DNA from: Micromonospora sp. WMMD1102
GTDB lineage: Bacteria > Actinomycetota > Actinomycetes > Mycobacteriales > Micromonosporaceae
Direction of reading: 5' to 3'
Assembly: GCF_029626265.1 (NCBI RefSeq)
Contig: NZ_JARUBN010000001.1
Span: forward strand, 1,488,001 to 1,552,000
DNA: 64,000 nt
Shown piece by piece: positions 1 to 64,000 of this stretch. Under the pieces are notes generated by a model. The model saw only the letters and a list, made by a program, of their open reading frames with translations, searched no databases and had not been told where the DNA came from. Each line of letters opens with the position of its first letter. Position 1 is the first letter of the stretch. The position numbers were made by a program, and so were the translations under genes.

Positions 1-133
1 CAACACCCAGCCGGCGCTCTACCGGCTGGTGATCGCCGGGTCGCTGGTGTCGATCATTCCGCTGGTGGCGCTCTTCCTGTCGCTGCAACGCTACTGGCGG
101 ATCGACCTGCTCTCCGGCGCGACCAAGGCGTGA
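1..133 (+). CDS. Carbohydrate ABC transporter permease, C-terminal fragment
   Basis: The window opens inside a gene; 44 codons are readable from base 2 to the TGA at 131-133. The peptide has one hydrophobic segment (IAGSLVSIIPLVALFLSLQ) followed by QRYWRIDLLSGATKA. That is the usual ending of MalG/MsmG-type sugar ABC permeases (last membrane helix, then a short tail with a 'Q+YW..G+..GA+K' pattern). It would form the membrane channel of a sugar importer. A LacI regulator follows about 90 bases later on the same strand, which fits a sugar-uptake operon. The substrate cannot be told from this fragment. Confidence 0.75.
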   Translation, partial: NTQPALYRLVIAGSLVSIIPLVALFLSLQRYWRIDLLSGATKA

Positions 134-223
134 CGGGGCGTGGCGGCGGGCGACGGGGCGGGGGCGAGCCGTGTCACAAGCTCCGGTGCCGCCGCCGGGT
201 GCGGACGCAGGGACAATGACAGG

Positions 224-1252
224 GTGACCGCGCCTGACCGCAGCCGTACCCGCCGGACGAGGCCCCGCCCGACCATGGACGACGTGGCGGCGGTGGCCGG
301 GGTATCCCGGGGGACCGTCTCCCGGGTGCTCAACGGCGGGCACAACGTGAGCGGCCCCGCGCTGGAGGCCGTCCGCCGGGCGATCCGCAAGACCGGGTAC
401 GTGCTCAACCAGCACGCCCGGAGCCTGGTCACCCAGCGCTCGGACTCGGTCGCCTTCATCCTCTCCGAGCCGCAGGACCGGCTCTTCGAGGACCCGAACT
501 TCAACATCCTGCTCCGGGGCTGCACCCAGGAGCTGGCCGAGCACGACATCACCCTGCTGCTGACCATCGCCGGCACCTCCGAGGACCGCAAGCGGGTCGG
601 CCGGTACGTCACCGCCGGGCACGTGGACGGGGCACTGGTGATCTCCACCCACGCCGGCAGCCCGCTGCTGGACGAGCTGGACGCCCGGGGGCTGCCCTTC
701 GTCGCCGTCGGCCGCCCGCTCGGCTGGGACCGCGAGGTCAGCTACGTCGCCGCCGACGACCGGGGCGGAGCCCGGCAGATGGTCAGCTATCTGCGCTCCC
801 GGGGACACCGGACCATCGGCACCATCACCGGCCCGCTGGACACCTCGGGTGGCGTCGACCGGCTCGCCGGCTACCACGACGTGCTCGGCGAGACCGACCC
901 CCGGCTGGTGGTGGCCGGCGACTACACCTCGGACGGCGGCGAGGCGGCGATGGAACGGCTGCTGCGCCAGGCGCCCGAACTGGACGCCGTCTTCGTCAGC
1001 TCCGACCTGATGGCCACCGGCGCGATCGCCGCGCTGCACCGGGCCGGCAGACGGGTACCCGAGGACGTCGCCGTCGGCGGCTTCGACGACTCCAAGGTCG
1101 CCAGCACCTCGGTACCCCGGCTGACCACGATCCGGCAGCCGTGGGCCCGGATCAGCGCCGAGATGGTCCGGCTGCTCCTGGGCCACCTGGCCGGCGACTC
1201 GCACGCCGCGGTCATCCTCCCCACCGAGCTGGTGGTCCGGGAGTCCGCGTAA
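224..1252 (+). CDS. LacI-family transcriptional regulator
   Basis: A 342-residue LacI/GalR repressor. The N-terminal helix-turn-helix and hinge are clear (TMDDVAAVAGVSRGTVSRVLNG, read as two pieces: MDDVAAVAGVS, then RGTVSRVLNGG). A periplasmic-binding-like effector domain follows, with typical DGALVIS, FVAVGRP, GGARQMVSYL and DAVFVSSDLMATGA motifs and a conserved end (TTIRQPWARISAEMVRLLLGHL). It probably controls the sugar transporter whose last gene lies just upstream. The GTG at 224 was chosen for family length (about 330-345 residues). An ATG at 275, just before the helix-turn-helix, is the main alternative, and a GTG at 140 would add a low-complexity leader. Ligand unknown. Confidence 0.85.
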   Translation: MTAPDRSRTRRTRPRPTMDDVAAVAGVSRGTVSRVLNGGHNVSGPALEAVRRAIRKTGYVLNQHARSLVTQRSDSVAFILSEPQDRLFEDPNFNILLRGCTQELAEHDITLLLTIAGTSEDRKRVGRYVTAGHVDGALVISTHAGSPLLDELDARGLPFVAVGRPLGWDREVSYVAADDRGGARQMVSYLRSRGHRTIGTITGPLDTSGGVDRLAGYHDVLGETDPRLVVAGDYTSDGGEAAMERLLRQAPELDAVFVSSDLMATGAIAALHRAGRRVPEDVAVGGFDDSKVASTSVPRLTTIRQPWARISAEMVRLLLGHLAGDSHAAVILPTELVVRESA

Positions 1253-1340
1253 CGACCGGGATGTCCGGACCTGCCCGGGGCGGGCACGGTGATCCGCCCG
1301 GTTCCGCGCTCGATGATCTGGCACGCTGGAAGGCGTGCTG

Positions 1341-2174
1341 ATGGTGCCGGTACGCCAGCTCGGAGAGGCCGAGCGCGGCGCGGTGGAGCGGATCCTCGAC
1401 CTCGACCCCTTCGCCGCCGCGCAGGTGGCCGAGCGGGTCGCCGCGAACGGCCTGTCCTGGTGGCGGGCCGACGGTCGGGTGCTCGGCTACGGCACCCGGG
1501 ACAACCTCGAGTCCGTCTGCTGGCTCGGCGGGCAGGTCACCCCGGTCTGCGCCGGCCGGCCGGCGATCGCCGCCTTCGCCGAGGCGCTCGGTGCCGAGGA
1601 ACGCACCTGCTCGTCGATCGTCGGGCGGGCCGACGGGGTGCTCGGGCTCTGGGAGCGGCTCTCCGGGCGGTGGGGACCGGCCCGGGACGTACGCCCGAAC
1701 CAGCCGCTGCTGATGACCGGCTCGGTGCCGCAGGTGGCGCCGGACCCGGAGGTACACCCGGTGCGCACCGGCGAGATCGACGCGCTGTTCCCGGCGGCGG
1801 TGGCGATGTACACCGAGGAGGTCGGCGTGTCGCCGCTGGCCGAGGATGGCGGGCGGGCGTACCGGCAGCGGGTGGCCGAGCTGGTCCGGGCCCGCCGGGC
1901 GTACGCCCGGATCGTCGACGGCCAGGTGGTCTTCAAGGCCGAACTGGCGGTCGTCACCCGGCGCACCGCGCAGATCCAGGGGGTCTGGGTCGATCCCGCC
2001 TGGCGGGGGCGGGGGATCGGCGTCGCCGCGATGGCGGCGGTGGTCCGGGACGCGCTGGCCCGGGTCGCCCCGACCGTCAGCCTCTACGTCAACGACTACA
2101 ACGTCCCGGCCCGCCGCGTCTACGAACGCTGCGGCTTCCGCTCGGTCGGCACCTTCGCGACCGTGCTGTTCTGA
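1341..2174 (+). CDS. GNAT acetyltransferase with N-terminal DUF4081 domain
   Basis: A protein of about 277 residues. The first half matches the DUF4081-type domain (LDLDPFAAAQVAERVA, WWRADGRVLGYGTRDNLESVCW). The second half is a GNAT fold with the acetyl-CoA loop GVWVDPAWRGRGIGVAAM and the closing VNDYNVPARRVYERCGFRSVGTF. It would transfer an acyl group from acetyl-CoA to an amine; the substrate is not predictable. In mycobacteria a protein of this build (Rv2867c) lies in the same chromosomal neighbourhood as map and the rimP cluster. The ATG at 1341 is preferred because GGAAGG lies 7-8 bases upstream; a GTG at 1335 is possible. Its last nine codons, including the stop, are copied in tandem downstream. 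Confidence 0.85.
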   Translation: MVPVRQLGEAERGAVERILDLDPFAAAQVAERVAANGLSWWRADGRVLGYGTRDNLESVCWLGGQVTPVCAGRPAIAAFAEALGAEERTCSSIVGRADGVLGLWERLSGRWGPARDVRPNQPLLMTGSVPQVAPDPEVHPVRTGEIDALFPAAVAMYTEEVGVSPLAEDGGRAYRQRVAELVRARRAYARIVDGQVVFKAELAVVTRRTAQIQGVWVDPAWRGRGIGVAAMAAVVRDALARVAPTVSLYVNDYNVPARRVYERCGFRSVGTFATVLF

Positions 2175-2230
2175 AGCACCTTCGCGACCGTGCTGTTCTG
2201 AGGCAGCTTCGCGACCGTGCTGTTCTCAGG
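2150..2230 (+). repeat. Three 27-bp tandem repeats spanning the GNAT stop codon
   Basis: Units at 2150-2176, 2177-2203 and 2204-2230 share the core TTCGCGACCGTGCTGTTCT. The first unit encodes the real C-terminus (TFATVLF-stop); the second repeats it in frame with its own TGA; in the third TGA has become TCA. A decayed fourth unit (24 bases) follows at about 2231-2254. The length is a multiple of three, so the copies keep the frame, but they lie outside the gene. Slipped-strand duplication of the gene end is the simplest origin. Confidence 0.85.
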
Positions 2231-2292
2231 CAGCTCTGCCGTGCTGATCCGAGGCACCCTCGCCGCCGCGCCGGTCCGGGCGGCGGAGGTGT

Positions 2293-4965
<2,673 letters not shown>

Positions 4966-5145
4966 GCGTCAGCCGCGACAGCAACCGCTGGCCTGTAGTC
5001 GGAGATCGACATACAGGCGCACGGTCAGGAACCAGACGTTGGTCATCGTCCGCTGACGATACGACGCCGGAGCCGGCAACGAAAGGACAGATCTTGGTGA
5101 GACGCCTTACAGCTCACCTGGGACGGCTGTCCGACAGGCCGGCTG

Positions 5146-5922
5146 TCATCCGGGGTACCTCTCCGGCGGCCCGCCCCCGGCACGGCCGGACGGCGCGGCG
5201 GGCGCCCGGGACGCGGCGGGCTCCCGGGCGAGTCCGAGGATGAGCCCGGCGGCCACCCCCCAGACGGCCAGGTCCAGCAGGAGCAGCCGCTCGACCGCAC
5301 CCGTCAGGACGCCCCGGCCGACCAGCAGCAGGGCCAGGCCGGCGACCGCCGACAGCGGCAGCGCGACAGCGGCGGCGACGACCGAGAGCCGGCGCAGCGC
5401 CGGGGCCGACCGGCCCGTCCCGACCGCGTCGTCCAGGGGCGGCGGGCCGCCGACCGGCCGCGTCCCGGCCACGCCCCGGGGCGCCGGGAACGGGAACAGG
5501 TCGCGCGGTGGTCCGGCCACGGCCAGCATCGCGAAGACCGTGCCCGCCACCGCTGCGATACTGGCACCGCCGTGCACCAGGTCGGCCAGGGTCACCCGGT
5601 CGAAGGGCGGCAACGGGCACTGGGCCCGGCAACTCACCCCGGCCGAGAGCGCCGTCGCGACCGCGCTCGCCAGAAGCAGCCCGGAGGCCAACCGCAGCCA
5701 GCGGGGCAGGGCCGCGCCGAGCAGTACCTGTCCGGCGGCGACGGCCAGCAGGCCGATCCGGTACGGCCACACCGTGCTGCTGCCCGAGGCGCCGGCCTCG
5801 CTGACGTACCCGCCGAGGTCCGGAGCCGGACCGGCGAACACCGCGACGGCCACCGCGACCGTGCCGACCAGCACGCAGGCCGCGGCGCCGAACGCGACGG
5901 CCGGCCGACTGACCGCCGTCAC
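5146..5922 (-). CDS. DUF998-like multi-pass membrane protein
   Basis: A 258-residue protein with about six hydrophobic helices: near residues 8-30, 51-70, 76-95, 115-135, then two in the C-terminal half around 175-200 and 210-230. A disordered Pro/Gly/Arg tail follows. The layout, a conserved GGYVSEAG..WPYR stretch after helix 1, and paired cysteines (CRAQC) between helices 3 and 4 suggest the DUF998 family. No enzymatic motif is seen. The start is a GTG at 5922, and a candidate minus-strand -10 (TAGGTT, near 6003-5998) lies in the divergent gap shared with the methyltransferase gene. Function unknown. Confidence 0.65.
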   Translation of the reverse strand: MTAVSRPAVAFGAAACVLVGTVAVAVAVFAGPAPDLGGYVSEAGASGSSTVWPYRIGLLAVAAGQVLLGAALPRWLRLASGLLLASAVATALSAGVSCRAQCPLPPFDRVTLADLVHGGASIAAVAGTVFAMLAVAGPPRDLFPFPAPRGVAGTRPVGGPPPLDDAVGTGRSAPALRRLSVVAAAVALPLSAVAGLALLLVGRGVLTGAVERLLLLDLAVWGVAAGLILGLAREPAASRAPAAPSGRAGGGPPERYPG

Positions 5923-6160
5923 CGCTGGGCGCCGGCCCCTCCGACGACCGGGCCATCGACGTCGGTCTCCCGGAGGACGTGTGCCTGCACCATGTGGCCA
6001 AACCTATCCCGCCGCCCGACAGCCGGTAGAGGATCCGTTGGGCAGGCCCTAAAGTGTGGGTCGATCACCACGACCCGCCGGGACGGTCGGCGCTGCCTGC
6101 CGGTGCGGTCGTGGCCGACCACAGCCCCTGGACGGGCCGGAGCGACGAGCTGAGGCGGAC

Positions 6161-6979
6161 ATGCGACTCCCGGACGGGCTACCCGCGGACATCGACCTGA
6201 CCCGACCCAGCGCCGCCCGGGTCTACGACTATTTCCTGGGCGGCGCGCACAACTTCGAGGTCGACCGGCAACTCGCCGAGCAGATCGCCGGGATGACGCC
6301 GAACCTGGCCGAGACGATGCGGGCCGGTCGGGCGTTCCTGCGCCGGGGCGTACGGATGCTGGTCGGCGAGGGCATCGACCAGTTCCTCGACATCGGCTCC
6401 GGCATCCCCACCGTCGGGAACGTGCACGAGGTCGCCCAGGCCGTCAACCCGCAGGCCCGGATCGTCTACGTCGACATCGACCCGGTGGCGGTGGCGCACA
6501 GCCGGTCGATCCTGGCCGGCAACGAGTACACCGGTGTGGTCCACGCGGACCTGCGGGAGCCGGAGCGAATCCTGGCCGAGGTCGGCAAGCTGGGCGTGCT
6601 CGACCTGGACCGGCCGGTCGCCGTACTGCTGGCCGGGGTGGTGCACTTCGTCCCGGACAGCGACGACCCGCACTCGATCCTGGCCACCCTGCGCGCCGCC
6701 ACCGTGCCCGGCAGCTATCTGCTGCTCTCCCACTCCACCCACGAGGAGCAGCCGCCGGAGATGCTGGACGCGCAACGCCTCTCCGCCCGGACGGCGACCG
6801 AGATCACGCTCCGCTCCCGGGCCGAGATCGCCGCCTTCTTCGGTGACTTCACGCTCGTCGAGCCGGGCCTGGTGCACATGCCGCTGTGGCGGCCCGACGA
6901 CCCCGCCGACCCGGGGGAGCACCCGGAGCGGCTCGGCGCGTTCGGCGGCGTGGGCCGGCACGACCGGGGCGCGGGCTAG
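6161..6979 (+). CDS. S-adenosylmethionine-dependent methyltransferase, DUF574 family
   Basis: A 272-residue protein typical of the actinobacterial DUF574 ('S-adenosyl methyltransferase') family. It has the diagnostic start IDLTRPSAARVYDYFLGGAHNF and glycine motif I FLDIGSGIPTVGNVHEV. The acidic residues VYVDIDPVAVAHS bind the SAM ribose, and DLREP follows. The family is strongly expanded in actinomycetes, and substrates are mostly unknown. The ATG at 6161 was chosen over upstream in-frame codons because the conserved N-terminus starts there. The gene ends 2 bases before the GTG of the c-di-GMP protein, so the two are very likely co-transcribed. A TAAAGT at 6050-6055 could be its -10. Confidence 0.9.
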   Translation: MRLPDGLPADIDLTRPSAARVYDYFLGGAHNFEVDRQLAEQIAGMTPNLAETMRAGRAFLRRGVRMLVGEGIDQFLDIGSGIPTVGNVHEVAQAVNPQARIVYVDIDPVAVAHSRSILAGNEYTGVVHADLREPERILAEVGKLGVLDLDRPVAVLLAGVVHFVPDSDDPHSILATLRAATVPGSYLLLSHSTHEEQPPEMLDAQRLSARTATEITLRSRAEIAAFFGDFTLVEPGLVHMPLWRPDDPADPGEHPERLGAFGGVGRHDRGAG

Positions 6980-6981
6980 CG

Positions 6982-9402
6982 GTGTCGACCCCCGTCACCG
7001 GAGCCGCTGGGGACGAGTCGCCGGTCGCCACCGCCGTCCCGGAGACCGCGCACCCCGGCGACCCGCAACCCGCGCCGTCCGGCGGCTCGGAGATCGTGCA
7101 CCCCGTCGAGCCGCAGCCCGCGCCGTCCGGCGGCTCGGAGATCGTGCGTGCCGGCCACGGGGAGTCCCGGCACCCCGGCCCCCCGGAACCCGCGCACGCC
7201 GCGGATTCCGGGCACCCCGAGGGCTCCGCGCCGCCCGGATCCGGGTTCGACCGTTCCGGGGCGCAGCGGTACGCGCGACGCTGGGCCCGGGAGGTGTCCG
7301 ACCGCGGTTTCGTGTCGACGAGCACCGCCGAGACCGAGCGGCTGCTGCTGGCCAAGACCGTACGGCTGGCCCGGGCGGTACTCGCCGAACCGTTCAGCGC
7401 GCAGCCCGGGTACGACACCGGCCGGTCCCTGGTCGAAGCCCACCTGGCCGAGCCGGACATGCTGGACTGGTCGGTACGCGCCCTCGGCGAGCAGTTCCGC
7501 CCGCTCGTGCTGCCCACCCTGCCCGAGCCGGCGGCGGCGACCCGGATCGCCGCCCTCCAGGGTGCCCTGTCGGCCGGATTCGCCGGCGCGCTGCGCGAAC
7601 GCACCCTGCACCAGCAGGAGCGGATCGCCCGAGCCGCCTGGGAGGCCCGGAACGAGGTCGAGCGGGCCCTGCGGGACAGCGAGGCACGGTTCCGGGCGGT
7701 CTTCGTCGACGCGGCGATCGGGATCGGCATCGCCGACATCGACGGTCAGGTCATCGAGGTGAACCGGGCCTTCGCCGAGCTGCTCGGCTACTCGGTCGCC
7801 GAACTGCGGCAGATCAACGTGGCCGCACTGTTCCACCCCGACGACGCGGCCGGGATGTGGGAACTGTACCAGGAGCTGATCGAGGGCAAGCGGGACGCCG
7901 TACGGGTGGAGAAGCGCTACTACCGCAAGGACGGCAGCGCGGTCTGGACGGACCTCGCCGTCTCGCTGATCCGGCACGACGACGGGCGGCCCCGGTTCAC
8001 CGTGGCGATGGTGGAGGACATCACCGAACGGCACCGGTTGCAGCAGCGGCTGCGTTACCAGGCGTCGCACGACCCGCTGACCGGGCTGCCGAACCGTACC
8101 CTCTTCTTCGACCGGCTCGGCGAGGTCTTCGCGGCCGGCGGGCCGGACGACCGGGTCGGGATCTGCTTCCTCGACCTCGACGGCTTCAAGGCGGTGAACG
8201 ACAGCCTCGGCCACGACCTCGGGGACAACCTGCTGGTCACGGTGGCCCGGCGGCTGGCCGACTGCGTCGCCGGGCAGGGACACCTGGTGGCCCGGATGGG
8301 CGGCGACGAGTTCGTGATCCTGCTCGACCACGACGCCGGCTGCCGGGCGGTCAAGGCGGTGGCCGACCTCGCGCTGGCGGCGGTCGCCGAGCCGGTGCAG
8401 ATCGGCAAGCACCGGCTCTCGGTGTCGGCGAGCATCGGCGTCGTCTCCGGGCCGCTCGGCACCACCTCGGTCGCCGAACTGATGCGGGCCGCCGACGTGA
8501 CCCTCTACTGGGCCAAGGCCGAGGGCCGGAACCGGTGGGTGAGCTACGACCCGGCCCGGCGGGCCCGGGAGAAGACCCGGTCCGCTCTGGTCGCCGGCAT
8601 GTCGGCGGGACTCCGGCGGGACGAGTTCACCATCGAGTACCAGCCGATCGTGACCCTGGCCGACGAGACCATCTGCGCGGTGGAGGCGCTGGTCCGGTGG
8701 CAGCATCCCGAGCTGGGCCTGCTCGGCCCGGACGAGTTCATCGGGCTGGCCGAGGAGACCGGGCTGATCGTCGAACTCGGCCGCTGGGTGCTGACCCGGG
8801 CCTGCGAGGCGGCCAGCCGCTGGTACCGGGAGTTCCCCGACGCCCGACTGGTGGTCAGCGTGAACCTGGCCGCCCGGCAGGCCCGCGACCAGGCCGTCGT
8901 CGGCACGGTCTCGGAGGTGCTGCGGCAGACCGGCCTCCCGGCCGACCTGCTGCAACTCGAACTGACCGAGAGCGCGGTGATGGCCACCGCGGGCGAGCCG
9001 CTGCCCGCGCTGCGCCGGCTGGCCGCCCTCGGGGTACGGCTGGCGATCGACGACTTCGGCACCGGGTACTCCAACCTGGCGTACCTGCGCCGGCTGCCGA
9101 TCCACAATCTCAAGCTCGCCGGCCCGTTCGTCGAGGGAATCCGGTCCAGCGACCGGCAGGGCCTGGTGGACGGGCGGATCGTGGACGCGCTGGTGCGGCT
9201 GGCCCACGCCCTCGGGTTGACGGTCACCGCCGAGGCGGTGGAGACGCTCGGCCAGGCCGACCAGCTCCGGGCGTTGGGCTGCGACGCCGCCCAGGGCCGC
9301 TACTTCGCCGCGCCGTCGGCGGAGGGCCAGATCGCCAAGTGGCTCACCGCCCGGGCCGAGCGGCGCCGGGACGGCCTCCCCACCGGGGACCGCACGGCCT
9401 GA
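6982..9402 (+). CDS. PAS-GGDEF-EAL bifunctional c-di-GMP signalling protein
   Basis: An 806-residue cytoplasmic protein. Residues 1-90 are Pro/Gly-rich with a 16-residue tandem repeat (PQPAPSGGSEIV...). A helical domain runs to about 225, and a PAS domain (FRAVFVDAAIGIGIADIDG) spans about 232-355. The diguanylate cyclase domain follows with the intact active site RMGGDEFVILL, then an EAL phosphodiesterase domain with intact EALVRW, ENLELTES-type (LELTESAVM) and DDFGTGYSNL motifs. Both catalytic sites look competent, so it may make and degrade cyclic di-GMP, with PAS sensing a small ligand or redox state. The GTG start sits 2 bases after the methyltransferase stop. No membrane segment is seen. 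Confidence 0.93.
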   Translation: MSTPVTGAAGDESPVATAVPETAHPGDPQPAPSGGSEIVHPVEPQPAPSGGSEIVRAGHGESRHPGPPEPAHAADSGHPEGSAPPGSGFDRSGAQRYARRWAREVSDRGFVSTSTAETERLLLAKTVRLARAVLAEPFSAQPGYDTGRSLVEAHLAEPDMLDWSVRALGEQFRPLVLPTLPEPAAATRIAALQGALSAGFAGALRERTLHQQERIARAAWEARNEVERALRDSEARFRAVFVDAAIGIGIADIDGQVIEVNRAFAELLGYSVAELRQINVAALFHPDDAAGMWELYQELIEGKRDAVRVEKRYYRKDGSAVWTDLAVSLIRHDDGRPRFTVAMVEDITERHRLQQRLRYQASHDPLTGLPNRTLFFDRLGEVFAAGGPDDRVGICFLDLDGFKAVNDSLGHDLGDNLLVTVARRLADCVAGQGHLVARMGGDEFVILLDHDAGCRAVKAVADLALAAVAEPVQIGKHRLSVSASIGVVSGPLGTTSVAELMRAADVTLYWAKAEGRNRWVSYDPARRAREKTRSALVAGMSAGLRRDEFTIEYQPIVTLADETICAVEALVRWQHPELGLLGPDEFIGLAEETGLIVELGRWVLTRACEAASRWYREFPDARLVVSVNLAARQARDQAVVGTVSEVLRQTGLPADLLQLELTESAVMATAGEPLPALRRLAALGVRLAIDDFGTGYSNLAYLRRLPIHNLKLAGPFVEGIRSSDRQGLVDGRIVDALVRLAHALGLTVTAEAVETLGQADQLRALGCDAAQGRYFAAPSAEGQIAKWLTARAERRRDGLPTGDRTA

Positions 9403-9504
9403 CGTCCGCGCCGCCCGACCTGACGCCGGGTGGCTGCCCGAGCCGAGGCCGGGTGGCGGATGCGGCGGGACCGGTGCCGGTAGGGCAGTCTGGGAGGCGT
9501 GGAC

Positions 9505-10002
9505 ATGACCGAGACCGAGTCAGTGGTGACCCTGCTCTGTGGCGTGACGATCCTGGTCGGCGTCTGCGGGGTGATCGTGCCGATCATCCCGGGGCTGATT
9601 CTGTGCTGGCTGGGTGTACTGGTCTGGTCGTTCTTCGGCGACGGCGAGGGCTTCGGCCGCTGGGTGGTACTCGGCCTGGCCACCGTGATCGCGGCGCTCG
9701 GCACCATCGTCAAGTACCTCTGGCCGGGGCGGAACCTGAAGCGCAGCGGGGTGCCGACGATGTCCCTGCTCGCCGGGGGCGTACTGGGGCTGGTCGGGTT
9801 CTTCGTGGTGCCGGTGGTCGGGTTGGTGCTCGGCTTCGTACTCGGGCTCTGGCTCGCCGAGCTGGCCCGGCTCGGGGACGCGAAGCAGGCGTGGCCGTCC
9901 ACCCGGCACGCCCTGTCCGCGGTCGGGTTGGCCCTGCTGGTCGAGTTGGCGGCGGCGCTCGGCATCACCGGTGTCTGGCTGATCGGCCTCGTCCTCACCT
10001 GA
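9505..10002 (+). CDS. DUF456 family membrane protein
   Basis: A protein of about 165 residues made of four to five hydrophobic helices. The glycine-zipper pattern GVIVPIIPGLILCWLGVLVW and repeated GxxxG stretches (LLAGGVLGLVGFFVVPVVGLVLG) are characteristic of DUF456. No catalytic residues are seen and the role is unknown. GGGAGG at 9492-9497 is 7 bases before ATG 9505, which favours this start over the GTG at 9499. The gene stands alone, about 100 bases after the c-di-GMP gene. Confidence 0.8.
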   Translation: MTETESVVTLLCGVTILVGVCGVIVPIIPGLILCWLGVLVWSFFGDGEGFGRWVVLGLATVIAALGTIVKYLWPGRNLKRSGVPTMSLLAGGVLGLVGFFVVPVVGLVLGFVLGLWLAELARLGDAKQAWPSTRHALSAVGLALLVELAAALGITGVWLIGLVLT

Positions 10003-10135
10003 CCCGGCACCACGTCACCGGGCCGCCGGCCACTGTGGGGGCTGTGTCGTGGTGCGGCGGCGCGGGGCGGGCGTTGGCACGACAGGCGTCGTACCCGGTG
10101 AGAGAGGTGACCGCGCCCCGCGCCGCCGCGGGAAG

Positions 10136-10222
10136 CCGGGTCTTCCGAGAACCCGGCGTCGGGCTCCTGCCGTGGAGCCCGTCAGGTCCGGCTGGGCCGG
10201 ACCGGCGCGCGGGATCGCGCGC
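10136..10222. other. Four consecutive hairpins in a 397-bp convergent intergenic region
   Basis: The gap 10003-10399 lies between convergent genes and holds no convincing gene. It contains four adjacent inverted repeats: 10136-10141/10151-10156 (CCGGGT), 10161-10167/10174-10180 (GGGCTCC, 6-base loop), 10185-10191/10197-10203 (GGTCCGG, 5-base loop) and 10205-10210/10217-10222 (GCGCGC). They could be a two-way terminator cluster or a folded RNA. The rest of the gap (10223-10399) is less G+C-rich near 10310-10360, with no clear motif. Confidence 0.5.
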
Positions 10223-10399
10223 GAAGCCGTCCGGTCAGGCCAGCGACCCGGCGCGCCGACGTCGACATCGACGGCACCCGGTGTGCGATTCCTGCCCTGT
10301 CACGCCTTGAATCATGCCGACGTAACAGCAGGTCGGCAACGTAATTACCGGTGTCGACCTCCACCGGGCCGGGGCGGCCGGGTCGCGGTCAGCCGAGCG

Positions 10400-11512
10400 T
10401 CAGCCGAGTGTGATGTCCAGTTCGGGTACGTGCTCGGTGCCGGCGGCGAGTACGTCCCCGGTGAGCCCCGGCGGCAGTCCGGCGCCGGCCGCCAGCCGGT
10501 GCACGGCGGCCTGCTGCCCGCCGAGCAGCTCCACGGCCCTGCCGAGCAGCGACGGCTGTTCGCGCGGGCCGAGGTCGCCCGGCTCCGGGAAGCCCCACTG
10601 GGCGAGCAGCGCCATCCCGCGCCGGTAGGTGTGCTCCCGGTAGACGCCGAGGTCGTGCCCCCGGTAGACCAGGGCCTTCAGGCTCATCCCCCAGCGGCGC
10701 TTGAGCTCGTGCAGCCGGTCGAAGTCGAGCCGGGGCGGCAGTTCGTCGCGCAGCGCCACGCTCGGGGCCAGGAACTCAGAGGCGAACGCGGTGGCCTGCC
10801 GTTCCAGCAGTTGACTGCCCGGCTCGGCGTCGTGGTGCATCAGCAGGTGGCCCAACTCGTGCGCGGCGTCCATCCGGGACCGGGCGTGGTCGTCCTTGCC
10901 CGGGTTGAGGAAGACGAACGGACGCTGGCCGTACCAGTGTGAGAAGGCGTCGACCCGCTCGGAGACGTCCGGCAGGGCCAGCACGATCACCCCGGCGGAT
11001 TCCAGCAGCCGCACCACGTGCGGTACCGGGGCGGCACCGAGGCCGAACGCCTCCCGGGCGGTGCCGGCGGCGGCGCGTACCTCGGCCGGGCCGATCGGCT
11101 CGGCCAGCTCCAGGTGCGGCAGCCGCAGCCGGGGGAGCCGGAGCTGGCGTTCGACCACCTCCACCACCCGCCAGGCGAGTTCGCCGAACGCCTCCGCCTG
11201 GTCCCGTTCGGCCTGGCTTGTCGTGCGGAGGCTGCGGAAGTGTGCCTGCCCGGAGGTGACCGGGACGGAGAAGCCGGCGGCGAAGAACTCGACCGGCATC
11301 GAGAGCGCCAGGGCCAGCCGGGCCAGCGTCGCCGCCGACGGGCGGGCCTGGCCCAGCTCGTACTGGCTGACCGCCGCCGCCGTGACCCCGACCTGCCGGG
11401 CCAGCTCGTTCTTGCGTATCCGCCGCCACCTACGGGCCAGGGCCAGGGCGTGCGGCGCGAACGCGGCGGCGGCCGCGGCGGCGGGTACCGGCGGGCGGAG
11501 CCGACCCGTCAC
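10400..11512 (-). CDS. XRE helix-turn-helix / ImmA-IrrE metallopeptidase
   Basis: A 370-residue two-domain protein. The N-terminal Cro/CI-type helix-turn-helix spans about 30-75 (RKNELARQVGVTAAAVSQYE, then LGQARPSAATLARLALAL). A COG2856/ImmA-IrrE zinc peptidase domain has the HELGH active site (DAAHELGHLLMHH) near residue 217. Proteins of this type cleave or relieve phage-type and stress repressors. The GTG start at 11512 overlaps the stop of the upstream gene by 4 bases, so the pair is translationally coupled, a layout often seen in regulator/effector or toxin-antitoxin pairs. What it cleaves is unknown; its own helix-turn-helix suggests autoregulation. Confidence 0.88.
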   Translation of the reverse strand: MTGRLRPPVPAAAAAAAFAPHALALARRWRRIRKNELARQVGVTAAAVSQYELGQARPSAATLARLALALSMPVEFFAAGFSVPVTSGQAHFRSLRTTSQAERDQAEAFGELAWRVVEVVERQLRLPRLRLPHLELAEPIGPAEVRAAAGTAREAFGLGAAPVPHVVRLLESAGVIVLALPDVSERVDAFSHWYGQRPFVFLNPGKDDHARSRMDAAHELGHLLMHHDAEPGSQLLERQATAFASEFLAPSVALRDELPPRLDFDRLHELKRRWGMSLKALVYRGHDLGVYREHTYRRGMALLAQWGFPEPGDLGPREQPSLLGRAVELLGGQQAAVHRLAAGAGLPPGLTGDVLAAGTEHVPELDITLG

Positions 11513-12189
11513 GCCGACCGCTCGGCCGACCGGCCGTGGTCGTCGCTCTGCAGGGCGAGCAGGTCCAGCTCGGGAATGGGCAGCTCGTCGGTGCGCGGCT
11601 GCGGCACGGCGCCGTCGACGATCGGCAGCGGCGTGGCGGCGGTGGCCGGCTCGCCGAACCAGAGGCGTACCTCGAACCAGGGCGAGCCGCCGTCCCGGTT
11701 GTCCCGGGGCAGCCCGATGTACGCCACCGGCTCGCCGGTGACGATGTCGCCGGTGTGCGCGATCCGGACGTGCCGCTTCGGCGGTGCCACCCGGGCGAAG
11801 AGTTCGGCGAACTGTTCGGTGTCGTCGAAGGCGAGCTGCCCGTGCCGGCTGTTCTCCACGGCACCGCCGAGCCGGGCCTCGCTGCCCTCCCAGCGGATCG
11901 ACTCGATCCCGCCCTGCAACGAGTAGAGCCGGACGACGTAGCCGGCGCAGAGGACCTCCAGCGAGTTGTCCTCCAGCCGGACCCCGATCCCGTCCAGAGT
12001 GTCGAACTCGGCCTTGCCCAGGTTGGTCAGGTTGCGCCACACCGTGGTGCCGAAGCTCATCGCGTCGTCGCCGAGTTCCGGCTCGTGCCGGTCGGCCGCC
12101 CGCCGGTAGACCTGCTGGATCAACCGGCCCAGCCGGTCGAGTACGCCCCGCTCGTCGAGTACCGCCACCGCGTCGTCCAGCAAGCCCAT
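11509..12189 (-). CDS. Unknown protein paired with the ImmA/IrrE peptidase
   Basis: A 226-residue soluble protein that I do not recognise. It starts MGLLDDAVAVLDERGVLDRL (ATG 12189), is mixed alpha/beta and acidic, and has no signal peptide or helix-turn-helix. A central stretch (ARLGGAVENSRHGQLAFDDTEQ) and aromatic-rich strands (WFEVRLWFGE) suggest a beta-rich C-terminal half. It is first in a two-gene operon and its TGA overlaps the GTG of the XRE-ImmA gene. This tight coupling suggests a regulated partner or substrate of the peptidase. The ribosome-binding site is weak. Confidence 0.7.
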   Translation of the reverse strand: MGLLDDAVAVLDERGVLDRLGRLIQQVYRRAADRHEPELGDDAMSFGTTVWRNLTNLGKAEFDTLDGIGVRLEDNSLEVLCAGYVVRLYSLQGGIESIRWEGSEARLGGAVENSRHGQLAFDDTEQFAELFARVAPPKRHVRIAHTGDIVTGEPVAYIGLPRDNRDGGSPWFEVRLWFGEPATAATPLPIVDGAVPQPRTDELPIPELDLLALQSDDHGRSAERSA

Positions 12190-12297
12190 GCGGGAAAACC
12201 TAGCCGATGCGCCGGATGATGTTGCCGAAATCAAGTGCCGACACGCCATGGCCCGCCCCGCACCGCGCCCGCTCGGCGCGGCGTCGCCGGTGATCGG

Positions 12298-12326
12298 TTG
12301 ACGTGGATCCCGGCGGGGCGGACGAT
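12298..12326 (+). promoter_or_regulatory. Candidate promoter of the amine-catabolism operon
   Basis: TTGACG (12298-12303) and GACGAT (12321-12326) are separated by 17 bases, a close fit to a housekeeping actinobacterial promoter. The expected transcription start lies about 50 bases before the permease ATG at 12386, which has GGAGA 7-8 bases upstream. Confidence 0.5.
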
Positions 12327-12385
12327 CTCGACAGAGGCGTGACGACGGTCACAGTCTCCATCCCCCCGGATGGCAGGAGACACCG

Positions 12386-14143
12386 ATGAGCGCATCCACC
12401 CGGTCGACCGGTACCCCGGTGGTGGCCGAGGCCGACCTGGACGAGCAGCGCCTGGCCGAACTCGGCTACCAGCAGGAACTGCGCCGGAAGCTCTCCGGCT
12501 TCTCCAACTTCGCGGTCTCGTTCTCGATCATCTCGATCCTGGCCGGCGCGATCACCTCGTACGGCATCGCGATGACCGCCGGTGGCCCGCTGGCGATCAC
12601 CCTCGGCTGGCTCGTCGTCGGCGGCATGGTGACCCTGGTCGCCCTCGCCATGGCCGAGATCTGTTCGGTCTACCCGACCGCCGGCGCGCTCTACTGGTGG
12701 GCGGCGGCCCTGGCGAAACGGAACAAGGCGGCCTGGGCCTGGTTCGTCGGCTGGTTCAACTTCCTCGGCGAGGTGGCGGTCACCGCCGCGATCGACTTCG
12801 GGGCCGCGATCACCACCTCGGCGTTCCTCAGCCTCACCTTCGACCTGGCGGTCACCCCGGAACGCACCTTCGTGGTCTTCCTGGTGATCATCGTCGCGCA
12901 CGGCCTGCTGAACACCTTCGGGGTCAACCTGGTCCGGGTGCTCTCCGACGTCAGCGCCTGGTGGCACCTGGTCGGGGTGGCGGTCATCGTCGGGGTGCTG
13001 GCGGTGGTGCCCGACCAGCACAAGCCGATCTCCGAGGTCTTCTTCGAGGTACGCAACGCCACCGGCTTCGACTTCTCCGGCGCGGCGGTCTACGCCGTAC
13101 TGATCGGCCTGCTGATGGCGCAGTACACGTACACCGGCTACGACGCCAGCGCGCACGTCGCCGAGGAGACCCACGACGCGGCCCGGGCCGCACCCCGGGG
13201 CATCGTGCTGTCGGTGGTCGTCTCGGTGGTCGCCGGCTTCGTCCTGCTCTTCGCGATCACCTGGGCGATCCAGGACTACGACGCCCAGCGGCAGACCGAG
13301 TTGGGGCTGCCGCCGGCACAGATCTTCATCGACGCCACCGGCCAGACGACGGGCACCTTCCTGCTCTTCATCTGCGTGGTGGCGCAGTTCTTCTGCGGGA
13401 TGGCCTCGGTCACCGCCAACTCCCGGATGGCGTACGCGTTCAGCCGGGACGGCGCGCTGCCCGGCTCGGCGATCTGGCGCCGGGTCAACCCCCGCACAGG
13501 TACGCCGACCAACTCCATCTGGCTCTGCGTGGCCTGCTCCACCCTGCTGGTGCTGCCGTCGCTGTGGAACACCACCGCCTACCTGGCGGCCACCTCGATC
13601 GCGGTGATCGGCCTCTACATCGCGTACGTCGGGCCGGTCTTCCTGCGCCGACGCAGCCCGGACTTCCGGCCCGGCCCGTGGCACCTGGGCCGGTGGAGCC
13701 CGCTGGTCGGCTGGCTGGCGATCGGCTGGGTGGGGGTGATCTGCGTACTCTTCGTGCTGCCGACGACCTCGCCGGTCACCCCGGCCACCTTCAACTACAC
13801 GATCGTGGCGGTCGCGGTGGTGCTCGGCGCGGCCTGGCTCTGGTGGCTGCTCGGCGCCCGGCACTGGTTCACCGGTCCCCGGCAGAACCTCGTGCCGACC
13901 GTCGCACAGCCCGACCCGGAGGTTCCGGACCCCGCCCCCGAACTCGGGACACCGGGCCCGACCCCCGACCCCGCCACACCGGACCCGGACCCCGGGACCC
14001 CGGAGGCGGTCGCCGATCCGGCCGTACCGGAGGCGGTTGCCGACCCGGCGGTGCAAGACGCCGCCGCCGACCCGGTGGAACCCGGAGCGGGTCGGGCCGG
14101 CGCGGTGGACGGTGCGGACGCGGCCGGCGGGGAGCGCGGATGA
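12386..14143 (+). CDS. APC-family amine/amino acid permease
   Basis: A 585-residue permease with about 12 membrane helices between residues 45 and 490 (LSGFSNFAVSFSIISILAGA; AMAEICSVYPTAGALYWWAA; SRMAYAFSRDGALPGS). Its type is GABA/polyamine/ethanolamine permeases (BAT1/GabP-like). The last 85 residues are a disordered Pro/Asp/Ala repeat tail (PDPATPDPDPGTPEAVADPA), unusual for the family. It is the first gene of a tightly coupled operon with a GlnA-like ligase, aldehyde dehydrogenase and SDR, which points to uptake of an amine. The substrate is likely a polyamine or ethanolamine; sequence alone does not decide. The stop overlaps the next ATG (ATGA). Confidence 0.88.
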   Translation: MSASTRSTGTPVVAEADLDEQRLAELGYQQELRRKLSGFSNFAVSFSIISILAGAITSYGIAMTAGGPLAITLGWLVVGGMVTLVALAMAEICSVYPTAGALYWWAAALAKRNKAAWAWFVGWFNFLGEVAVTAAIDFGAAITTSAFLSLTFDLAVTPERTFVVFLVIIVAHGLLNTFGVNLVRVLSDVSAWWHLVGVAVIVGVLAVVPDQHKPISEVFFEVRNATGFDFSGAAVYAVLIGLLMAQYTYTGYDASAHVAEETHDAARAAPRGIVLSVVVSVVAGFVLLFAITWAIQDYDAQRQTELGLPPAQIFIDATGQTTGTFLLFICVVAQFFCGMASVTANSRMAYAFSRDGALPGSAIWRRVNPRTGTPTNSIWLCVACSTLLVLPSLWNTTAYLAATSIAVIGLYIAYVGPVFLRRRSPDFRPGPWHLGRWSPLVGWLAIGWVGVICVLFVLPTTSPVTPATFNYTIVAVAVVLGAAWLWWLLGARHWFTGPRQNLVPTVAQPDPEVPDPAPELGTPGPTPDPATPDPDPGTPEAVADPAVPEAVADPAVQDAAADPVEPGAGRAGAVDGADAAGGERG

Positions 14144-15510
14144 CGGCCCGGGTGCCGGCGCTGAGCCTGGAGGCGCTCCGGGTGGCGGTCGACGGCGGCG
14201 AGATCGACACGGTGGTGCTGGCCCTCACCGACATGCAGGGCCGGTTGCAGGGCAAGCGGTTCCACGCACCGTACTTCCTCGCCGAGGTGCTCGCGCACGG
14301 CAGCGAGGGCTGCAACTACCTGCTCGCCGTCGACGTCGAGATGAACACCGTGGACGGGTACGCGATGTCGAGCTGGGAACGCGGCTACGGCGACTTCGCG
14401 ATGGTCCCCGACCTGAGCACCCTGCGCCGGGTCCCCTGGCAGCCCGGCACCGCGATGCTGCTGGCCGACCTGCGCTGGCTCGACGGCACCGGCGAGGTAC
14501 TCGCCTCGCCCCGGCAGATCCTGCGCCGCCAGCTCGACCGGCTGGCGGCGCACGGGCTGACCGCGTACGCCGGGACCGAGCTGGAGTTCGTGCTCTACCG
14601 CGACTCGTACGAGGACGCCTGGCGCCGGGGCTACCGCGAGCTGACCCCGGCGAACCTCTACAACGTGGACTACTCGCTGCTCGGCACCGCCCGGGTCGAG
14701 CCGCTGCTGCGGCGGATCCGCACCGAGATGGCCGGCGCCGGGCTGACCCCGGAGAGCGCCAAGGGGGAGTGCAACCTCGGCCAGCACGAGATCGCCTTCC
14801 GGTATGCCGACGCGCTCACCTGTGCCGACCACCACGTCGTCTACAAGAACGGGGCGAAGGAGATCGCCGCCCAGGAGGGCATGTCGATCACCTTCATGGC
14901 CAAGCCGAACGAGCGGGAGGGCAACTCCTGCCACATCCACTTCTCGCTGCGTGGCCGGGACGGCCGCTCGGCGATGCTCGGCGACGGGCCGGCCGGGCTG
15001 TCGGACACCGGGCAGCGGGTACTGGCCGGGCTGCTGGCCACGATCCCCGAGTACGCGCTGCTGATGGCGCCGAACGTCAACTCGTACAAGCGTTACCAGC
15101 CGGGCTCGTTCGCGCCGACCGCGCTGCGCTGGGGCACCGACAACCGCACCTGCGCGCTGCGGCTGGTCGGGCACGGCCAGGGGATGCGGGTGGAGAACCG
15201 GCTGCCGGGCGCGGACGTCAACCCGTACCTGGCGATCGCCGCGCTGGTGGCCGGGGCGGTCCACGGGATCGAGGCGGAACTGGAGCTGGAGCCGGAGTTC
15301 ACCGGCAACGCTTACGCCGACGAGTCCGCGCCCCGGGTGCCGGCCAGCCTGCGGACCGCCGTCGACCGCTGGACGGCCTCGCCGCTGGCCGCCGAGGCGT
15401 TCGGGGCCGAGGTGGTGGCACACTACGCCAACCAGGCGCGGGTGGAGTTGGCCGCCTTCGACGCGGCGGTGACGGACTGGGAGTTGCGACGTGGGTTCGA
15501 ACGACTCTGA
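14140..15510 (+). CDS. Glutamine synthetase-like gamma-glutamylamine ligase (GlnA3/GlnA4 type)
   Basis: A 456-residue class I-like GS paralogue. It has the beta-grasp N-terminus (LALTDMQGRLQGKRF), TELEFVLY (metal-binding Glu), QHEIAFRYADAL, NSCHIHFSL (the nucleotide/metal region of KxNGSGMH in true GS, here changed), NSYKRYQPGSFAP and the ENRLPGADVNPYLAIAA metal site. The altered ammonium-site region and the operon suggest ATP-dependent gamma-glutamylation of an amine (polyamine or ethanolamine) rather than ammonia assimilation. Start ATG 14140 overlaps the permease stop. The 3' end overlaps the dehydrogenase start by 20 bases. In mycobacteria glnA4 (Rv2860c) sits next to a similar ALDH and SDR. 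Confidence 0.9.
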   Translation: MTARVPALSLEALRVAVDGGEIDTVVLALTDMQGRLQGKRFHAPYFLAEVLAHGSEGCNYLLAVDVEMNTVDGYAMSSWERGYGDFAMVPDLSTLRRVPWQPGTAMLLADLRWLDGTGEVLASPRQILRRQLDRLAAHGLTAYAGTELEFVLYRDSYEDAWRRGYRELTPANLYNVDYSLLGTARVEPLLRRIRTEMAGAGLTPESAKGECNLGQHEIAFRYADALTCADHHVVYKNGAKEIAAQEGMSITFMAKPNEREGNSCHIHFSLRGRDGRSAMLGDGPAGLSDTGQRVLAGLLATIPEYALLMAPNVNSYKRYQPGSFAPTALRWGTDNRTCALRLVGHGQGMRVENRLPGADVNPYLAIAALVAGAVHGIEAELELEPEFTGNAYADESAPRVPASLRTAVDRWTASPLAAEAFGAEVVAHYANQARVELAAFDAAVTDWELRRGFERL

Positions 15511-16906
15511 CGCCACAGATGCCGGCACCGAGGTGCGCAACCCGGCCACCGGGGTGGTGGTGGCGACGGTGCCACGGACCACCGCCGCCGAGGCGGACGC
15601 GGCGATCGACCGGGCCGCCCGGGCGTACGGGCCGTGGCGGCGGGTGGCGCCGGCGGACCGGGCCCGGCTGCTGCGCCGGTTCGCCGCCGTGGTCGACGCG
15701 CACGTCGAGGAACTGGCCGAACTGGAGGTGCGCAACGCCGGGCACACCATCGGCAACGCCCGCTGGGAGGCCGGCAACGTCCGGGACGTCCTCGACTACT
15801 ACGCCGGGGCGCCGGAGCGGCTGACCGGGGCGCAGATCCCGGTCCCGGGCGGGCTGGACGTCACCTTCCACGAACCGCTCGGCGTGGTCGGGGTGATCGT
15901 GCCGTGGAACTTCCCGATGCCGATCGCCGCCTGGGGCTTCGCCCCGGCACTCGCCGCCGGCAACACGGTGCTGCTCAAGCCGGCCGAGCTGACCCCGCTG
16001 ACCGCGATCCGCCTCGGCGAGCTGGCCCGGGAGGGAGGGCTGCCGCCGGACGTCCTCACCGTGCTGCCCGGCCGGGGCAGCGTGGTGGGCGAGGCGTTCG
16101 TCGCGCATCCGGCGGTCCGGAAGGTCTGCTTCACCGGCTCGACCGAGGTGGGTACCCGGATCATGGCCGGCTGCGCGGCCCAGGTGAAGCGGCTCACCCT
16201 GGAACTCGGCGGCAAGAGCGCCAACCTGGTCTTCGCGGACGCGGACCTGGAGCGGGCGGCGGCGACCGCACCCTACGCGGTCTTCGACAACGCCGGGCAG
16301 GACTGCTGCGCGCGGTCGCGGATCCTGGTGCAACGCCAGGTGTACGACCGCTTCCTCGAACTGCTGGAGCCGGCGGTCAAGGCGTTCCGGGTGGAGGATC
16401 CGGCGCTGGAGACGGCCGAGATGGGCCCGCTGATCTCGGCGGGCCAGCGGGAGTCGGTCTCGTCCGCCGTCGACGGTGCCGAGGTCGCCTTCACCGGCGG
16501 CTGCCCCGAGGGCCCCGGTTTCTGGTACGCCCCGACGGTGCTGCTGGCCCGCTCGCCGACCGAACGGCACTGGCGGGAGGAGATCTTCGGTCCGGTCGTC
16601 TCGGTGCTCCCGTTCGACGACGAGGCCGAGGCGGTGGCCCTGGCCAACGACACCGAGTACGGCCTCTCCGGCTCGATCTGGACCCGGGACGTGGGTCGGG
16701 CGATCCGGGTGGCCCGGGGCGTCGAGGCGGGCAACCTCAGCGTCAACTCGCACTCCTCGGTGCGGTACTGGACGCCGTTCGGCGGGATGAAGCGCTCCGG
16801 CCTGGGCCGCGAACTCGGACCGGACGCCCTGCACGCCTTCACGGACGTCAAGAACGTCTTCCTGGCCACCGAACCCGCTCGGGAGGAGTACGGCGATGAC
16901 GAGTGA
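15491..16906 (+). CDS. NAD(P)+-dependent aldehyde dehydrogenase
   Basis: A 471-residue ALDH with all signature residues. They are VVPWNFPM (cofactor), FTGSTEVGTRIM (glycine loop), LELGGKSANLVFADADLE (general-base Glu), NAGQDCCARSRI (nucleophile Cys, here one of two adjacent Cys), EEIFGPVVSV and GGMKRSGLGREL. It would oxidise the aldehyde produced from the gamma-glutamylated amine to a carboxylate, as PuuC does. The GTG at 15491 lies inside the ligase gene (20-base overlap) and the stop overlaps the SDR start by 11 bases. The related mycobacterial gene is aldC (Rv2858c). Exact aldehyde not determinable. Confidence 0.93.
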   Translation: MGSNDSDATDAGTEVRNPATGVVVATVPRTTAAEADAAIDRAARAYGPWRRVAPADRARLLRRFAAVVDAHVEELAELEVRNAGHTIGNARWEAGNVRDVLDYYAGAPERLTGAQIPVPGGLDVTFHEPLGVVGVIVPWNFPMPIAAWGFAPALAAGNTVLLKPAELTPLTAIRLGELAREGGLPPDVLTVLPGRGSVVGEAFVAHPAVRKVCFTGSTEVGTRIMAGCAAQVKRLTLELGGKSANLVFADADLERAAATAPYAVFDNAGQDCCARSRILVQRQVYDRFLELLEPAVKAFRVEDPALETAEMGPLISAGQRESVSSAVDGAEVAFTGGCPEGPGFWYAPTVLLARSPTERHWREEIFGPVVSVLPFDDEAEAVALANDTEYGLSGSIWTRDVGRAIRVARGVEAGNLSVNSHSSVRYWTPFGGMKRSGLGRELGPDALHAFTDVKNVFLATEPAREEYGDDE

Positions 16907-17666
16907 CCGACTGGCCGGACGGGTGGCGGTGGTGACCGGAGCGGGCAGCGGGATCGGGCTGGCCACCGCACACCGGCTCGCCGCCGAGGGCGCGTACGTG
17001 GTCTGCGTCGACGTCGCGGCCGAGGCCGGGCAGGCCGCCGCCGACGAGGTGCACGGCGAGTTCGTGGCCTGCGACGTGGCGGACGAGGCACAGGTACGCG
17101 AGCTCTTCGACGGGGTCGCGGCCCGGCGCGGCCGGATCGACGTCGCGTTCAACAACGCCGGCATCTCCCCGCCGGACGACGACTCGATCCTGACCACCGG
17201 CCTGGACGCCTGGGAGCGGGTGCTCCGGGTCAACGCCACGAGCGTCTTCCTCTGCTGCAAGTACGTGATCCCGCACATGCTCCGGCAGGGCAAGGGCTCG
17301 ATCGTCAACACCGCCTCCTTCGTCGCGCTGATGGGGGCGGCCACCTCGCAGATCGCCTACACGGCGAGCAAGGGCGGCGTGCTGGCGCTGACCCGGGAAC
17401 TCGGCGTGCAGTTCGCCCGGCAGGGGATCCGGGTCAACGCACTCTGCCCGGGGCCGATCGGCACCCCGCTGCTGCGGGAACTCTTCGCCAAGGACCCGGA
17501 GCGGGCGGCCCGGCGGCTGGTGCACGTACCGATGGGCCGGTTCGGCGAGCCCGCGGAGATCGCCGCCGCCGTCGCGTTCCTGGCCAGCGACGACGCCTCC
17601 TTCATGACCGCCGCGCAGTTCGTGGTCGACGGGGGCATAACGGGCGCGTACGTCACCCCGCTGTGA
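16896..17666 (+). CDS. Short-chain dehydrogenase/reductase (SDR)
   Basis: A 256-residue classical SDR: TGAGSGIGLATAHRL (cofactor loop), D38 of VCVDVAAE (favouring NAD(H)), NNAGIS, the catalytic NTASF...YTASKGG (Ser, Tyr, Lys) and the PG motif CPGPIGTP. It is the last gene of the permease-ligase-ALDH-SDR operon and overlaps ALDH by 11 bases. It probably oxidises an alcohol or amino-alcohol intermediate of the same route. The mycobacterial neighbour in the same arrangement is Rv2857c. The gamma-glutamyl hydrolase (Rv2859c-like) of that locus is missing here. Confidence 0.93.
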   Translation: MTSDRLAGRVAVVTGAGSGIGLATAHRLAAEGAYVVCVDVAAEAGQAAADEVHGEFVACDVADEAQVRELFDGVAARRGRIDVAFNNAGISPPDDDSILTTGLDAWERVLRVNATSVFLCCKYVIPHMLRQGKGSIVNTASFVALMGAATSQIAYTASKGGVLALTRELGVQFARQGIRVNALCPGPIGTPLLRELFAKDPERAARRLVHVPMGRFGEPAEIAAAVAFLASDDASFMTAAQFVVDGGITGAYVTPL

Positions 17667-17743
17667 ACTCGTCCGGTTGCCGCGCTGTCGTACGGGTCAC
17701 CGACGCGTGAGCGCTCCGAGGCGCCGACGTTAGGCTGGAGGCC

Positions 17744-18601
17744 ATGACCGTCCGTGCGCCGTTGACCCCCGGCACGCTCTCCCCGTGGCGCCAGGTGCCG
17801 TCCCACATCGTCCGCCCCGAGTACGTGGGCAAGAAGCGGCCGAAGGAGTGGCGCGGCTCGCACGTGCAGTCCGCCGAGACGATCGAGAAGATGCGGGTCG
17901 CCGGCCGGATCGCGGCCCAGGCCACCCAGCTCGCGGGTGAGCACTGCAAGCCCGGCGTCACCACCGACGAGATCGACCGGGTGGTGCACGAGTTCCTGGT
18001 CGACCACGACGCCTACCCCTCCACCCTCGGCTACAAGGGCTTCCCGAAGTCGTGCTGCACCAGCATCAACGAGGTGATCTGCCACGGCATCCCGGACTCG
18101 ACGGTGCTGATGGACGGCGACATCGTCAACGTCGACGTGACCGCGTACAAGGACGGGGTGCACGGGGACACCGACGCCACCTTCTGCGTCGGCGAGGTGG
18201 CCGAGCCGGCCCGGCTGCTGGTCGAGCGGACCCACGAGGCGATGATGCGGGGCATCCGGGCGGTCGCCCCGGGCCGCCAGATCAACGTGATCGGCCGGGT
18301 GATCGAGTCGTACGCCAAGCGCTTCGGCTACGGCGTCGTGCGGGACTTCACCGGGCACGGCATCGGCGAGGCGTTCCACAGCGGGCTCTACGTGCCGCAC
18401 TACGACAGCCCCCGGCCGACCGACGTGATGGAGCCGGGGATGACCTTCACGATCGAGCCGATGATCACCCTCGGCACCCACGAGTACGACATGTGGGACG
18501 ACGGCTGGACCGTGGTGACCAAGGACCGGCGCTGGACCGCGCAGTTCGAGCACACCATCGTGGTCACCGAGGACGGCCACGAGATCCTCACCCTGCCGTG
18601 A
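17744..18601 (+). CDS. map: Type I methionine aminopeptidase
   Basis: A 285-residue MetAP with the five metal ligands in place ([20 protein letters not shown], the two Asp; GHGIGEAFH, His; FTIEPM, Glu; [11 protein letters not shown], Glu). It removes the initiator Met from nascent proteins in the cytoplasm. The N-terminal extension of about 40 residues with [14 protein letters not shown] is typical of actinobacterial MetAP1c (mycobacterial MapB, Rv2861c). GGAGG lies directly upstream of ATG 17744. A second map copy usually lies in the ribosomal-protein cluster, outside this window. It follows the SDR gene by 77 bases and is probably transcribed on its own. Confidence 0.96.
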
Positions 18602-18647
18602 CGGGCGCTCCACGAGCTCCTCAGCCGGTCGCCACGGGCGTTTTCCG

Positions 18648-19358
18648 GTGACGGACGCGTCCACCCCGGTCGGCGAGCACCACCACGCCGACGTCTCCGG
18701 CGGCTGGCTGCGCCCCGCCGTCTTCGGCGCGATGGACGGCCTGGTCACCAACATCGCGTTGATCGCGGGCGTCGGTGGCGGTGGCGTCGCGCCGCGCACC
18801 ATCGTGCTCACCGGTTTCGCCGGGCTGGTCGCCGGGGCGATCTCGATGGGGCTCGGCGAGTACACGAGCGTGCAGTCGCAGAACGAGCAGGTGGCCGCCG
18901 AGGTCGCCAAGGAGCGCCGCGAGCTGGCGCGGAACCCGGCCGGCGAGGCCCGGGAACTCGCCGACGCGTGGGTGCGGCGGGGACTGCCCCGGGACCTGGC
19001 CGAGCAGGTCGCCGACGTACTCCGGCACAACCCGGAGGAGGCACTCCGGGTGCACGTCCAGGAGGAGTTGGGCGTCGACGCCGACGAGCGGCCGAGTCCG
19101 TGGACCGCCGCCTTCTCGTCGTTCCTCTGCTTCTCGGTCGGTTCGGTGATTCCGCTGATCACCTATCTGCTCGGCTTCGCCAGCCTGTGGCTCGCGCTCG
19201 GGGTGGGCGGTCTCGGCCTCTTCGTCGCCGGTGCGGTCGTCGCCCGCTTCACCAGACGGCGGTGGTGGGTCAGCGGCGGCCGGCAACTGCTGCTCGGTGC
19301 GGCAGCCGCCGCCGCGACGTACCTGGTCGGCCGACTGATCGGCGTAGGCGTCACCTGA
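18648..19358 (+). CDS. VIT/CCC1-family metal transporter
   Basis: A 236-residue membrane protein with the VIT1/CCC1 layout. Helix 1 reads AVFGAMDGLVTNIALIAGV, followed by the GLVAGAISMGLGEYTSVQSQNE helix 2. A cytoplasmic helical loop of about 70 residues is rich in Glu (metal-binding candidate: EVAKERRELARNPAGEAREL). Three C-terminal helices follow. Family members export Fe2+ or Mn2+ to protect from metal stress. The GTG at 18648 has no clear ribosome-binding site, so translation may be coupled to map 46 bases upstream. It ends in front of a large two-way hairpin. Confidence 0.88.
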   Translation: MTDASTPVGEHHHADVSGGWLRPAVFGAMDGLVTNIALIAGVGGGGVAPRTIVLTGFAGLVAGAISMGLGEYTSVQSQNEQVAAEVAKERRELARNPAGEARELADAWVRRGLPRDLAEQVADVLRHNPEEALRVHVQEELGVDADERPSPWTAAFSSFLCFSVGSVIPLITYLLGFASLWLALGVGGLGLFVAGAVVARFTRRRWWVSGGRQLLLGAAAAAATYLVGRLIGVGVT

Positions 19359-19395
19359 CCCCCGCCCGCCACCGGGGGCAGCGCCGGCCACGTCT

Positions 19396-19452
19396 TCACC
19401 TGGACACCAGAGGCGTTACGGCGGCCGCGTTACGCCTCTGGCGTCCAGGTGA
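19396..19452. terminator. Two-way terminator between VIT and nitroreductase genes
   Basis: The arms 19396-19416 and 19432-19452 are complementary over 21 bases with a single mismatch (TCACCTGGACaCCAGAGGCGT), with a 15-base loop. They lie between convergent genes; the right arm abuts the nitroreductase stop at 19453. No T-run, as usual at this G+C. Long and nearly perfect, so likely to stop transcription both ways. Confidence 0.75.
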
Positions 19453-19956
19453 CTACCTCCGGTCGGGTGCGGCGGTCGGTTCGAGTCGGAAGACGCGGAT
19501 GTCGCGACCGCCGGCCCGGCGCAGGTACGTCCGGTAAGCCGGCCACTCGGCCACCAGCAGCGCCCAGAGCCGCTCCCGTTCGGCGCCCTCGGCCAGCCGG
19601 GCCCGGACCGGAATCCGGGCGCCGCCGATGCTGACCGTTGCGGACGGGTCGGCCAGCAGGTTGAGCGCCCAGGCGGGCTGTTCCGGCCGACCCCAGTTCG
19701 AGCCGGTCACCACGAAGGCGTCGCCATCCGGCACGTAGAGCAGCGGGTTGCTGCGCGGCTGCCCGGAGCGCCGCCCGGTGGTGGTGATCAGCAGCGACGG
19801 CACCAGGCCGAGCGCCACCACCCGGCCCCGGGTCAGCCGGGCCACCAGCCGGTCGGCCGGAACCAGCAGCGGAGTACACGCGGCGAACCAGCGCGAGTGG
19901 CCGAGCCGGCGTACGGCCCGGCCGACGGCGGAGACCGGCCTTCCCAGAGCGGACAT
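19453..19956 (-). CDS. Deazaflavin (F420)-dependent nitroreductase family protein
   Basis: A 167-residue protein of the Ddn/nitroreductase (PF04075) family: LLITTTGRRSGQPRSNPLLYV (F420-phosphate binding), FVVTGSNWGRPEQPAWALNLLADP and the beta-barrel core. Members use reduced cofactor F420 to reduce quinones or other compounds in actinobacteria. It starts at ATG 19956 (MSALGRPVSAVGRAV) with an amphipathic N-terminus that may sit on the membrane. A six-copy minisatellite lies just upstream, between it and the DUF4439 gene. Natural substrate unknown. Confidence 0.88.
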   Translation of the reverse strand: MSALGRPVSAVGRAVRRLGHSRWFAACTPLLVPADRLVARLTRGRVVALGLVPSLLITTTGRRSGQPRSNPLLYVPDGDAFVVTGSNWGRPEQPAWALNLLADPSATVSIGGARIPVRARLAEGAERERLWALLVAEWPAYRTYLRRAGGRDIRVFRLEPTAAPDRR

Positions 19957-19995
19957 CGCTACAGTGTGCCCGCCGCCTTCCGTGCGGTCCCACGC

Positions 19996-20094
19996 ACACC
20001 ACCGTCTCCGCCACGCCACCGTCTCCGCCACGCCACCGTCCCGCCACACCACTGTCCCGCCACACCACTGTCCCGCCACGCCACCGTCTCCGCG
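19996..20094. repeat. Six-copy 16-17 bp minisatellite
   Basis: Head-to-tail units start at 19996, 20013, 20030, 20046, 20062 and 20078, with consensus ACGCCACCGTCTCCGCC. Units 3-5 lack one T, and units 4 and 5 are identical. It fills about half of the 203-bp gap upstream of the nitroreductase gene. No protein-coding role is seen. Confidence 0.8.
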
Positions 20095-20159
20095 ACGGCC
20101 GGGCGAGGCCACCCAGCCAGCCAGACGGGAACGGTGGCGGCCCGGGAACGGCGCGGCGG

Positions 20160-20582
20160 TCAGGCCGGGCGGCCCGGGAACGGCACGGTGGCCGGGCTGA
20201 CCTCGGCCGCCAGGCGCCACCGGGTGGCGCGCACCGCCGCGTCGGTGAGCCCGTCCAGTGCCCGGGTGCGCTCGGCGCCCTCGGTGGCCGGCAGCGCGGC
20301 CCGCCAGACCGCCGCGGTCCGCTCCTCGACCTCGACCGCCAGCCGGAGCGCACCAGCCTGGTCGGTGACCGGGAACGGCAGCGCGTACGCCGGCTCGGCC
20401 GCCGGCACCGGACCGCCCCGCTCGGTGAGCAGCAGCACGAGTGCGTCCCGCCGGCCGCGGTGCGCCGCCTCGGCGGAACGGGCCTGCTCGGCGGCGCCCC
20501 CTTTCAGGCGTACCCCGATCAGCCCGTACGCGTAGATCGCCGCGTACTCCGCGCCGAGCGCCGCCGCGAGTGCCTCGGACAT
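20160..20582 (-). CDS. DUF4439 ferritin-like protein
   Basis: A 140-residue helical protein (ALGAEYAAIYAYGLIGVRL, EQARSAEAAHRGRRDALVLLL, ALRLAVEVEERTAAVWRAAL) with the Glu/His pattern of the ferritin-like DUF4439 family. The ExxH-type residues (AEAAHRGRRD; EVEERT) could bind a di-metal centre. ATG 20582. It is 37 bases downstream of a lipoprotein gene of complementary build (also helical), and the pair probably forms an operon reading away from rimP. Function unknown. Confidence 0.78.
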   Translation of the reverse strand: MSEALAAALGAEYAAIYAYGLIGVRLKGGAAEQARSAEAAHRGRRDALVLLLTERGGPVPAAEPAYALPFPVTDQAGALRLAVEVEERTAAVWRAALPATEGAERTRALDGLTDAAVRATRWRLAAEVSPATVPFPGRPA

Positions 20583-20619
20583 CAGCCCACCCCTTCCCGA
20601 ACTCCGCCGCCGTCAGCGG

Positions 20620-21156
20620 TCATCGGAGCACCTCCAGGTGTGTCGCCCGGGCGGCGGCGATCGAGCCGACCAGTGCGGCCCGGCTGGCCGGCGCCTCGGC
20701 GGTGGCCTTCGCGGCGGCGTCCCGGCCCTGCCGCTCGGCCTCCCGTAGCTCGCCGAGGGCCTGGCCGGAGCTGCCGGCCGGCGTTCCGGTGCCCGGAGTG
20801 GGTGCGCTGGCGCTGGCGCTCGGCAGCGCGGTGCCGGTCACCCGGGCCAGTTCGGCGGCGTGCGCACGGTGCGCCTCGGCCACCGGGCGGAGCCGGTCGG
20901 CCAGCTCCGGGAAGGCGGTGACCGCGGCCTCGTACCGGGCGGCGAGGTCGAGGGCGCCGGTGATCAACGGGGCCAGCGGGTCCGGTGCGGGTGGCGGGTC
21001 CGGCTCGCCGCCGAAGAGACCACAGCCGGTGAGCGGGCCGGCAACTCCGGCCAGCGCCACCAGGCCGGCGGCCCGTACCACCTCGCGCCGGGACCGCCCC
21101 GGCACGCCGATCGTCTGCTTCGTCCTGCCGGTGCGCACCCGGCAAGTCAACACCAT
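20620..21156 (-). CDS. Tat-type lipoprotein, helical domain
   Basis: A 178-residue exported protein. A twin-arginine motif ([20 protein letters not shown]) runs into the lipobox LTGC, giving a predicted lipidated Cys near residue 45. The mature part is an acidic helical bundle broken by a Ser/Pro/Thr-rich linker ([17 protein letters not shown]). It is first gene of the two-gene operon with DUF4439. ATG 21156 was used; a GTG at 21105, closer to the RR motif, is equally plausible. A metal- or heme-related role would fit the ferritin-like neighbour, but nothing in the sequence proves it. Confidence 0.72.
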
Positions 21157-21323
21157 GCGGTGCCGCCGGCGGGGTCAGCCCGGTCCGCGTGGCTCGTCGG
21201 TGCGCCGATCGGGCTCTCCGGCGGCCAGCGCGTTACGCTCTGCGCAGCCGCCGGGCGCGTCAGTCCGGTGGCACCCTGGTATGGCCGCCGGGCGCAGCCG
21301 GCGATTCCGAGAGAGGTGCGGAG

Positions 21324-22076
21324 ATGACGCAGCGTGGCCGGACCACCGGTCGGCCCCGAGCGGGTCGCCGGGCTCCGGACCGTCCCCGCGAGGACCAGTC
21401 CGCGCGTCGGCTCCGGCTCCGTGCCGTGATCGAACCGGTGGTCACCGCCGCCGGCTACGACCTGGAGGACCTCTCGGTGTCCCGGGCCGGCCGGCGGTAC
21501 GTGGTCCGGGTGGTGGTGGACGGCGACGGCGGGGTGAACCTCGACGCGGTGGCGGACGTGTCCCGGCTGCTGTCCAAGGCGCTCGACCAGGCGGAGGAGA
21601 CCGGTGGTGACCTGGTCGCCGGGGAGTACCAGCTCGAGGTGAGTTCGCCCGGGGTGGACCGGCCGCTGACCCTGCCCCGGCACTGGCGGCGCAACGTCGG
21701 CCGGCTGGTGAAGGTGACAGTGCACGGTCCGGGCCAGCGCCCGGAACCGGTGGCCGGCGGTGCCGGGCAGCTGTCGACCGCCGGTGCCGGCGAGCGGCCG
21801 GCGTCCGGGGACCGGCAACTGACCGCCCGGCTGGTCGCCGCCGACGACGAGCGGGTGGTGTTGGAGACCGAGGCCGGACCGGTCGGCTGGGCCTACCCCG
21901 ACCTCGGGCCGGGGCGGGTCCAGGTGGAGTTCAGCCGGCTCGACGAAATCGGCGACGACGACGCCGATGCCGGCGACGACGATCTGACCGACGACGATCT
22001 GACCGACGCCGGCGATGACGACTATGACGACGTCGGGAACGGCGACGACGAAGATGTGGAGGGCGAGGAGCGGTGA
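21324..22076 (+). CDS. rimP: Ribosome maturation factor RimP
   Basis: A 250-residue RimP, needed for 30S subunit maturation. The conserved N-terminal domain has [46 protein letters not shown] and [19 protein letters not shown]. The C-terminal SH3-like domain follows, with an insertion ([20 protein letters not shown]) in its first strand region. The final 40 residues are an Asp-rich repeat tail ([19 protein letters not shown]), longer than in most homologues. First gene of the rimP-nusA-ylxR-infB cluster; its stop overlaps the nusA GTG by 4 bases. A TACGCT at 21234-21239 may be the operon -10. Confidence 0.95.
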
Positions 22077-23128
22077 ACATCGACCTCGCGGCGTTGCGCG
22101 CCCTGGAGCGCGAACGGGAGATCCCGTTCGACACGATTCTCGCGGCGATCGAGACCGCGTTGCTGACGGCGTACCGGCACACCGAGGGGGCCCAGGCGCA
22201 CGCCCGGGTCGAGATCGACCGTAAGACCGGCGCGGCCCTGGTCTATGCCCAGGAGCAGGACGACGAGGGCACGGTGATCCGGGAGTTCGACGACACCCCG
22301 CACGACTTCGGTCGGATCGCCGCGATGACGGCCAAACAGGTCATCCTGCAACGGCTGCGCGAGGCCACCGACGAGGTGCACTTCGGCGAGTACGCCGGCC
22401 GGGACGGTGACCTGGTCACCGGTGTGGTGCAGGCGCACGAGGCGCGCAGCGAGAAGGGCATCGTCTCGGTCGACCTCGGCAAGGTGGAGGCCGTACTGCC
22501 CCAGGCCGAGCAGGTCCCCGGCGAGCTGTACGAGCACGGCCAGCGGATCCGCTGCGTCGTCGTACACGTCGTCAAGGGCTTCCGCGGCCCGCAGATCACC
22601 CTCTCCCGGTCGCATCCGAACCTGGTGAAGAAGCTCTTCGCCCTGGAGGTGCCGGAGATCGCCGACGGCACCGTGGAGATCGCCGCGATCGCCCGGGAGG
22701 CCGGCCACCGCACCAAGATCGCCGTCCGTTCGACAGTGCCGGGCGTGAACGCCAAGGGCGCCTGCATCGGCCCGATGGGGCAGCGGGTGCGGGCGGTGAT
22801 GAGCGAGCTGCACGGTGAGAAGATCGACATCATCGACTGGTCGGAGGACCCGGCGCAGTTCGTCGGCAACGCCCTGTCGCCGGCCAAGGCGCTCCGGGTA
22901 GAGGTCGTCGACGCGGCGACCCGGACCGCCCGGGTGACCGTGCCGGACTTCCAGCTGTCACTGGCCATCGGTCGGGAGGGGCAGAATGCCCGGCTTGCTG
23001 CCCGGTTGACCGGTTGGCGGATCGACATCCGGCCGGACACCGAGCAGATGCCGAGCCAGGCGCCGGCCGGTCGGCAGGGCGGTCCTGATCACGCGGCCGA
23101 GGCGGACGGAGCGATCTCGGCCGGGTAG
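22073..23128 (+). CDS. nusA: Transcription termination/antitermination protein NusA
   Basis: A 351-residue NusA: N-terminal RNA-polymerase-binding domain (1-110), S1 domain ([22 protein letters not shown]), KH1 ([20 protein letters not shown]) and KH2 ([20 protein letters not shown], ending [21 protein letters not shown]). It lacks the C-terminal acidic repeats of E. coli NusA, as is normal in actinobacteria. It acts on RNA polymerase in pausing, termination and rRNA antitermination. The GTG start at 22073 overlaps rimP (GTGA), so translation is coupled. Confidence 0.97.
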
Positions 23129-23143
23129 GGGTAGACTTTCTCA

Positions 23144-23488
23144 GTGGTACGACGTGCGGAGCCGGAGCGCACCTGTGTGGGCTGTCGGCAACGGGCGCCG
23201 GCCGGCCAGCTGCTGCGGATCGTAGCGGTCGGCGATGAGACTGGTCACAGCCTCCGACCCGATCCGACCCGTAAGCTGCCGGGGAGGGGAGCGCATCTGC
23301 ATCCCGACCCGGCCTGCTTCACGCTGGCAGTGCGGCGACGGGCCTTCGGGCGCGCGCTGCGTGTCGCTGGCGTACCCGAGGTGAGTGAGTTGGCCGAGCA
23401 GATCCAAGGCGTCGACGACCACGACCGGCCATCCGGCCGGGCGGGATCGACGCAACGGAACCCGAGCAAGGTAGGACGACCGACATGA
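23144..23488 (+). CDS. ylxR: YlxR family RNA-binding protein
   Basis: A 114-residue small basic protein with the YlxR signature ERTCVGCRQRAPAGQLLRIV and the GRGAHLHPDPACF motif. The C-terminal 30 residues are variable and polar. It sits between nusA and infB, as in most Gram-positive bacteria. YlxR proteins are RNA-binding and have been linked to RNase P and global regulation. The start is GTG at 23144, 16 bases after nusA. Confidence 0.93.
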   Translation: MVRRAEPERTCVGCRQRAPAGQLLRIVAVGDETGHSLRPDPTRKLPGRGAHLHPDPACFTLAVRRRAFGRALRVAGVPEVSELAEQIQGVDDHDRPSGRAGSTQRNPSKVGRPT

Positions 23489-23581
23489 GCACACGATGAA
23501 GTCCCAGAAATGACCAGGCTTCAAGTGCACGAGTGAGGTCGCTGCGGGTGCTGCCCGCACGACCTCGGAGTGAGGAGTGCA

Positions 23582-26572
<2,991 letters not shown>

Positions 26573-26584
26573 GCGAGTTCGATG

Positions 26585-26620
26585 CCGGTGGCCGGAGCCC
26601 TTCGGGGTTCCGGCCACCGG
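26585..26620 (+). terminator. infB terminator with UUCG tetraloop
   Basis: A perfect 12-bp outer stem (CCGGTGGCCGGA / complement) encloses a CCC-TTCG-GGG inner stem-loop with single-base bulges. It starts 13 bases after the infB stop. The TTCG tetraloop adds stability. No T-run follows. It probably ends most rimP-infB transcripts. Confidence 0.8.
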
Positions 26621-26708
26621 CCTGTGCGGGGCCGTCGACGGGCCACCCCGCCGTCCGGCGCGGAAACGCCTCGAAAGGCATACCTGGAATGGCGTACCGT
26701 TACCGGCC

Positions 26709-27002
26709 GTGTATACCGGAACCGTCGTCTTCGACCTGCTGCTGCCCGGCGACTCACGCTCGTTGAAGGCCAAGCGGTCGTACGTCCGCCCGATCGTCGC
26801 CGCACTGCGCAGGTTCGAGGTCTCGGCCGCCGAGGTGGGTGCGCTGGACCTGCACGGCCGGGCCCGGATCGGGGTGGCCCTGGTCGCATCCGAACCCGCC
26901 CACGTCGGTACTGTGCTGGACGCCTGCGAGCGTCTGGTCGCCGGTCGACCGGAGATCGAGTTGCTCTCCGTACGGCGGCGGTTGCACGGCGAGGAAGACT
27001 GA
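26709..27002 (+). CDS. DUF503 domain protein
   Basis: A 97-residue protein of the DUF503/YlxP family (YTGTVVFDLLLPGDSRSLKAKRSYVRPIVAALRR...EVGALDLHGRARIGVALVA). It is a ferredoxin-like fold found between infB and rbfA in many Gram-positives; a link to ribosome biogenesis is assumed from location. The GTG at 26709 lies 8 bases after a TACCGT (-10-like, 26695-26700) and has no ribosome-binding site, so the mRNA may be leaderless. That would give the gene a promoter of its own after the infB terminator. Confidence 0.9.
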   Translation: MYTGTVVFDLLLPGDSRSLKAKRSYVRPIVAALRRFEVSAAEVGALDLHGRARIGVALVASEPAHVGTVLDACERLVAGRPEIELLSVRRRLHGEED

Positions 27003-27167
27003 ATCACCCCGCCCCCAGCGGGGTATTCGGTCGGTACGGCCGATGCCGACGGCGGCGGCGAGGCCGCAGGATGCGCGGGTAGTGTTTCCCAGGTCGGCCG
27101 GTCCGGCCGCGACGCGCCAGCGTCGCCGGTCCGGCCCGGAAGCGCGGATGGGCGTGGAGGTGCGGAG

Positions 27168-27683
27168 ATGACGGACCAGGCCAAGGTGCGTCGGCATGCG
27201 GAGCGGGTTCGGGAACTGGTGGCGTCGGTGGTGCGTACCCAGATCAAGGACCCCCGCCTCGGCATGATCACCATTACCGACGCCCGGATCACCCCGGACC
27301 TGCGGGACGCCACGGTCTTCTACACCGTGCTCGGGGACGCCTCCGACCAGGCGTCCACCGCCGCCGCGCTGGAGAGCGCAAAGGGGCTGCTGCGGAGCAC
27401 CGTCGGCAAGGCACTCGGGCTGCGGCACTCGCCGAGCCTGACCTTCGTCCTCGACGACGTGCAGGACCAGGTCAAGCAGATCGACGAGCTGCTGGCCGCG
27501 GCCCGTACCGCCGACGCGGAGGTGCAGCGGCTGGCCGCCCAGGCCGAGTACGCGGGCGAGCCCCAGCCGTACAAGCTCGAAACCGACGACGACGAGGTCG
27601 AGGGCGAGGACGAGGTCGACGAGGGTCGGGACCAGGACCGGCCGCCGGCCGGAAGCGCCGGGAACGGTGGAGACCGGCCGTGA
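27168..27683 (+). CDS. rbfA: Ribosome-binding factor A
   Basis: A 171-residue RbfA with the KH-like core (VRRHAERVRELVASVVRTQI, KDPRLGMITITDARITPDLR, LGLRHSPSLTFVLDD). It binds the 30S subunit near the 5' end of 16S rRNA during maturation and cold adaptation. The C-terminal 45 residues form an acidic, disordered tail (ETDDDEVEGEDEVDEG), typical of actinobacterial RbfA. GGAG lies just upstream of ATG 27168. The stop overlaps the nrnA GTG by 4 bases. Confidence 0.95.
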   Translation: MTDQAKVRRHAERVRELVASVVRTQIKDPRLGMITITDARITPDLRDATVFYTVLGDASDQASTAAALESAKGLLRSTVGKALGLRHSPSLTFVLDDVQDQVKQIDELLAAARTADAEVQRLAAQAEYAGEPQPYKLETDDDEVEGEDEVDEGRDQDRPPAGSAGNGGDRP

Positions 27684-28765
27684 GCGACACACTGCTCGCC
27701 GCCGTGTCCCAGCCGGCCCCGGACCAGCCGACCGAGGCGGAGTGGGCGGCGGCGGTCTCCGCCATCACCCGGCTGCCCGCCGACGGCCGGATCCTGCTGA
27801 TCTGCCACGTCAACCCGGACGGGGACGCGCTGGGCAGCATGCTCGGCTTCGGGCTCGGCCTGCGCCGGCTCGGCGTACGGCAGCTCCAGGCCACCTTCCC
27901 CGGCCGTCCCGAGGTGCCGGAGCCGTTCCGTGAGATGCCCGGCCTCGACCTGCTGGTCCCGGCGACCGCCGCCGACCCGGACCCGGACCTGGTGATCTGC
28001 TTCGACGTCGCCGCCGTCTCCCGGCTCGGCGACCTCGCCGACCGGCTGGACCGGGCCGGCGCCGCGATCGTGCTGGACCACCATGCCTCGAACACCGGGT
28101 TCGGCGGGATCCACCTGGTCGACCCGGACGCCGCCGCGACGTCGGTGGTGGTGGAGAAGCTGCTGGTCCGGCTCGGGGTGCCGCTGGACGCCGGGATCGC
28201 CGAGTGCCTCTACATCGCGCTGGCCACCGACACCGGCTCGTTCCGGTTCGACATGACCACTCCGGCGGTGCACGAGATGGCCGCCCGGTTGCTGGCCACC
28301 GGCATCCGCCCCGGGGAGATCTCCCGGCGGATCTTCGACACCCGGCCGTTCGGCGCGGTCCGGCTCTACGGCGACGTGCTGGGGCGTACCCAGCTGGAGC
28401 CGTCGGGGGCCGGTGGGCTGGGGCTGGTGTGGACGTACGCGACGCTTGCGGACCTGAGCCGGCACGGGCAGCGCCCGTACACTCTGGAGCCGTTGATCGA
28501 TTCGGTGCGCTGCACCGCCGAGGCGGACGTGAGCTGTGTGCTCAAGCAGATCGCCGAGGGGGAGTGGGCGGTCTCGATGCGCAGCAAGGGCGGCACCGAC
28601 GTGAGCCGGGTGGCGGTGGCGCTCGGCGGCGGCGGGCACCGGCTGGCGGCCGGCTTCACCGGGTACGGCTCGGCGTCCGAGGTCGTCGGCGCGATCCGGT
28701 CGGAGCTGGGCCTGGCTGCTTCCGTGGCCGGGCGGGGCGACGCCGACGGGCGAGATCAGGGGTAA
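27680..28765 (+). CDS. nrnA: Bifunctional oligoribonuclease / PAP phosphatase NrnA
   Basis: A 361-residue DHH/DHHA1 phosphoesterase. Metal-binding motifs are present: HVNPDGDALGSMLG, CFDVAAVSRLGD, LDHHASNTGFG (DHH) and ATDTGSFRFD. The DHHA1 domain has the glycine loop LGGGGHRLAAGF. It degrades short RNA oligonucleotides and pAp, and homologues (Rv2837c) also cleave c-di-AMP or pGpG. The GTG at 27680 overlaps rbfA. In many related genomes a MATE (dinF) gene and truB follow closely; here 28 kb lies before the MATE gene. Confidence 0.95.
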   Translation: MSDTLLAAVSQPAPDQPTEAEWAAAVSAITRLPADGRILLICHVNPDGDALGSMLGFGLGLRRLGVRQLQATFPGRPEVPEPFREMPGLDLLVPATAADPDPDLVICFDVAAVSRLGDLADRLDRAGAAIVLDHHASNTGFGGIHLVDPDAAATSVVVEKLLVRLGVPLDAGIAECLYIALATDTGSFRFDMTTPAVHEMAARLLATGIRPGEISRRIFDTRPFGAVRLYGDVLGRTQLEPSGAGGLGLVWTYATLADLSRHGQRPYTLEPLIDSVRCTAEADVSCVLKQIAEGEWAVSMRSKGGTDVSRVAVALGGGGHRLAAGFTGYGSASEVVGAIRSELGLAASVAGRGDADGRDQG

Positions 28766-28817
28766 CCGTAGCGGCGTCGTGCTTTCCGCTGGGCGGTGGC
28801 CCGGGGACAATCGGTGC

Positions 28818-29225
28818 ATGGAACAGCAGCCGGAGCTCTCTGCGGATGTGCCCCGGGCCTGGGACCGGCCGGTCGTCACGGTTCCGACCCTCACCGTTCT
28901 GTCCCTGATCGGCGGGCAGTTCCCGTCCTTCTCGGCGCAGGCGAACGTCTACGCCATCGGCACCGGTGGTGCGCTGGTCTGGCTGGGGCTGGCCAACCGG
29001 GTGCCCCGGCGGCCGGTGCCGCACCGGTTGCGCTCCGGCGCCGGCTGGTGGCTGGTGCCGGTACTCGTCTTCGGGGTCTTCGAGGCCAGCACCTTCATGC
29101 TCGGCTCCCGGGACGACTTCCCGACCTTCTCCAAACTAGCCGACCCGTTGCTGGACGACCCGCTGGTCCGCTCGGTCGCCTATTTCGGCTGGCTCTCCGC
29201 CTTCTGGGTGCTGGTGCGCCGATGA
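28818..29225 (+). CDS. Small multi-pass membrane protein, unknown
   Basis: A 135-residue protein with four hydrophobic segments (VVTVPTLTVLSLIGGQF; ANVYAIGTGGALVWLGLA; WWLVPVLVFGVFEASTFML; SVAYFGWLSAFWVLVRR). I do not recognise the family. ATG 28818 was chosen as the first in-frame ATG with the right length. The last two codons overlap the ATG of the next small membrane-protein gene (ATGA). The two are therefore coupled and probably form one membrane complex. Confidence 0.7.
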   Translation: MEQQPELSADVPRAWDRPVVTVPTLTVLSLIGGQFPSFSAQANVYAIGTGGALVWLGLANRVPRRPVPHRLRSGAGWWLVPVLVFGVFEASTFMLGSRDDFPTFSKLADPLLDDPLVRSVAYFGWLSAFWVLVRR

Positions 29226-29431
29226 GGTACGTCGCGATCGCCGGCTTCACCGTGGCGCTGGTGCTCCTGGTGGTGGTCGAGTGGGCCGCCCGCCGGGAGG
29301 GGTCCCGGATTCCCACCTTCGGTGACGTCTGCGCCTACGTCATGCGGTACGAGGTCGGCCCGGTGCCGGTCGGCCGGATCGCCCTCTTCGGGTTCTGGTG
29401 GTGGATGGGCTGGCACTTCTTCGCCCGCTGA
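29222..29431 (+). CDS. Small membrane protein, DUF6186-like
   Basis: A 69-residue protein with an N-terminal helix (YVAIAGFTVALVLLVVVEW), a polar middle (ARREGSRIPTFGDVCAYVMR) and a second helix ending GFWWWMGWHFFAR. The WxGWHFxAR ending resembles actinobacterial small membrane proteins I associate with DUF6186; that assignment is from memory and weak. It is translated from the overlapped ATGA at 29222. Confidence 0.68.
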   Translation: MRYVAIAGFTVALVLLVVVEWAARREGSRIPTFGDVCAYVMRYEVGPVPVGRIALFGFWWWMGWHFFAR

Positions 29432-29569
29432 ACGGTCGCCACCGAACGCTGCCCGCGCCAGATCTGCCTGCCCCGCGCCGCACGCCCTGCCTGCCCCGTC
29501 GCGCGCGTGCCTGTCCGGCCTGCCCGCCGCGCTGTCCCGCATGCCGGGAATGCTGCACAGGATGTGGAC

Positions 29570-29612
29570 CTGAACGATAACTTGGGTAAGGGAACTGAAC
29601 GATAGCTAGGGT
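29570..29612 (+). promoter_or_regulatory. 25-bp direct repeat with TAGGGT -10 candidate
   Basis: CTGAACGATA occurs at 29570-29579 and 29595-29604, exactly 25 bp apart, and the copies remain similar downstream (ACTTGGG vs GCTAGGG). TAGGGT (29607-29612) fits the actinobacterial -10 pattern TANNNT. It is an A+T-richer island in the otherwise C-rich gap 29432-29815, which has no other clear content. It points towards the 32-codon gene at 29816. Confidence 0.5.
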
Positions 29613-29815
29613 TGCGGTCGCACCGGTCCCACCCGTGACCGGGCGTGCCAAACCCGCAGCCCAGCCGCCCTGCCAGGGTCAACCGACCCGGGGCTCACGC
29701 CGTCCCGGCCGTCCCGTCCGGCGATCCCGGACCCCGCCGTCCCGGCCGATCAGCAGGACCCCTGTCGCGGTGCGCCGCGCCCGTGCGGTGCCACCCGCCC
29801 TGGAAGGAGCCACCG

Positions 29816-29914
29816 ATGGCCACCAAGCCGACCAAGCCCAAGCCGGAGAACACCGACGAGGCCCGTGAGCAGGCCCGCCGGGCACTCCAGATGTCGATGG
29901 ACACCCGCCAGTGA
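29816..29914 (+). CDS. 32-residue small protein
   Basis: A very short gene, MATKPTKPKPENTDEAREQARRAL then QMSMDTRQ, starting at ATG 29816. Its ribosome-binding site is excellent (GGAAGGAG ending 7 bases before ATG). The peptide has a Lys/Pro/Thr N-terminus and an amphipathic charged helix. It is preceded by a plausible promoter with direct repeats and followed by a separate promoter for the type VII-like cassette. No family recognised. The signal for translation is stronger than for most larger genes nearby. Confidence 0.6.
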   Translation: MATKPTKPKPENTDEAREQARRALQMSMDTRQ

Positions 29915-30036
29915 CCGAACCGGACCGCTTCACCCGCACCGGCCCGCCGGACGGTCCCGATCCGTCCCGGAGAGCCGGTGCGGTCGTATGTCGGTCGAGG
30001 ACGGTCGACGGGCGCTGACCGGTACGTCGACGTTGC

Positions 30037-30042
30037 TATATT
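30037..30042 (+). promoter_or_regulatory. Candidate -10 box for the WXG100-like cassette
   Basis: TATATT stands out in a short A+T-rich patch about 66 bases before ATG 30109. CTGACC at 30015-30020 is a weak -35 at 16-base spacing. This is the likely promoter for the three-gene secretion-type cassette at 30.1-32.6 kb. Confidence 0.45.
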
Positions 30043-30108
30043 GCTTTCCCGTTGGAGCCTGGTCGACCGGGTGGTGTCCCGGGGCCGACGGCGGGGCGGG
30101 GAGGCGCG

Positions 30109-30477
30109 ATGACGCAGCCGGTTCGGGTCGACGTTCCCGGGTTGCGCAGGCTCGGCGACGAGATCGCCGGCCACGGCGCCGGACTGCGCCGCGACGTCGC
30201 CGCGGCCGAGGGCCGACTGACACCACCGGCCGGATCCGGGATGGACGGTTGGACCACCCTCGACGCGACCGCCAGGGCCTCGGCGGGCTGGCGGGCCTAT
30301 CTCGACGGCCTCGGCCACCGGATCGAGGCGACCGGGACGTTGCTGGTCGGCTCCGCCGAGAACTACCAGGAGTCCGAGAGACGCTCCGTGCAGCGGGTCG
30401 CCCGGGTCCGCCGGATGACGGCACCGGGAGCGTCCGGAGCAGCCGGGCCGGGCAACCGACTCGGTGCCGTGGGCTGA
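30109..30477 (+). CDS. WXG100/ESX-1-like small helical protein
   Basis: A 122-residue all-helical protein (VDVPGLRRLGDEIAGHGAGLR; GWTTLDATARASAGWRAYLDGLGHRIEATGTLLVGSAENYQESE). The W..L then YxxxE ending of the second helix is the type VII secretion signal pattern. ATG 30109 has GGGGAGG upstream. It precedes by 4 bases a hydrolase whose N-terminus is also WXG-like, so the two may form a secreted heterodimer, as in LXG/DUF1023 systems. No EccC-type ATPase lies in this window. Confidence 0.72.
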   Translation: MTQPVRVDVPGLRRLGDEIAGHGAGLRRDVAAAEGRLTPPAGSGMDGWTTLDATARASAGWRAYLDGLGHRIEATGTLLVGSAENYQESERRSVQRVARVRRMTAPGASGAAGPGNRLGAVG

Positions 30478-30481
30478 CCCG

Positions 30482-32119
30482 ATGGCCGGGCTTTCCTTCG
30501 AACTACTGCTGCGCGTCGATCCCGAACCCTGGCACCGGGCGGCGGCCGACTGGGACCGGCTCGGCGGGTCGGTCGACGAGCGGGCCGATGCGCTCGTCCG
30601 ATCGAGGCGGCGACTGCCGGCTGTCTGGGAGTCGGGCCCGGCCTCGGCGGCGGCCGGAGCTCGCTGCGACGGCCTGTGCGGCGAACTCGACGCGGCGTTC
30701 CCACCGGTGCTGCTGATCGCCCAGGCCCTCGCCCAGCACGGCAACACCGTCGCGGAACTGCGCGGCCGGGCCCGACAGCTCGTCGAGCAGGGCCGGGCCG
30801 CACAGGTCACCGTGCATCCGGACGGCTCGATGACTGTCGAGGAGGCACACGCCACCGACGCGACCGCCCGGGCGCTCTCCGCGCTGGTCTCGGCCCGGGA
30901 CGCGCTGCTGCGGGAGGCCGCCGAACTCGACGCGCGGACCGCGAGGGTGATCGCCGAGAACACGGCGACGACCTCGGGTACGCCCGCGGCCAGGGTGGAC
31001 GGCTCCAGCGTGCCGGCCAGGGGCACTCCGCCGGCCGAGGTGAAGAGATGGTGGGACTCGCTCACCCCGGCCCAGCGTCGGTACGCCGTCTCGGAACATC
31101 CGCACCTCGTCGGGGCCCTGGACGGGGTACCGGTGGCGAGACGGGACGTCGCCAACCGGATCGTGCTGGACCGGGAACTCGACGGGCGCACCGAGCGCCG
31201 GGCCGAACTGGACGCCCGGGAGGCGCACATCCGGGCCATGCTGGAGCAGGGTCGGGCCGCCGAACTCTATCCGAACGGGAACCACCCGGGCACCCTGCTC
31301 GGGCAACGGGAACTCCGCGAGATCGCCGAAGAGCGCGGTCGCATCGACGACACCCTGCGTGGGCTCCGCCCGATCGACGACCGGCTGGCGGACCCGGACA
31401 AGCCCCGGGCGTACCTGATCGGGCTCTCCACCGCCGACGACGGCCGGGCGATCGTCTCGGTCGGCAACCCGGACGCCGCCGACAACGTGCTCACCTACGT
31501 CCCCGGGGTCGGGGCCGAGCTGGCCGGGGTGGAGACCGGTATCGAACGGGCCGACCGGATGGCCCTGGACGCCAGGCGGGTCGACCCGGGCCAGGAGACC
31601 GCGTCGCTGTACTGGCTCGGCTATGACGCACCGGACGACGCCGTCGTCGACGCCCGCTCGAACAGCTACGCCGAGGCCGGTGCCCGGGAACTCCAGCGGT
31701 TCCAGGACGGCCTGCGGGTCAGCCACGAGGGGGAGCAGTCCCGCAACGTCGTCCTCGGGCACAGTTATGGCTCGCTGGTGATCGGGCACGCCGGCAGTGG
31801 CGCCGGGATCGACGCCGACGCCGTGGTCTTCGTCGGCGCCCCGGGGGTGGACGTCGACTCGGCGCCGGAGTTGCGCGGCGTCCCCGCCCACGAGGTGTGG
31901 GCCACCCGGGCACGACACGACGAGATCGCCGAATGGTCGCCGGACTTCGTGCACGGCGTCGACCCGACCGAGCCGGGATTCGGCGGGCGGGTGTTCGGCA
32001 GCGACCCCGGCAACCCCGACGACTGGGTGGCGACCCACTCGGCGTACTGGGATCCCGGCAACCTGGCCCGGGAGAACATCGCGTACATCGTGACCGGGCA
32101 GAACGACAAGGTTCGGTGA
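30482..32119 (+). CDS. Alpha/beta hydrolase (DUF1023) with WXG-like N-terminus
   Basis: A 545-residue protein. Residues 1-170 are helical and WXG100-like (WDRLGGSVDERADALVRSRR, ...ESGPASAAAGARCDGL). Residues 310-545 form a DUF1023 alpha/beta hydrolase with the nucleophile elbow VVLGHSYGSLVIGHA (Ser in GHSYGS), an acid in WSPDFVHG and a C-terminal His (WVATHSAYW). Substrate unknown; lipids or cell-wall esters are usual guesses. There is no classic signal peptide, so export would be by the type VII route using the small protein encoded upstream. The start at ATG 30482 is 4 bases after that gene. Confidence 0.82.
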   Translation: MAGLSFELLLRVDPEPWHRAAADWDRLGGSVDERADALVRSRRRLPAVWESGPASAAAGARCDGLCGELDAAFPPVLLIAQALAQHGNTVAELRGRARQLVEQGRAAQVTVHPDGSMTVEEAHATDATARALSALVSARDALLREAAELDARTARVIAENTATTSGTPAARVDGSSVPARGTPPAEVKRWWDSLTPAQRRYAVSEHPHLVGALDGVPVARRDVANRIVLDRELDGRTERRAELDAREAHIRAMLEQGRAAELYPNGNHPGTLLGQRELREIAEERGRIDDTLRGLRPIDDRLADPDKPRAYLIGLSTADDGRAIVSVGNPDAADNVLTYVPGVGAELAGVETGIERADRMALDARRVDPGQETASLYWLGYDAPDDAVVDARSNSYAEAGARELQRFQDGLRVSHEGEQSRNVVLGHSYGSLVIGHAGSGAGIDADAVVFVGAPGVDVDSAPELRGVPAHEVWATRARHDEIAEWSPDFVHGVDPTEPGFGGRVFGSDPGNPDDWVATHSAYWDPGNLARENIAYIVTGQNDKVR

Positions 32120-32123
32120 CGGG

Positions 32124-32636
32124 GTGTGCCGGCTGCGGGTCGGCGTACCGGCGGCAGCTCTGGTGGCCGTCCTGGCGAGCTCGGCATGTGGAGGAGACGA
32201 CGACGTGCAGCCCACCGTCACCGCCGCGCAGGCGGCCCAGCGGGTCGAGGAGATCCTGCGGGACGCTTCCGCGCAGCTCCCGCCCGGGGCCGAGATGAAG
32301 CCGTTCGGCCACACCGGGACGCTGCCGTGCGACGACCCGACCGACGGCGGCCCGGCCGGCCGCGTCTTCGTGGAGCAGCAGTACGAGCTGGACTTCCCGC
32401 CGGGCTGGCCCGCCGACCAGGCGTTGCCGACCCTGGCGGCGTACTGGCAGTGGCGCGGCTACCAGGTCGTCAACGACCTGCGGGACCACGGTGATCCGAG
32501 GTTTACCGTGCAGGACCCGGCCGACGGCTACCGGGTCGGTGTCACCGTCTACCACCGCGCACCGGGCTCGGTCGACGTCTACCTGATCGGGAGCTCGCCC
32601 TGCGTCTGGCGACGCGGCACTCCCGACGCGTCGTAA
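32124..32636 (+). CDS. Lipoprotein of the DUF1023 cassette
   Basis: A 170-residue exported lipoprotein: GTG 32124, basic start VCRLRVGVP, hydrophobic AAALVAVLASS and lipobox SSAC at about residue 22. The mature part is acidic, single-domain and mixed alpha/beta (PTVTAAQAAQRVEEILRDA; VEQQYELDFPPGW; YWQWRGYQVVNDLRD). It resembles small actinobacterial lipoproteins found next to WXG100/hydrolase pairs. It begins 4 bases after the hydrolase stop, so the three genes form one operon. Function unknown; it could be an immunity or surface partner of the hydrolase. Confidence 0.78.
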   Translation: MCRLRVGVPAAALVAVLASSACGGDDDVQPTVTAAQAAQRVEEILRDASAQLPPGAEMKPFGHTGTLPCDDPTDGGPAGRVFVEQQYELDFPPGWPADQALPTLAAYWQWRGYQVVNDLRDHGDPRFTVQDPADGYRVGVTVYHRAPGSVDVYLIGSSPCVWRRGTPDAS

Positions 32637-32718
32637 CCGCACGACCATCGGCCCGGCGCCGGCCCGCCGGTCCGGGATCGGTCGGCTCTGCCGGTCAGCG
32701 GCCCGGCAGGTATTGGCC

Positions 32719-32748
32719 TTGACTGTCGGTGGCGGGGCTGCGCAGACT
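32719..32748 (+). promoter_or_regulatory. Candidate promoter of the MOSC gene
   Basis: TTGACT (32719-32724) and CAGACT (32743-32748) lie 18 bases apart in the 215-bp gap before the MOSC gene. The -35 is close to consensus and the -10 is moderate. GGAGGAG lies about 10 bases before ATG 32852. Confidence 0.45.
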
Positions 32749-32851
32749 TGTCGACGTCGGGTCGAGAGGCGCTGCGACGGACCCTGTCCGCCACGCTCGG
32801 CCCGGAATCCCACCGGGACAAGGGCGCCTCCGTCAGGAGGAGAAGCCGCCG

Positions 32852-33811
32852 ATGCCCGACCGCGCCGTCCGCCGCACCCCGCAGGCCGTCGTCCGGGAAC
32901 TGATCTCGTACCCGATCAAGGGTTGCGCCGGAATGCCGGTGACCCGCAGCCAGGTCACCCCGGCCGGCCTCGCCCACGACCGCAGCTTCATGGTCGTCGA
33001 CCCCGGCGGCGTCTTCCGCAGCCAGCGCCGGGATCCCCGGCTGGCGCTGGTCCGGCCGGTGGTCGACCCGCACGGTACCCGGCTGACGCTGCGCGCCCCC
33101 GGCATCGCTCCGCTCGAGATGGCGGTGGAACTCGACGCGGCCCGCCGTGACGTGCTGCTCTTCGGCACCCGCTACCGGGGCATCGACCAGGGGGACGCGG
33201 TCGCCGGATGGCTGTCGGAGGTGCTCGGGGCGCCGAGCCGGCTGGTGCGGGTACCGCCGGAACACGACCGGGTCACCGACGGCGAGCATCCCGGCACCTC
33301 CGGGTACGCCGACAGCTGCGCCGTGCACCTGCTGTCCCGGTCCACTCTGGACCTGCTCAACGAGCGGCTGCTCGACCGGGACGCCGCACCGGTGCCGATG
33401 AGCCGGTTCCGCCCGAACATCGTGCTGGACGGCTGGCCCGACCCGCACACCGAGGACCGGGCACGCCGGCTCGTCGTCGGGACCGTCGAGTTGGTCTACG
33501 CGAAGCTGGCCGACCGCTGCGCGGTGACCACGGTCGAGCCGCGCACCGGGATGCGGACCGGACCGGAACCACTGCGTACCCTGGCCGGCTATCGCCGGGT
33601 CGACGGCAGGATCGCGTTCGGGGTGAAGTACGCCGTGCCGGGTCCGGGGGTGGTCGAGGTCGGGGCCGAGGCGGTCGTCGGCGAGTGGCGGCCCCCGCCC
33701 CGGACCGAACCGGCTGAACGGGCCGAACGGGCCGAACCGGCTGAACGGGCCGGACCGGCTGAACCGGCCGGACCGGCGGCGCCGGCGCTGTCCGGCCGGA
33801 CCGGCGGCTGA
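32852..33811 (+). CDS. MOSC domain protein (molybdenum cofactor sulfurase-like)
   Basis: A 319-residue protein with MOSC N-terminal (YPIKGCAGMPVTRSQVTPAGLAHDRSFMVVD) and MOSC (GTSGYADSCAVHLLS; PMSRFRPNIVLDGW; DRCAVTTVEPRTG) domains. It lacks a 2Fe-2S domain. Such proteins handle sulfur carried on Moco or reduce N-hydroxylated compounds (mARC/YcbX relatives). The conserved Cys of DRCAVTTV is present. The last 45 residues are a repeat tail of (A/P)ERAEPAERAGPAEPAG, an in-frame simple repeat. ATG 32852 has a strong Shine-Dalgarno. Confidence 0.88.
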   Translation: MPDRAVRRTPQAVVRELISYPIKGCAGMPVTRSQVTPAGLAHDRSFMVVDPGGVFRSQRRDPRLALVRPVVDPHGTRLTLRAPGIAPLEMAVELDAARRDVLLFGTRYRGIDQGDAVAGWLSEVLGAPSRLVRVPPEHDRVTDGEHPGTSGYADSCAVHLLSRSTLDLLNERLLDRDAAPVPMSRFRPNIVLDGWPDPHTEDRARRLVVGTVELVYAKLADRCAVTTVEPRTGMRTGPEPLRTLAGYRRVDGRIAFGVKYAVPGPGVVEVGAEAVVGEWRPPPRTEPAERAERAEPAERAGPAEPAGPAAPALSGRTGG

Positions 33812-33845
33812 GGCTCGTGGTAGTCGAGCTGGTCGGCGACCGGGC

Positions 33846-36800
33846 TCACCTCCGCCAGGACGGCACCATCCGCTGGGACAGGTCCCGCCAGAACCGGTGG
33901 ATCCGGCGTCGCGAGGTGAGCCAGGAGTACGAGGTGCCCATCCGGCGCCACCACGGCCCGGCCAGGTCGATCTGGCGGGCGCAGAAAACCTCGTCCATCG
34001 GATACGCGAGCCCGGTGCGCTGGGACGGCAGCGGGCAGAGCCGGTACGGGCAGTCGCTGGGGCAGGTCGACCCGGGTTCGGCCGGCCGGCCGGCGTGGAA
34101 GTTGCGGCCGGGCTGCATCGGGGTCGGATCGAGCGTGAGGCACGGCGGCAGGTCGCGGCGGTTGGCCTGGACGAGCCGGTGGGCGCGTTCGGGCTGCGGG
34201 GTGTCCAGCCGGTCGGCGAGGTTGAGCAGCAGCATGACGTCGGCGAGCAGCCGCTGTGCCTGCCGGGTCAGGACCATCCAACCCACCGCCTCCGGGCACC
34301 AGGAGTCCTGGTGGCGGCGGATCTCCGCATCGGGGTTGTAGGAGCCGATCCGCCGGACGACGTCCTGCTCGTCGATCCAGAGGTGCCGCTCGGGATGTCC
34401 ACCAAGCAGCGCCTGGGCGCAGAGGTCGGCGGTCCGCCGGACGAACGGGTGCACGGCCGGCCGGTCCGGTGCCGGGGCGTCGGTGCCGCCGCCGGCGATG
34501 CTGAGCCAGAAGTCGACAAGTCCGCGCGGGTCGGTCGTCGGTCCGTCCGGCGGAAGTCGGTGGCGCGGGTCGTCGGGCAGCGACAGCAGGGTGAGCGCCT
34601 GTAGCAGGGCGAGTTGGGAGTACCAGAAGCGGCTGTGCCGCAGCGCGGTCTCGGCGTACTCGACCAGCCGCAGCCGGTCTGCGGACTCCTTTTCCGGGTA
34701 CCGGCAGTTGGCGGCCAGCCGGAAGCCCTGGGCGAGGTTCATCTCGTCGACGATCCGGTCGTCGGTGTCGTCCTGTTCGAGCAGGTCCAGCCAACTCCGC
34801 AGGTTCCGCCAGGCGGCCTTGTGGTCGTCCCCGCCGGCGTCGGCCCCGCTCTGCGGTCCGGAGTCGGCGTCGGCCTCGCCGTGGGATCCGGAGTAGGCGT
34901 CGGTGCCGGCGTGGATGCAGCGCAGCGGCGCCAGCCAGGCGAGCATCTGGCGCTCTTCGGCGGGTCTGGTCGACAAAGCGGGTCGGTCGGGCGGGCCGGG
35001 ATGGGCGACCGGTCCGGTGGGTGGCGTCGACTCCGAGCGTCCGGGCAGCCACCGCACCGGGCCGGGACCCAACCGGGCTATCTCCCGCACCGCCATCAGC
35101 CGGATCCGGTACGACGACACCTGGACCATCTGGAAGAACAGCTGACATTCCGGTTCGGGCAGGTCGGGTTCGCCGTCGCGCTGTCGCGCGAGAAGCAACT
35201 CGGCGGCGGCCCCGAACCGGCGGACCAGGACCTGCTTCGCCTCCTCCAGCGGCCGGTCGGTGACCGTGTGGTCCTCGTGCAGGTCGTCCCACCGGCGGGC
35301 GATCTCGTACATCAGCTTCCGGTGCCCGGACCTGGCGAGCCGGCTGTCGATGTCGAGGGCGGTGGCGAACATCTCGACCGCCTTGGTCCGGTCCCCTCGG
35401 AAGATCTTGACCCTGCTCGGACCGGCGTGTACGCGTGAGCTGAGATCGGCGGCAGTGTCCCGCAGTAGGTCGGCGATCTGGGTGTCCTTCGTCGGCCGGG
35501 CCCGGTCGGCGAAGGAGATCGAGCGGGAAAAGAGGGTCAGCGCGGCCAGCAGTTCCCTGCTCGGACCGTGCCGGAACGCCAGCGACAGGAACCACTGGCT
35601 GTCGCGGTCCGGATGCTCCGGCGGTACGGAATCGAACGGCGGCAGGACGGCATCGAGAAGTCGGGCCGCCAGGAACGCCTGGATCACCCCGTGCTGGAAC
35701 CGGACCCTGTCGTCCTGCCGGATGACGATCCCCAGCTCGTGGCCGGTCGTGGTGGCCAGATCGAGGTCGGAGCGGTTGGCCGGGTTGAGGCGGTACAACC
35801 TGGTCAACAACGCCCGTCGGAGACACCGGCGCAGCGCCGCCATGTCCGGCCCGTCCTGCTCGGCGCCGCCGGGCGCTCCGACCTCGCCGAGCGTCTGCCG
35901 CACCGCCACCATGGCCGTTCGGAGCTGGCCGACCGGAAGCAGCAGCGGGGTACGGTCCTGGCTCGCCCCGACCGGAGCGTCGTCGTCGGGAAGCCGGAGG
36001 TCGGTGATCCCTACCGAAGTGCTGCCGCGGGCCAGCCCGACGACGGCGAGGGCGGAGAGCAGCTCGATCGCATCCGCACGCGACTGCTCCGGCAGGTCGT
36101 AGTCCTCCCGCACGTGGCCTTCGACCAACGCACGGCACCAGTGTTGCATCAGGTGCCAGCGGAAAGCGGTCCGGTCGGAGTAGACCCGGTCGACCAGGTC
36201 GTCCGCGACCTCGGGGAGGCCGCCACTCTCGCGGAGGTCCCGGATGACCGGCAGGTACGCCGGGGAGTCGGCGATGTCGGCCTCCCTGACCAGCCGGATG
36301 ATCCGCTCCCAACCCGGCTCCGCCGAGCTGCGCGGCATCACGTAGTTCATCGCCGCGCCCTCGCCCAGCGGTTCCAGCTGCAACAGGAAGGCGTTGAGGC
36401 CACGCAACGGGTGGTGCGGGCGTGACGCGATCACCAGTGGCAGTTCGGCGTCGATGGCCTGCTGGACGGCGGTCCGGATGGCGCTGTCCCGGTCGCCTTC
36501 CGGATCGTGTGGCCGTGCCTCGTCCAGGCCGTCGGCGAGTACGGCGATCCGCTTCTCCCGGAGCAGGTAGCGCCAGAAGCGGTCAGCGCCGTTCCCGGAC
36601 CACAGCCACGGATCGATGACCTCCTCCAGGCGCTTGCGGGCGAGACTGCGGAAGTCGAGCGTCGTGCCCGAATCGACGGTGCTCAGGTCGATGCCGACGG
36701 GCAGTACCCATTTCCGGGCGAGGAGCGTGGCCAGGCAGAGCAGGGTGACGGTCTTGCCGGTGCCCACTCCGCCGACCAGTACCAGCGGGCGCTGGTCCTG

Positions 36801-37322
36801 CCGGTCCCGCAGGCGTTGGAAGAGGAGCCGGCACAGCTCGTCGCGCCCGACGATCCGGTCGATGCCGCGACCGGCGGTCGGGATGATCCGATGCGGCTCC
36901 TTCAGGGTGCGACGTCGATATCTCCGGCAGAGGCGGAAGTAGACCAGGACGACGAAGGCGAGGGTCAGCAGGGCGGCGGGCACCAGAATCCCGAGGAACG
37001 ACTTCACCTGGTCGCAGTAGAAGTCGTTCGGGTTGTCGCCGGAGCAGAATTTCTGGAGGTGGACGGGCTGGAAATCGAACCAACCCAGGACCAGCATCAC
37101 GGCGGAGAAGAGCACCCAGAACGCCGCCAGAAGCCCCAGCAGGGCGAACGCCTTCCACCAGGCGAACCGGTGCCCCCACTGGGTGAGGGTGCGTGGATGC
37201 TCGTCGTACCGGCGGCGCAACGGCTCCTGTAGGTGCTGCTGGCTGGTGCGGTACGACCGGCTGCGCTGCCGAAGCCAGAGGACGGGCCTCGGCGGCTGTC
37301 CGCCCCGCCACCGACGCGTCAC
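33846..37322 (-). CDS. Membrane-anchored NACHT NTPase
   Basis: A 1158-residue protein. Two membrane helices (about 57-80 and 107-130) flank a 26-residue outside loop with two Cys (C93, C103). A NACHT P-loop domain follows: Walker A GGVGTGKT (184-191), Walker B VLADGLDEA (261-269), then LPLVIASRP (sensor-like). The remaining 800 residues are mostly helical. Near the C-terminus lies a Cys cluster (STCPSDCPYRLC...FCARQ) that could bind zinc or an Fe-S centre. NACHT proteins are signalling NTPases; some bacterial ones are phage-defence proteins. GTG 37322 has AGGGAGG upstream. Single-gene unit; ligand and effector unknown. Confidence 0.82.
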   Translation of the reverse strand: MTRRWRGGQPPRPVLWLRQRSRSYRTSQQHLQEPLRRRYDEHPRTLTQWGHRFAWWKAFALLGLLAAFWVLFSAVMLVLGWFDFQPVHLQKFCSGDNPNDFYCDQVKSFLGILVPAALLTLAFVVLVYFRLCRRYRRRTLKEPHRIIPTAGRGIDRIVGRDELCRLLFQRLRDRQDQRPLVLVGGVGTGKTVTLLCLATLLARKWVLPVGIDLSTVDSGTTLDFRSLARKRLEEVIDPWLWSGNGADRFWRYLLREKRIAVLADGLDEARPHDPEGDRDSAIRTAVQQAIDAELPLVIASRPHHPLRGLNAFLLQLEPLGEGAAMNYVMPRSSAEPGWERIIRLVREADIADSPAYLPVIRDLRESGGLPEVADDLVDRVYSDRTAFRWHLMQHWCRALVEGHVREDYDLPEQSRADAIELLSALAVVGLARGSTSVGITDLRLPDDDAPVGASQDRTPLLLPVGQLRTAMVAVRQTLGEVGAPGGAEQDGPDMAALRRCLRRALLTRLYRLNPANRSDLDLATTTGHELGIVIRQDDRVRFQHGVIQAFLAARLLDAVLPPFDSVPPEHPDRDSQWFLSLAFRHGPSRELLAALTLFSRSISFADRARPTKDTQIADLLRDTAADLSSRVHAGPSRVKIFRGDRTKAVEMFATALDIDSRLARSGHRKLMYEIARRWDDLHEDHTVTDRPLEEAKQVLVRRFGAAAELLLARQRDGEPDLPEPECQLFFQMVQVSSYRIRLMAVREIARLGPGPVRWLPGRSESTPPTGPVAHPGPPDRPALSTRPAEERQMLAWLAPLRCIHAGTDAYSGSHGEADADSGPQSGADAGGDDHKAAWRNLRSWLDLLEQDDTDDRIVDEMNLAQGFRLAANCRYPEKESADRLRLVEYAETALRHSRFWYSQLALLQALTLLSLPDDPRHRLPPDGPTTDPRGLVDFWLSIAGGGTDAPAPDRPAVHPFVRRTADLCAQALLGGHPERHLWIDEQDVVRRIGSYNPDAEIRRHQDSWCPEAVGWMVLTRQAQRLLADVMLLLNLADRLDTPQPERAHRLVQANRRDLPPCLTLDPTPMQPGRNFHAGRPAEPGSTCPSDCPYRLCPLPSQRTGLAYPMDEVFCARQIDLAGPWWRRMGTSYSWLTSRRRIHRFWRDLSQRMVPSWRR

Positions 37323-37492
37323 GACCTGCCCTCCCTGGCGTCTCGGCTATACCGCCTCCGCGCGCGAGTAAAAGCGGCATAAGCGATGAGACATGTCGAA
37401 ACCAGGCTAGTGCAGTGGAGACGGGTCCGAGGCGGTCTCCCGGAGCCCGCGAGTTGATCGTCGTACCGGGTGGCGGTGGGCGGGGTTCGACT

Positions 37493-37936
37493 TCAGGCCA
37501 CGCCGACGTCGTACTTCTCGCGGTTGGCGTAGACCTCGTCCATGTGGGTCTCGGCCCAGCTCTTGATGCCGCGCACCAGGTGGTGCAGGGAGAGGCCCAG
37601 TTCGGTCAGCTCGTAGGTCACCGTGACCGGCACGGTCGGGGTCACGGTCCGGGTGAGCAGGCCGTCGCGTTCGAGTGACCGGAGCGTCTGGGTGAGCATC
37701 TTCTGGCTGACCCCGGCCAGTCGGCGGGACAGCTCGGAATAGCGCATCGGCCGTGGCCCGCCGACACGGTCGGCCGGGCTCTGCTGCGGGCCGTCGCTGC
37801 CGAGCGCGGCGAGGATCAGCGCGACCCACTTGTCGGAGATCCGGTCGAGCAGCTGGCGGCTGGGGCAGCCCGCCAGGAACGCGTCGTAGTCGGCTTTTGC
37901 CCGTGCCCGCTGCTGGGCCGCCGTCAGGGTCGACAT
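37493..37936 (-). CDS. HxlR-family transcriptional regulator
   Basis: A 147-residue winged-helix regulator with the HxlR core: CPSRQLLDRISDKWVALILAAL (sensor Cys at the usual place), MRYSELSRRLAGVSQKMLTQTLRSLERDGLL and the wing TVPVTVTYELTELG. HxlR proteins respond to electrophiles or redox stress and control adjacent oxidoreductases. It is divergently transcribed from a quinone-oxidoreductase gene with a palindrome in the shared promoter. ATG 37936 has GGAAGGAG just upstream. Confidence 0.92.
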   Translation of the reverse strand: MSTLTAAQQRARAKADYDAFLAGCPSRQLLDRISDKWVALILAALGSDGPQQSPADRVGGPRPMRYSELSRRLAGVSQKMLTQTLRSLERDGLLTRTVTPTVPVTVTYELTELGLSLHHLVRGIKSWAETHMDEVYANREKYDVGVA

Positions 37937-37965
37937 CGGCTTCTCCTTCCTGAGGGGTTACCTAC

Positions 37966-37979
37966 GCACTTCGAAGTGC
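37966..37979. promoter_or_regulatory. Palindromic HxlR operator candidate
   Basis: GCACTTCGAAGTGC is a perfect 14-bp palindrome midway between the divergent HxlR and reductase genes. GTTACC elements occur on both sides (37957-37962 and 37996-38001). The site probably controls both genes. Confidence 0.65.
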
Positions 37980-38055
37980 CCACTTCCTGTTGGAAAGTTA
38001 CCGACCAATAGTGGTGCAGGGCAACAGTTGGACATCTTTGCCGAGGAGCGAAGCC

Positions 38056-38985
38056 TTGAGCACTTCCACTTCCACTTCCACCCTCCGTGCCGCTGTCGTG
38101 CGTACTCCGGAGGGGCCGGATTCGATCGAGATCATCGACGTACCCGTTGTCGAGCCCGGGCCCGGCGAGGTCCGGGTCGAGATCGCCGGCGCGGCGGTCA
38201 ACCCCGTCGACCTCGGCGTCGTGGGCGGCTTCTTCCACGGCCTGGGACTGGTCGACCAGCCCGAGCACACGGGTCTGGGCTGGGACTTCGCCGGCACCGT
38301 CGTGGCCGCCGGCCCCGGCGTGCGACTGCGCGTCGGGGCCCGGGTCGCCGGAATGGTCGGCGGCTTCGACCGCGACTACGGCACCTACGCCGAACAGCTT
38401 GTCGTGCCGGCCGGCGACGTCGCCGTCGTACCCGACGGGCTGGGCCTGGTCGAGGCGTCGACGGTACCGCTCAACGGGCTGGCCGCCGCCCAGCTCGTCG
38501 ACCTGCTCGGCGACCCGGATGCGGACGGCAACCGGCTGCTGGTCACCGGGGCCGCCGGCGCGGTCGGCGGGTACGTCCTGTCGCTGGCCCGGGAGCGCGG
38601 CTGGCAGGTGACCGGGCTGGCCCGGGACGGCGACGAGGAGTTCGTCGGTAGCCTCGGGGCCGAGTTCACCGCACACGCCGAGCCCGGCTGGGACGCGGTC
38701 GCCGACTGCGCCACGCTCGGCGAGCGGGGTCTCGCCCTGGTCCGCGACGGCGGCGTCTACGTCGGCGTCCGGCCGAACGCCGTCCCGGCCCCGGAACGCG
38801 GGATCACTCCGGTTGCCGTGGAGACCCGCTCCGACGGCTCTCGACTGGCTGACCTGCTCACCCGGGCCGCCGCAGGTGAGCTGCCGGTCCGGGTGCACGC
38901 GGTCCTGCCGCTGGACCGGGTTGCCGACGCCCACCGGGCGATGGCCAAGGGCGGAGTACGCGGTCGGTACGTGCTCAAGCCGTGA
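38056..38985 (+). CDS. Zinc-less quinone oxidoreductase (MDR superfamily)
   Basis: A 309-residue NADPH-dependent medium-chain reductase. It shows GroES-like N-terminus (AAVVRTPEGPDSIEIIDVPV, NPVDLGVVGG, GLGWDFAGTVVAAG), the nucleotide-binding LLVTGAAGAVGGYVLSLAR and the C-terminal DRVADAHRAMAKGGVRGRYVLKP. There are no zinc-ligand cysteines, as in QOR/YhdH. The TTG at 38056 is the best start: GGAG lies about 8 bases upstream and the GroES fold starts 10 residues later after an (ST)4 repeat. It is controlled by the divergent HxlR gene and likely detoxifies quinones or enones. Confidence 0.88.
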   Translation: MSTSTSTSTLRAAVVRTPEGPDSIEIIDVPVVEPGPGEVRVEIAGAAVNPVDLGVVGGFFHGLGLVDQPEHTGLGWDFAGTVVAAGPGVRLRVGARVAGMVGGFDRDYGTYAEQLVVPAGDVAVVPDGLGLVEASTVPLNGLAAAQLVDLLGDPDADGNRLLVTGAAGAVGGYVLSLARERGWQVTGLARDGDEEFVGSLGAEFTAHAEPGWDAVADCATLGERGLALVRDGGVYVGVRPNAVPAPERGITPVAVETRSDGSRLADLLTRAAAGELPVRVHAVLPLDRVADAHRAMAKGGVRGRYVLKP

Positions 38986-39057
38986 CGGCAGGACTGGCCG
39001 GGCCCGCTCCACCGTCTCGCCTCCGGTGCGTGCGGTGCCTGTGGCACAGTCCTGAGT

Positions 39058-39978
39058 GTGCCGACGGACGAGTTGCCGAACTGGTTGCCGGCCTGGTGTC
39101 TTGACCATCTGGGCGGCGAACCGGCCGGCGTGTTGTTCCGGACGCAACAGGCCTCGATGGTGTTCGGCCTCAGGCTGGCCGATGGCAGGGACGTCGTGGT
39201 CAAGGCGCGCGCCGACGCCGGCCGGGCCTTGTCGTGTGTCGCGGCGCAGGCCCGGATGGCTGAGCAGGGGTTCGCGTGTGCCCGGCCGCTCACGCCGGTG
39301 GTCGGTGTCGGTGCGCTGGCCGTGCACGCCGAGGAATACCGGCGTGGCGGCGAGGTGTTGCACGGGAACTCGCCGGACATTGCTGTGCGCTGCGCGAAGG
39401 TGTACGCCCGGCTGACGGCCGAACTTGCCGGCATGACGGTCGCGCCGCCGCTGCCGAATCCGCCCTGGGTGCGCTGGGACCACACCGATGCCGGGGTGTG
39501 GCCGGCGATCGACTTTCTCGACAACCTGGACCAGGGAGTCGTGCCCGAGCACGTTGTCCAGACGGCTGAGCAGGCCCGGCGGCGGTTGCTGGCCGCAGGC
39601 TTGCCGTGCGTGCTCGGCCACGCCGACTTCGAGGCGCAGAACCTGCGGTGGCAGGGTCGGCAGGTGTGGGCGGTGCACGACTGGGACAGCCTGGTGTGGC
39701 AGCCGGAGGCGGCGCTGGTGGGAGCGGCGAGCGGGTCGTTCGCGAGTGACGGGCCGCCCACGCTGGCACCGGTCGAGAGCTCCGAGGCGTTCCTGGTGGC
39801 CTATCAGGACATCCGACGGCGCCTGTTCACGGCTGTGGAGCTGGAGATCGCGTGGGCGGCGAGTCTGTGGATGGCTGCGTACAACGCCCGGGAGATGGCA
39901 CTGTGCGGTGGCGCCCCGGCGGGTGCCGATGCGCTGCGGGTGCAGGCAGCCGAACGCCTCCGCCAGGCCAACGCATGA
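39058..39978 (+). CDS. Aminoglycoside phosphotransferase-like kinase
   Basis: A 306-residue protein of the APH/choline-kinase fold. It has an N-lobe with VVVKARAD (ATP-binding Lys), the catalytic loop CVLGHADFEAQNLRW (His-x-Asp-x4-Asn, a variant of HGDxxxxN) and the DFG-like metal site VHDWDSL. Substrates of such genes range from drugs to small metabolites; nothing here proves drug resistance. GTG start at 39058, 73 bases after the reductase, no clear ribosome-binding site. It ends facing the SecD-like gene across a 76-bp gap with no clear hairpin. Confidence 0.78.
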   Translation: MPTDELPNWLPAWCLDHLGGEPAGVLFRTQQASMVFGLRLADGRDVVVKARADAGRALSCVAAQARMAEQGFACARPLTPVVGVGALAVHAEEYRRGGEVLHGNSPDIAVRCAKVYARLTAELAGMTVAPPLPNPPWVRWDHTDAGVWPAIDFLDNLDQGVVPEHVVQTAEQARRRLLAAGLPCVLGHADFEAQNLRWQGRQVWAVHDWDSLVWQPEAALVGAASGSFASDGPPTLAPVESSEAFLVAYQDIRRRLFTAVELEIAWAASLWMAAYNAREMALCGGAPAGADALRVQAAERLRQANA

Positions 39979-40054
39979 CATCAGCAGGCAAATTCGGCGA
40001 GCACGGAACGCGGGAGCAGTGTGGCCACCGTGGAGAGCCACTCCGGGTTGCTGG

Positions 40055-41203
40055 TCAGTCCGGGTTGGTTGTCAGGTCAACGACCCGGAGCGCGACCGGA
40101 AGCGGCCCGGAGCGGAGCTGACTCGCCAGCGCCTCCACCGCCGACCGGGAAAAAGCACCGCTGATCTGGACCTCGCCGGTGATCACCCCTACTACCTCGG
40201 GCGCGGAGATCACCACGTCGTCAACGGCGATGGCCACCTGGCGGAAGCCCTCCGGAGCAGTCGACGCCACCCGGGTCAGTTCGGTGAACCGCTGCTGCCC
40301 GTCCGGAGTGAAACCGACGGTGACCATCCAGCCGGCAGTCTCGTTCGTCGCCTGGGCAGTCCGCACGTCCGCCGACGACAGTACGGCGGCGTCGAGCAGA
40401 TACTTGACCGGTGGGTGCTCACGGCCACAGGTGGCGGTGCGCTCACCGGGCGCACCGGGCATCTCGACCGGACGGGCCAGCAACTGCGCGCAGGTGACCG
40501 TCGGGACGACGTACCGCACCTCGGCCGGCAGGACCGCGAGTTCGGCGGCGGAGAGCGCCGCGAAGGGCAGCAGCGCTTCCGAGGTCGCCGGGTCGGGCTG
40601 GGGCGAGACAGGCAGCGCGCGGGCGAGCGACGCGGCGACCTGGTACGCCGGACCGAGCTTGGCGATCACCTGGTCCCGGCTGGGCGGCGGTACGTCCCCG
40701 GGAGTCGGCCTCGTCGGTGCGCCGGTGGCTCCGGCGTCGGACTCGGGCATGCTGGCGAGTACCCGACGGAACCGGAGGTCGCCGACGGCCACCAGGGCGC
40801 GCAGTTGCTCCTCCTGGCCGGTCCCGGCCACCCGGACGACGATCTGGCGGCTGCCGGCGCGCTGCACCGACGGCTTGGTCAGCCCGGCGGCCCTGACCCG
40901 GTCGCCGAGCATCTGGGCAGCTCGATCGATCGCGGCCTCATCGAGGGCCGCCCCCGCCGGCCCGACCGCCTCCAGACGGATCGTGGTGCTGCCGGGTGGG
41001 CCGGGACGGAATCGATCCCGGGCCACGAAGGCCAGCGTCACCGCCCCGGCGCAGCAGAGTACGGCCACGGCCAGCCCGGCCGCGACGATCCCCAGGCCGA
41101 GCTTTCGGCGCTTGCCGGGGACGGTTCCGGGCGGGGGTGCCGTGGGCTGCCAGGGGATCGGCTGTCCAGGAACCGGCGCCGACGGCGGCTGGCCAACATC
41201 CAT
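40055..41203 (-). CDS. Single-pass protein with SecD P1-head domain
   Basis: A 382-residue protein. It has a Pro-rich cytoplasmic N-terminus (1-33), one membrane helix (about 36-60: LGLGIVAAGLAVAVLCCAGAV) and a large outside domain. The C-terminal 130 residues match the SecD/SecDF first periplasmic 'head' region (KYLLDAAVLSSADVRTA; GWMVTVGFTPDGQQRFTELT; VAIAVDDVVISAPEV; GEVQISGAFSRSAVEALA). The SecD membrane channel is missing. It cannot drive secretion like SecDF and may bind substrates at the membrane surface. It stands alone on the minus strand. Confidence 0.78.
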   Translation of the reverse strand: MDVGQPPSAPVPGQPIPWQPTAPPPGTVPGKRRKLGLGIVAAGLAVAVLCCAGAVTLAFVARDRFRPGPPGSTTIRLEAVGPAGAALDEAAIDRAAQMLGDRVRAAGLTKPSVQRAGSRQIVVRVAGTGQEEQLRALVAVGDLRFRRVLASMPESDAGATGAPTRPTPGDVPPPSRDQVIAKLGPAYQVAASLARALPVSPQPDPATSEALLPFAALSAAELAVLPAEVRYVVPTVTCAQLLARPVEMPGAPGERTATCGREHPPVKYLLDAAVLSSADVRTAQATNETAGWMVTVGFTPDGQQRFTELTRVASTAPEGFRQVAIAVDDVVISAPEVVGVITGEVQISGAFSRSAVEALASQLRSGPLPVALRVVDLTTNPD

Positions 41204-41263
41204 CAGTGCAGATTAGACGGTCGGAGCTGGTGGGTGGGTACTGTCCGGCAGGCGCTTGAGGTT

Positions 41264-41695
41264 CTACGTGAAATCCGCTGCGGACTTTTCGACATCCTGA
41301 ACGAATTTCTCAAGTTGCGCCTCTGATTGGATCTCTTCTTGAAGTAGGGTGCCGAGAATTACGATCTGGCCGGGCAAGGCCACTTCAGGACTGATTTCAT
41401 CCATCAGGTCGGCCTCGCCGAGTGCTGCCCTGATTAGTCCTTCCAGGGCCAGGGCGGGGAGTTCCTTCCCGTCCTGGTAGCGGGAACGCGTTTCAGTGAC
41501 GAAGTTCGTTATTTCTCGCAGATCATAACTCGGCTGAAATCGGCGGTGGACCGCAAGTGCGAAAGCGATGGCGATGACCTGTGTGGCGCCCGCCCACTCT
41601 TTCTGACGGAGATCATCGAGGAGGCGATCGATGGTTCCCCAATCTTGCCGAGCCATAGCCCGAATCAGTTCACTCAGTTCTGTCTGTGTGTCCAT
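41264..41695 (-). CDS. Unknown helical protein, end of the GntR-side operon
   Basis: A 143-residue soluble, acidic, almost entirely helical protein (TELSELIRAMARQDWGTIDR, KEWAGATQVIAIAFALAVHRR, LPALALEGLIRAALGEADLM, LQEEIQSEAQLEKFVQDVEK). It looks like an alpha-solenoid or TPR-like fold, but no family is recognised. ATG 41695 lies 22 bases inside the upstream gene with TTGAGGAA before it. Base composition is visibly lower in G+C than neighbours (many A/T third positions), suggesting transfer. It is the fourth of four coupled genes. Confidence 0.7.
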   Translation of the reverse strand: MDTQTELSELIRAMARQDWGTIDRLLDDLRQKEWAGATQVIAIAFALAVHRRFQPSYDLREITNFVTETRSRYQDGKELPALALEGLIRAALGEADLMDEISPEVALPGQIVILGTLLQEEIQSEAQLEKFVQDVEKSAADFT

Positions 41696-42354
41696 CGATT
41701 CCTCAACCTCGCAAAACCTTTACGGAAGAGTTGATCCGCCTTTTGTGCGGCGACGATTGCGGTGATGCCAACCACGAGCAAGTGGCTGGCGGTATCAGGG
41801 ATGTCTATTTTTGCTCTCGCTGTGGGCGTCGCGGCGGTCGGAGTGGTTGGTGTGCCCGTCGTCTGGGTTCCGGATGGGCCCGAAGGGTTGCGGAGGATCT
41901 TGAAGCCCTGTTCGGCGACTTCCGCGACGGTTTTTGTCGAGTCCTGGATGTTGTCGGCGTTTCGTGTCGCTTTTCGGACGAAGCTCGCCCAACTCGGTGT
42001 TGCATCGGCACGTCTCTCGGCATCCTCGACCAGTTCCTCCCCGGAGGGCATCGCATCCACGGGGTCGTCCTTGCCCCCGATGCTGCCGGGAGCTATCTTG
42101 TCGACGTACGCGGAAATATGATCGCGTGCCTTACTCAACAGACCGGCGACTTTTGCCGCCTTGGCGCCGGCGATCTCGATGTCCGTCTTGGCTTGCTCAA
42201 GTCTGGATCTGCTCGCACCTTTTGTTGCTTCGGCATAGTGGCCGAGGCTTACTTGCGTGTCTGCTTTGGCTCGCATGGCGACAACGGCGGTGGTGGCAAG
42301 GCGTTCGCGTACCTCCAAGAGCTGAGCCACCACTGAGGACATGTCCCCGGTCAT
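41674..42354 (-). CDS. Helical protein with C-terminal membrane segment, unknown
   Basis: A 226-residue protein. Residues 1-85 form a WXG100/ESX-like helical pair (VVAQLLEVRERLATTAVVAMRAKADTQ, KTDIEIAGAKAAKVAGLLSKARDHISAYVDKIA). A charged linker and Thr/Pro repeats (TQTTGTPTTPTAATPTARA) follow. One hydrophobic helix near 190-207 (HLLVVGITAIVAAQK) is followed by a basic end. It is third in the operon (ATGA overlap with the previous gene), with 22-base overlap into the next gene. Its low G+C for this chromosome suggests horizontal acquisition. Confidence 0.7.
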   Translation of the reverse strand: MTGDMSSVVAQLLEVRERLATTAVVAMRAKADTQVSLGHYAEATKGASRSRLEQAKTDIEIAGAKAAKVAGLLSKARDHISAYVDKIAPGSIGGKDDPVDAMPSGEELVEDAERRADATPSWASFVRKATRNADNIQDSTKTVAEVAEQGFKILRNPSGPSGTQTTGTPTTPTAATPTARAKIDIPDTASHLLVVGITAIVAAQKADQLFRKGFARLRNRWTHRQN

Positions 42355-42611
42355 CCGAGGGAGGTAAGGTAGGCGTTGGCATGTGCGACTGCGGCATCGA
42401 TGCGCCGTACCGCGTGGTCGATCTCTTCGTCTATGCCTAAAAGAAGCTTCAGTGCCTTCTCGGCATCACAATCCTGGCTGTCGTGGATGGTGAGTTGCGC
42501 GAGCTCTGTGATGCTGCCCGCTGCGGAGGCGGCCTGCTCCAAGGTTCTCTTGGCCTGGTGTGCCGCCTGGTTGCCATTGTGGATGGTGCGCTTGAGCTCG
42601 TGGATGCTCAC
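42351..42611 (-). CDS. Small coiled-coil protein, unknown (second of operon)
   Basis: An 86-residue helical protein (VSIHELKRTIHNGNQAAHQA, KRTLEQAASAAGSITELAQL, DEEIDHAVRRIDAAVAHANAYLTSLG). Its build and ending (YLTSLG) resemble the 87-residue protein encoded just upstream (YTSVLG), so the two are probably paralogues that could pair. The GTG at 42611 is preferred (AGGGCGG upstream; first residues match the paralogue's start). Its stop overlaps the next ATG by 4 bases. Confidence 0.72.
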   Translation of the reverse strand: MSIHELKRTIHNGNQAAHQAKRTLEQAASAAGSITELAQLTIHDSQDCDAEKALKLLLGIDEEIDHAVRRIDAAVAHANAYLTSLG

Positions 42612-42624
42612 GACGCCGCCCTGG

Positions 42625-42888
42625 TTAGCCGAGGACGCTTGTGTACTGGCGAGCGGCGGCGGCACTGCCCTGGATGAGTGTGGCCGCCTCGGTGAGCCGC
42701 TGCTTGCTCTGCTCCGCGCGCTGGATCGCTTCGGCGATCATGGCGTGGTTGGTGCCGGCAGCCACCGCACGGAGACGAGCCAGCACCTGCTCGGTGTTCT
42801 CGATTGACGACCGGATCTGGTTGAGCGTGGTGTTGCCCTGCTCCGCAGCCTGTGCCAGTGCTGCTTTGACTTCCTCAATGCTGGCCAT
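42625..42888 (-). CDS. Small coiled-coil protein, unknown (first of operon)
   Basis: An 87-residue protein, two long helices (ASIEEVKAALAQAAEQGNTT, IENTEQVLARLRAVAAGTNH, AIQRAEQSKQRLTEAATLIQ). Size and helical hairpin shape are those of WXG100-type proteins, but no WXG motif is present. ATG 42888 has an excellent GGGGAGGA 6-7 bases upstream. It is first of four coupled minus-strand genes and lies 156 bases after the GntR gene, which reads in the same direction. Confidence 0.75.
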   Translation of the reverse strand: MASIEEVKAALAQAAEQGNTTLNQIRSSIENTEQVLARLRAVAAGTNHAMIAEAIQRAEQSKQRLTEAATLIQGSAAAARQYTSVLG

Positions 42889-43044
42889 GCAGTCCTCCCC
42901 AGTTACCGGCTCCCTGCGAGTGATGGCCGCATGGATCGGGCGCAAGTAGGGCCACGGGTCATCACGCGCGCGTGGTCGAGCGAACACTATCTGAGAGCAG
43001 TGCGGCGTGCGGCCCCGCTGGTGCTGTCCGTGCCGCCACAAGAA

Positions 43045-43263
43045 CTACTTGGGCTGGGCGACGAAGACGCCGACCCCGTGCACGCTCTCGACCAAACCCT
43101 CGGTTCGAAGCGCGTGCATGGCGTAGCGGATCACGGCGTCCGACACGTCGTGCTCGGCCTTGAGCTGTGCGGTTGAGGGCAGTTTGTCACCTGGCTTCAG
43201 CTCTCCGGTCTGGACTTGGTTCCGGATGTGGTTGGCAAGCTTCTCCCACTTCGTGACAGGCAT
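43045..43263 (-). CDS. GntR-type winged-helix regulator lacking an effector domain
   Basis: A 72-residue protein containing only the GntR DNA-binding domain (WEKLANHIRNQVQTGELKPG, DKLPSTAQLKAEHDVSDAVI, RYAMHALRTEGLVESVHGVG). It has no ligand-binding half. The family normally needs one (FadR, HutC, YtrA types), so it either acts as a bare repressor or pairs with another protein. ATG 43263 has AAGGAG upstream. Two strong GntR-like operators lie in the divergent promoter 70-110 bases upstream, so autoregulation and control of the DivIVA-side operon are likely. Confidence 0.85.
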   Translation of the reverse strand: MPVTKWEKLANHIRNQVQTGELKPGDKLPSTAQLKAEHDVSDAVIRYAMHALRTEGLVESVHGVGVFVAQPK

Positions 43264-43330
43264 CGGCACTCCTTGGTCTCCGCCTGCCATGAGATCACGA
43301 CGAGGGTTCAGCCAGCAAGTTGTAGGTACA

Positions 43331-43373
43331 GCGAACTAGTACGCTTGACTTGAGCGAACTAGTTCGCTTAAGT
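43331..43373. promoter_or_regulatory. Twin GntR operators overlapping a divergent promoter
   Basis: GCGAACTAGTACGC (43331-43344) and the near-perfect palindrome CTTGAGCGAACT/AGTTCGCTTAAG (43349-43372, one mismatch) have centres 23 bp apart. A plus-strand promoter TTGACT (43345-43350) with TTAAGT (43368-43373) at 17-base spacing contains the second operator in its spacer, which would block RNA polymerase. About 230 bases of leader (to 43605) follow, with no clear content. Confidence 0.78.
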
Positions 43374-43604
43374 TCCCTCCTGCGGGTGCTCCTTGGTCTC
43401 CAGCCTCCGGTGCGCTCGTGCCTCCCGGTCGGGGCGGTCGGCTCGTCCGAGTCGCCCGCCCCGACCCACCGAGTCACGCCCTGCTGTCGTACCTGCCTCC
43501 GGCTGCGGCGGTGGGGCGGGGCGGTGCCGGCCCGACAGCAGAGGGGATCCGGGCAGGCACCGCCCATCCACGCCCTGAGCTGCTCCGGAAAGGTTGGTGG
43601 TGTC

Positions 43605-43922
43605 GTGCGGATGCTGCTTCGACGGCTGTTCCGGCGGTACCGGAGGCCGCCCCGGCAACTCGGCCAGGCTTACCGGTCGGCGACCTACCGGCCGCTCCTG
43701 CCGTCACAGGTCAGGATGCGCCGGTTCACCCGGGTCGGCTTCGCCCGGCGGGGCGTCGATCCGGCCGAGGTGGCAGCCTTTCTCGACCAGGTGGCCGGTG
43801 ACCTGGCCAGGGCCTACAACGAGCTGGCGACCGTCCGGGAGCAGAACGCCCGGATCAAGGACGCGTTGCGCCGCTGGCAGTCCCGCCAGTCGACCACGGC
43901 TCACCGGCTGGCGGATCGCTGA
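43605..43922 (+). CDS. DivIVA-domain protein
   Basis: A 105-residue protein. A basic amphipathic start (MLLRRLFRRYRRPPRQ) is suited to membrane contact. A DivIVA-type motif follows (RFTRVGFARRGVDPAEVAAFLDQVAGDLARAY, cited in parts: FARRGVDPAEVAAFL, DQVAGDLARAYNEL), then a short coiled coil. It is far shorter than Wag31/DivIVA, so it is a minimal polarity/scaffold-type protein. The GTG at 43605 has GGAAAGG about 11 bases upstream; an ATG at 43611 is possible. It heads a three-gene operon (TGATG overlap). Confidence 0.75.
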   Translation: MRMLLRRLFRRYRRPPRQLGQAYRSATYRPLLPSQVRMRRFTRVGFARRGVDPAEVAAFLDQVAGDLARAYNELATVREQNARIKDALRRWQSRQSTTAHRLADR

Positions 43923-44176
43923 TGACCGGCCGCTACGTCGTACACGTGCCGTTCACGGCGCCGGACCAGGACGCGGCCCGGCGGACGGCCCGGCTGCTGG
44001 CCCGGACGCTCGGCCAGCAGCCGCAGGTCGACCAGGCCGAGGCGACCGTCTCGGCCGAGGACGACCAGATCGTGCAGTCCCGACTCTTCTGCGACCGGCT
44101 CCTCGGCGCCGGTCGGCGCTGCGCGCTGCGGGCCGAGCACGAGGTGCCGTGCGCGAGCGTGGAGCTGGACCGGTGA
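43922..44176 (+). CDS. Small unknown protein of the DivIVA operon
   Basis: An 84-residue protein: beta strand (TGRYVVHVPFTAPDQDAARR), helix (TARLLARTLGQQPQVDQAEA), strand (TVSAEDDQIVQSRLFCDRLL) and two C-terminal Cys. The fold may be a small ferredoxin-like alpha/beta domain. No family is recognised. ATG 43922 shares one base with the preceding stop, and its own stop overlaps the next GTG, so it is fully coupled with both neighbours. Confidence 0.68.
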   Translation: MTGRYVVHVPFTAPDQDAARRTARLLARTLGQQPQVDQAEATVSAEDDQIVQSRLFCDRLLGAGRRCALRAEHEVPCASVELDR

Positions 44177-46362
44177 CCGGGGCGGTGCTGCCCGGCGCCG
44201 GTCCGCCGGTAGTCGACTGTCCCGCCTGTCACCGGCTCACCGTTGTCCTCGACGCCTGCCCCTGCACCAGCGGCGGTGACCGGATGCTCGTCGACGCGGG
44301 GCAACAGGGCGATGGGGAGGCATACCTGGACTGCCAGCTCTGCCGGGGCGCCGGCACCCTGCCCCGCCCCTGCCACCGTTGCCGGCAGGCCGGGCGGCTG
44401 CGCGGCCAACTCGTGCTGACCCTGGCGAATGCCGACACCGGGGCGGTGGCCTCGGCGAACGTCGTACCCGGAGTGGTGGAACCGGCGCGCTGGCCCGGTG
44501 ACGGCGGAAGCTGGCATCTGCCGCTGGCGCCGATCCTGGCGGAGCTGGCCGCCAGCGTCGGCGCCGGGTCCTGGACCGAGGCGCGCAACCCACCCGGTTC
44601 ACCCGACGGGCCCGTGCTGCTGCTGCCGTCCCGCTGGCGGCCGGACCTGCCGCCGGAGACCCGGGCCGTGCTGGAGGCGGAGACGATCGCGTCGCACGGC
44701 CATGTCGCCTGGCAACTCTACCTCGGTCGCACCGCCGCCGAGCCGCCCCTTGACCCCGCCCGCGAGCTGGCCCGACGCTGCCGGTTGGCCGACCTGCTCC
44801 GCCTCGACCTGGTGCTGGAGGCCCGCCGTCGGCACCTCGCCGCCGAGCCGACCTGGCAGCTCCGCTACGAGGTGCCGGGCGGGCCGGTGCCGACCGACGT
44901 GCGCGCCGGCTCTGACGACCTGACCGGGGCGATCGTCGCCACCACCGATCTCGACGCGCTCTATGACCTTGAGGCGCGCGGTCGGACCGCCCCGGCCCAC
45001 TACCTGACCGGCGGTGCGTCGCCGCCGGCCGCCCCGCCGGACGTCGACCTGGGCCAGCTCGAACGGCGGATGCTCGCCGACTGCACCGACCTGTCCACCG
45101 GGGCGCCGACCGCCGGGGCGCAGGCGATCTGGCGCGACGGTCGCTGGTGGCACACCAGTCTGCGGATCGCCGGCACCGCCGAGACGTTCAGCGAATGGGA
45201 CACCGGGCAGATCTATCTCCGGGAGACCATCGTCCTGCGGCGCGGCTGGCAGCCGCCGGCACCGTCGTGGCAGGGACCATCCATCCCGTACGTCGACTGC
45301 CCGCACTGCGATCCGCACAGCCGGCTCCGCCGCTGCGACTGCGTCCTGTTCACCGGCCGGGCCGACCCGGACTGCCCACAGTGCTCCGGTGCCGGTCGTC
45401 GACCGTCGGCGCTGCCCTGCGACACCTGCCGGGACAGTCACCGTATCCACCACAGCCTGACGGTCACGCTCACCGACCTGGCCGACCGGGTCACCCACCT
45501 GCACTGGCAGGCCGACCGGGACGGCTGGCGGGCCGGCGACCTCACCTGGCACGGCGACGCGCACCCCTCGGCAACCGGTGAGCAGGGCTGGCAGACCGGC
45601 GAACGGCTTGCGGCGCCGCACGTCGCGACCCAACCCGGCGGCAAGCCGGTGTACCAGCTTCCCGACCCGTTCCGGCTGGCGACCTGGGCCGACCAATTCG
45701 CCGTACGCCCGGACGACCTCACCGAACTCGACGGCGGCGGCTCGATCGGCCAGGGACTGCTGGACGGGACCGTCACCCTGCCTTATCCCGGCGCCGATCC
45801 GCTCACCGAACACCTGCGCCAGGCATCCCGAGGCCGGCCCGGTGCCCGGCTGTTCGTGCTCGCCCGCCGGCCCGACGTGCCGCCCCTGGCCGACCTGGTC
45901 CGGCTCCTCCTCGGGCTGCGACTCACCGTCACGGTCACCCTCGTCGACCACGGCGACAACGCGGGAGACCCCCGTCTCGTCCAGGGTGAAGGGTGGGACG
46001 TCGGCGTCGAACCGCCGGGGCTGCCGGTCGCCCCGGACGCCCTGCCGGCCCGTCCCACCCCGGAAGCCGCGATCGCACGCTGCCTCGAACAGCTCGAAAC
46101 CGCCGTCGCCCGGCGGGTCCCCGACGACCCGGCCCAGCCGATCCCGGTACCGCAGACCCCGGTCCCGGGCCTGGTCGAGGTCGACGATCCCGTACCGCTG
46201 ATCCGCCGGCTCGCCCGGCACCACACCGGTCAACCCGTCGCAGTCCACTACGACGGCACCACCTGCCAGCTGCTCGTGCACGACCGCGACGGCGTACGCC
46301 GACTCTGCGCCGCCCCGACCCTGCTCGCCGCGCTCGCCGCCCTCGGCCTCGGCCGCCGCTGA
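44173..46362 (+). CDS. Large protein with two DnaJ-type zinc-finger regions, no J domain
   Basis: A 729-residue protein with two separated cysteine-rich regions. Region 1 uses C16, C19, C29, C31, C54, C57, C67, C70; region 2 uses C376, C379, C388, C390, C401, C404, C416, C419. Both contain the DnaJ central motif CxxCxGxG (CQLCRGAG; CPQCSGAG). There is no J domain or HPD motif. Each finger is followed by a long beta/alpha region rich in Trp and His, which suggests an internal duplication. Zinc-dependent protein or nucleic-acid binding is likely; the rest is unrecognised. GTG 44173 overlaps the previous stop. Third gene of the GntR-controlled operon. Confidence 0.75.
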   Translation: MTGAVLPGAGPPVVDCPACHRLTVVLDACPCTSGGDRMLVDAGQQGDGEAYLDCQLCRGAGTLPRPCHRCRQAGRLRGQLVLTLANADTGAVASANVVPGVVEPARWPGDGGSWHLPLAPILAELAASVGAGSWTEARNPPGSPDGPVLLLPSRWRPDLPPETRAVLEAETIASHGHVAWQLYLGRTAAEPPLDPARELARRCRLADLLRLDLVLEARRRHLAAEPTWQLRYEVPGGPVPTDVRAGSDDLTGAIVATTDLDALYDLEARGRTAPAHYLTGGASPPAAPPDVDLGQLERRMLADCTDLSTGAPTAGAQAIWRDGRWWHTSLRIAGTAETFSEWDTGQIYLRETIVLRRGWQPPAPSWQGPSIPYVDCPHCDPHSRLRRCDCVLFTGRADPDCPQCSGAGRRPSALPCDTCRDSHRIHHSLTVTLTDLADRVTHLHWQADRDGWRAGDLTWHGDAHPSATGEQGWQTGERLAAPHVATQPGGKPVYQLPDPFRLATWADQFAVRPDDLTELDGGGSIGQGLLDGTVTLPYPGADPLTEHLRQASRGRPGARLFVLARRPDVPPLADLVRLLLGLRLTVTVTLVDHGDNAGDPRLVQGEGWDVGVEPPGLPVAPDALPARPTPEAAIARCLEQLETAVARRVPDDPAQPIPVPQTPVPGLVEVDDPVPLIRRLARHHTGQPVAVHYDGTTCQLLVHDRDGVRRLCAAPTLLAALAALGLGRR

Positions 46363-46449
46363 CCCCGGTGGACGGCTCCGGGTGGATGGTGCCCCTCGTC
46401 CGACGGCGGCTTGGGCCCCACCTGGGCGGCGTAGGTCCGTCAGCCCGTG

Positions 46450-46485
46450 GATACCAGTGTGTCATCGTGACGACACCCTGGTATC
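46450..46485. terminator. Two-way terminator after the zinc-finger gene
   Basis: Arms 46450-46463 and 46472-46485 (GATACCAGTGTGTC and its complement, one mismatch) enclose an 8-base loop. CCGTG/CACGG pairs extend the stem outside with a bulge. It lies between the convergent zinc-finger and Uma2 genes. The rest of the 195-bp gap has no clear feature. Confidence 0.7.
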
Positions 46486-46557
46486 ACGGCTGAACAGAGT
46501 GTCGGTCCGGAACCGATCCGGGCCGGGTCAGCGTCGCCGGTGCGTGCGACGCGACCG

Positions 46558-47139
46558 TCAGAGCCGGTCGATCTCGGTGAGGTCGATGTCGAGCTCGAAG
46601 GGCGTGCTCACCTTCACCCGGCCGTGGAAGATGCCGATCGGCTGGTAGACACGCTGCGCCTCGAGCAGCTCGTGGACGTAGACCGTGGGCTGGCCATCGG
46701 CCTCCTCCACTCGCCAGAAGTGCGGGATGCCGGCCTTCGCGTAGAGCTGCGGCTTTCGTTCGCGGTCGCGCAACCACGAGTCGGGCGAGACCACCTCCAC
46801 CGCGAGCGACACCGCATCGGCGGGATACCAGGTCTGGTCGTTGTCGATGTCCGCGTCGGCGCTCACCACAATCAGGTCGGGCTCGGGGCGCTGGTGCGGA
46901 CCGAGCACCACGGACATCTCGCGGCGGACCCGGAAGCGCTCGGGTGGCGCCGAACGCGCCAGTGCCTGCTCCAGCAACCGAAGAGTCTTCATGTGGAAGA
47001 GCTTCTGCGGGCTCACGAAGACGAGGCTCCCGTCGATCAGCTCGGTGTGCGGGGGAAGACCCGGGATCCGGTCGAGGTCCTCGGCGGTGAACCCACCGGG
47101 CGGCGGTCGGAACCTCTCGTACGCCGGCTCGGCGCTCAT
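46558..47139 (-). CDS. Uma2 family (PD-(D/E)XK-like) endonuclease
   Basis: A 193-residue protein of the Uma2/DUF820 family: FTAEDLDRIPGLPPHTELID (start of the nuclease fold), RPEPDLIVVSADAD, VSLAVEVVSPDSWLRDRERKPQLYAKAGIPHFWRV (in parts: LAVEVVSPDSW, RKPQLYAKAGIPHFW). The PD...ExV...K pattern is preserved. The family is widely expanded in actinomycetes and cyanobacteria, and its role is mostly unknown. ATG 47139 has GGGGGGTGAGG upstream. It is divergent from the trypsin-like protease gene. Confidence 0.9.
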   Translation of the reverse strand: MSAEPAYERFRPPPGGFTAEDLDRIPGLPPHTELIDGSLVFVSPQKLFHMKTLRLLEQALARSAPPERFRVRREMSVVLGPHQRPEPDLIVVSADADIDNDQTWYPADAVSLAVEVVSPDSWLRDRERKPQLYAKAGIPHFWRVEEADGQPTVYVHELLEAQRVYQPIGIFHGRVKVSTPFELDIDLTEIDRL

Positions 47140-47221
47140 CGCCTCACCCCCCCTGCGGTCGACCCGTCGTGCCGCCCAGCATAACGAGCACCAGCAGCCG
47201 CGCTGCCGAGATGCTGGCCGA

Positions 47222-47276
47222 TTTCCGACCCCTTTCCGGGTGGCAGTGATCCGACACCTGCGCATAACGTTGCCGT
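47222..47276 (+). promoter_or_regulatory. Leaderless promoter of the protease-kinase operon
   Basis: TAACGT (47265-47270) lies 6 bases before GTG 47277, so transcription probably starts at or next to the start codon. The 55 bases upstream are almost the same as those before the second protease copy (60442-60496), including ATCCGACACCTGCG. Such conservation outside a reading frame supports a regulated promoter. Confidence 0.65.
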
Positions 47277-48998
47277 GTGTCGCATTCGGGCCGCGCACGG
47301 TGGCGGGCATGCATCCGAGACGATCATGCCGGGATTCGCGGTGCCGGCCTCGTGCTCGGCAACCGGCATGTGCTGACCTGTGCGCACATCCTCCTTCCGG
47401 CGCCGCACGGCGAACCGGGTGCCGCGCACGCCAGGCCCGCCCGGGACTTCGAGGTCGAACTCGTCGGGCGACGTCCCGCCGTGGCGCCGATCCGGGCCGG
47501 AGTGGTCGACGGCTGCTGGAAGCCGCCGCAGGACGACCAGCGGGCCGACCTGGCCCTGCTCGGGCTCGCCGAGCCACTGCCGGAAGAGACCGGTCAGGTG
47601 CTGCGCCGGCTGCCGTCGGGCGCCCGCCGGGCGGTACGGATGTTCGGCTTCCCCGACATGGTCCCGACCGGGGTCTGGGCGCGGGCCCGGCTCGCCGGGG
47701 ACGGCGGACCGGGTGGCGAGTGGATCCAACTCGACTCCGAGCCGACCGGTCCGACCGTGGAGCCCGGGTTCAGCGGTACGCCGGTCTTCGACGAGGAGAC
47801 CGACCAGGTGCTCGGGATCGTGGTCAGCTATCTCGCCGGCCAGGGCTCGGCACTGTCCTGGATGATCCCGGTCGAGACGATCATCAGGTACCTGCCCCGG
47901 GTCCGCGAGTGGGTCAGCGGCGACTCGGCGGTGGACGCCAGCCTGGCCGCGCCCGTCGGTCCGGTGCACAGCGACGAGGCGGTGGTCCGGCAACTCGCCG
48001 ATTTTCTCGCCCCCGGCGCCCCGCCGGACTCGCGGATCATGGTCACCGCGCCCGGCTCGCCCGCGCAGGCCGCCCTGCGCGACGTCGTGCTGCGGACCAG
48101 CCGGGAGTTCCGGCCCGCCGGCCCCGACCGGAGCGGGCCGCCGCCGGCCGTCGCCGGTGAGTCCCGGCCGGGCCGGATCGACCTGGCGCTCGACGTGTCG
48201 GGCCGGACGGTGGCGGAGGTCAGCAGCCGGATCGTCAACTGGATGAGCGTCGGCGCCGAGTTGGAGAAGTCACTCGCCGACAGCATGGCGGGCGAGCCGC
48301 CGCCGATGAACCTGGTACTCGACGGGGTGGACCGGGCGGCCGACCCGGCGGCACTGGTCGCCGAGGTGGTCCGGCCGATCGCCGAGCGGGTCGCCGGACG
48401 GAACCTCCGGCTGCTGCTGACCTTCCACGACCACGACGCGCCGAGCCTGCCGTACGCCGCGATCGAACTGCTGGCCGCCCGGATCGCCGAGGTGCGGGCC
48501 GCCGAACAGGCGGCCCGGGAGCGGTACGTCCACGTCGCCGCCCGGGTCACCCCGGTCTCGGCTCCCGGATCACACGAACCGGGGCTGCGGCTGCGGCTGA
48601 CCGCGCTGCGGGCCGCCGCCGCGCAGCCCGGCAGCACACCGCTGCTGCCCGTCGTCGAGTCGTGCCGGCGCAGGGCCGACCGGGCCCTGGATGCCGCCAG
48701 GCGGGCGGTGCGGGACATGGAGTCGCTCCTCGACGAACGCGACCGGCTGCGGGACCGGCTCGACGGATACCGCTCGGGCGTGCCCGCGCCGCTGCGCGAG
48801 GACCGGGAGTTGACCGCGCTGTACCGGCGGGCCCACGAGGCGCTCTGGCAGGGGCCGGCCGACCTGACGGCGTGTGCCGTGCTCGTCGACCGGTACGGCA
48901 CGGTGATCCGGCGCCACACCACCGGCTCGACGCCGAAGCAGGACGGGCCGGGGCTGAGGCAGGACGGGCCGGGGCAGGACGGGGGGGCGGTGCGGTGA
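47277..48998 (+). CDS. Trypsin-like serine protease with C-terminal unknown domain
   Basis: A 573-residue cytoplasmic protein. Residues 1-215 are a trypsin-like fold with the full triad: H37 (RHVLTCAHILL), D91 (RADLALLGL) and S167 (EPGFSGTPVFD). Residues 330-450 hold a conserved domain (PPPMNLVLDGVDRAADPAAL, NLRLLLTFHDHDAPSLPYAA) and about 455-500 a coiled coil. There is no signal peptide. It is the first gene of a five-gene operon (overlapping GTGA with the kinase gene). The protease may act on a signalling partner after kinase input. A shorter second copy lies at 60.5 kb. Confidence 0.85.
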   Translation: MSHSGRARWRACIRDDHAGIRGAGLVLGNRHVLTCAHILLPAPHGEPGAAHARPARDFEVELVGRRPAVAPIRAGVVDGCWKPPQDDQRADLALLGLAEPLPEETGQVLRRLPSGARRAVRMFGFPDMVPTGVWARARLAGDGGPGGEWIQLDSEPTGPTVEPGFSGTPVFDEETDQVLGIVVSYLAGQGSALSWMIPVETIIRYLPRVREWVSGDSAVDASLAAPVGPVHSDEAVVRQLADFLAPGAPPDSRIMVTAPGSPAQAALRDVVLRTSREFRPAGPDRSGPPPAVAGESRPGRIDLALDVSGRTVAEVSSRIVNWMSVGAELEKSLADSMAGEPPPMNLVLDGVDRAADPAALVAEVVRPIAERVAGRNLRLLLTFHDHDAPSLPYAAIELLAARIAEVRAAEQAARERYVHVAARVTPVSAPGSHEPGLRLRLTALRAAAAQPGSTPLLPVVESCRRRADRALDAARRAVRDMESLLDERDRLRDRLDGYRSGVPAPLREDRELTALYRRAHEALWQGPADLTACAVLVDRYGTVIRRHTTGSTPKQDGPGLRQDGPGQDGGAVR

Positions 48999-51346
48999 CC
49001 GACAGGTGCAACCGTCCGGACTGCACCGGGACGGTGGACGAGACCGGCTTCTGTGACACCTGCGACCGCCGGCCGCTGCCCGCCACGACCGGCGGCGGAC
49101 CGGCGTCCTTCGCCGTCACCGGCACCACCGGCTCCGGCTCTGGCTCTGGCTCCACAGCCTCCGGTGGCCCGTCCTGGCTGGTCGGCGGCCTGGTGCCGAT
49201 GCCGGAGTTGGAACCGGCCGACCCGGTGAGCCGGTTGCGCGGCGACACCGAGGTGCCCGAGGCGAGCCGGTTCTGCGGCCGGTGCCGGGCCGAGGTCGGC
49301 CGGGGGTACGCCGGCCAGCCCGGCCTGCTGGAGGGCTTCTGCGGCCACTGCACGACGCCGTTCTCGTTCGCCCCGAAGCTGCACCGGGGTGACCTGGTCG
49401 CCGACCAGTACGAGGTCGACGGCTGTCTGGCCCGGGGCGGCCTCGGCTGGGTCTACCTGGCCCGGGACACCCACCTGGACGGCAATCCGGTCGTCCTCAA
49501 GGGACTGATCACCAACAGCGACGCGGCGCTACGGCTGGCGGTCGCCGAACGGCGCTTCCTGACCACCCTGGACCATCCCAACATCGTCCGGATCTTCAAC
49601 TCGGTCAACCACCGCGACCCGCAGACCGGCGAGCGGGCCGGCTACATCGTGATGGAGTACCTGAACGGCCAGTCCCTCCAGGACGTGCAGGAGGCCGCCG
49701 CCCGGGGTGTCGCGCCGCTGCCGGTCGAGCACGTCCTGGCGTACGGGCACGAGATCCTCGCGGCGATGGAGTACCTGCACGGCCGGGGGCTGCTCTACTG
49801 CGACATGAAGCCGGCGAACGTGATCCGCTGCCCGGACCGGATCAAGGTGATCGACATCGGTGGCGTACGCCGGATCGACGACGACCAGAGTCCCAAGGTC
49901 GGCACCGACTTCTACCAGGTTCCGCCGGACGAGATCCGCCGGCACGGGCTGACCGTCCGGTCCGACATCCACACCGTCGGCCGGACCCTCCAGGTGCTCT
50001 TCGAGGTCAGCGAGGAGGGGCGCCGGGCGGCGCCGGCCGGGCGGGCCGACGGGATCGCGTTCGGGGTGGAGTCCTTCGTCCGGCTGGTCAACCGGGCCGT
50101 CGCCGGGCACGACCGCCGGTTCGCCACCGCCGCCGAGATGTCGCAGCAGCTCAAGGGGGTACTCCGGGAACTGCTGTCGCTGCGTACCGGCCGGCCGCAC
50201 CCGGTCCGGTCCACCGTCTTCGCGCCGACCCCGGTGCTGCTGGACGCCGGGCTCGGCGCCGTGCCGGGGCTGGACGTCTGGATCCGGGGCGAGACCGGGC
50301 TGCTCGACATCGCGCCGCCGTCCCCGTCGTCGGCGGCCGGTGCGCTGCCGCAGCCGGTCGTGGACCCGGACGACGAGGCGGTGGACCTGCTGGCCACCGC
50401 CGGTGCGGCGGACCCGCGCGGACTGGTCGAGAAGTTGGCCAACTCCGGGCTCCGGTCGGTCGAGGTGCGGTTCGCGCTCTGCCGGGCGTACCTGGAAGCG
50501 GGTGATCCGGACAGCGCGGCCGGCGCCCTGGACGCGGCCGTGACCGACCTCGGACCGCTGGCCGACCACGACTGGCGGGTCCGCTGGCACCGCGGCCTGC
50601 TCGCGCTGTCCCGGGCGACGGGGCCGGCGGCGGAGGCATGGGCGGCCGGGGCCCAGCTCAACGCCGCCGACACCGAGTTCAACGCCGTCTACTCCGACTG
50701 TCCCGGCGAGATCGCCCCGAAGCTCGCTCTCGCCTTCTGCGCCGAGCACCTGGGCGAGCGGTTCCGGGCGGAGCAGCTCTACCAGGCGATCTGGCGGCGG
50801 GACCGGAGCGAGGGCAGCGCCGCGTTCGGGCTGGCCCGGCTGCGGCTGCACGACGGCGACCGGGCCGGGGCGGTGCGGGTGTTGGACGAGGTGCCGAGGG
50901 AGACCCTGCACTACGAGCGGGCCCGGGTCGCGGCGGTCCGCATCCTCTGCGGCCGGCTGCCGGTCGGCGGGCCGAGCGTCGACGACATCGCCGAGGCGCT
51001 GCGCCGGCTGCCGGCGCTGCACCTGGACGGTGGCAACCCGACCGGGGAGGCCAGGGACCGACTGACCGCGCTGGTCCAGGCGGCGGCACTCGGCCTGTTC
51101 CGGGACGGCGGCCGGGCCGGGCCGGGCGAAGGGCACGGCTCCAGGCTCGGCGAAGGGCTTGGCGAGAGGCTCGGCGGAGGGCTCGGCGACCGTGCCGACG
51201 TGCTCGGCCCGGAGCCGACCGAGGACGGCCTCCGGCGCCGGCTGGAACGGTCGATGCGGGTACTCGCCGGGCAGGCCCGGACGATCGAGGACCACGGTGC
51301 CCTGGTGGACCTCGCCAACGCGGTACGCCCGAGGACCCCGTGGTGA
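48995..51346 (+). CDS. PknG-like serine/threonine protein kinase with zinc ribbons and TPRs
   Basis: A 783-residue kinase. Zinc ribbon 1 uses C5, C10, C20, C23; zinc ribbon 2 uses C94, C97, C116, C119 (the rubredoxin-like site of PknG). The kinase domain runs from about 139: glycine loop ARGGLGWVYLA, K169, ERRFL, catalytic YCDMKPANVI and VIDIGGVRRI (DxGG in place of DFG, as PknG DLGA). A TPR-like helical region fills 460-700, and a disordered GEGHGSRLGEGLGERLG repeat precedes the C-terminus. It matches mycobacterial PknG in domain order. GTG 48995 overlaps the protease stop. Confidence 0.92.
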   Translation: MTDRCNRPDCTGTVDETGFCDTCDRRPLPATTGGGPASFAVTGTTGSGSGSGSTASGGPSWLVGGLVPMPELEPADPVSRLRGDTEVPEASRFCGRCRAEVGRGYAGQPGLLEGFCGHCTTPFSFAPKLHRGDLVADQYEVDGCLARGGLGWVYLARDTHLDGNPVVLKGLITNSDAALRLAVAERRFLTTLDHPNIVRIFNSVNHRDPQTGERAGYIVMEYLNGQSLQDVQEAAARGVAPLPVEHVLAYGHEILAAMEYLHGRGLLYCDMKPANVIRCPDRIKVIDIGGVRRIDDDQSPKVGTDFYQVPPDEIRRHGLTVRSDIHTVGRTLQVLFEVSEEGRRAAPAGRADGIAFGVESFVRLVNRAVAGHDRRFATAAEMSQQLKGVLRELLSLRTGRPHPVRSTVFAPTPVLLDAGLGAVPGLDVWIRGETGLLDIAPPSPSSAAGALPQPVVDPDDEAVDLLATAGAADPRGLVEKLANSGLRSVEVRFALCRAYLEAGDPDSAAGALDAAVTDLGPLADHDWRVRWHRGLLALSRATGPAAEAWAAGAQLNAADTEFNAVYSDCPGEIAPKLALAFCAEHLGERFRAEQLYQAIWRRDRSEGSAAFGLARLRLHDGDRAGAVRVLDEVPRETLHYERARVAAVRILCGRLPVGGPSVDDIAEALRRLPALHLDGGNPTGEARDRLTALVQAAALGLFRDGGRAGPGEGHGSRLGEGLGERLGGGLGDRADVLGPEPTEDGLRRRLERSMRVLAGQARTIEDHGALVDLANAVRPRTPW

Positions 51347-51413
51347 CGAGTCCACACGCCGCTGGCGACGGTTCGAGTCCCGGGACGGTGGCGATCCGAT
51401 GGGAGGTGCCGGC

Positions 51414-52949
51414 GTGACGTCAGGTCCCGGCGGGGGAGGCCCGCCACACGCGTTCGGGTTGGAGGTCGTGCAGAACCCGTACCGGTCGACCTCGGACACC
51501 GGGATGGCGGTCGTACTCCGGGTCACGGCCCGGACCCCGGACCGGTCGGCGTTGCCGGCGGCCGGCACGGCCGGGGTGGTGGTACTCGTCGACTGCTCCA
51601 GCTCGATGGGCTACCCGCAGTCCAAGATCGTGGCGGCGAAGCAGGCGACCCGGGCGGCGATCGACACCATCCGGGACGGCAGCAGCTTCGCCATCGTCGC
51701 CGGCACCGAAACCGCCCGGATGGTCTATCCCGACCGGGCGAGGACGGCAGTGGCCAGCGCGAGTACCCGGACGGCGGCGAAGCGGGCGGTCGGGCACCTC
51801 TACGCGGGCGGCGGTACCGCGATGGGGCAGTGGCTGCGGCTGGCGCACCAGCTGCTGGGGCCGTACCCGGACCTGGTGCGGCACGCGATCCTGCTGACCG
51901 ACGGGCGTAACGAGCACGAGACAGCGGAGCAGCTCGAAGAGGTGCTGACGAGCAGCGCCGGCACCTTCGTCTGCGACGCCCGGGGCATCGGCGACGACTG
52001 GGACCACCGTCAACTGCTACGGATCACCTCGGTGCTGCGCGGCACGGCCGAGGCGGTCGGACAGGTCGAGGAGCTGGTCGCCGACTTCGGGTCCATCATG
52101 GACAGGGCGATGGGCAAGCAGGTGCCCGACCTGCGGATCCGGCTCACCACCGCACCCGGGGTACGGGTCCGGTCGGTACGCCAGGAGACGCCGACGCTTG
52201 CCGACCTCACCGAGCACGCGACGGTGCTGGACGACCGCACCACCGAGTTCTACCCCGGTTCCTGGTCCGGCGAGGAGAGCCGCGACTTCCTGGTCGACCT
52301 GGCGATCGGCTACGTATCCGCCGGCGAGCGCCCACCGCTGGAGGAGGAACGCCGGGCGGCCCGGGTGGACCTGCTGATGGCCGGCGAGCGGTGCGCCGAC
52401 CCACGGCCGATCGTGTTGCGCTGGACCGACGACCCGGTGGCGCCGACCCGGATCGAGCCGGTGCTCGCCCGACACCTGGGCCAGGAGGAGTTGGGCGACG
52501 CCGTGGCGGCCGGCTGCGACGCGCTGGAGGCGGGGAACCGGAAGCTCGCCGAGGAGCAACTCGGACTCGCCGTCGTCCTGGCGCAGCGGCTCGGCGCCAC
52601 CGAGGTGCTGCACCGGCTGGCCGGGCTGGTGGAGATCACCGGCGACTCCGACCACCCTGCACGGCTCAGGCAGGACTGGACCCGCAGCGCGCTGCTCCGG
52701 GTCGCGGTCAGTTCGGTGATGGTCGGCGACGCGGAGCCGCCCTGGGATCCCCCGCACCCCGGGCCCGCACCCCGGTCGCCGCTGCCGGCCGAGGCGGAGC
52801 CGGGGACGGAGCCCGCCGCCGTGCCGACACCCCGGGGCGGTGCCGACCAGGTCTGTCCATGCGGGCGGATCTCGCCACCCGAGGCGGCGGCGTGTGAGGC
52901 GTGCCGCCGGCCGTTCGAGGCGGCGACGGCCGGCGGCGAGGTGAACTGA
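51414..52949 (+). CDS. VWA-domain protein with C-terminal zinc ribbon
   Basis: A 511-residue protein. The von Willebrand A domain (about 54-240) has an intact MIDAS, DCSSSMG (D60, S62, S64), with GGGTAMGQWL and LLTDGRNEHE. A beta-sandwich region and a helical region follow. The disordered Pro-rich linker leads to a final zinc ribbon CPCGRIS..CEACRR, similar in kind to the kinase's ribbons. It is probably a metal-dependent adaptor. GTG 51414 has GGGAGG 7 bases upstream; ATG 51399 is a weaker alternative. It starts 67 bases after the kinase gene and shares one base with the next start (TGATG). Confidence 0.88.
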   Translation: MTSGPGGGGPPHAFGLEVVQNPYRSTSDTGMAVVLRVTARTPDRSALPAAGTAGVVVLVDCSSSMGYPQSKIVAAKQATRAAIDTIRDGSSFAIVAGTETARMVYPDRARTAVASASTRTAAKRAVGHLYAGGGTAMGQWLRLAHQLLGPYPDLVRHAILLTDGRNEHETAEQLEEVLTSSAGTFVCDARGIGDDWDHRQLLRITSVLRGTAEAVGQVEELVADFGSIMDRAMGKQVPDLRIRLTTAPGVRVRSVRQETPTLADLTEHATVLDDRTTEFYPGSWSGEESRDFLVDLAIGYVSAGERPPLEEERRAARVDLLMAGERCADPRPIVLRWTDDPVAPTRIEPVLARHLGQEELGDAVAAGCDALEAGNRKLAEEQLGLAVVLAQRLGATEVLHRLAGLVEITGDSDHPARLRQDWTRSALLRVAVSSVMVGDAEPPWDPPHPGPAPRSPLPAEAEPGTEPAAVPTPRGGADQVCPCGRISPPEAAACEACRRPFEAATAGGEVN

Positions 52950-54088
52950 TGACGACGGCGCCGACCGGGCCGACCCGGGCGAGCACCACCCGGCGTACCC
53001 TGCTGCGCCTGCTCGGCGCCCTGCTGGGCGTGACGGCGCTGGTGCTGGCCGGCTCGCTCGCCGTGGTCTGGGGCACCCACCGCACCGCCGACACCGTACG
53101 CGGCCGGAGCCTGCCCTCGGTGATGGAGCTGTCCGCCGTGCGTACCGCACTGGTCCGGGCCGACACGGCGGCGATCACCAGCTTCCAGACCCGGCAGGCC
53201 GGCCTCGTCGGGCCGGGCGAGGAGTACCAGAACCAGATCGCCGCCGCCAGCCAGAGCCTGGCCCAGGCCGCCGAGGACATCGGCTCCGGCGGCGCCGGCA
53301 GCCGGCAGATCCAGGTGGTCGAGGGGCTGCTCGTCACGTACGTCGGGCTGATGGGGCAGGCGGACGCGCACTACCGGCAGAGCGGGCCGGGCGGCCTCGC
53401 CACCGCCTACGCCTGGTACGCCTCCCGCCTGCTGCACTCCGACGGCGGCATCCTGGCCCTGCTCGACAGCCTGCTGGCGGCGGAGAGCGAGGCGCTGGAG
53501 GCGAGGCTCTCGTCCGGCTGGCTGAGCCCCGGCGCCACGCTACTCTGGCTGGTGCCGGCGCTGCTGCTGCTCGCCCTGCTCGTCGGCACCCAGGTCTTCG
53601 TGCGCCGCCGGTTCCGCCGGGCGGTCAACTGGGGACTGGCCGCCGCCACGGTGCTGCTGGTGCTGCTCACCGCCGGCACGTCGTTCGTGCTCGTCTCGAA
53701 GGGCCAACTCGCCGACGCGCACGGGGAGCTGGCGGAGGTCCGCCGGCTGTCGGCGGAGCAGTCCACCGGCGCCGACCGGGAGGGGGTCGCCGCACTCGAC
53801 GAACTGCTCGCCGACTTCTGCCCGCCGACGGACGGCTGCCAGGTCACCAGCGACGTGTTCCGCACCGGTACGGCCGCCGGTTCGCCGGACGCGGTGTCGT
53901 CCCCGGCGCTTCCGGCGGCGGACCCGGACGTGCTGCGCCGCGCCGAGGAGGTCGACGACCAGGCCGCACTGGCCACCGCGGCGACCTCGGGTGCCTTCGT
54001 CGTACTGCTGCTGACGTCCCCGTTTCCGTTCCTCGTCTGGCTGGGGCTGCGGCCGCGGATCGAGGAATACCGGTACCGGTCGAGATGA
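52949..54088 (+). CDS. Four-helix membrane sensor/transducer, GlnX-like by position
   Basis: A 379-residue membrane protein. TM1 spans about 17-41, an outside helical domain of 150 residues follows (VMELSAVRTALVRADTAAIT, YQNQIAAASQSLAQAAEDIG; a 4HB/chemoreceptor-like pattern), then TM2 about 195-214 and TM3 about 227-249. A second outside loop holds two Cys (FCPPTDGCQ), and TM4 is about 341-367. No kinase or HAMP domain. Lying between a PknG-like kinase and a binding lipoprotein, it has the position and shape of mycobacterial GlnX, which passes ligand signals to PknG. Overlaps both neighbours (1 and 4 bases). Confidence 0.8.
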   Translation: MTTAPTGPTRASTTRRTLLRLLGALLGVTALVLAGSLAVVWGTHRTADTVRGRSLPSVMELSAVRTALVRADTAAITSFQTRQAGLVGPGEEYQNQIAAASQSLAQAAEDIGSGGAGSRQIQVVEGLLVTYVGLMGQADAHYRQSGPGGLATAYAWYASRLLHSDGGILALLDSLLAAESEALEARLSSGWLSPGATLLWLVPALLLLALLVGTQVFVRRRFRRAVNWGLAAATVLLVLLTAGTSFVLVSKGQLADAHGELAEVRRLSAEQSTGADREGVAALDELLADFCPPTDGCQVTSDVFRTGTAAGSPDAVSSPALPAADPDVLRRAEEVDDQAALATAATSGAFVVLLLTSPFPFLVWLGLRPRIEEYRYRSR

Positions 54089-55476
54089 GGCAACGGATGC
54101 GACGAACGCTCGCCAAGCTGGTCCTGCTGCCGGTGCTCGCCGTCGGGCTGGGCCTCGGCGGCTGCCTGGGCCAGCCCGACGAGGAGACGGTCACCGTGCT
54201 GGCCTCCTGGACCGGTGCCGAGGAGGAGAGCTTCCGGGCGGTGCTGCGCGAGTTCGAGGAGCGGTTCGGCGTCGACGTCGACTACCGGGGCACCCGGGCG
54301 GTCCGGCAGATCCTCCTGGCCGAGGTGCAGAAGGGCACCCCGCCGGACGTCGCCGTGCTGCCGACGGTGAGCGAACTGGCGGCGTACCTGCGCCGGGGCG
54401 TACTCCGGCCGCTCGACGCCGATCCCGCCTCGTCGATGAGCCCGCAGTGGCGCGCACTGGCCCAACTCAACGGCGGTGGCGGCCTGGACGTCGTGCCGAT
54501 CAAGGCCGACCTGAAGAGCCTGGTCTGGTATGTGCCGGGGCGGGTGCCGTTCGGCGCGGCCGGGCCGCCGCAGGACTGGGCGGCGCTTGTCGAGACCAGC
54601 CGGTCGCTGGCACGGGCTGGGCAGACCCCGTGGTGTCTGGGGATGAGCGCCACCCCGGGCTCCGGCTGGCCGGGAACGGACTGGATCGAGGACATCCTGC
54701 TGCACCGCTCGGGCGCGGCGGCCTACGACGCCTGGTCGGCCGGGCGGCTCGGCTGGACCTCGTCCGAGGTACGGGCGGCCTGGAACGCCTGGGGCGACCT
54801 GGTCGGCTTCCCGGGGATGGTCCGGGGCGGCAGCGCCGCCGCCCTGCTGACCGAGTTCACCGACGCCGGCCGGCCGATGTTCACCGGATCGCCCGGCTGC
54901 CTCCTCGAACACCAGGCGTCGTTCGTGATCGGGATGCGGGCCGGCTATCTCGAAGGCGAGTCGAGCGGCACCGTCCGGGCGGCGGACGTGCTCGGTGCGG
55001 ACTACTTCCCCTTCCCGGTCTTCGCCGGTGCCGGCCCGGCCGGGCGGGACGGTTCGATGGCCTCGGCCGACTTCGCCGGTCTGTTCAGCGACAAGCCGGC
55101 GGCCCGTCGCCTGATCGAGTTCCTCGCCACCGACCAGGCCCAGCGGATCTGGCAGGGTGGCAGCGCCGGCAGCTTCTTCTCGGTCAACCGGGACGTCCGG
55201 CCCGACGACGACACCGCCGCGCCGGACACTGTGGACCGGCGGCCGGAGGTGAGCAGGAGGATCGCGGAGACCCTGACGGCGAGCCGGAGTCCACTCTGCC
55301 TCGATGCCTCGGACGTGATGCCGAGCGCGATGGCGAACGCCTTCCAGACCGCCGTACTCGAATATCTCCAGTATGGCGCGGAGCGGCTGGACTCGCTGCT
55401 GGGGGACCTGGAACGGCTCCGCGTCGCCATCCCGCCCGACGAGTGGCTGCCGGGTGCGTGCAGCGCACCGGTTTAG
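54085..55476 (+). CDS. Extracellular solute-binding lipoprotein
   Basis: A 463-residue lipoprotein: signal MRQRMRRTLAKLVLLPVLAV, lipobox LGGC (Cys near 27), then a family-1-type binding protein (VTVLASWTGAEEESFRAVLR, PPDVAVLPTVSELAAYLRRG, GTDWIEDILLHRSG, FLATDQAQRIWQ). The type is that of sugar/oligosaccharide binders, but no ABC permease or ATPase is encoded nearby. The last gene of the operon; it overlaps the membrane-protein gene by 4 bases. The orphan state suggests a sensor role, as for GlnH with GlnX/PknG, but with a different ligand. Its end overlaps the convergent small gene by 4 bases. Confidence 0.88.
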   Translation: MRQRMRRTLAKLVLLPVLAVGLGLGGCLGQPDEETVTVLASWTGAEEESFRAVLREFEERFGVDVDYRGTRAVRQILLAEVQKGTPPDVAVLPTVSELAAYLRRGVLRPLDADPASSMSPQWRALAQLNGGGGLDVVPIKADLKSLVWYVPGRVPFGAAGPPQDWAALVETSRSLARAGQTPWCLGMSATPGSGWPGTDWIEDILLHRSGAAAYDAWSAGRLGWTSSEVRAAWNAWGDLVGFPGMVRGGSAAALLTEFTDAGRPMFTGSPGCLLEHQASFVIGMRAGYLEGESSGTVRAADVLGADYFPFPVFAGAGPAGRDGSMASADFAGLFSDKPAARRLIEFLATDQAQRIWQGGSAGSFFSVNRDVRPDDDTAAPDTVDRRPEVSRRIAETLTASRSPLCLDASDVMPSAMANAFQTAVLEYLQYGAERLDSLLGDLERLRVAIPPDEWLPGACSAPV

Positions 55477-55862
55477 CGGCGTACCCGCTTAGCGGCGGCG
55501 CACCGGTTTGGTGGCCGCGCATTCGTAGCCGGTCGGCACGGACCACGGGGACGGCCCGCGCACCGGTACCCTGTGACCCGTGATCGGTGGCGACCCCGGG
55601 CGCGACTGCGGTGACCTCCCCGGCCCGGAGCCGGCCCGCCCGACGACGCCGTACGCTCGGCGCGGCGGTGCTGGAGTCCGTAGCCGTGATCGGCCCCGCC
55701 GCCGTTGACCGGCCGCCAGTTCGCGATGGCCCCGCCGACCGCCAGCGCGGCGACGACCAGGGTGCCGGCGCCGGCTCGCAGACCCAACCGCTGCACGGGA
55801 CCGGGCGGCGTCCGGTGACTGGCGACCGGATCAGAACCGGGTCGCCCGGCCGGCCCGGTCAT
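55473..55862 (-). CDS. Possible small membrane protein, uncertain
   Basis: An open frame of 129 codons begins at ATG 55862, overlapping the stop of the upstream 178-residue gene (ATGA), which supports a real start. It encodes one hydrophobic helix (GTLVVAALAVGGAIANW) near residues 34-50. After that the sequence becomes a basic low-complexity stretch (QHRRAERTASSGG) that looks like a frame error or a decayed end. It runs convergently 4 bases into the binding-protein gene. The true protein may be shorter. No family. Confidence 0.4.
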   Translation of the reverse strand: MTGPAGRPGSDPVASHRTPPGPVQRLGLRAGAGTLVVAALAVGGAIANWRPVNGGGADHGYGLQHRRAERTASSGGPAPGRGGHRSRARGRHRSRVTGYRCAGRPRGPCRPATNARPPNRCAAAKRVRR

Positions 55863-56395
55863 CCGGCCATCCCGTCCTGCACCGGCACCCGGACCTCGGC
55901 CCGACGCTCGGGATCGAGCCACTCCCACCGGTCGCCTACGGTGTCGAGGCGGCGCGTCGTACCCCAGACCTGCACCGTCACGCTCTCCGGCACCGCGGTG
56001 CCGTCGTCCTGTTCCCGGGTGACTCCGGCGACACCGGCCAGCCTGACGGCGTCGTCGAAGTCGGTACGGCTCTTGTTGGCGGCGTTCTCGATCGTCGCCA
56101 GTACCGTCAACCAGCGCTTGCCGTCGGCGAGGTAGAGCGTCGGCAGCTTGCCGACCAGCCTGCTGCCGGTCACCGTCACCTGCCACGGTCCGCCGTCGAC
56201 CCGCTGGCCGACCTCGACCGTCGGCACCTCGGCCTTCGCCACCGTCTCCAGGCCGCCGAACAGGCTCGACGCGGCCAGCCCGGCCACGCCGGTGCCGACC
56301 CCCAGCCAGCGCAGCGGCATTGCCAACACTCGGGCGCCCAGCCCTACCCGGCTCGCGCCCGGCCCCCGCCGTGGTTCGACACGGTTCCGGAGCAT
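55859..56395 (-). CDS. Membrane-anchored unknown protein
   Basis: A 178-residue protein with a basic N-terminus, one hydrophobic helix (about 28-48: WLGVGTGVAGLAASSLFGGL) and an outside beta-rich domain (GPWQVTVTGSRLVGKLPTLY, GKRWLTVLATIENAANKSRT). The pattern 'xxVxVGQ..xGPW.VTV......LPTLYLADGKRWLTVLATIEN' looks like a DUF4352/Ig-like secreted domain, but I cannot name it. ATG 56395 was used; GTG 56401 is possible. It is followed by an overlapping small frame with a membrane helix, and is divergent from the MATE gene. Confidence 0.65.
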   Translation of the reverse strand: MLRNRVEPRRGPGASRVGLGARVLAMPLRWLGVGTGVAGLAASSLFGGLETVAKAEVPTVEVGQRVDGGPWQVTVTGSRLVGKLPTLYLADGKRWLTVLATIENAANKSRTDFDDAVRLAGVAGVTREQDDGTAVPESVTVQVWGTTRRLDTVGDRWEWLDPERRAEVRVPVQDGMAG

Positions 56396-56512
56396 AGGCA
56401 CCGGTCGCTGATCGGGCCAGTGCGACGCGCGCCGCGGCGATTCGCCGAGCGGTGCTGGTAAGCGTCAGAAAGCCTTGCGTTCCTTACGACTGCCGTGCCA
56501 GCATCGGTTCCG

Positions 56513-58009
56513 ATGAACCAGCCGACCACGCCGCCCCCGGAAACCGTGCCGACCCCGCAAGGTGCACCGATCGCGGGAGCCGTGTCCGGCCCGGAAGCCG
56601 TGTCGGGCCGGGGAGACGCACGAACCTCGCAGGCCGTGCCGACTCGGGGAGCCGCATCGACCCCGGGATCGGGGCCGGCGTCCGAGGGCGCACCGGGGTC
56701 GGGGGCGGTCGACGCGTCCGGGCGGCGGATCCTCGGACTCGCCCTGCCGGCCCTGCTGGTGCTCGCCGCCGAGCCGCTCTACGTACTCGTCGACACCGCC
56801 GTACTCGGACATCTCGGCGCGGTGCCGCTCGCCGCGCTCGCCGTCGGCGGGCCGGTGATGACCCTGGTCGTTTGGATCGGCACCGTCACCGCGTACGGCA
56901 CCACCGGGCGGGCGGCCCGCCGCTTCGGGTACGGCGACCGGGCGGCAGCCGTCGCCGAGGGCGTCCAGTCGTCCTGGCTCGCCCTCGCCGCCGGAGTGCT
57001 GCTGGCGGTCGCCATGCAGTTCGCGGCCGGCCCGCTGGCGCGTACCGTCGCGGGTGGCGGATCCCCCGAGGTGGCCGACGGCGCGGCAGCCTGGCTGCGG
57101 ATCGCGGCGATCGGCGCCCCCGGCCTGCTGCTGGCCGCGGCCGGCAACGGCTGGATGCGCGGCGTGCAGGACACCCGGCGGCCGCTCTGGTTCGTGCTCG
57201 GGCCGAACCTGCTCTCCGCGCTGCTCTGCCCGCTGCTCGTCTATCCCGCCGGGCTCGGCCTGGCTGGCTCGGCGATCGCCAACGCGATCGCGCAGACCCT
57301 CTCCGGGCTGCTCTTCGCGGCCGCGCTGGTCGCCGAGCGGGTTCCGCTGGCACCCCGCCCGAGGGTGATCGGCCGGCAACTCGTGCTCAGCCGTGACCTG
57401 CTGATCCGGGGCGCCGCCTTCCAGGTCAGCTTCCTCTCCGCGACCACCGTGGCGGCCCGATTCGGGGTGGCCGCCGTCGGCGCGCACCAGATCGCCCTGC
57501 AACTCTGGTTCTTCACCGCGCTGCTGCTCGACGCGCTGGCCATCGCCGCCCAGGCGCTCGTCGGAGCCGCCCTCGGCGCGGGGAACGGTGCCGGCGCCCG
57601 GCTGCTGGGTCGGCGGATTGCGATCTACGGCGGCGTCTGCGGGATCGCCTTCGCAGTTGTCATCGGCGCCGGTGCCGGTGTGGTGCCGGGCTGGTTCAGC
57701 GACGACCCACAGGTACGTGAGCAGGCCATGATCGCCTGGCCGTGGTTCGTCGGGATGCAGCCGCTGGCCGGCGTCGTCTTCGCCCTCGACGGGGTACTCA
57801 TCGGTGCCGGCGACGTCCGGTTCCTGCGCGACCTGACCGTGGTCAGCGGTCTCGGCGTCTTCCTGCCGACGATCTGGCTCAGTTACGCCCTCGATCTCGG
57901 CCTCGGCGGGATCTGGGCCGGGCTCACCCTTTTCGTGCTGGCCCGGCTGGTCGGACTGCTGCTCCGGATCCGCTCCGGCCGCTGGGCCGTACTCGGCGCC
58001 ACCCGTTAA
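56513..58009 (+). CDS. MATE family efflux transporter (DinF-like)
   Basis: A 498-residue transporter. After a disordered Pro/Gly/Ser N-terminus of about 65 residues there are 12 helices in two MATE halves (ILGLALPALLVLAAEPLYVLVDTAVLG in parts: LPALLVLAAEPLYVLVDTAV; AAGNGWMRGVQDTRRPLWFV; SFLSATTVAARFGVAAVGAHQIAL in parts: VAARFGVAAVGAHQIALQL; FALDGVLIGAGDVRFL). It would export toxic compounds using H+ or Na+. A DinF/MATE gene normally sits near nrnA-truB in related genomes, so this gene probably belongs to the ancestral cluster. A GTG at 56495 is an alternative start; no ribosome-binding site is obvious. Confidence 0.88.
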   Translation: MNQPTTPPPETVPTPQGAPIAGAVSGPEAVSGRGDARTSQAVPTRGAASTPGSGPASEGAPGSGAVDASGRRILGLALPALLVLAAEPLYVLVDTAVLGHLGAVPLAALAVGGPVMTLVVWIGTVTAYGTTGRAARRFGYGDRAAAVAEGVQSSWLALAAGVLLAVAMQFAAGPLARTVAGGGSPEVADGAAAWLRIAAIGAPGLLLAAAGNGWMRGVQDTRRPLWFVLGPNLLSALLCPLLVYPAGLGLAGSAIANAIAQTLSGLLFAAALVAERVPLAPRPRVIGRQLVLSRDLLIRGAAFQVSFLSATTVAARFGVAAVGAHQIALQLWFFTALLLDALAIAAQALVGAALGAGNGAGARLLGRRIAIYGGVCGIAFAVVIGAGAGVVPGWFSDDPQVREQAMIAWPWFVGMQPLAGVVFALDGVLIGAGDVRFLRDLTVVSGLGVFLPTIWLSYALDLGLGGIWAGLTLFVLARLVGLLLRIRSGRWAVLGATR

Positions 58010-58038
58010 GGACGGCCGTCGGCGGCTCCTACCGGAAT

Positions 58039-58365
58039 ATGCCCACTGACCGGGATTCGTCGGTGCTCACCCGCAGTGGTCTGTACGTGGTGGAGCTGAA
58101 GCACTGGCAGGGTGTAATCGAGGGCAGCGGCACCCACTGGACCCGGCAGCTGCCGAACGGCCGGACGTTCCCGGAGGACAACCCGTACATCCTGGCGAAC
58201 CGTAAGGCGAAGCGGCTGGCCAGCCTGATCAAGCACTACGCCCCCAGGAATGCGCAGGTGCCGTACGTGGGCGCGATCGTGTTCCTGCATGCCCGCCACG
58301 AGGATCGTGGCCGCGCACCGGCCGGACCGCGCTTCCGGTGCTCACCGAGGCGTACGGCAGGCTAG
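58039..58365 (+). pseudogene. Remnant of a NERD-domain protein
   Basis: A 108-codon frame carries a recognisable piece of a nuclease-related domain: VLTRSGLYVVELKHWQGVIE, WTRQLPNGRTFPEDNPYILA, KRLASLIKHYAPRNAQVPYV, GAIVFLHARHED. The E-L-K-x-W-x-G strand is the NERD catalytic core. The first quarter of the domain is missing and, after about 58300, the frame turns into Arg/Pro-rich nonsense. Full-length relatives are often fused to kinases or helicases in defence loci. It begins 30 bases after the MATE gene. The following 58366-58612 shows nothing convincing. Confidence 0.65.
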
Positions 58366-58612
58366 CCGGCAACGGGACGGGCGAGGACGAGGGTCAGCAT
58401 GGCACCCGGACCGCCGATCGCGCCGCCGGCCGGACCGGAAGCGTGACGGGCGCGAGGACGGTCGGTGAGATGGCGGCGGGCATGGTCCCGCCTCGGTCGA
58501 TCCGGGCTTCGACACCCTTGACGATCTTCCGAACGGCCATGCCCGCCGTCATGCGGCCACGTCCCGTGGGTGTTCCGTAGCCGCGCCCACCACTATTCGG
58601 GGTGCCGGTCGG

Positions 58613-59128
58613 CTAGCCCTTCCACCACCGGAAGGAGGTGATCTTGTCGTTCAGGCTACTGCCGACCCATGGCACCGTGCCTCCGTAAGTCTGGCTGTAC
58701 CCACCGTAATTCGCCAGGTCGAAGGCCTGGGTCCTGGTGCATTGAGACCAGGTGGCCGTGTAGTACGAAGAGATCTGGTTGTCCCAGCCGGAGGGCATCT
58801 GTCGAATCCCCCATCCCGAGCTGTCGCAGGGGCCTCCGCCGGGATCAATCTCCAACACGTCGCCACGAAAGTCGGATCCCTTGTAGAACTCGACCATTCC
58901 CGCCGGAACCCGACGTCGATCTTGACTGGCGGTGAAGCATTCGTACGACTTGATGGTGTTGTACAGCGAGCCCGCCGGGCGTTCTCCCAGCGTCAGGACG
59001 CAGCGCTGCACCGTGGCCTCCGACTGCGCCCCGGCGGTGCCGGCGAAGGCGGGACCGCTACTCATGGCGGTGGCCGTCAATACCGCGAGGCCCACACCGA
59101 AGACCCTCTTGTGGAATGTCCTTGCCAT
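58613..59128 (-). CDS. Secreted crystallin/I36-like protein 1
   Basis: A 171-residue exported protein with a clear signal peptide (ARTFHKRVFGVGLAVLTATA, cleavage after AFA). The mature part has a beta/gamma-crystallin-like pattern with aromatic and Gly-rich strands (VEFYKGSDFRGDVLEID, WGIRQMPSGWDNQISSYYTA). It ends SSLNDKITSFRWWKG. The 'NDxITSFR' ending is typical of peptidase-inhibitor-I36/crystallin-like actinobacterial secreted proteins. There are four mature Cys, likely two disulfides. ATG 59128 has GGAG 7 bases upstream. Paralogue of the next two genes; 24 bases follow the neighbour's stop. Confidence 0.8.
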   Translation of the reverse strand: MARTFHKRVFGVGLAVLTATAMSSGPAFAGTAGAQSEATVQRCVLTLGERPAGSLYNTIKSYECFTASQDRRRVPAGMVEFYKGSDFRGDVLEIDPGGGPCDSSGWGIRQMPSGWDNQISSYYTATWSQCTRTQAFDLANYGGYSQTYGGTVPWVGSSLNDKITSFRWWKG

Positions 59129-59152
59129 TGTTTTCTCCATTCCTTGTTGCAG

Positions 59153-59674
59153 CTAGGCCGCGCGGGTGCGGAAACATCCGATGCGATCGTTCATGACACT
59201 TCCCACGTAGGGGACATTTCCGGTGTACCCTCTGGAGATTCCGAGGCAGTCGGACTGGACATATGCCGTCGTCCGGTAGCAGTCGTTCCAAACCTTGAAC
59301 GACGTGATGCGGTTGACCCAACTCCCGGTGGGGATCCGATAACCCGACGGGTCGCAGGGCCACGAGTCCTCGACGACAGTCGATGCCCCGTAGTAATCGA
59401 CATTGTCGTACCAGGTCATGAGCAGTGAACTTTGCGGGATGAACCGTTGCTCCCCGGGTGACAGGCACTCGTAGGACCGGACGGCACGTCGATCCTGGCC
59501 AGGCACGGGACGGTCCAGGGTCAGCACGCACTGCGGCGCGGTCGACCCGGTCAGCAGCAGGCCCTGCCGGCCCGCTTTGTCCCCCGATGGTGCCGGATCG
59601 GCAGATGCCGGCGTGCCGGTAGCCAGAACGACACTGGCGACCATGAGGGCAAGCAATGCACGGAACAATTTCAT
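59153..59674 (-). CDS. Secreted crystallin/I36-like protein 2
   Basis: A 173-residue exported protein: signal MKLFRALLALMVASVVLATG, cleavage near ASA. The mature part shares with the neighbour the PQCVLTLDRPVPGQ...VRSYECLSPGEQRFIP opening (parts), Cys pairs, a WVNRITSFKVWNDCY strand and the VPYVGSVMNDRIGCFR ending. Conserved positions of Cys and Trp suggest the same fold. Possible roles: protease inhibitor, or Ca2+- or wall-binding protein. It is upstream of protein 1, in the same direction, and probably co-transcribed with it. Confidence 0.8.
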   Translation of the reverse strand: MKLFRALLALMVASVVLATGTPASADPAPSGDKAGRQGLLLTGSTAPQCVLTLDRPVPGQDRRAVRSYECLSPGEQRFIPQSSLLMTWYDNVDYYGASTVVEDSWPCDPSGYRIPTGSWVNRITSFKVWNDCYRTTAYVQSDCLGISRGYTGNVPYVGSVMNDRIGCFRTRAA

Positions 59675-59804
59675 GCTGGTTACTCCTTGATTCTGTGGCG
59701 AACGTCAGGCACATGTGCGATGTGCGTCACCACCTCCGATCCGGACCTCGTGCAGCGCCGTGGAACCCGTTCCGTCGGATCGCTGAGCTGGGCGAGTGGG
59801 ACTC

Positions 59805-60143
59805 TCACCGAGGCACGCGGACGCTGTGGGAGACCACGTCAAGCTGCGTCGGCACCCCGGGTTCGACCCGAACCGACCGTCCGGTGCAGAAGTCGCCCTG
59901 GAACGCGACGACGTACGTGTCCAGGCGGTTGTCGACGACCGTGTAGCCACTCCGGATCGGAAAACATCCGGCCGGTGGATCGACGAGTCGATAAACAGGG
60001 CCGGCCGGGTGTAGCCAGAGTGCGAGCTGATCGGTGGCCGCGTACGCCGGACCTGGATTCGTCGTCACCGTCAGCGCAGCCACGCAGGCCACCGCAGCCA
60101 ATGACAGCACCGGCCGCCCAAAGCGAAAGCCATTTGGTGACAT
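59805..60143 (-). CDS. Secreted small protein 3 of the crystallin-like cluster
   Basis: A 112-residue exported protein with a signal peptide (RPVLSLAAVACVAALTVTTN, cleavage after AYA). The mature part is only about 78 residues (WLHPAGPVYRLVDPPAGCFP, YTVVDNRLDTYVVAFQGDFC). The VxDNRLDxY strand resembles the 'NDRI' motif of the two neighbours, with one disulfide possible. It may be a single crystallin repeat where the others have two. ATG 60143 has GGAG upstream. It lies 130 bases before protein 2. Confidence 0.72.
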   Translation of the reverse strand: MSPNGFRFGRPVLSLAAVACVAALTVTTNPGPAYAATDQLALWLHPAGPVYRLVDPPAGCFPIRSGYTVVDNRLDTYVVAFQGDFCTGRSVRVEPGVPTQLDVVSHSVRVPR

Positions 60144-60496
60144 GCTCTCTCCAATAAGCACCGATGAGTACGAACAATCCCATTCAAGCAAAGCGCTGCT
60201 TCATCCCGGCTTCGCGGCAGCTCACCTCGGTGCCGATGACGGCGGCCAGCGATATCGTCGACAGTCGATCGCCCGGTCCGCCGCACCCGGACAGAGCCAC
60301 GCTCCATCGGACGAGCAGGGGTTCCGCCCACCGGGGGGCGTGTCCGCACCGCCCTCGGCTCGACCGGGGCTGATCCCGGTACCCGAGAACCTGGCGGGCG
60401 TTCGCCGGACCTGTTCGGTGCAGGCCCGAGGTGCAGACTGTTTTCCGACCTTGTTGCGGGTGGCACCGATCCGACACCTGCGAATAACGTTGCCGT
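60144..60496 (+). promoter_or_regulatory. 353-bp intergenic region with copied operon promoter
   Basis: No gene is supported here. Its last 55 bases (60442-60496) repeat the promoter of the protease-kinase operon, with TAACGT at 60485-60490, 6 bases before GTG 60497. The rest (60144-60440) is divergent sequence with no clear motif. Confidence 0.6.
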
Positions 60497-61189
60497 GTGT
60501 CGCATTCGGGCAGCGCACAGTGGCGGGCGTGCATTCGGGACGATCGCGCCGCGATCCGTGGCGCGGGCATCGTCCTCGGTGACCGGCACGTGCTGACCTG
60601 TGCGCACATCCTGCTGCCGCAGATCGCGGGCGCGGAGGCCCGGCGGCCGGACCAGGACTTCCAGGTGGAGCTGGTCGGGCATCGTGCCGCCGGACCAGCT
60701 CCCCGGGGCCGCGTGTCCGACGGCTGCTGGAAACCGCCGCAGGACGACCAACGGGTCGACCTGGCCCTGCTCGGGCTCGCCGAACCGCTGCCGTACGGCT
60801 CCGGTCCGGTGCTGCGTCGGCTGCCGTCCGGTGCCCGTCGGGCGGTACGGATGTTCGGCTTCCCCGCGACGGTCCCGACCGGCGTCTGGGCCCGGACCCG
60901 GCTCGCCGGAGACGGCGGACCCGGCGGCGTGTGGATCCAACTCGACTCCGAGCCGACCGGCCCCGCCTTGGAGCCCGGGTTCAGCGGCACGGCGGTCTTC
61001 GACGAGGAGACCGAGCACGTCCTCGGGATCGTGGTCAGCTATCTCGCCGGTCGGGGCTCGGCACTCTCCTGGATGATCCCGGTCGAGACGATCATCAGAT
61101 ATCTACCCCGGGTACGCGGATGGGTCAGCGGCGACTCGGCGGTCGGAAGTCGCTGGCGGAGAGCCTGGCCGGTGAGCCGCCGCCGATGA
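60497..61189 (+). CDS. Truncated paralogue of the trypsin-like protease
   Basis: A 230-residue protein nearly identical in layout to the first 218 residues of the protease at 47.3 kb. All triad residues are kept (HVLTCAHILL, VDLALLGL, EPGFSGTAVF), as are SALSWMIPVETIIRYLPRVR and VSGDSAV. It then leaves the family (GSRWRRAWPVSRRR) because a segment of about 330 bases has been lost and the frame shifts. The stand-alone protease domain could still be active. Leaderless GTG start with copied promoter. No kinase gene follows. Confidence 0.72.
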   Translation: MSHSGSAQWRACIRDDRAAIRGAGIVLGDRHVLTCAHILLPQIAGAEARRPDQDFQVELVGHRAAGPAPRGRVSDGCWKPPQDDQRVDLALLGLAEPLPYGSGPVLRRLPSGARRAVRMFGFPATVPTGVWARTRLAGDGGPGGVWIQLDSEPTGPALEPGFSGTAVFDEETEHVLGIVVSYLAGRGSALSWMIPVETIIRYLPRVRGWVSGDSAVGSRWRRAWPVSRRR

Positions 61190-61371
61190 ACCTGGTGCTC
61201 GACGGCGTGGGCCGGGCGGCCGATCCGGCAGCGCTGGTCGTCGAGGTGGTGCGCCCGATCGCCAAGGGGTGGCCGGGACGCGACCTCCGGCTGCTGCTCG
61301 CCTTCCACGACGACCGGGCACCGAGCCTTCCGTACGCGGCGCTCGAACTGCTGGCCGCCCGGATCGCCGAC
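61152..61371 (+). pseudogene. Out-of-frame tail of the protease paralogue
   Basis: In another frame the sequence resumes homology to residues 331-405 of the full protease: ESLAGEPPPMNLVLDGVGRA, AADPAALVVEVVRPIAKGW, LRLLLAFHDDRAPSLPYAAL. Homology stops abruptly at about 61371, inside ARIADL. The coiled-coil end is missing. The last stretch 61372-61532 has no recognised content. Confidence 0.75.
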
Positions 61372-61532
61372 TTAGGTGTCGGCAATGGATCCCATGTGTA
61401 CCCGTCTCCCGTTGACAGCCGTTCGCGGCGGGCCGGCGTATCGGCTGGTAGTTCGACTACGCACCTCACCGCTCCGATTACGCTGAGCGTCCTTCAGGAT
61501 AGGGGCGGGCGACAAGGTCGGGGGCGGGTAGG

Positions 61533-62546
61533 TCAGTCGGGGTCGGGCATCAGGCCCTGGGCGCGAAGGTCGGCGACATGTCGGGCCGGTGGTGGTTGGG
61601 AGTCGTGGTCCGAGGGGCGCGGCCCTTCCGGCCCGTCGGGGCCGACCCGGACGAAGGTTTCGATCCGGGTGACCCGGCACCGCACGCCGTTCAGTTCGAA
61701 GTCGTCGGTACGCGGCGGCTGGTGTGCCGCGCGGGCGCGCTCGCACGTCGCCAGGAACTCCTCGATCGTGGTGTTCTCGTCCATCCGGGGCCGCACGATG
61801 GAGTAGGAGACGGCGTCCCGGGCAGCCTGTGGGGTCGGGTAGGCGTCGAACGACTTGGGTCGCCAACTGCCGTCGACGTAACCGCCGACGGTGAAACCGA
61901 CCGGGAGCAGCACCACGTTGGGGTGGGTGTCCAGTGCCTGGTAGGAGTGGGCGCGGACCTCGTCGGGGACGGTTTCCGCGCGGTGGAAGGCGGAGGTCAT
62001 CTCCATCCGGAGGATTCCGTCGGTGAGCCCGGTGCCGGCGGTCGGGTCGATGACGAACCCGTCCATCCGGGACGGAGCTTTCTCCGCCTGGCCGGGCGGG
62101 TACGGATCGGGGTCGGTGGGTCGGGGCGGCTCGGGCCCGTCCGGCCCTATCCGGATGAACGGTTGGGCGCGGATGATCCGGTATCGGCGGCCGTTGACGG
62201 TGAGGTCGTCGACGGGTTCCCAGTCGAGCAGTTCGTACGCGGTTTCGCATTCGGCACGCTCGGTCGCGTTCTCGGAAGTGTCCGGTGTCTCGCTGTGCCG
62301 CGTGCGGAGGTGGTGGGCGAGGCTGTCCCGGGCGTACTGCGGCTCTTCGGCGTCGAGCCGGATGATCCGCCACCGACCGGCATCCAGTTCTTCGGCGAGG
62401 CCGAAGACCGGGGCACCCCACATGGTCTTGGGGTAGGCGAGCGAGCGACGTCGGGCGTCGTCCTCGGAGATCATCGAGACGGGGTCGTCCGGCTGCTCGA
62501 TTTTGATCAGCAGGTGATCAGGCACCGACCTGTCGTGATTGGCCAT
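61533..62546 (-). CDS. DUF5954-like protein with internal repeat
   Basis: A 337-residue soluble protein, probably of the actinobacterial DUF5954 family (from memory). It has a clear internal duplication: NGRRYRIIRAQPFIRIGPDG then PEPPRPTDPDPYPPG, and NGVRCRVTRIETFVRVGPDG then PEGPRPSDHDSQPP. A domain FVIDPTAGTGLTDGILRMEM links the halves. No catalytic motif seen. ATG 62546 (MANHDRSVPDHLLIKIEQPD). Probably its own transcription unit. The gap to truB (62547-62774) holds no clear feature. Confidence 0.68.
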   Translation of the reverse strand: MANHDRSVPDHLLIKIEQPDDPVSMISEDDARRRSLAYPKTMWGAPVFGLAEELDAGRWRIIRLDAEEPQYARDSLAHHLRTRHSETPDTSENATERAECETAYELLDWEPVDDLTVNGRRYRIIRAQPFIRIGPDGPEPPRPTDPDPYPPGQAEKAPSRMDGFVIDPTAGTGLTDGILRMEMTSAFHRAETVPDEVRAHSYQALDTHPNVVLLPVGFTVGGYVDGSWRPKSFDAYPTPQAARDAVSYSIVRPRMDENTTIEEFLATCERARAAHQPPRTDDFELNGVRCRVTRIETFVRVGPDGPEGPRPSDHDSQPPPARHVADLRAQGLMPDPD

Positions 62547-62774
62547 GTACGCATTGTGTTACCACGGGCGCCGGAACAGGGCTCCGCCACCACCACAGTT
62601 CTGCACAGATTTCGGCGTTTCGCCACGACGCTCCACAGCTGCCGGCAACGGGCTCCTCGAATCTGAGCATCGTCGCGCCGGGGCAGAGCCCCGTATCGAT
62701 CCCGAGCCGGGACCCCAGTCCGGGTCGAGGGCGCCCTGCCGGTGCACCGCCGGGCTCTGGCAGGCTGGTATCCC

Positions 62775-63668
62775 GTGAGCGCTGACGGTCTGATCGTGGT
62801 CGACAAGCCCGGCGGCATGACGTCGCACGACGTGGTGGCCCGGATCCGCCGGCTGGCCCGGACCCGCCGGGTCGGGCACGGCGGCACCCTGGACCCGATG
62901 GCCACCGGCGTGCTGGTGATCGGGGTCGGCCGGGCGACCCGGCTGCTGACGTACGTGATCGGGGCCGGCAAGAGCTACACCGCGACGATCCGGCTCGGCC
63001 AGTCGACGGTGACCGACGACGCCGAGGGCGAGGTGGTCGGCACCGCCGACGCCGCCGGGGTCACCGAGGAGGCGGTGCGCGCCGCCGTGCTGCCGCTGAC
63101 CGGCGAGATCGACCAGGTGCCGAGCGCGGTGAGCGCGATCAAGATCGACGGGCAGCGCGCCTACAAGCGGGTACGCGACGGCGAGGCGGTCGAGTTGGCC
63201 GCGCGTCGGGTCACCGTCTCCCGCCTCGACGTACTCGACCTTCGGCGCGACACCGTCGACGGGGCGGCGGTGCTGGACGTGGACGTGGCGGTGGACTGCT
63301 CCTCCGGGACGTACATCCGGGCGCTGGCCCGGGATCTCGGGGCCGCGCTCGGGGTCGGCGGGCACCTGACCGCGCTGCGGCGCACCGCGGTGGGCGGGTT
63401 CACCCTGGCCGAGGCGGCGACCCTGCCGCAGCTCGCGGACCGGTCCCCGGATGTGGTGAACCTCACGGTCGAGGCGGCGGCCCGGCGGTTCTTCCCGCAG
63501 CGGCAGGCCAGCATCGACGAGGCCAAGGTGCTCTCGCACGGCGGCCCGCTCGACCCGGCCGGCATCGTCGGGCCGTACGCGGTTTTCGGCCCCGAGGGCG
63601 GCCTGATCGCCATCGTCAGCGACCGGGACGGCCGGGCCCGGGCGGAGATCGTGCTCGCCCCGGCCTGA
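62775..63668 (+). CDS. truB: tRNA pseudouridine(55) synthase TruB
   Basis: A 297-residue TruB: start GLIVVDKPGGMTSHDVVARI, the catalytic GHGGTLDPMATGVLVIGVGR (Asp of TLDP), KSYTATIRLGQSTVTDDAEG, YIRALARDLGAALGVGGHL and a C-terminal PUA-like domain. It makes pseudouridine at position 55 of the T loop of tRNAs. The GTG at 62775 is chosen because the conserved start follows at once. It sits directly before ribF, as in most actinobacteria, and marks the end of the accessory interval. Confidence 0.96.
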   Translation: MSADGLIVVDKPGGMTSHDVVARIRRLARTRRVGHGGTLDPMATGVLVIGVGRATRLLTYVIGAGKSYTATIRLGQSTVTDDAEGEVVGTADAAGVTEEAVRAAVLPLTGEIDQVPSAVSAIKIDGQRAYKRVRDGEAVELAARRVTVSRLDVLDLRRDTVDGAAVLDVDVAVDCSSGTYIRALARDLGAALGVGGHLTALRRTAVGGFTLAEAATLPQLADRSPDVVNLTVEAAARRFFPQRQASIDEAKVLSHGGPLDPAGIVGPYAVFGPEGGLIAIVSDRDGRARAEIVLAPA

Positions 63669-63753
63669 GCGCGTGTTCGCCCCGGCCTGAACGCGTCCGC
63701 GCGGCGGGGCGACGCGTCCGCGCGGCGGGGCGACGCGTCCGCGCGGCGGGGCG
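63655..63753 (+). repeat. Tandem repeats at the end of truB
   Basis: First, TCGCCCCGGCCTGA(G/A)CGCGT occurs at 63655-63674 and 63677-63696 (22-bp period), so the truB end with its stop codon is duplicated. Then three units of 21 bp (63691, 63712, 63733; ACGCGTCCGCGCGGCGGGGCG) follow. The array ends 41 bases before the ribF start. Confidence 0.8.
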
Positions 63754-63794
63754 ACGACGGACGGCAGGAACGGCAGGAGAGGGAGCGGGTCAGG

Positions 63795-64000
63795 ATGCAG
63801 CGGTGGCGGGGGTACCACGGGGCGCCGGTCGGCTGGGGCCGTTCGGTGGTCACCATCGGGGTCTTCGACGGGATACACCAGGGGCACCAGGCGATCATCG
63901 GGCACGCCGTGAAGCGGGCCCGGGACATGGGCGTGCAGTCGGTGGTGGTCACCTTCGACCCGCACCCCGCCGAGGTGGTCCGGGCCGGCTCACATCCGGC
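63795..64000 (+). CDS. ribF: Bifunctional riboflavin kinase / FAD synthetase, N-terminal part
   Basis: The first 68 codons of ribF, cut by the window end. ATG 63795 follows GGGAGCGGGTCAGG. The peptide has the FAD synthetase nucleotidyl-transferase motif VVTIGVFDGIHQGHQAIIGH (the GxFDGxHxGH signature) and VVVTFDPHPAEVV. The full enzyme would phosphorylate riboflavin to FMN and adenylate it to FAD. Conserved position after truB. Confidence 0.95.
   Translation, partial: MQRWRGYHGAPVGWGRSVVTIGVFDGIHQGHQAIIGHAVKRARDMGVQSVVVTFDPHPAEVVRAGSHP

Follow-up and report, generated by a model that had tools for sequence, protein, structure and literature searches.

A paralogous, diverged PknG-type operon with a predicted intracellular protease in Micromonospora sp. 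WMMD1102

Gene content of the locus

Micromonospora sp. WMMD1102 is a soil actinomycete, and the window analyzed here is a stretch of 64,000 nucleotides of its DNA. Between positions 47277 and 55476 lie five real genes, all on the plus strand (as are all features described below), which form one unit and encode, in order, a protease, a kinase, a VWA protein, a four-transmembrane (4-TM) protein, and a lipoprotein. The original prediction that these genes overlap or abut was confirmed: the protease and kinase genes overlap by 4 bp, the VWA and 4-TM genes by 1 bp, and the 4-TM and lipoprotein genes by 4 bp, with the sole intergenic gap (67 bp) separating the kinase and VWA genes. The operon contains neither a PP2C nor an FHA gene.

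The first gene (47277..48998) encodes a trypsin-like protease of 573 amino acids (PF13365, 1.2e-8) that is predicted to be intracellular—no signal peptide was detected by eye—in agreement with the cytoplasmic trypsin-like enzyme proposed previously. Its trypsin domain (residues 22-181, nt 47340-47819, PF13365 1.2e-8) carries His37, Asp91, and Ser166; Asp and Ser are conserved in 37 of the 40 proteins aligned, and His in 31, with 7 gaps and 2 substitutions at that position. We think that most of the 7 gaps are due to short starts from gene calling, genes in the fetched loci having been called with our own ORF scorer, in which some starts are short. The C-terminal tail (residues 396-548, nt 48462-48920) is common to the protease and the coiled-coil protein of canonical pknG operons (c4 HMM, E 1.3e-20; hhalign, 6e-21), and the central region was rejected as part of this homology, having by itself given zero signal against c4. 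This central region (about residues 210-395, nt 47904-48461) is likely a degenerate, P-loop-less NACHT-like module, with moderate profile support: its hhalign score with the NACHT gene found in the sister operons described below was 37.7, whereas none of 40 shuffles exceeded 16.9 and none of nine other families exceeded 22.9; the match probability was 48% in one run and 60% in another. No solved template for the module was found among the best 60 of 138 matches, and a search of the protein database, in which scoring was limited to the 8000 candidates with the most words in common, returned 10 proteins, mostly close relatives.

The second gene (48995..51346) encodes a Ser/Thr kinase of 783 amino acids showing the complete PknG architecture, with PF00069 (1e-24), PF16919 (1e-17), and PF16918 (9.4e-60) all above cut-off. 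An N-terminal zinc ribbon (49007..49063) is followed by the PknG rubredoxin domain (49178..49381), a catalytic domain with intact catalytic residues (49409..50176), and the PknG TPR domain (50267..51337); the sequence includes the motifs ARGGLGWVY and YCDMKPANV and two zinc-ribbon Cys sets, at 5/10/20/23 (the N-terminal ribbon) and 94/97/116/119. K169, D270, N275, and D287 are kept in all 40 aligned kinases, and the N-terminal ribbon Cys residues in 30, the remaining 10 having a gap there. The best solved relative is PknG itself (PDB 2pzi, 2.9e-117). Furthermore, PknG-type kinases split from eight other kinases of the same genome at 100% in a tree of 11 PknG-type rows (6 of 17 having been dropped because the motif pattern missed them), which, together with the 2pzi match, rules out another type of actinobacterial Ser/Thr kinase and bears out the predicted PknG likeness. 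Within PknG, the kinases of operons of this type form one clade (support 99), the sister of which comprises kinases of operons with a separate NACHT gene.

The VWA protein (51414..52949; 511 amino acids; PF13768, 5.1e-15) was assigned a GTG start at 51414 behind GGAGG, with an ATG at 51399 as the alternative. Its MIDAS motif (DxSxS-T-D) is intact and present in 40 of 40 aligned proteins, and the four Cys residues of its C-terminal zinc ribbon (nt 52854-52904) are found in 40, 40, 40, and 39 of 40.

The fourth gene (52949..54088) encodes a GlnX-like 4-TM protein of 379 amino acids, a putative relay, with hydropathy peaks at 22-40, 195-213, 231-249, and 349-367 and two extracytoplasmic domains of about 154 and 99 residues. 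The earlier identification of this protein with GlnX holds in that the two are homologous end to end and have a common tail motif (hhalign 99.9%, 1.2e-32, 350 columns), but not in that the protein lies below the NCBI cut-off for GlnX: it scored 113 bits with NF058618 (1.7e-32; cut-off 250) and was unmatched by the GlnX model NF041460, the canonical GlnX of the same genome scoring 420 bits. The best solved template reached only E 0.15. The C-terminal tail, G-x-x-x-R-x-x-E-Y-R (54044..54073), is conserved across canonical (76 rows) and variant (39 rows) GlnX proteins and is a candidate kinase contact.

The last gene (54085..55476) encodes a solute-binding lipoprotein of 463 amino acids belonging to family 1 (sugar type; PF01547, 2.7e-14), with a lipobox Cys27 that is invariant in an 8-row alignment. 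Its PDB relatives are AcbH and other sugar binders, and a carbohydrate-like ligand would fit this fold family. The proposed resemblance to GlnH is borne out by placement, the lipoprotein being an orphan beside a GlnX-like/PknG pair with no permease gene among the six neighboring genes scanned, but not by family, since the genome's own GlnH belongs to PF00497 (solute-binding protein (SBP) family 3).

Relationship to canonical pknG operons

By sequence comparison, the kinase, GlnX-like, and VWA proteins are shown to have homologues in the canonical pknG operon of actinomycetes. The commonest pknG operon in our sample—the locus survey leaving out about 40 PF16918 places of the profile search, and the 40 class contexts having been hand-picked to span families rather than drawn at random—has the order glnX-glnH-coiled-coil-pknG-PP2C-VWA-FHA. 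Of the eight loci of family f2, five have a short glnX-glnH-pknG form; we infer this family to be mycobacterial because the GlnX of one of its loci (L210) scores 856 bits with NF041460, and family f3 was assigned to Pseudonocardiaceae, since its locus L239 is identical to L127, from Actinokineospora. The mycobacterial trio is a short form of the pknG operon. PknG has been studied as a three-gene amino-acid relay, and the commonest sampled operon has four more parts (coiled-coil, PP2C, VWA, and FHA), of which the VWA and coiled-coil proteins, absent from the operons of model species, are candidate missing parts of PknG signaling.

A canonical pknG operon is also present in this genome, so the five-gene unit is a paralogous system and not, as had been predicted, the same relay; the locus is a diverged PknG signaling operon. 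It shares with the seven-gene operon counterparts of GlnX, PknG, VWA, and the coiled-coil tail, but lacks PP2C and FHA, uses another SBP family, and has an altered gene order with the sensor genes last. The protease fusion replaces the coiled-coil gene, occupying its place upstream of pknG and retaining the C-terminal tail of its product. The protease, which the relay was proposed to have gained, is not simply an extra gene. The proposed gain of the VWA protein was rejected: VWA adjoins pknG in 54 of 56 family loci, seven window-type loci counted in, and in 22 of the 33 class loci.

There is also a close likeness to the pknG-VWA-NACHT operons of Micromonosporaceae (L039, L055, L067, L076, and L077), which have sister kinases, no PP2C, and an NTPase-type partner, as does the unit. 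Unlike the unit, they contain a coiled-coil gene in five of five maps, GlnX and GlnH in four of five (not L055), and a NACHT protein encoded by a separate gene, with no trypsin; the P-loop is intact in the one NACHT sequence inspected (L039). The GlnH-GlnX-PknG relay has been demonstrated in mycobacteria and Corynebacterium (PMC6069109, PMC9769921). As described there, it resembles the unit in having PknG with TPR and rubredoxin domains (the latter lacking in corynebacteria), a 4-TM protein with two outer domains, and a permease-less binding lipoprotein, all in one operon. The unit differs in its PF01547 rather than PF00497 SBP, its shorter, below-cut-off GlnX, its additional VWA and protease genes, and its status as a paralogue beside a canonical copy.

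Recurrence of the operon

The exact five-gene order was found in 39 of the best 80 named loci, in Pseudonocardiaceae, Streptomycetaceae, and Micromonosporaceae, as well as in 7 Micromonosporaceae genomes besides that of the window, at least two of these seven (L054 and L074) apparently being contigs already counted among the named loci, as L100 and L128. One locus, L096, was scripted into the trypsin class through its SBP match; its gene map shows otherwise. When the distance matrices of the five proteins were compared in pairs over 38 loci, with two omitted, they agreed (r 0.81-0.93), an agreement partly reflecting species kinship. The five genes are inherited together, and the prospect that unrelated neighbors abut by chance, for which no evidence was found and which is refuted by this order in 39 of 80 loci from three actinomycete families, is practically nil. 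Neither of the findings named beforehand as fatal to the original prediction—rare co-occurrence of the five genes, and a kinase outside PknG—was obtained.

In three Amycolatopsis loci both VWA and protease are missing while the kinase, the GlnX-like protein, and the SBP remain, indicating that the protease is dispensable there. A GlnX-like/SBP pair without an intact PknG alongside occurs in 19 of 80 loci, including one broken five-gene locus (L126) and two that end at contig ends (L129 and L163). No dedicated partner emerged beside these pairs, the neighbors being varied by eye in 13 loci (L119 partial, L129 cut).

Possible output and competing explanations

The operon and its recurrence in many other actinomycetes suggest that an outside signal controls intracellular protein cutting via a PknG relay. 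If the protease is the output, the operon would be a ligand-gated switch for intracellular proteolysis, a reading to which we give an even chance. The lipoprotein, once loaded with ligand, would bind the GlnX-like protein at its outer helical domains, and the cytoplasmic loop and EYR tail of the GlnX-like protein would act on the PknG TPR domain; PknG would then signal to the protease by way of the VWA/zinc-ribbon adaptor and the tail that the protease has in common with the coiled-coil protein. In favor of this reading count the recurring gene order, the single kinase clade, the agreeing distance matrices, the intact kinase and VWA motifs and largely conserved protease residues, the Trypco1 neighbor of 19 of the 39 operons, the tail motif common to canonical and variant GlnX proteins, and the published relay; the protease-free Amycolatopsis loci, the pairs without an intact PknG, and the moderate NACHT match speak against it. 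A more specific version, in which SBP, GlnX-like relay, PknG, and VWA turn on the protease and the dead NACHT-like module sets the threshold, is put forward tentatively as a new type of transmembrane switch.

Alternatively, the operon may be a second metabolic PknG relay, with a ligand that is now sugar-like, a target that is still a GarA/OdhI-type FHA protein encoded elsewhere, and a protease serving as a mere scaffold via its tail. The PknG-like kinase, rubredoxin, and TPR domains are consistent with such a relay, as are the origin of the tail in a protein without a protease domain and the protease-free Amycolatopsis loci; however, the trypsin Asp and Ser retained in 37 of 40 proteins, the absence of the canonical FHA and PP2C genes from the unit, and the persistence of a canonical pknG copy in the genome argue against it, making it rather improbable.

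It is unlikely, too, that the operon is a conflict or cell-fate system, in which a trypsin-NACHT-like-Trypco1 effector, of a kind predicted in multicellular bacteria, took a PknG relay as its trigger. Trypsin-Trypco, iSTAND, and kinase-PP2C-vWA neighborhoods have been published (PMC7159879, PMC8195603), and the likeness to the systems described there extends to an intracellular trypsin, a P-loop-less STAND-like module (here aligning with the sister-operon NACHT gene at 37.7 versus 16.9 and 22.9), a vWA protein, and, in part of the related operons, a Trypco1 neighbor. Trypco1 adjoins 19 of the 39 five-gene operons, but is absent beside the window operon and those of two genus mates, one Trypco1 being encoded elsewhere in the window genome. 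With respect to vWA-MoxR ternary systems, the NACHT-like module is likely present, but MoxR was matched neither in the five proteins, in which Pfam recognized no further domain, nor in the six neighbors; a VMAP match is likewise lacking, and a solute-binding/PknG relay is the proposed driver, the main texts of these two papers making no mention of "PknG" or "solute-binding". Filing as a defense system was rejected, as PADLOC returned nothing for the VWA, GlnX-like, and SBP proteins, only weak RT-Protease_XI matches for the protease (2.5e-5 and 3.3e-4), and, for the kinase, matches of the kinase domain to kinase models (32 families, best 5.8e-31, with PD-T4-6 and MAD6 among the 25 listed).

With one PknG branch possibly turned towards a protease, the questions of what else PknG controls and how GlnX touches PknG become testable, the GlnX C-terminal tail and the tail common to the protease and coiled-coil protein being small, mutable candidates. 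The new switch, if correct, would constitute a pathway from outside ligand to kinase to protease in multicellular actinomycetes, and orphan GlnX-like/SBP pairs bearing the GlnX tail would couple additional ligands to PknG; in the 19 pair loci, R-x-x-E-Y is present in 15 and E-Y-R in 12.

Gene organization and components of the operon

The five genes of the window operon (47277–55476) all lie on the forward strand in the order originally predicted, namely a trypsin-like protease gene (47277–48998), a PknG-type kinase gene (48995–51346), a VWA gene (51414–52949), a gene for a 4-TM protein (52949–54088), and a solute-binding lipoprotein gene (54085–55476), with overlaps of 4, 1, and 4 bp at three junctions and a 67-bp gap between the kinase and VWA genes. 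The protease gene is the first of the unit, because the upstream gene for a Uma2-like putative endonuclease (PF05685, 3.2e-23; 46558–47139) is divergently oriented. Among the matches listed, the nearest named proteins are those of Plantactinospora. Also upstream of the operon, the gene at 44173–46362 encodes a 729-aa protein that matches no Pfam family and contains several zinc-ribbon-like CxxC motifs. On contig C4 of the same assembly, the region occurs again as a near-identical copy of 20 kb (L080), matching the window from 42719 onward; the VWA gene of this copy is split by an insert of ~1.6 kb carrying a DDE transposase (PF13701, 3e-47), and the duplicate could reflect mixed strains or an assembly variant.

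The family assignments of the original prediction were borne out. The kinase contains PknG_TPR, rubredoxin, and kinase domains, and its best PDB chains are those of PknG (2pzi, 2.9e-117; 4y0x; 7q52), followed by two chains labelled only as Ser/Thr kinases (7mxb, 5.5e-76; 7mxj, 5.3e-54) and then StkP (5.4e-20). In a kinase-domain tree, in which 6 of 17 PknG rows were lost to a motif filter, a split with a support of 100 set PknG apart from eight of the genome's other kinases. The VWA protein carries a C-terminal zinc ribbon, and its MIDAS residues are kept in 40/40 sequences.

The 4-TM protein matches the GlnX model NF058618 (1.7e-32) with 113 bits, below the cut-off of 250, versus 420 bits for the genome's own canonical GlnX; the variant and canonical families nevertheless align end to end (99.9%, 1.2e-32, 350 columns). 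When 39 variant and 76 canonical rows are aligned together, shared positions (variant/canonical) include Tyr131 (100/100%) as well as Arg224 (100/100%) and Asn227 (87/92%), the latter two sitting at the cytoplasmic loop, and, in the C-terminal tail, Gly366 (92/100%), Arg370 (90/100%), Glu373 (92/96%), Tyr374 (100/87%), and Arg375 (90/84%). The TPR domain has been proposed to bind the GlnX termini (PMC6069109), and the conserved tail may be the motif for this binding.

The lipoprotein belongs to SBP_bac_1 (2.7e-14), and a profile from its 8-row alignment matched AcbH (1.8e-11) in the PDB, as well as proteins that bind maltose, glucose, chitin oligosaccharides, and xylo-oligosaccharides. A transporter origin of the sensor solute-binding protein (SBP) is suggested by two Chloroflexi loci, where a related SBP gene precedes genes for ABC permeases (L130 has two; in L167, one was checked).

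Distribution and history of the pknG operons

PknG_TPR was found in 77 of 150 Micromonosporaceae genomes, from which 60 loci of 12–20 kb were taken, with ~40 further PknG_TPR places lying outside the sample. The 56 loci counted include seven of the window type and exclude the L080 copy and three loci without a PknG call (L070, L092, and L093). VWA adjoins pknG in 54/56 (exceptions L058 and L073), and PP2C, FHA, GlnX, GlnH, and the coiled-coil protein c4, encoded upstream of pknG, accompany it in 35, 40, 46, 45, and 40 of the 56, respectively. Pfam scans of representatives identified GlnH (PF00497), PP2C with a double zinc ribbon, and FHA; for c4, no family scored above the cut-off.

Class-wide, 143 of 394 genomes contain PknG_TPR. 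From 40 regions hand-picked to span families, 34 were counted, 33 with a PknG call, after exclusion of three window-type loci, two SBP-only loci, and a 3-kb stub. VWA adjoins pknG in 22 of the 33, and PP2C and VWA together in 19. Nine loci have only glnX/glnH: five of eight in family f2, which we take to be mycobacterial, both counted loci of f3 (Pseudonocardiaceae, as L239 is identical to L127), L242, and L228, which runs to the end of its contig; two f2 loci (L212 and L240) do contain VWA. On these counts, the seven-gene operon (glnX-glnH-c4-pknG-PP2C-VWA-FHA) is the commonest form in the sample, and the trio of the model species is a short form. The predicted acquisition of the VWA gene by the window operon was thus mistaken, since VWA is a usual neighbor of pknG in both surveys.

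The window type occurs in seven more Micromonosporaceae genomes, and hence in at least 8/150. The window genome also carries a canonical operon (L079), as do, by gene map, five of the other seven; of the remaining two, G075 has a second PknG place and G107 the variant only. A further type, pknG-VWA, mostly FHA, then GlnX-/GlnH-like genes and a transporter-like gene, is a second copy in one genus (five loci). Five other Micromonosporaceae pknG operons, lacking PP2C, have a NACHT NTPase gene after VWA.

Among the best 80 of a longer list of SBP-alignment relatives in named records, sorted by gene maps, the exact five-gene order was found in 39, in agreement with the predicted co-occurrence. These hosts include Amycolatopsis, Kutzneria, Lentzea, Saccharothrix, Streptoalloteichus, Actinokineospora, Crossiella, Micromonospora, Plantactinospora, Streptomyces, and Kitasatospora; the named and family sets overlap, with L100 appearing equal to L054 and L128 to L074. 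Five more loci have kinase-VWA-GlnX-like genes and an end that is uncalled, fused, or cut, and three (Amycolatopsis) have kinase-GlnX-like-SBP. In 19, the GlnX-like/SBP pair lacks an intact PknG alongside (L126 being a broken five-gene locus, and L129 and L163 truncated at contig ends). A further 12 have other arrangements, and two (L136 and L168) have no called gene in the mapped stretch. The five proteins are co-inherited (r 0.81–0.93, to which common host ancestry contributes; L100 and L142 excluded), with 0/999 permutations as high for each of the ten pairs. The window operon is therefore real and conserved.

A FastTree of 102 PknG rows places every one of the 33 window-type kinases, together with L109, L058, and the kinases of the three-gene Amycolatopsis loci, on a single branch (38 rows, support 99), whose sister group is the five pknG-VWA-NACHT operons (98). 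An IQ-TREE of 63 rows, with five odd or duplicate rows removed beforehand and three large groups randomly thinned, supported both the 23-row window clade and its union with the NACHT type at 99. Because the three-gene Amycolatopsis loci fall inside the window clade, they most likely lost VWA and the protease.

The protease and the proposed output of the pathway

The protease matches Trypsin_2 (1.2e-8), with catalytic residues His37/Asp91/Ser166. Across the window protein and 39 relatives, 31 sequences keep the His (7 have a gap and 2 a substitution); the Asp and the Ser are kept in 37 each, the other three showing two gaps and one Glu at the Asp, and two gaps and one Gly at the Ser. A single-sequence PDB search returned nothing at E 0.05; with a 33-row profile, the first domain matched serine proteases of the Do-like and glutamyl-endopeptidase types (8.3e-6 at best), and the tail matched coiled coils, among them tropomyosin (about 0.01). 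Residues 396–548 match the c4 profile (1.3e-20; profile-profile 99.35%, 6e-21), and c4 in the canonical operon and the protease in the window operon are each encoded directly upstream of pknG. Judged by this homology and shared place, the protease gene corresponds to c4, with different domains in front.

When the domain between the trypsin domain and the tail was aligned with the NACHT protein encoded in the sister operons, hhalign gave a score of 37.7 (probability 48%; E 1.9e-4, single comparison). By contrast, 40 column shuffles scored at best 16.9, and nine other families no more than 22.9. The aligned block reads GPAGSGKT in the NACHT protein versus APGSPAQA in the protease, which has a Walker-B-like LVLDGVDRA, its first Asp variable (15/40 relatives) and its second conserved (37/40). 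From this profile comparison, we read the central domain as a putative dead NACHT/STAND module.

The signal would pass from the ligand to the SBP, the GlnX-like protein, PknG, VWA, and finally the protease. The window operon has no PP2C and FHA genes, so the former PknG output is likely not encoded in it, and the protease, as the only new enzyme, is the favored output. There are two main rivals. In one, the relay is metabolic and the protease serves as a scaffold; the c4-related tail speaks for it and the largely kept catalytic residues against it. The other is that the operon is a conflict system, with the relay serving as the trigger of a trypsin/Trypco1 effector; Trypco1 lies next to 19 of the 39 five-gene named loci, as called with an HMM from four sequences, two of them Pfam-confirmed. 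Trypco1 with trypsin has been described, as has a kinase-PP2C-vWA theme in actinobacterial GAP1-N2 neighborhoods (PMC7159879, the main text of which does not contain the words PknG or solute-binding). Among the open-licence papers listed, no title or abstract links PknG to a VWA protein, to a trypsin-like protease, or to Trypco1, and the sole match to PknG, von Willebrand, and operon together is a 2005 kinase domain survey (PMC1262709); further related papers are PMC8195603, PMC8546545, PMC9769921, and PMC12321487.

The GlnX-like/SBP pair loci retain R-x-x-E-Y in 15/19 and E-Y-R in 12/19; four have E-F. Fifteen are two-gene units without PknG alongside, 11 of them with the R-x-x-E-Y tail, and such stand-alone units may feed PknG in trans.
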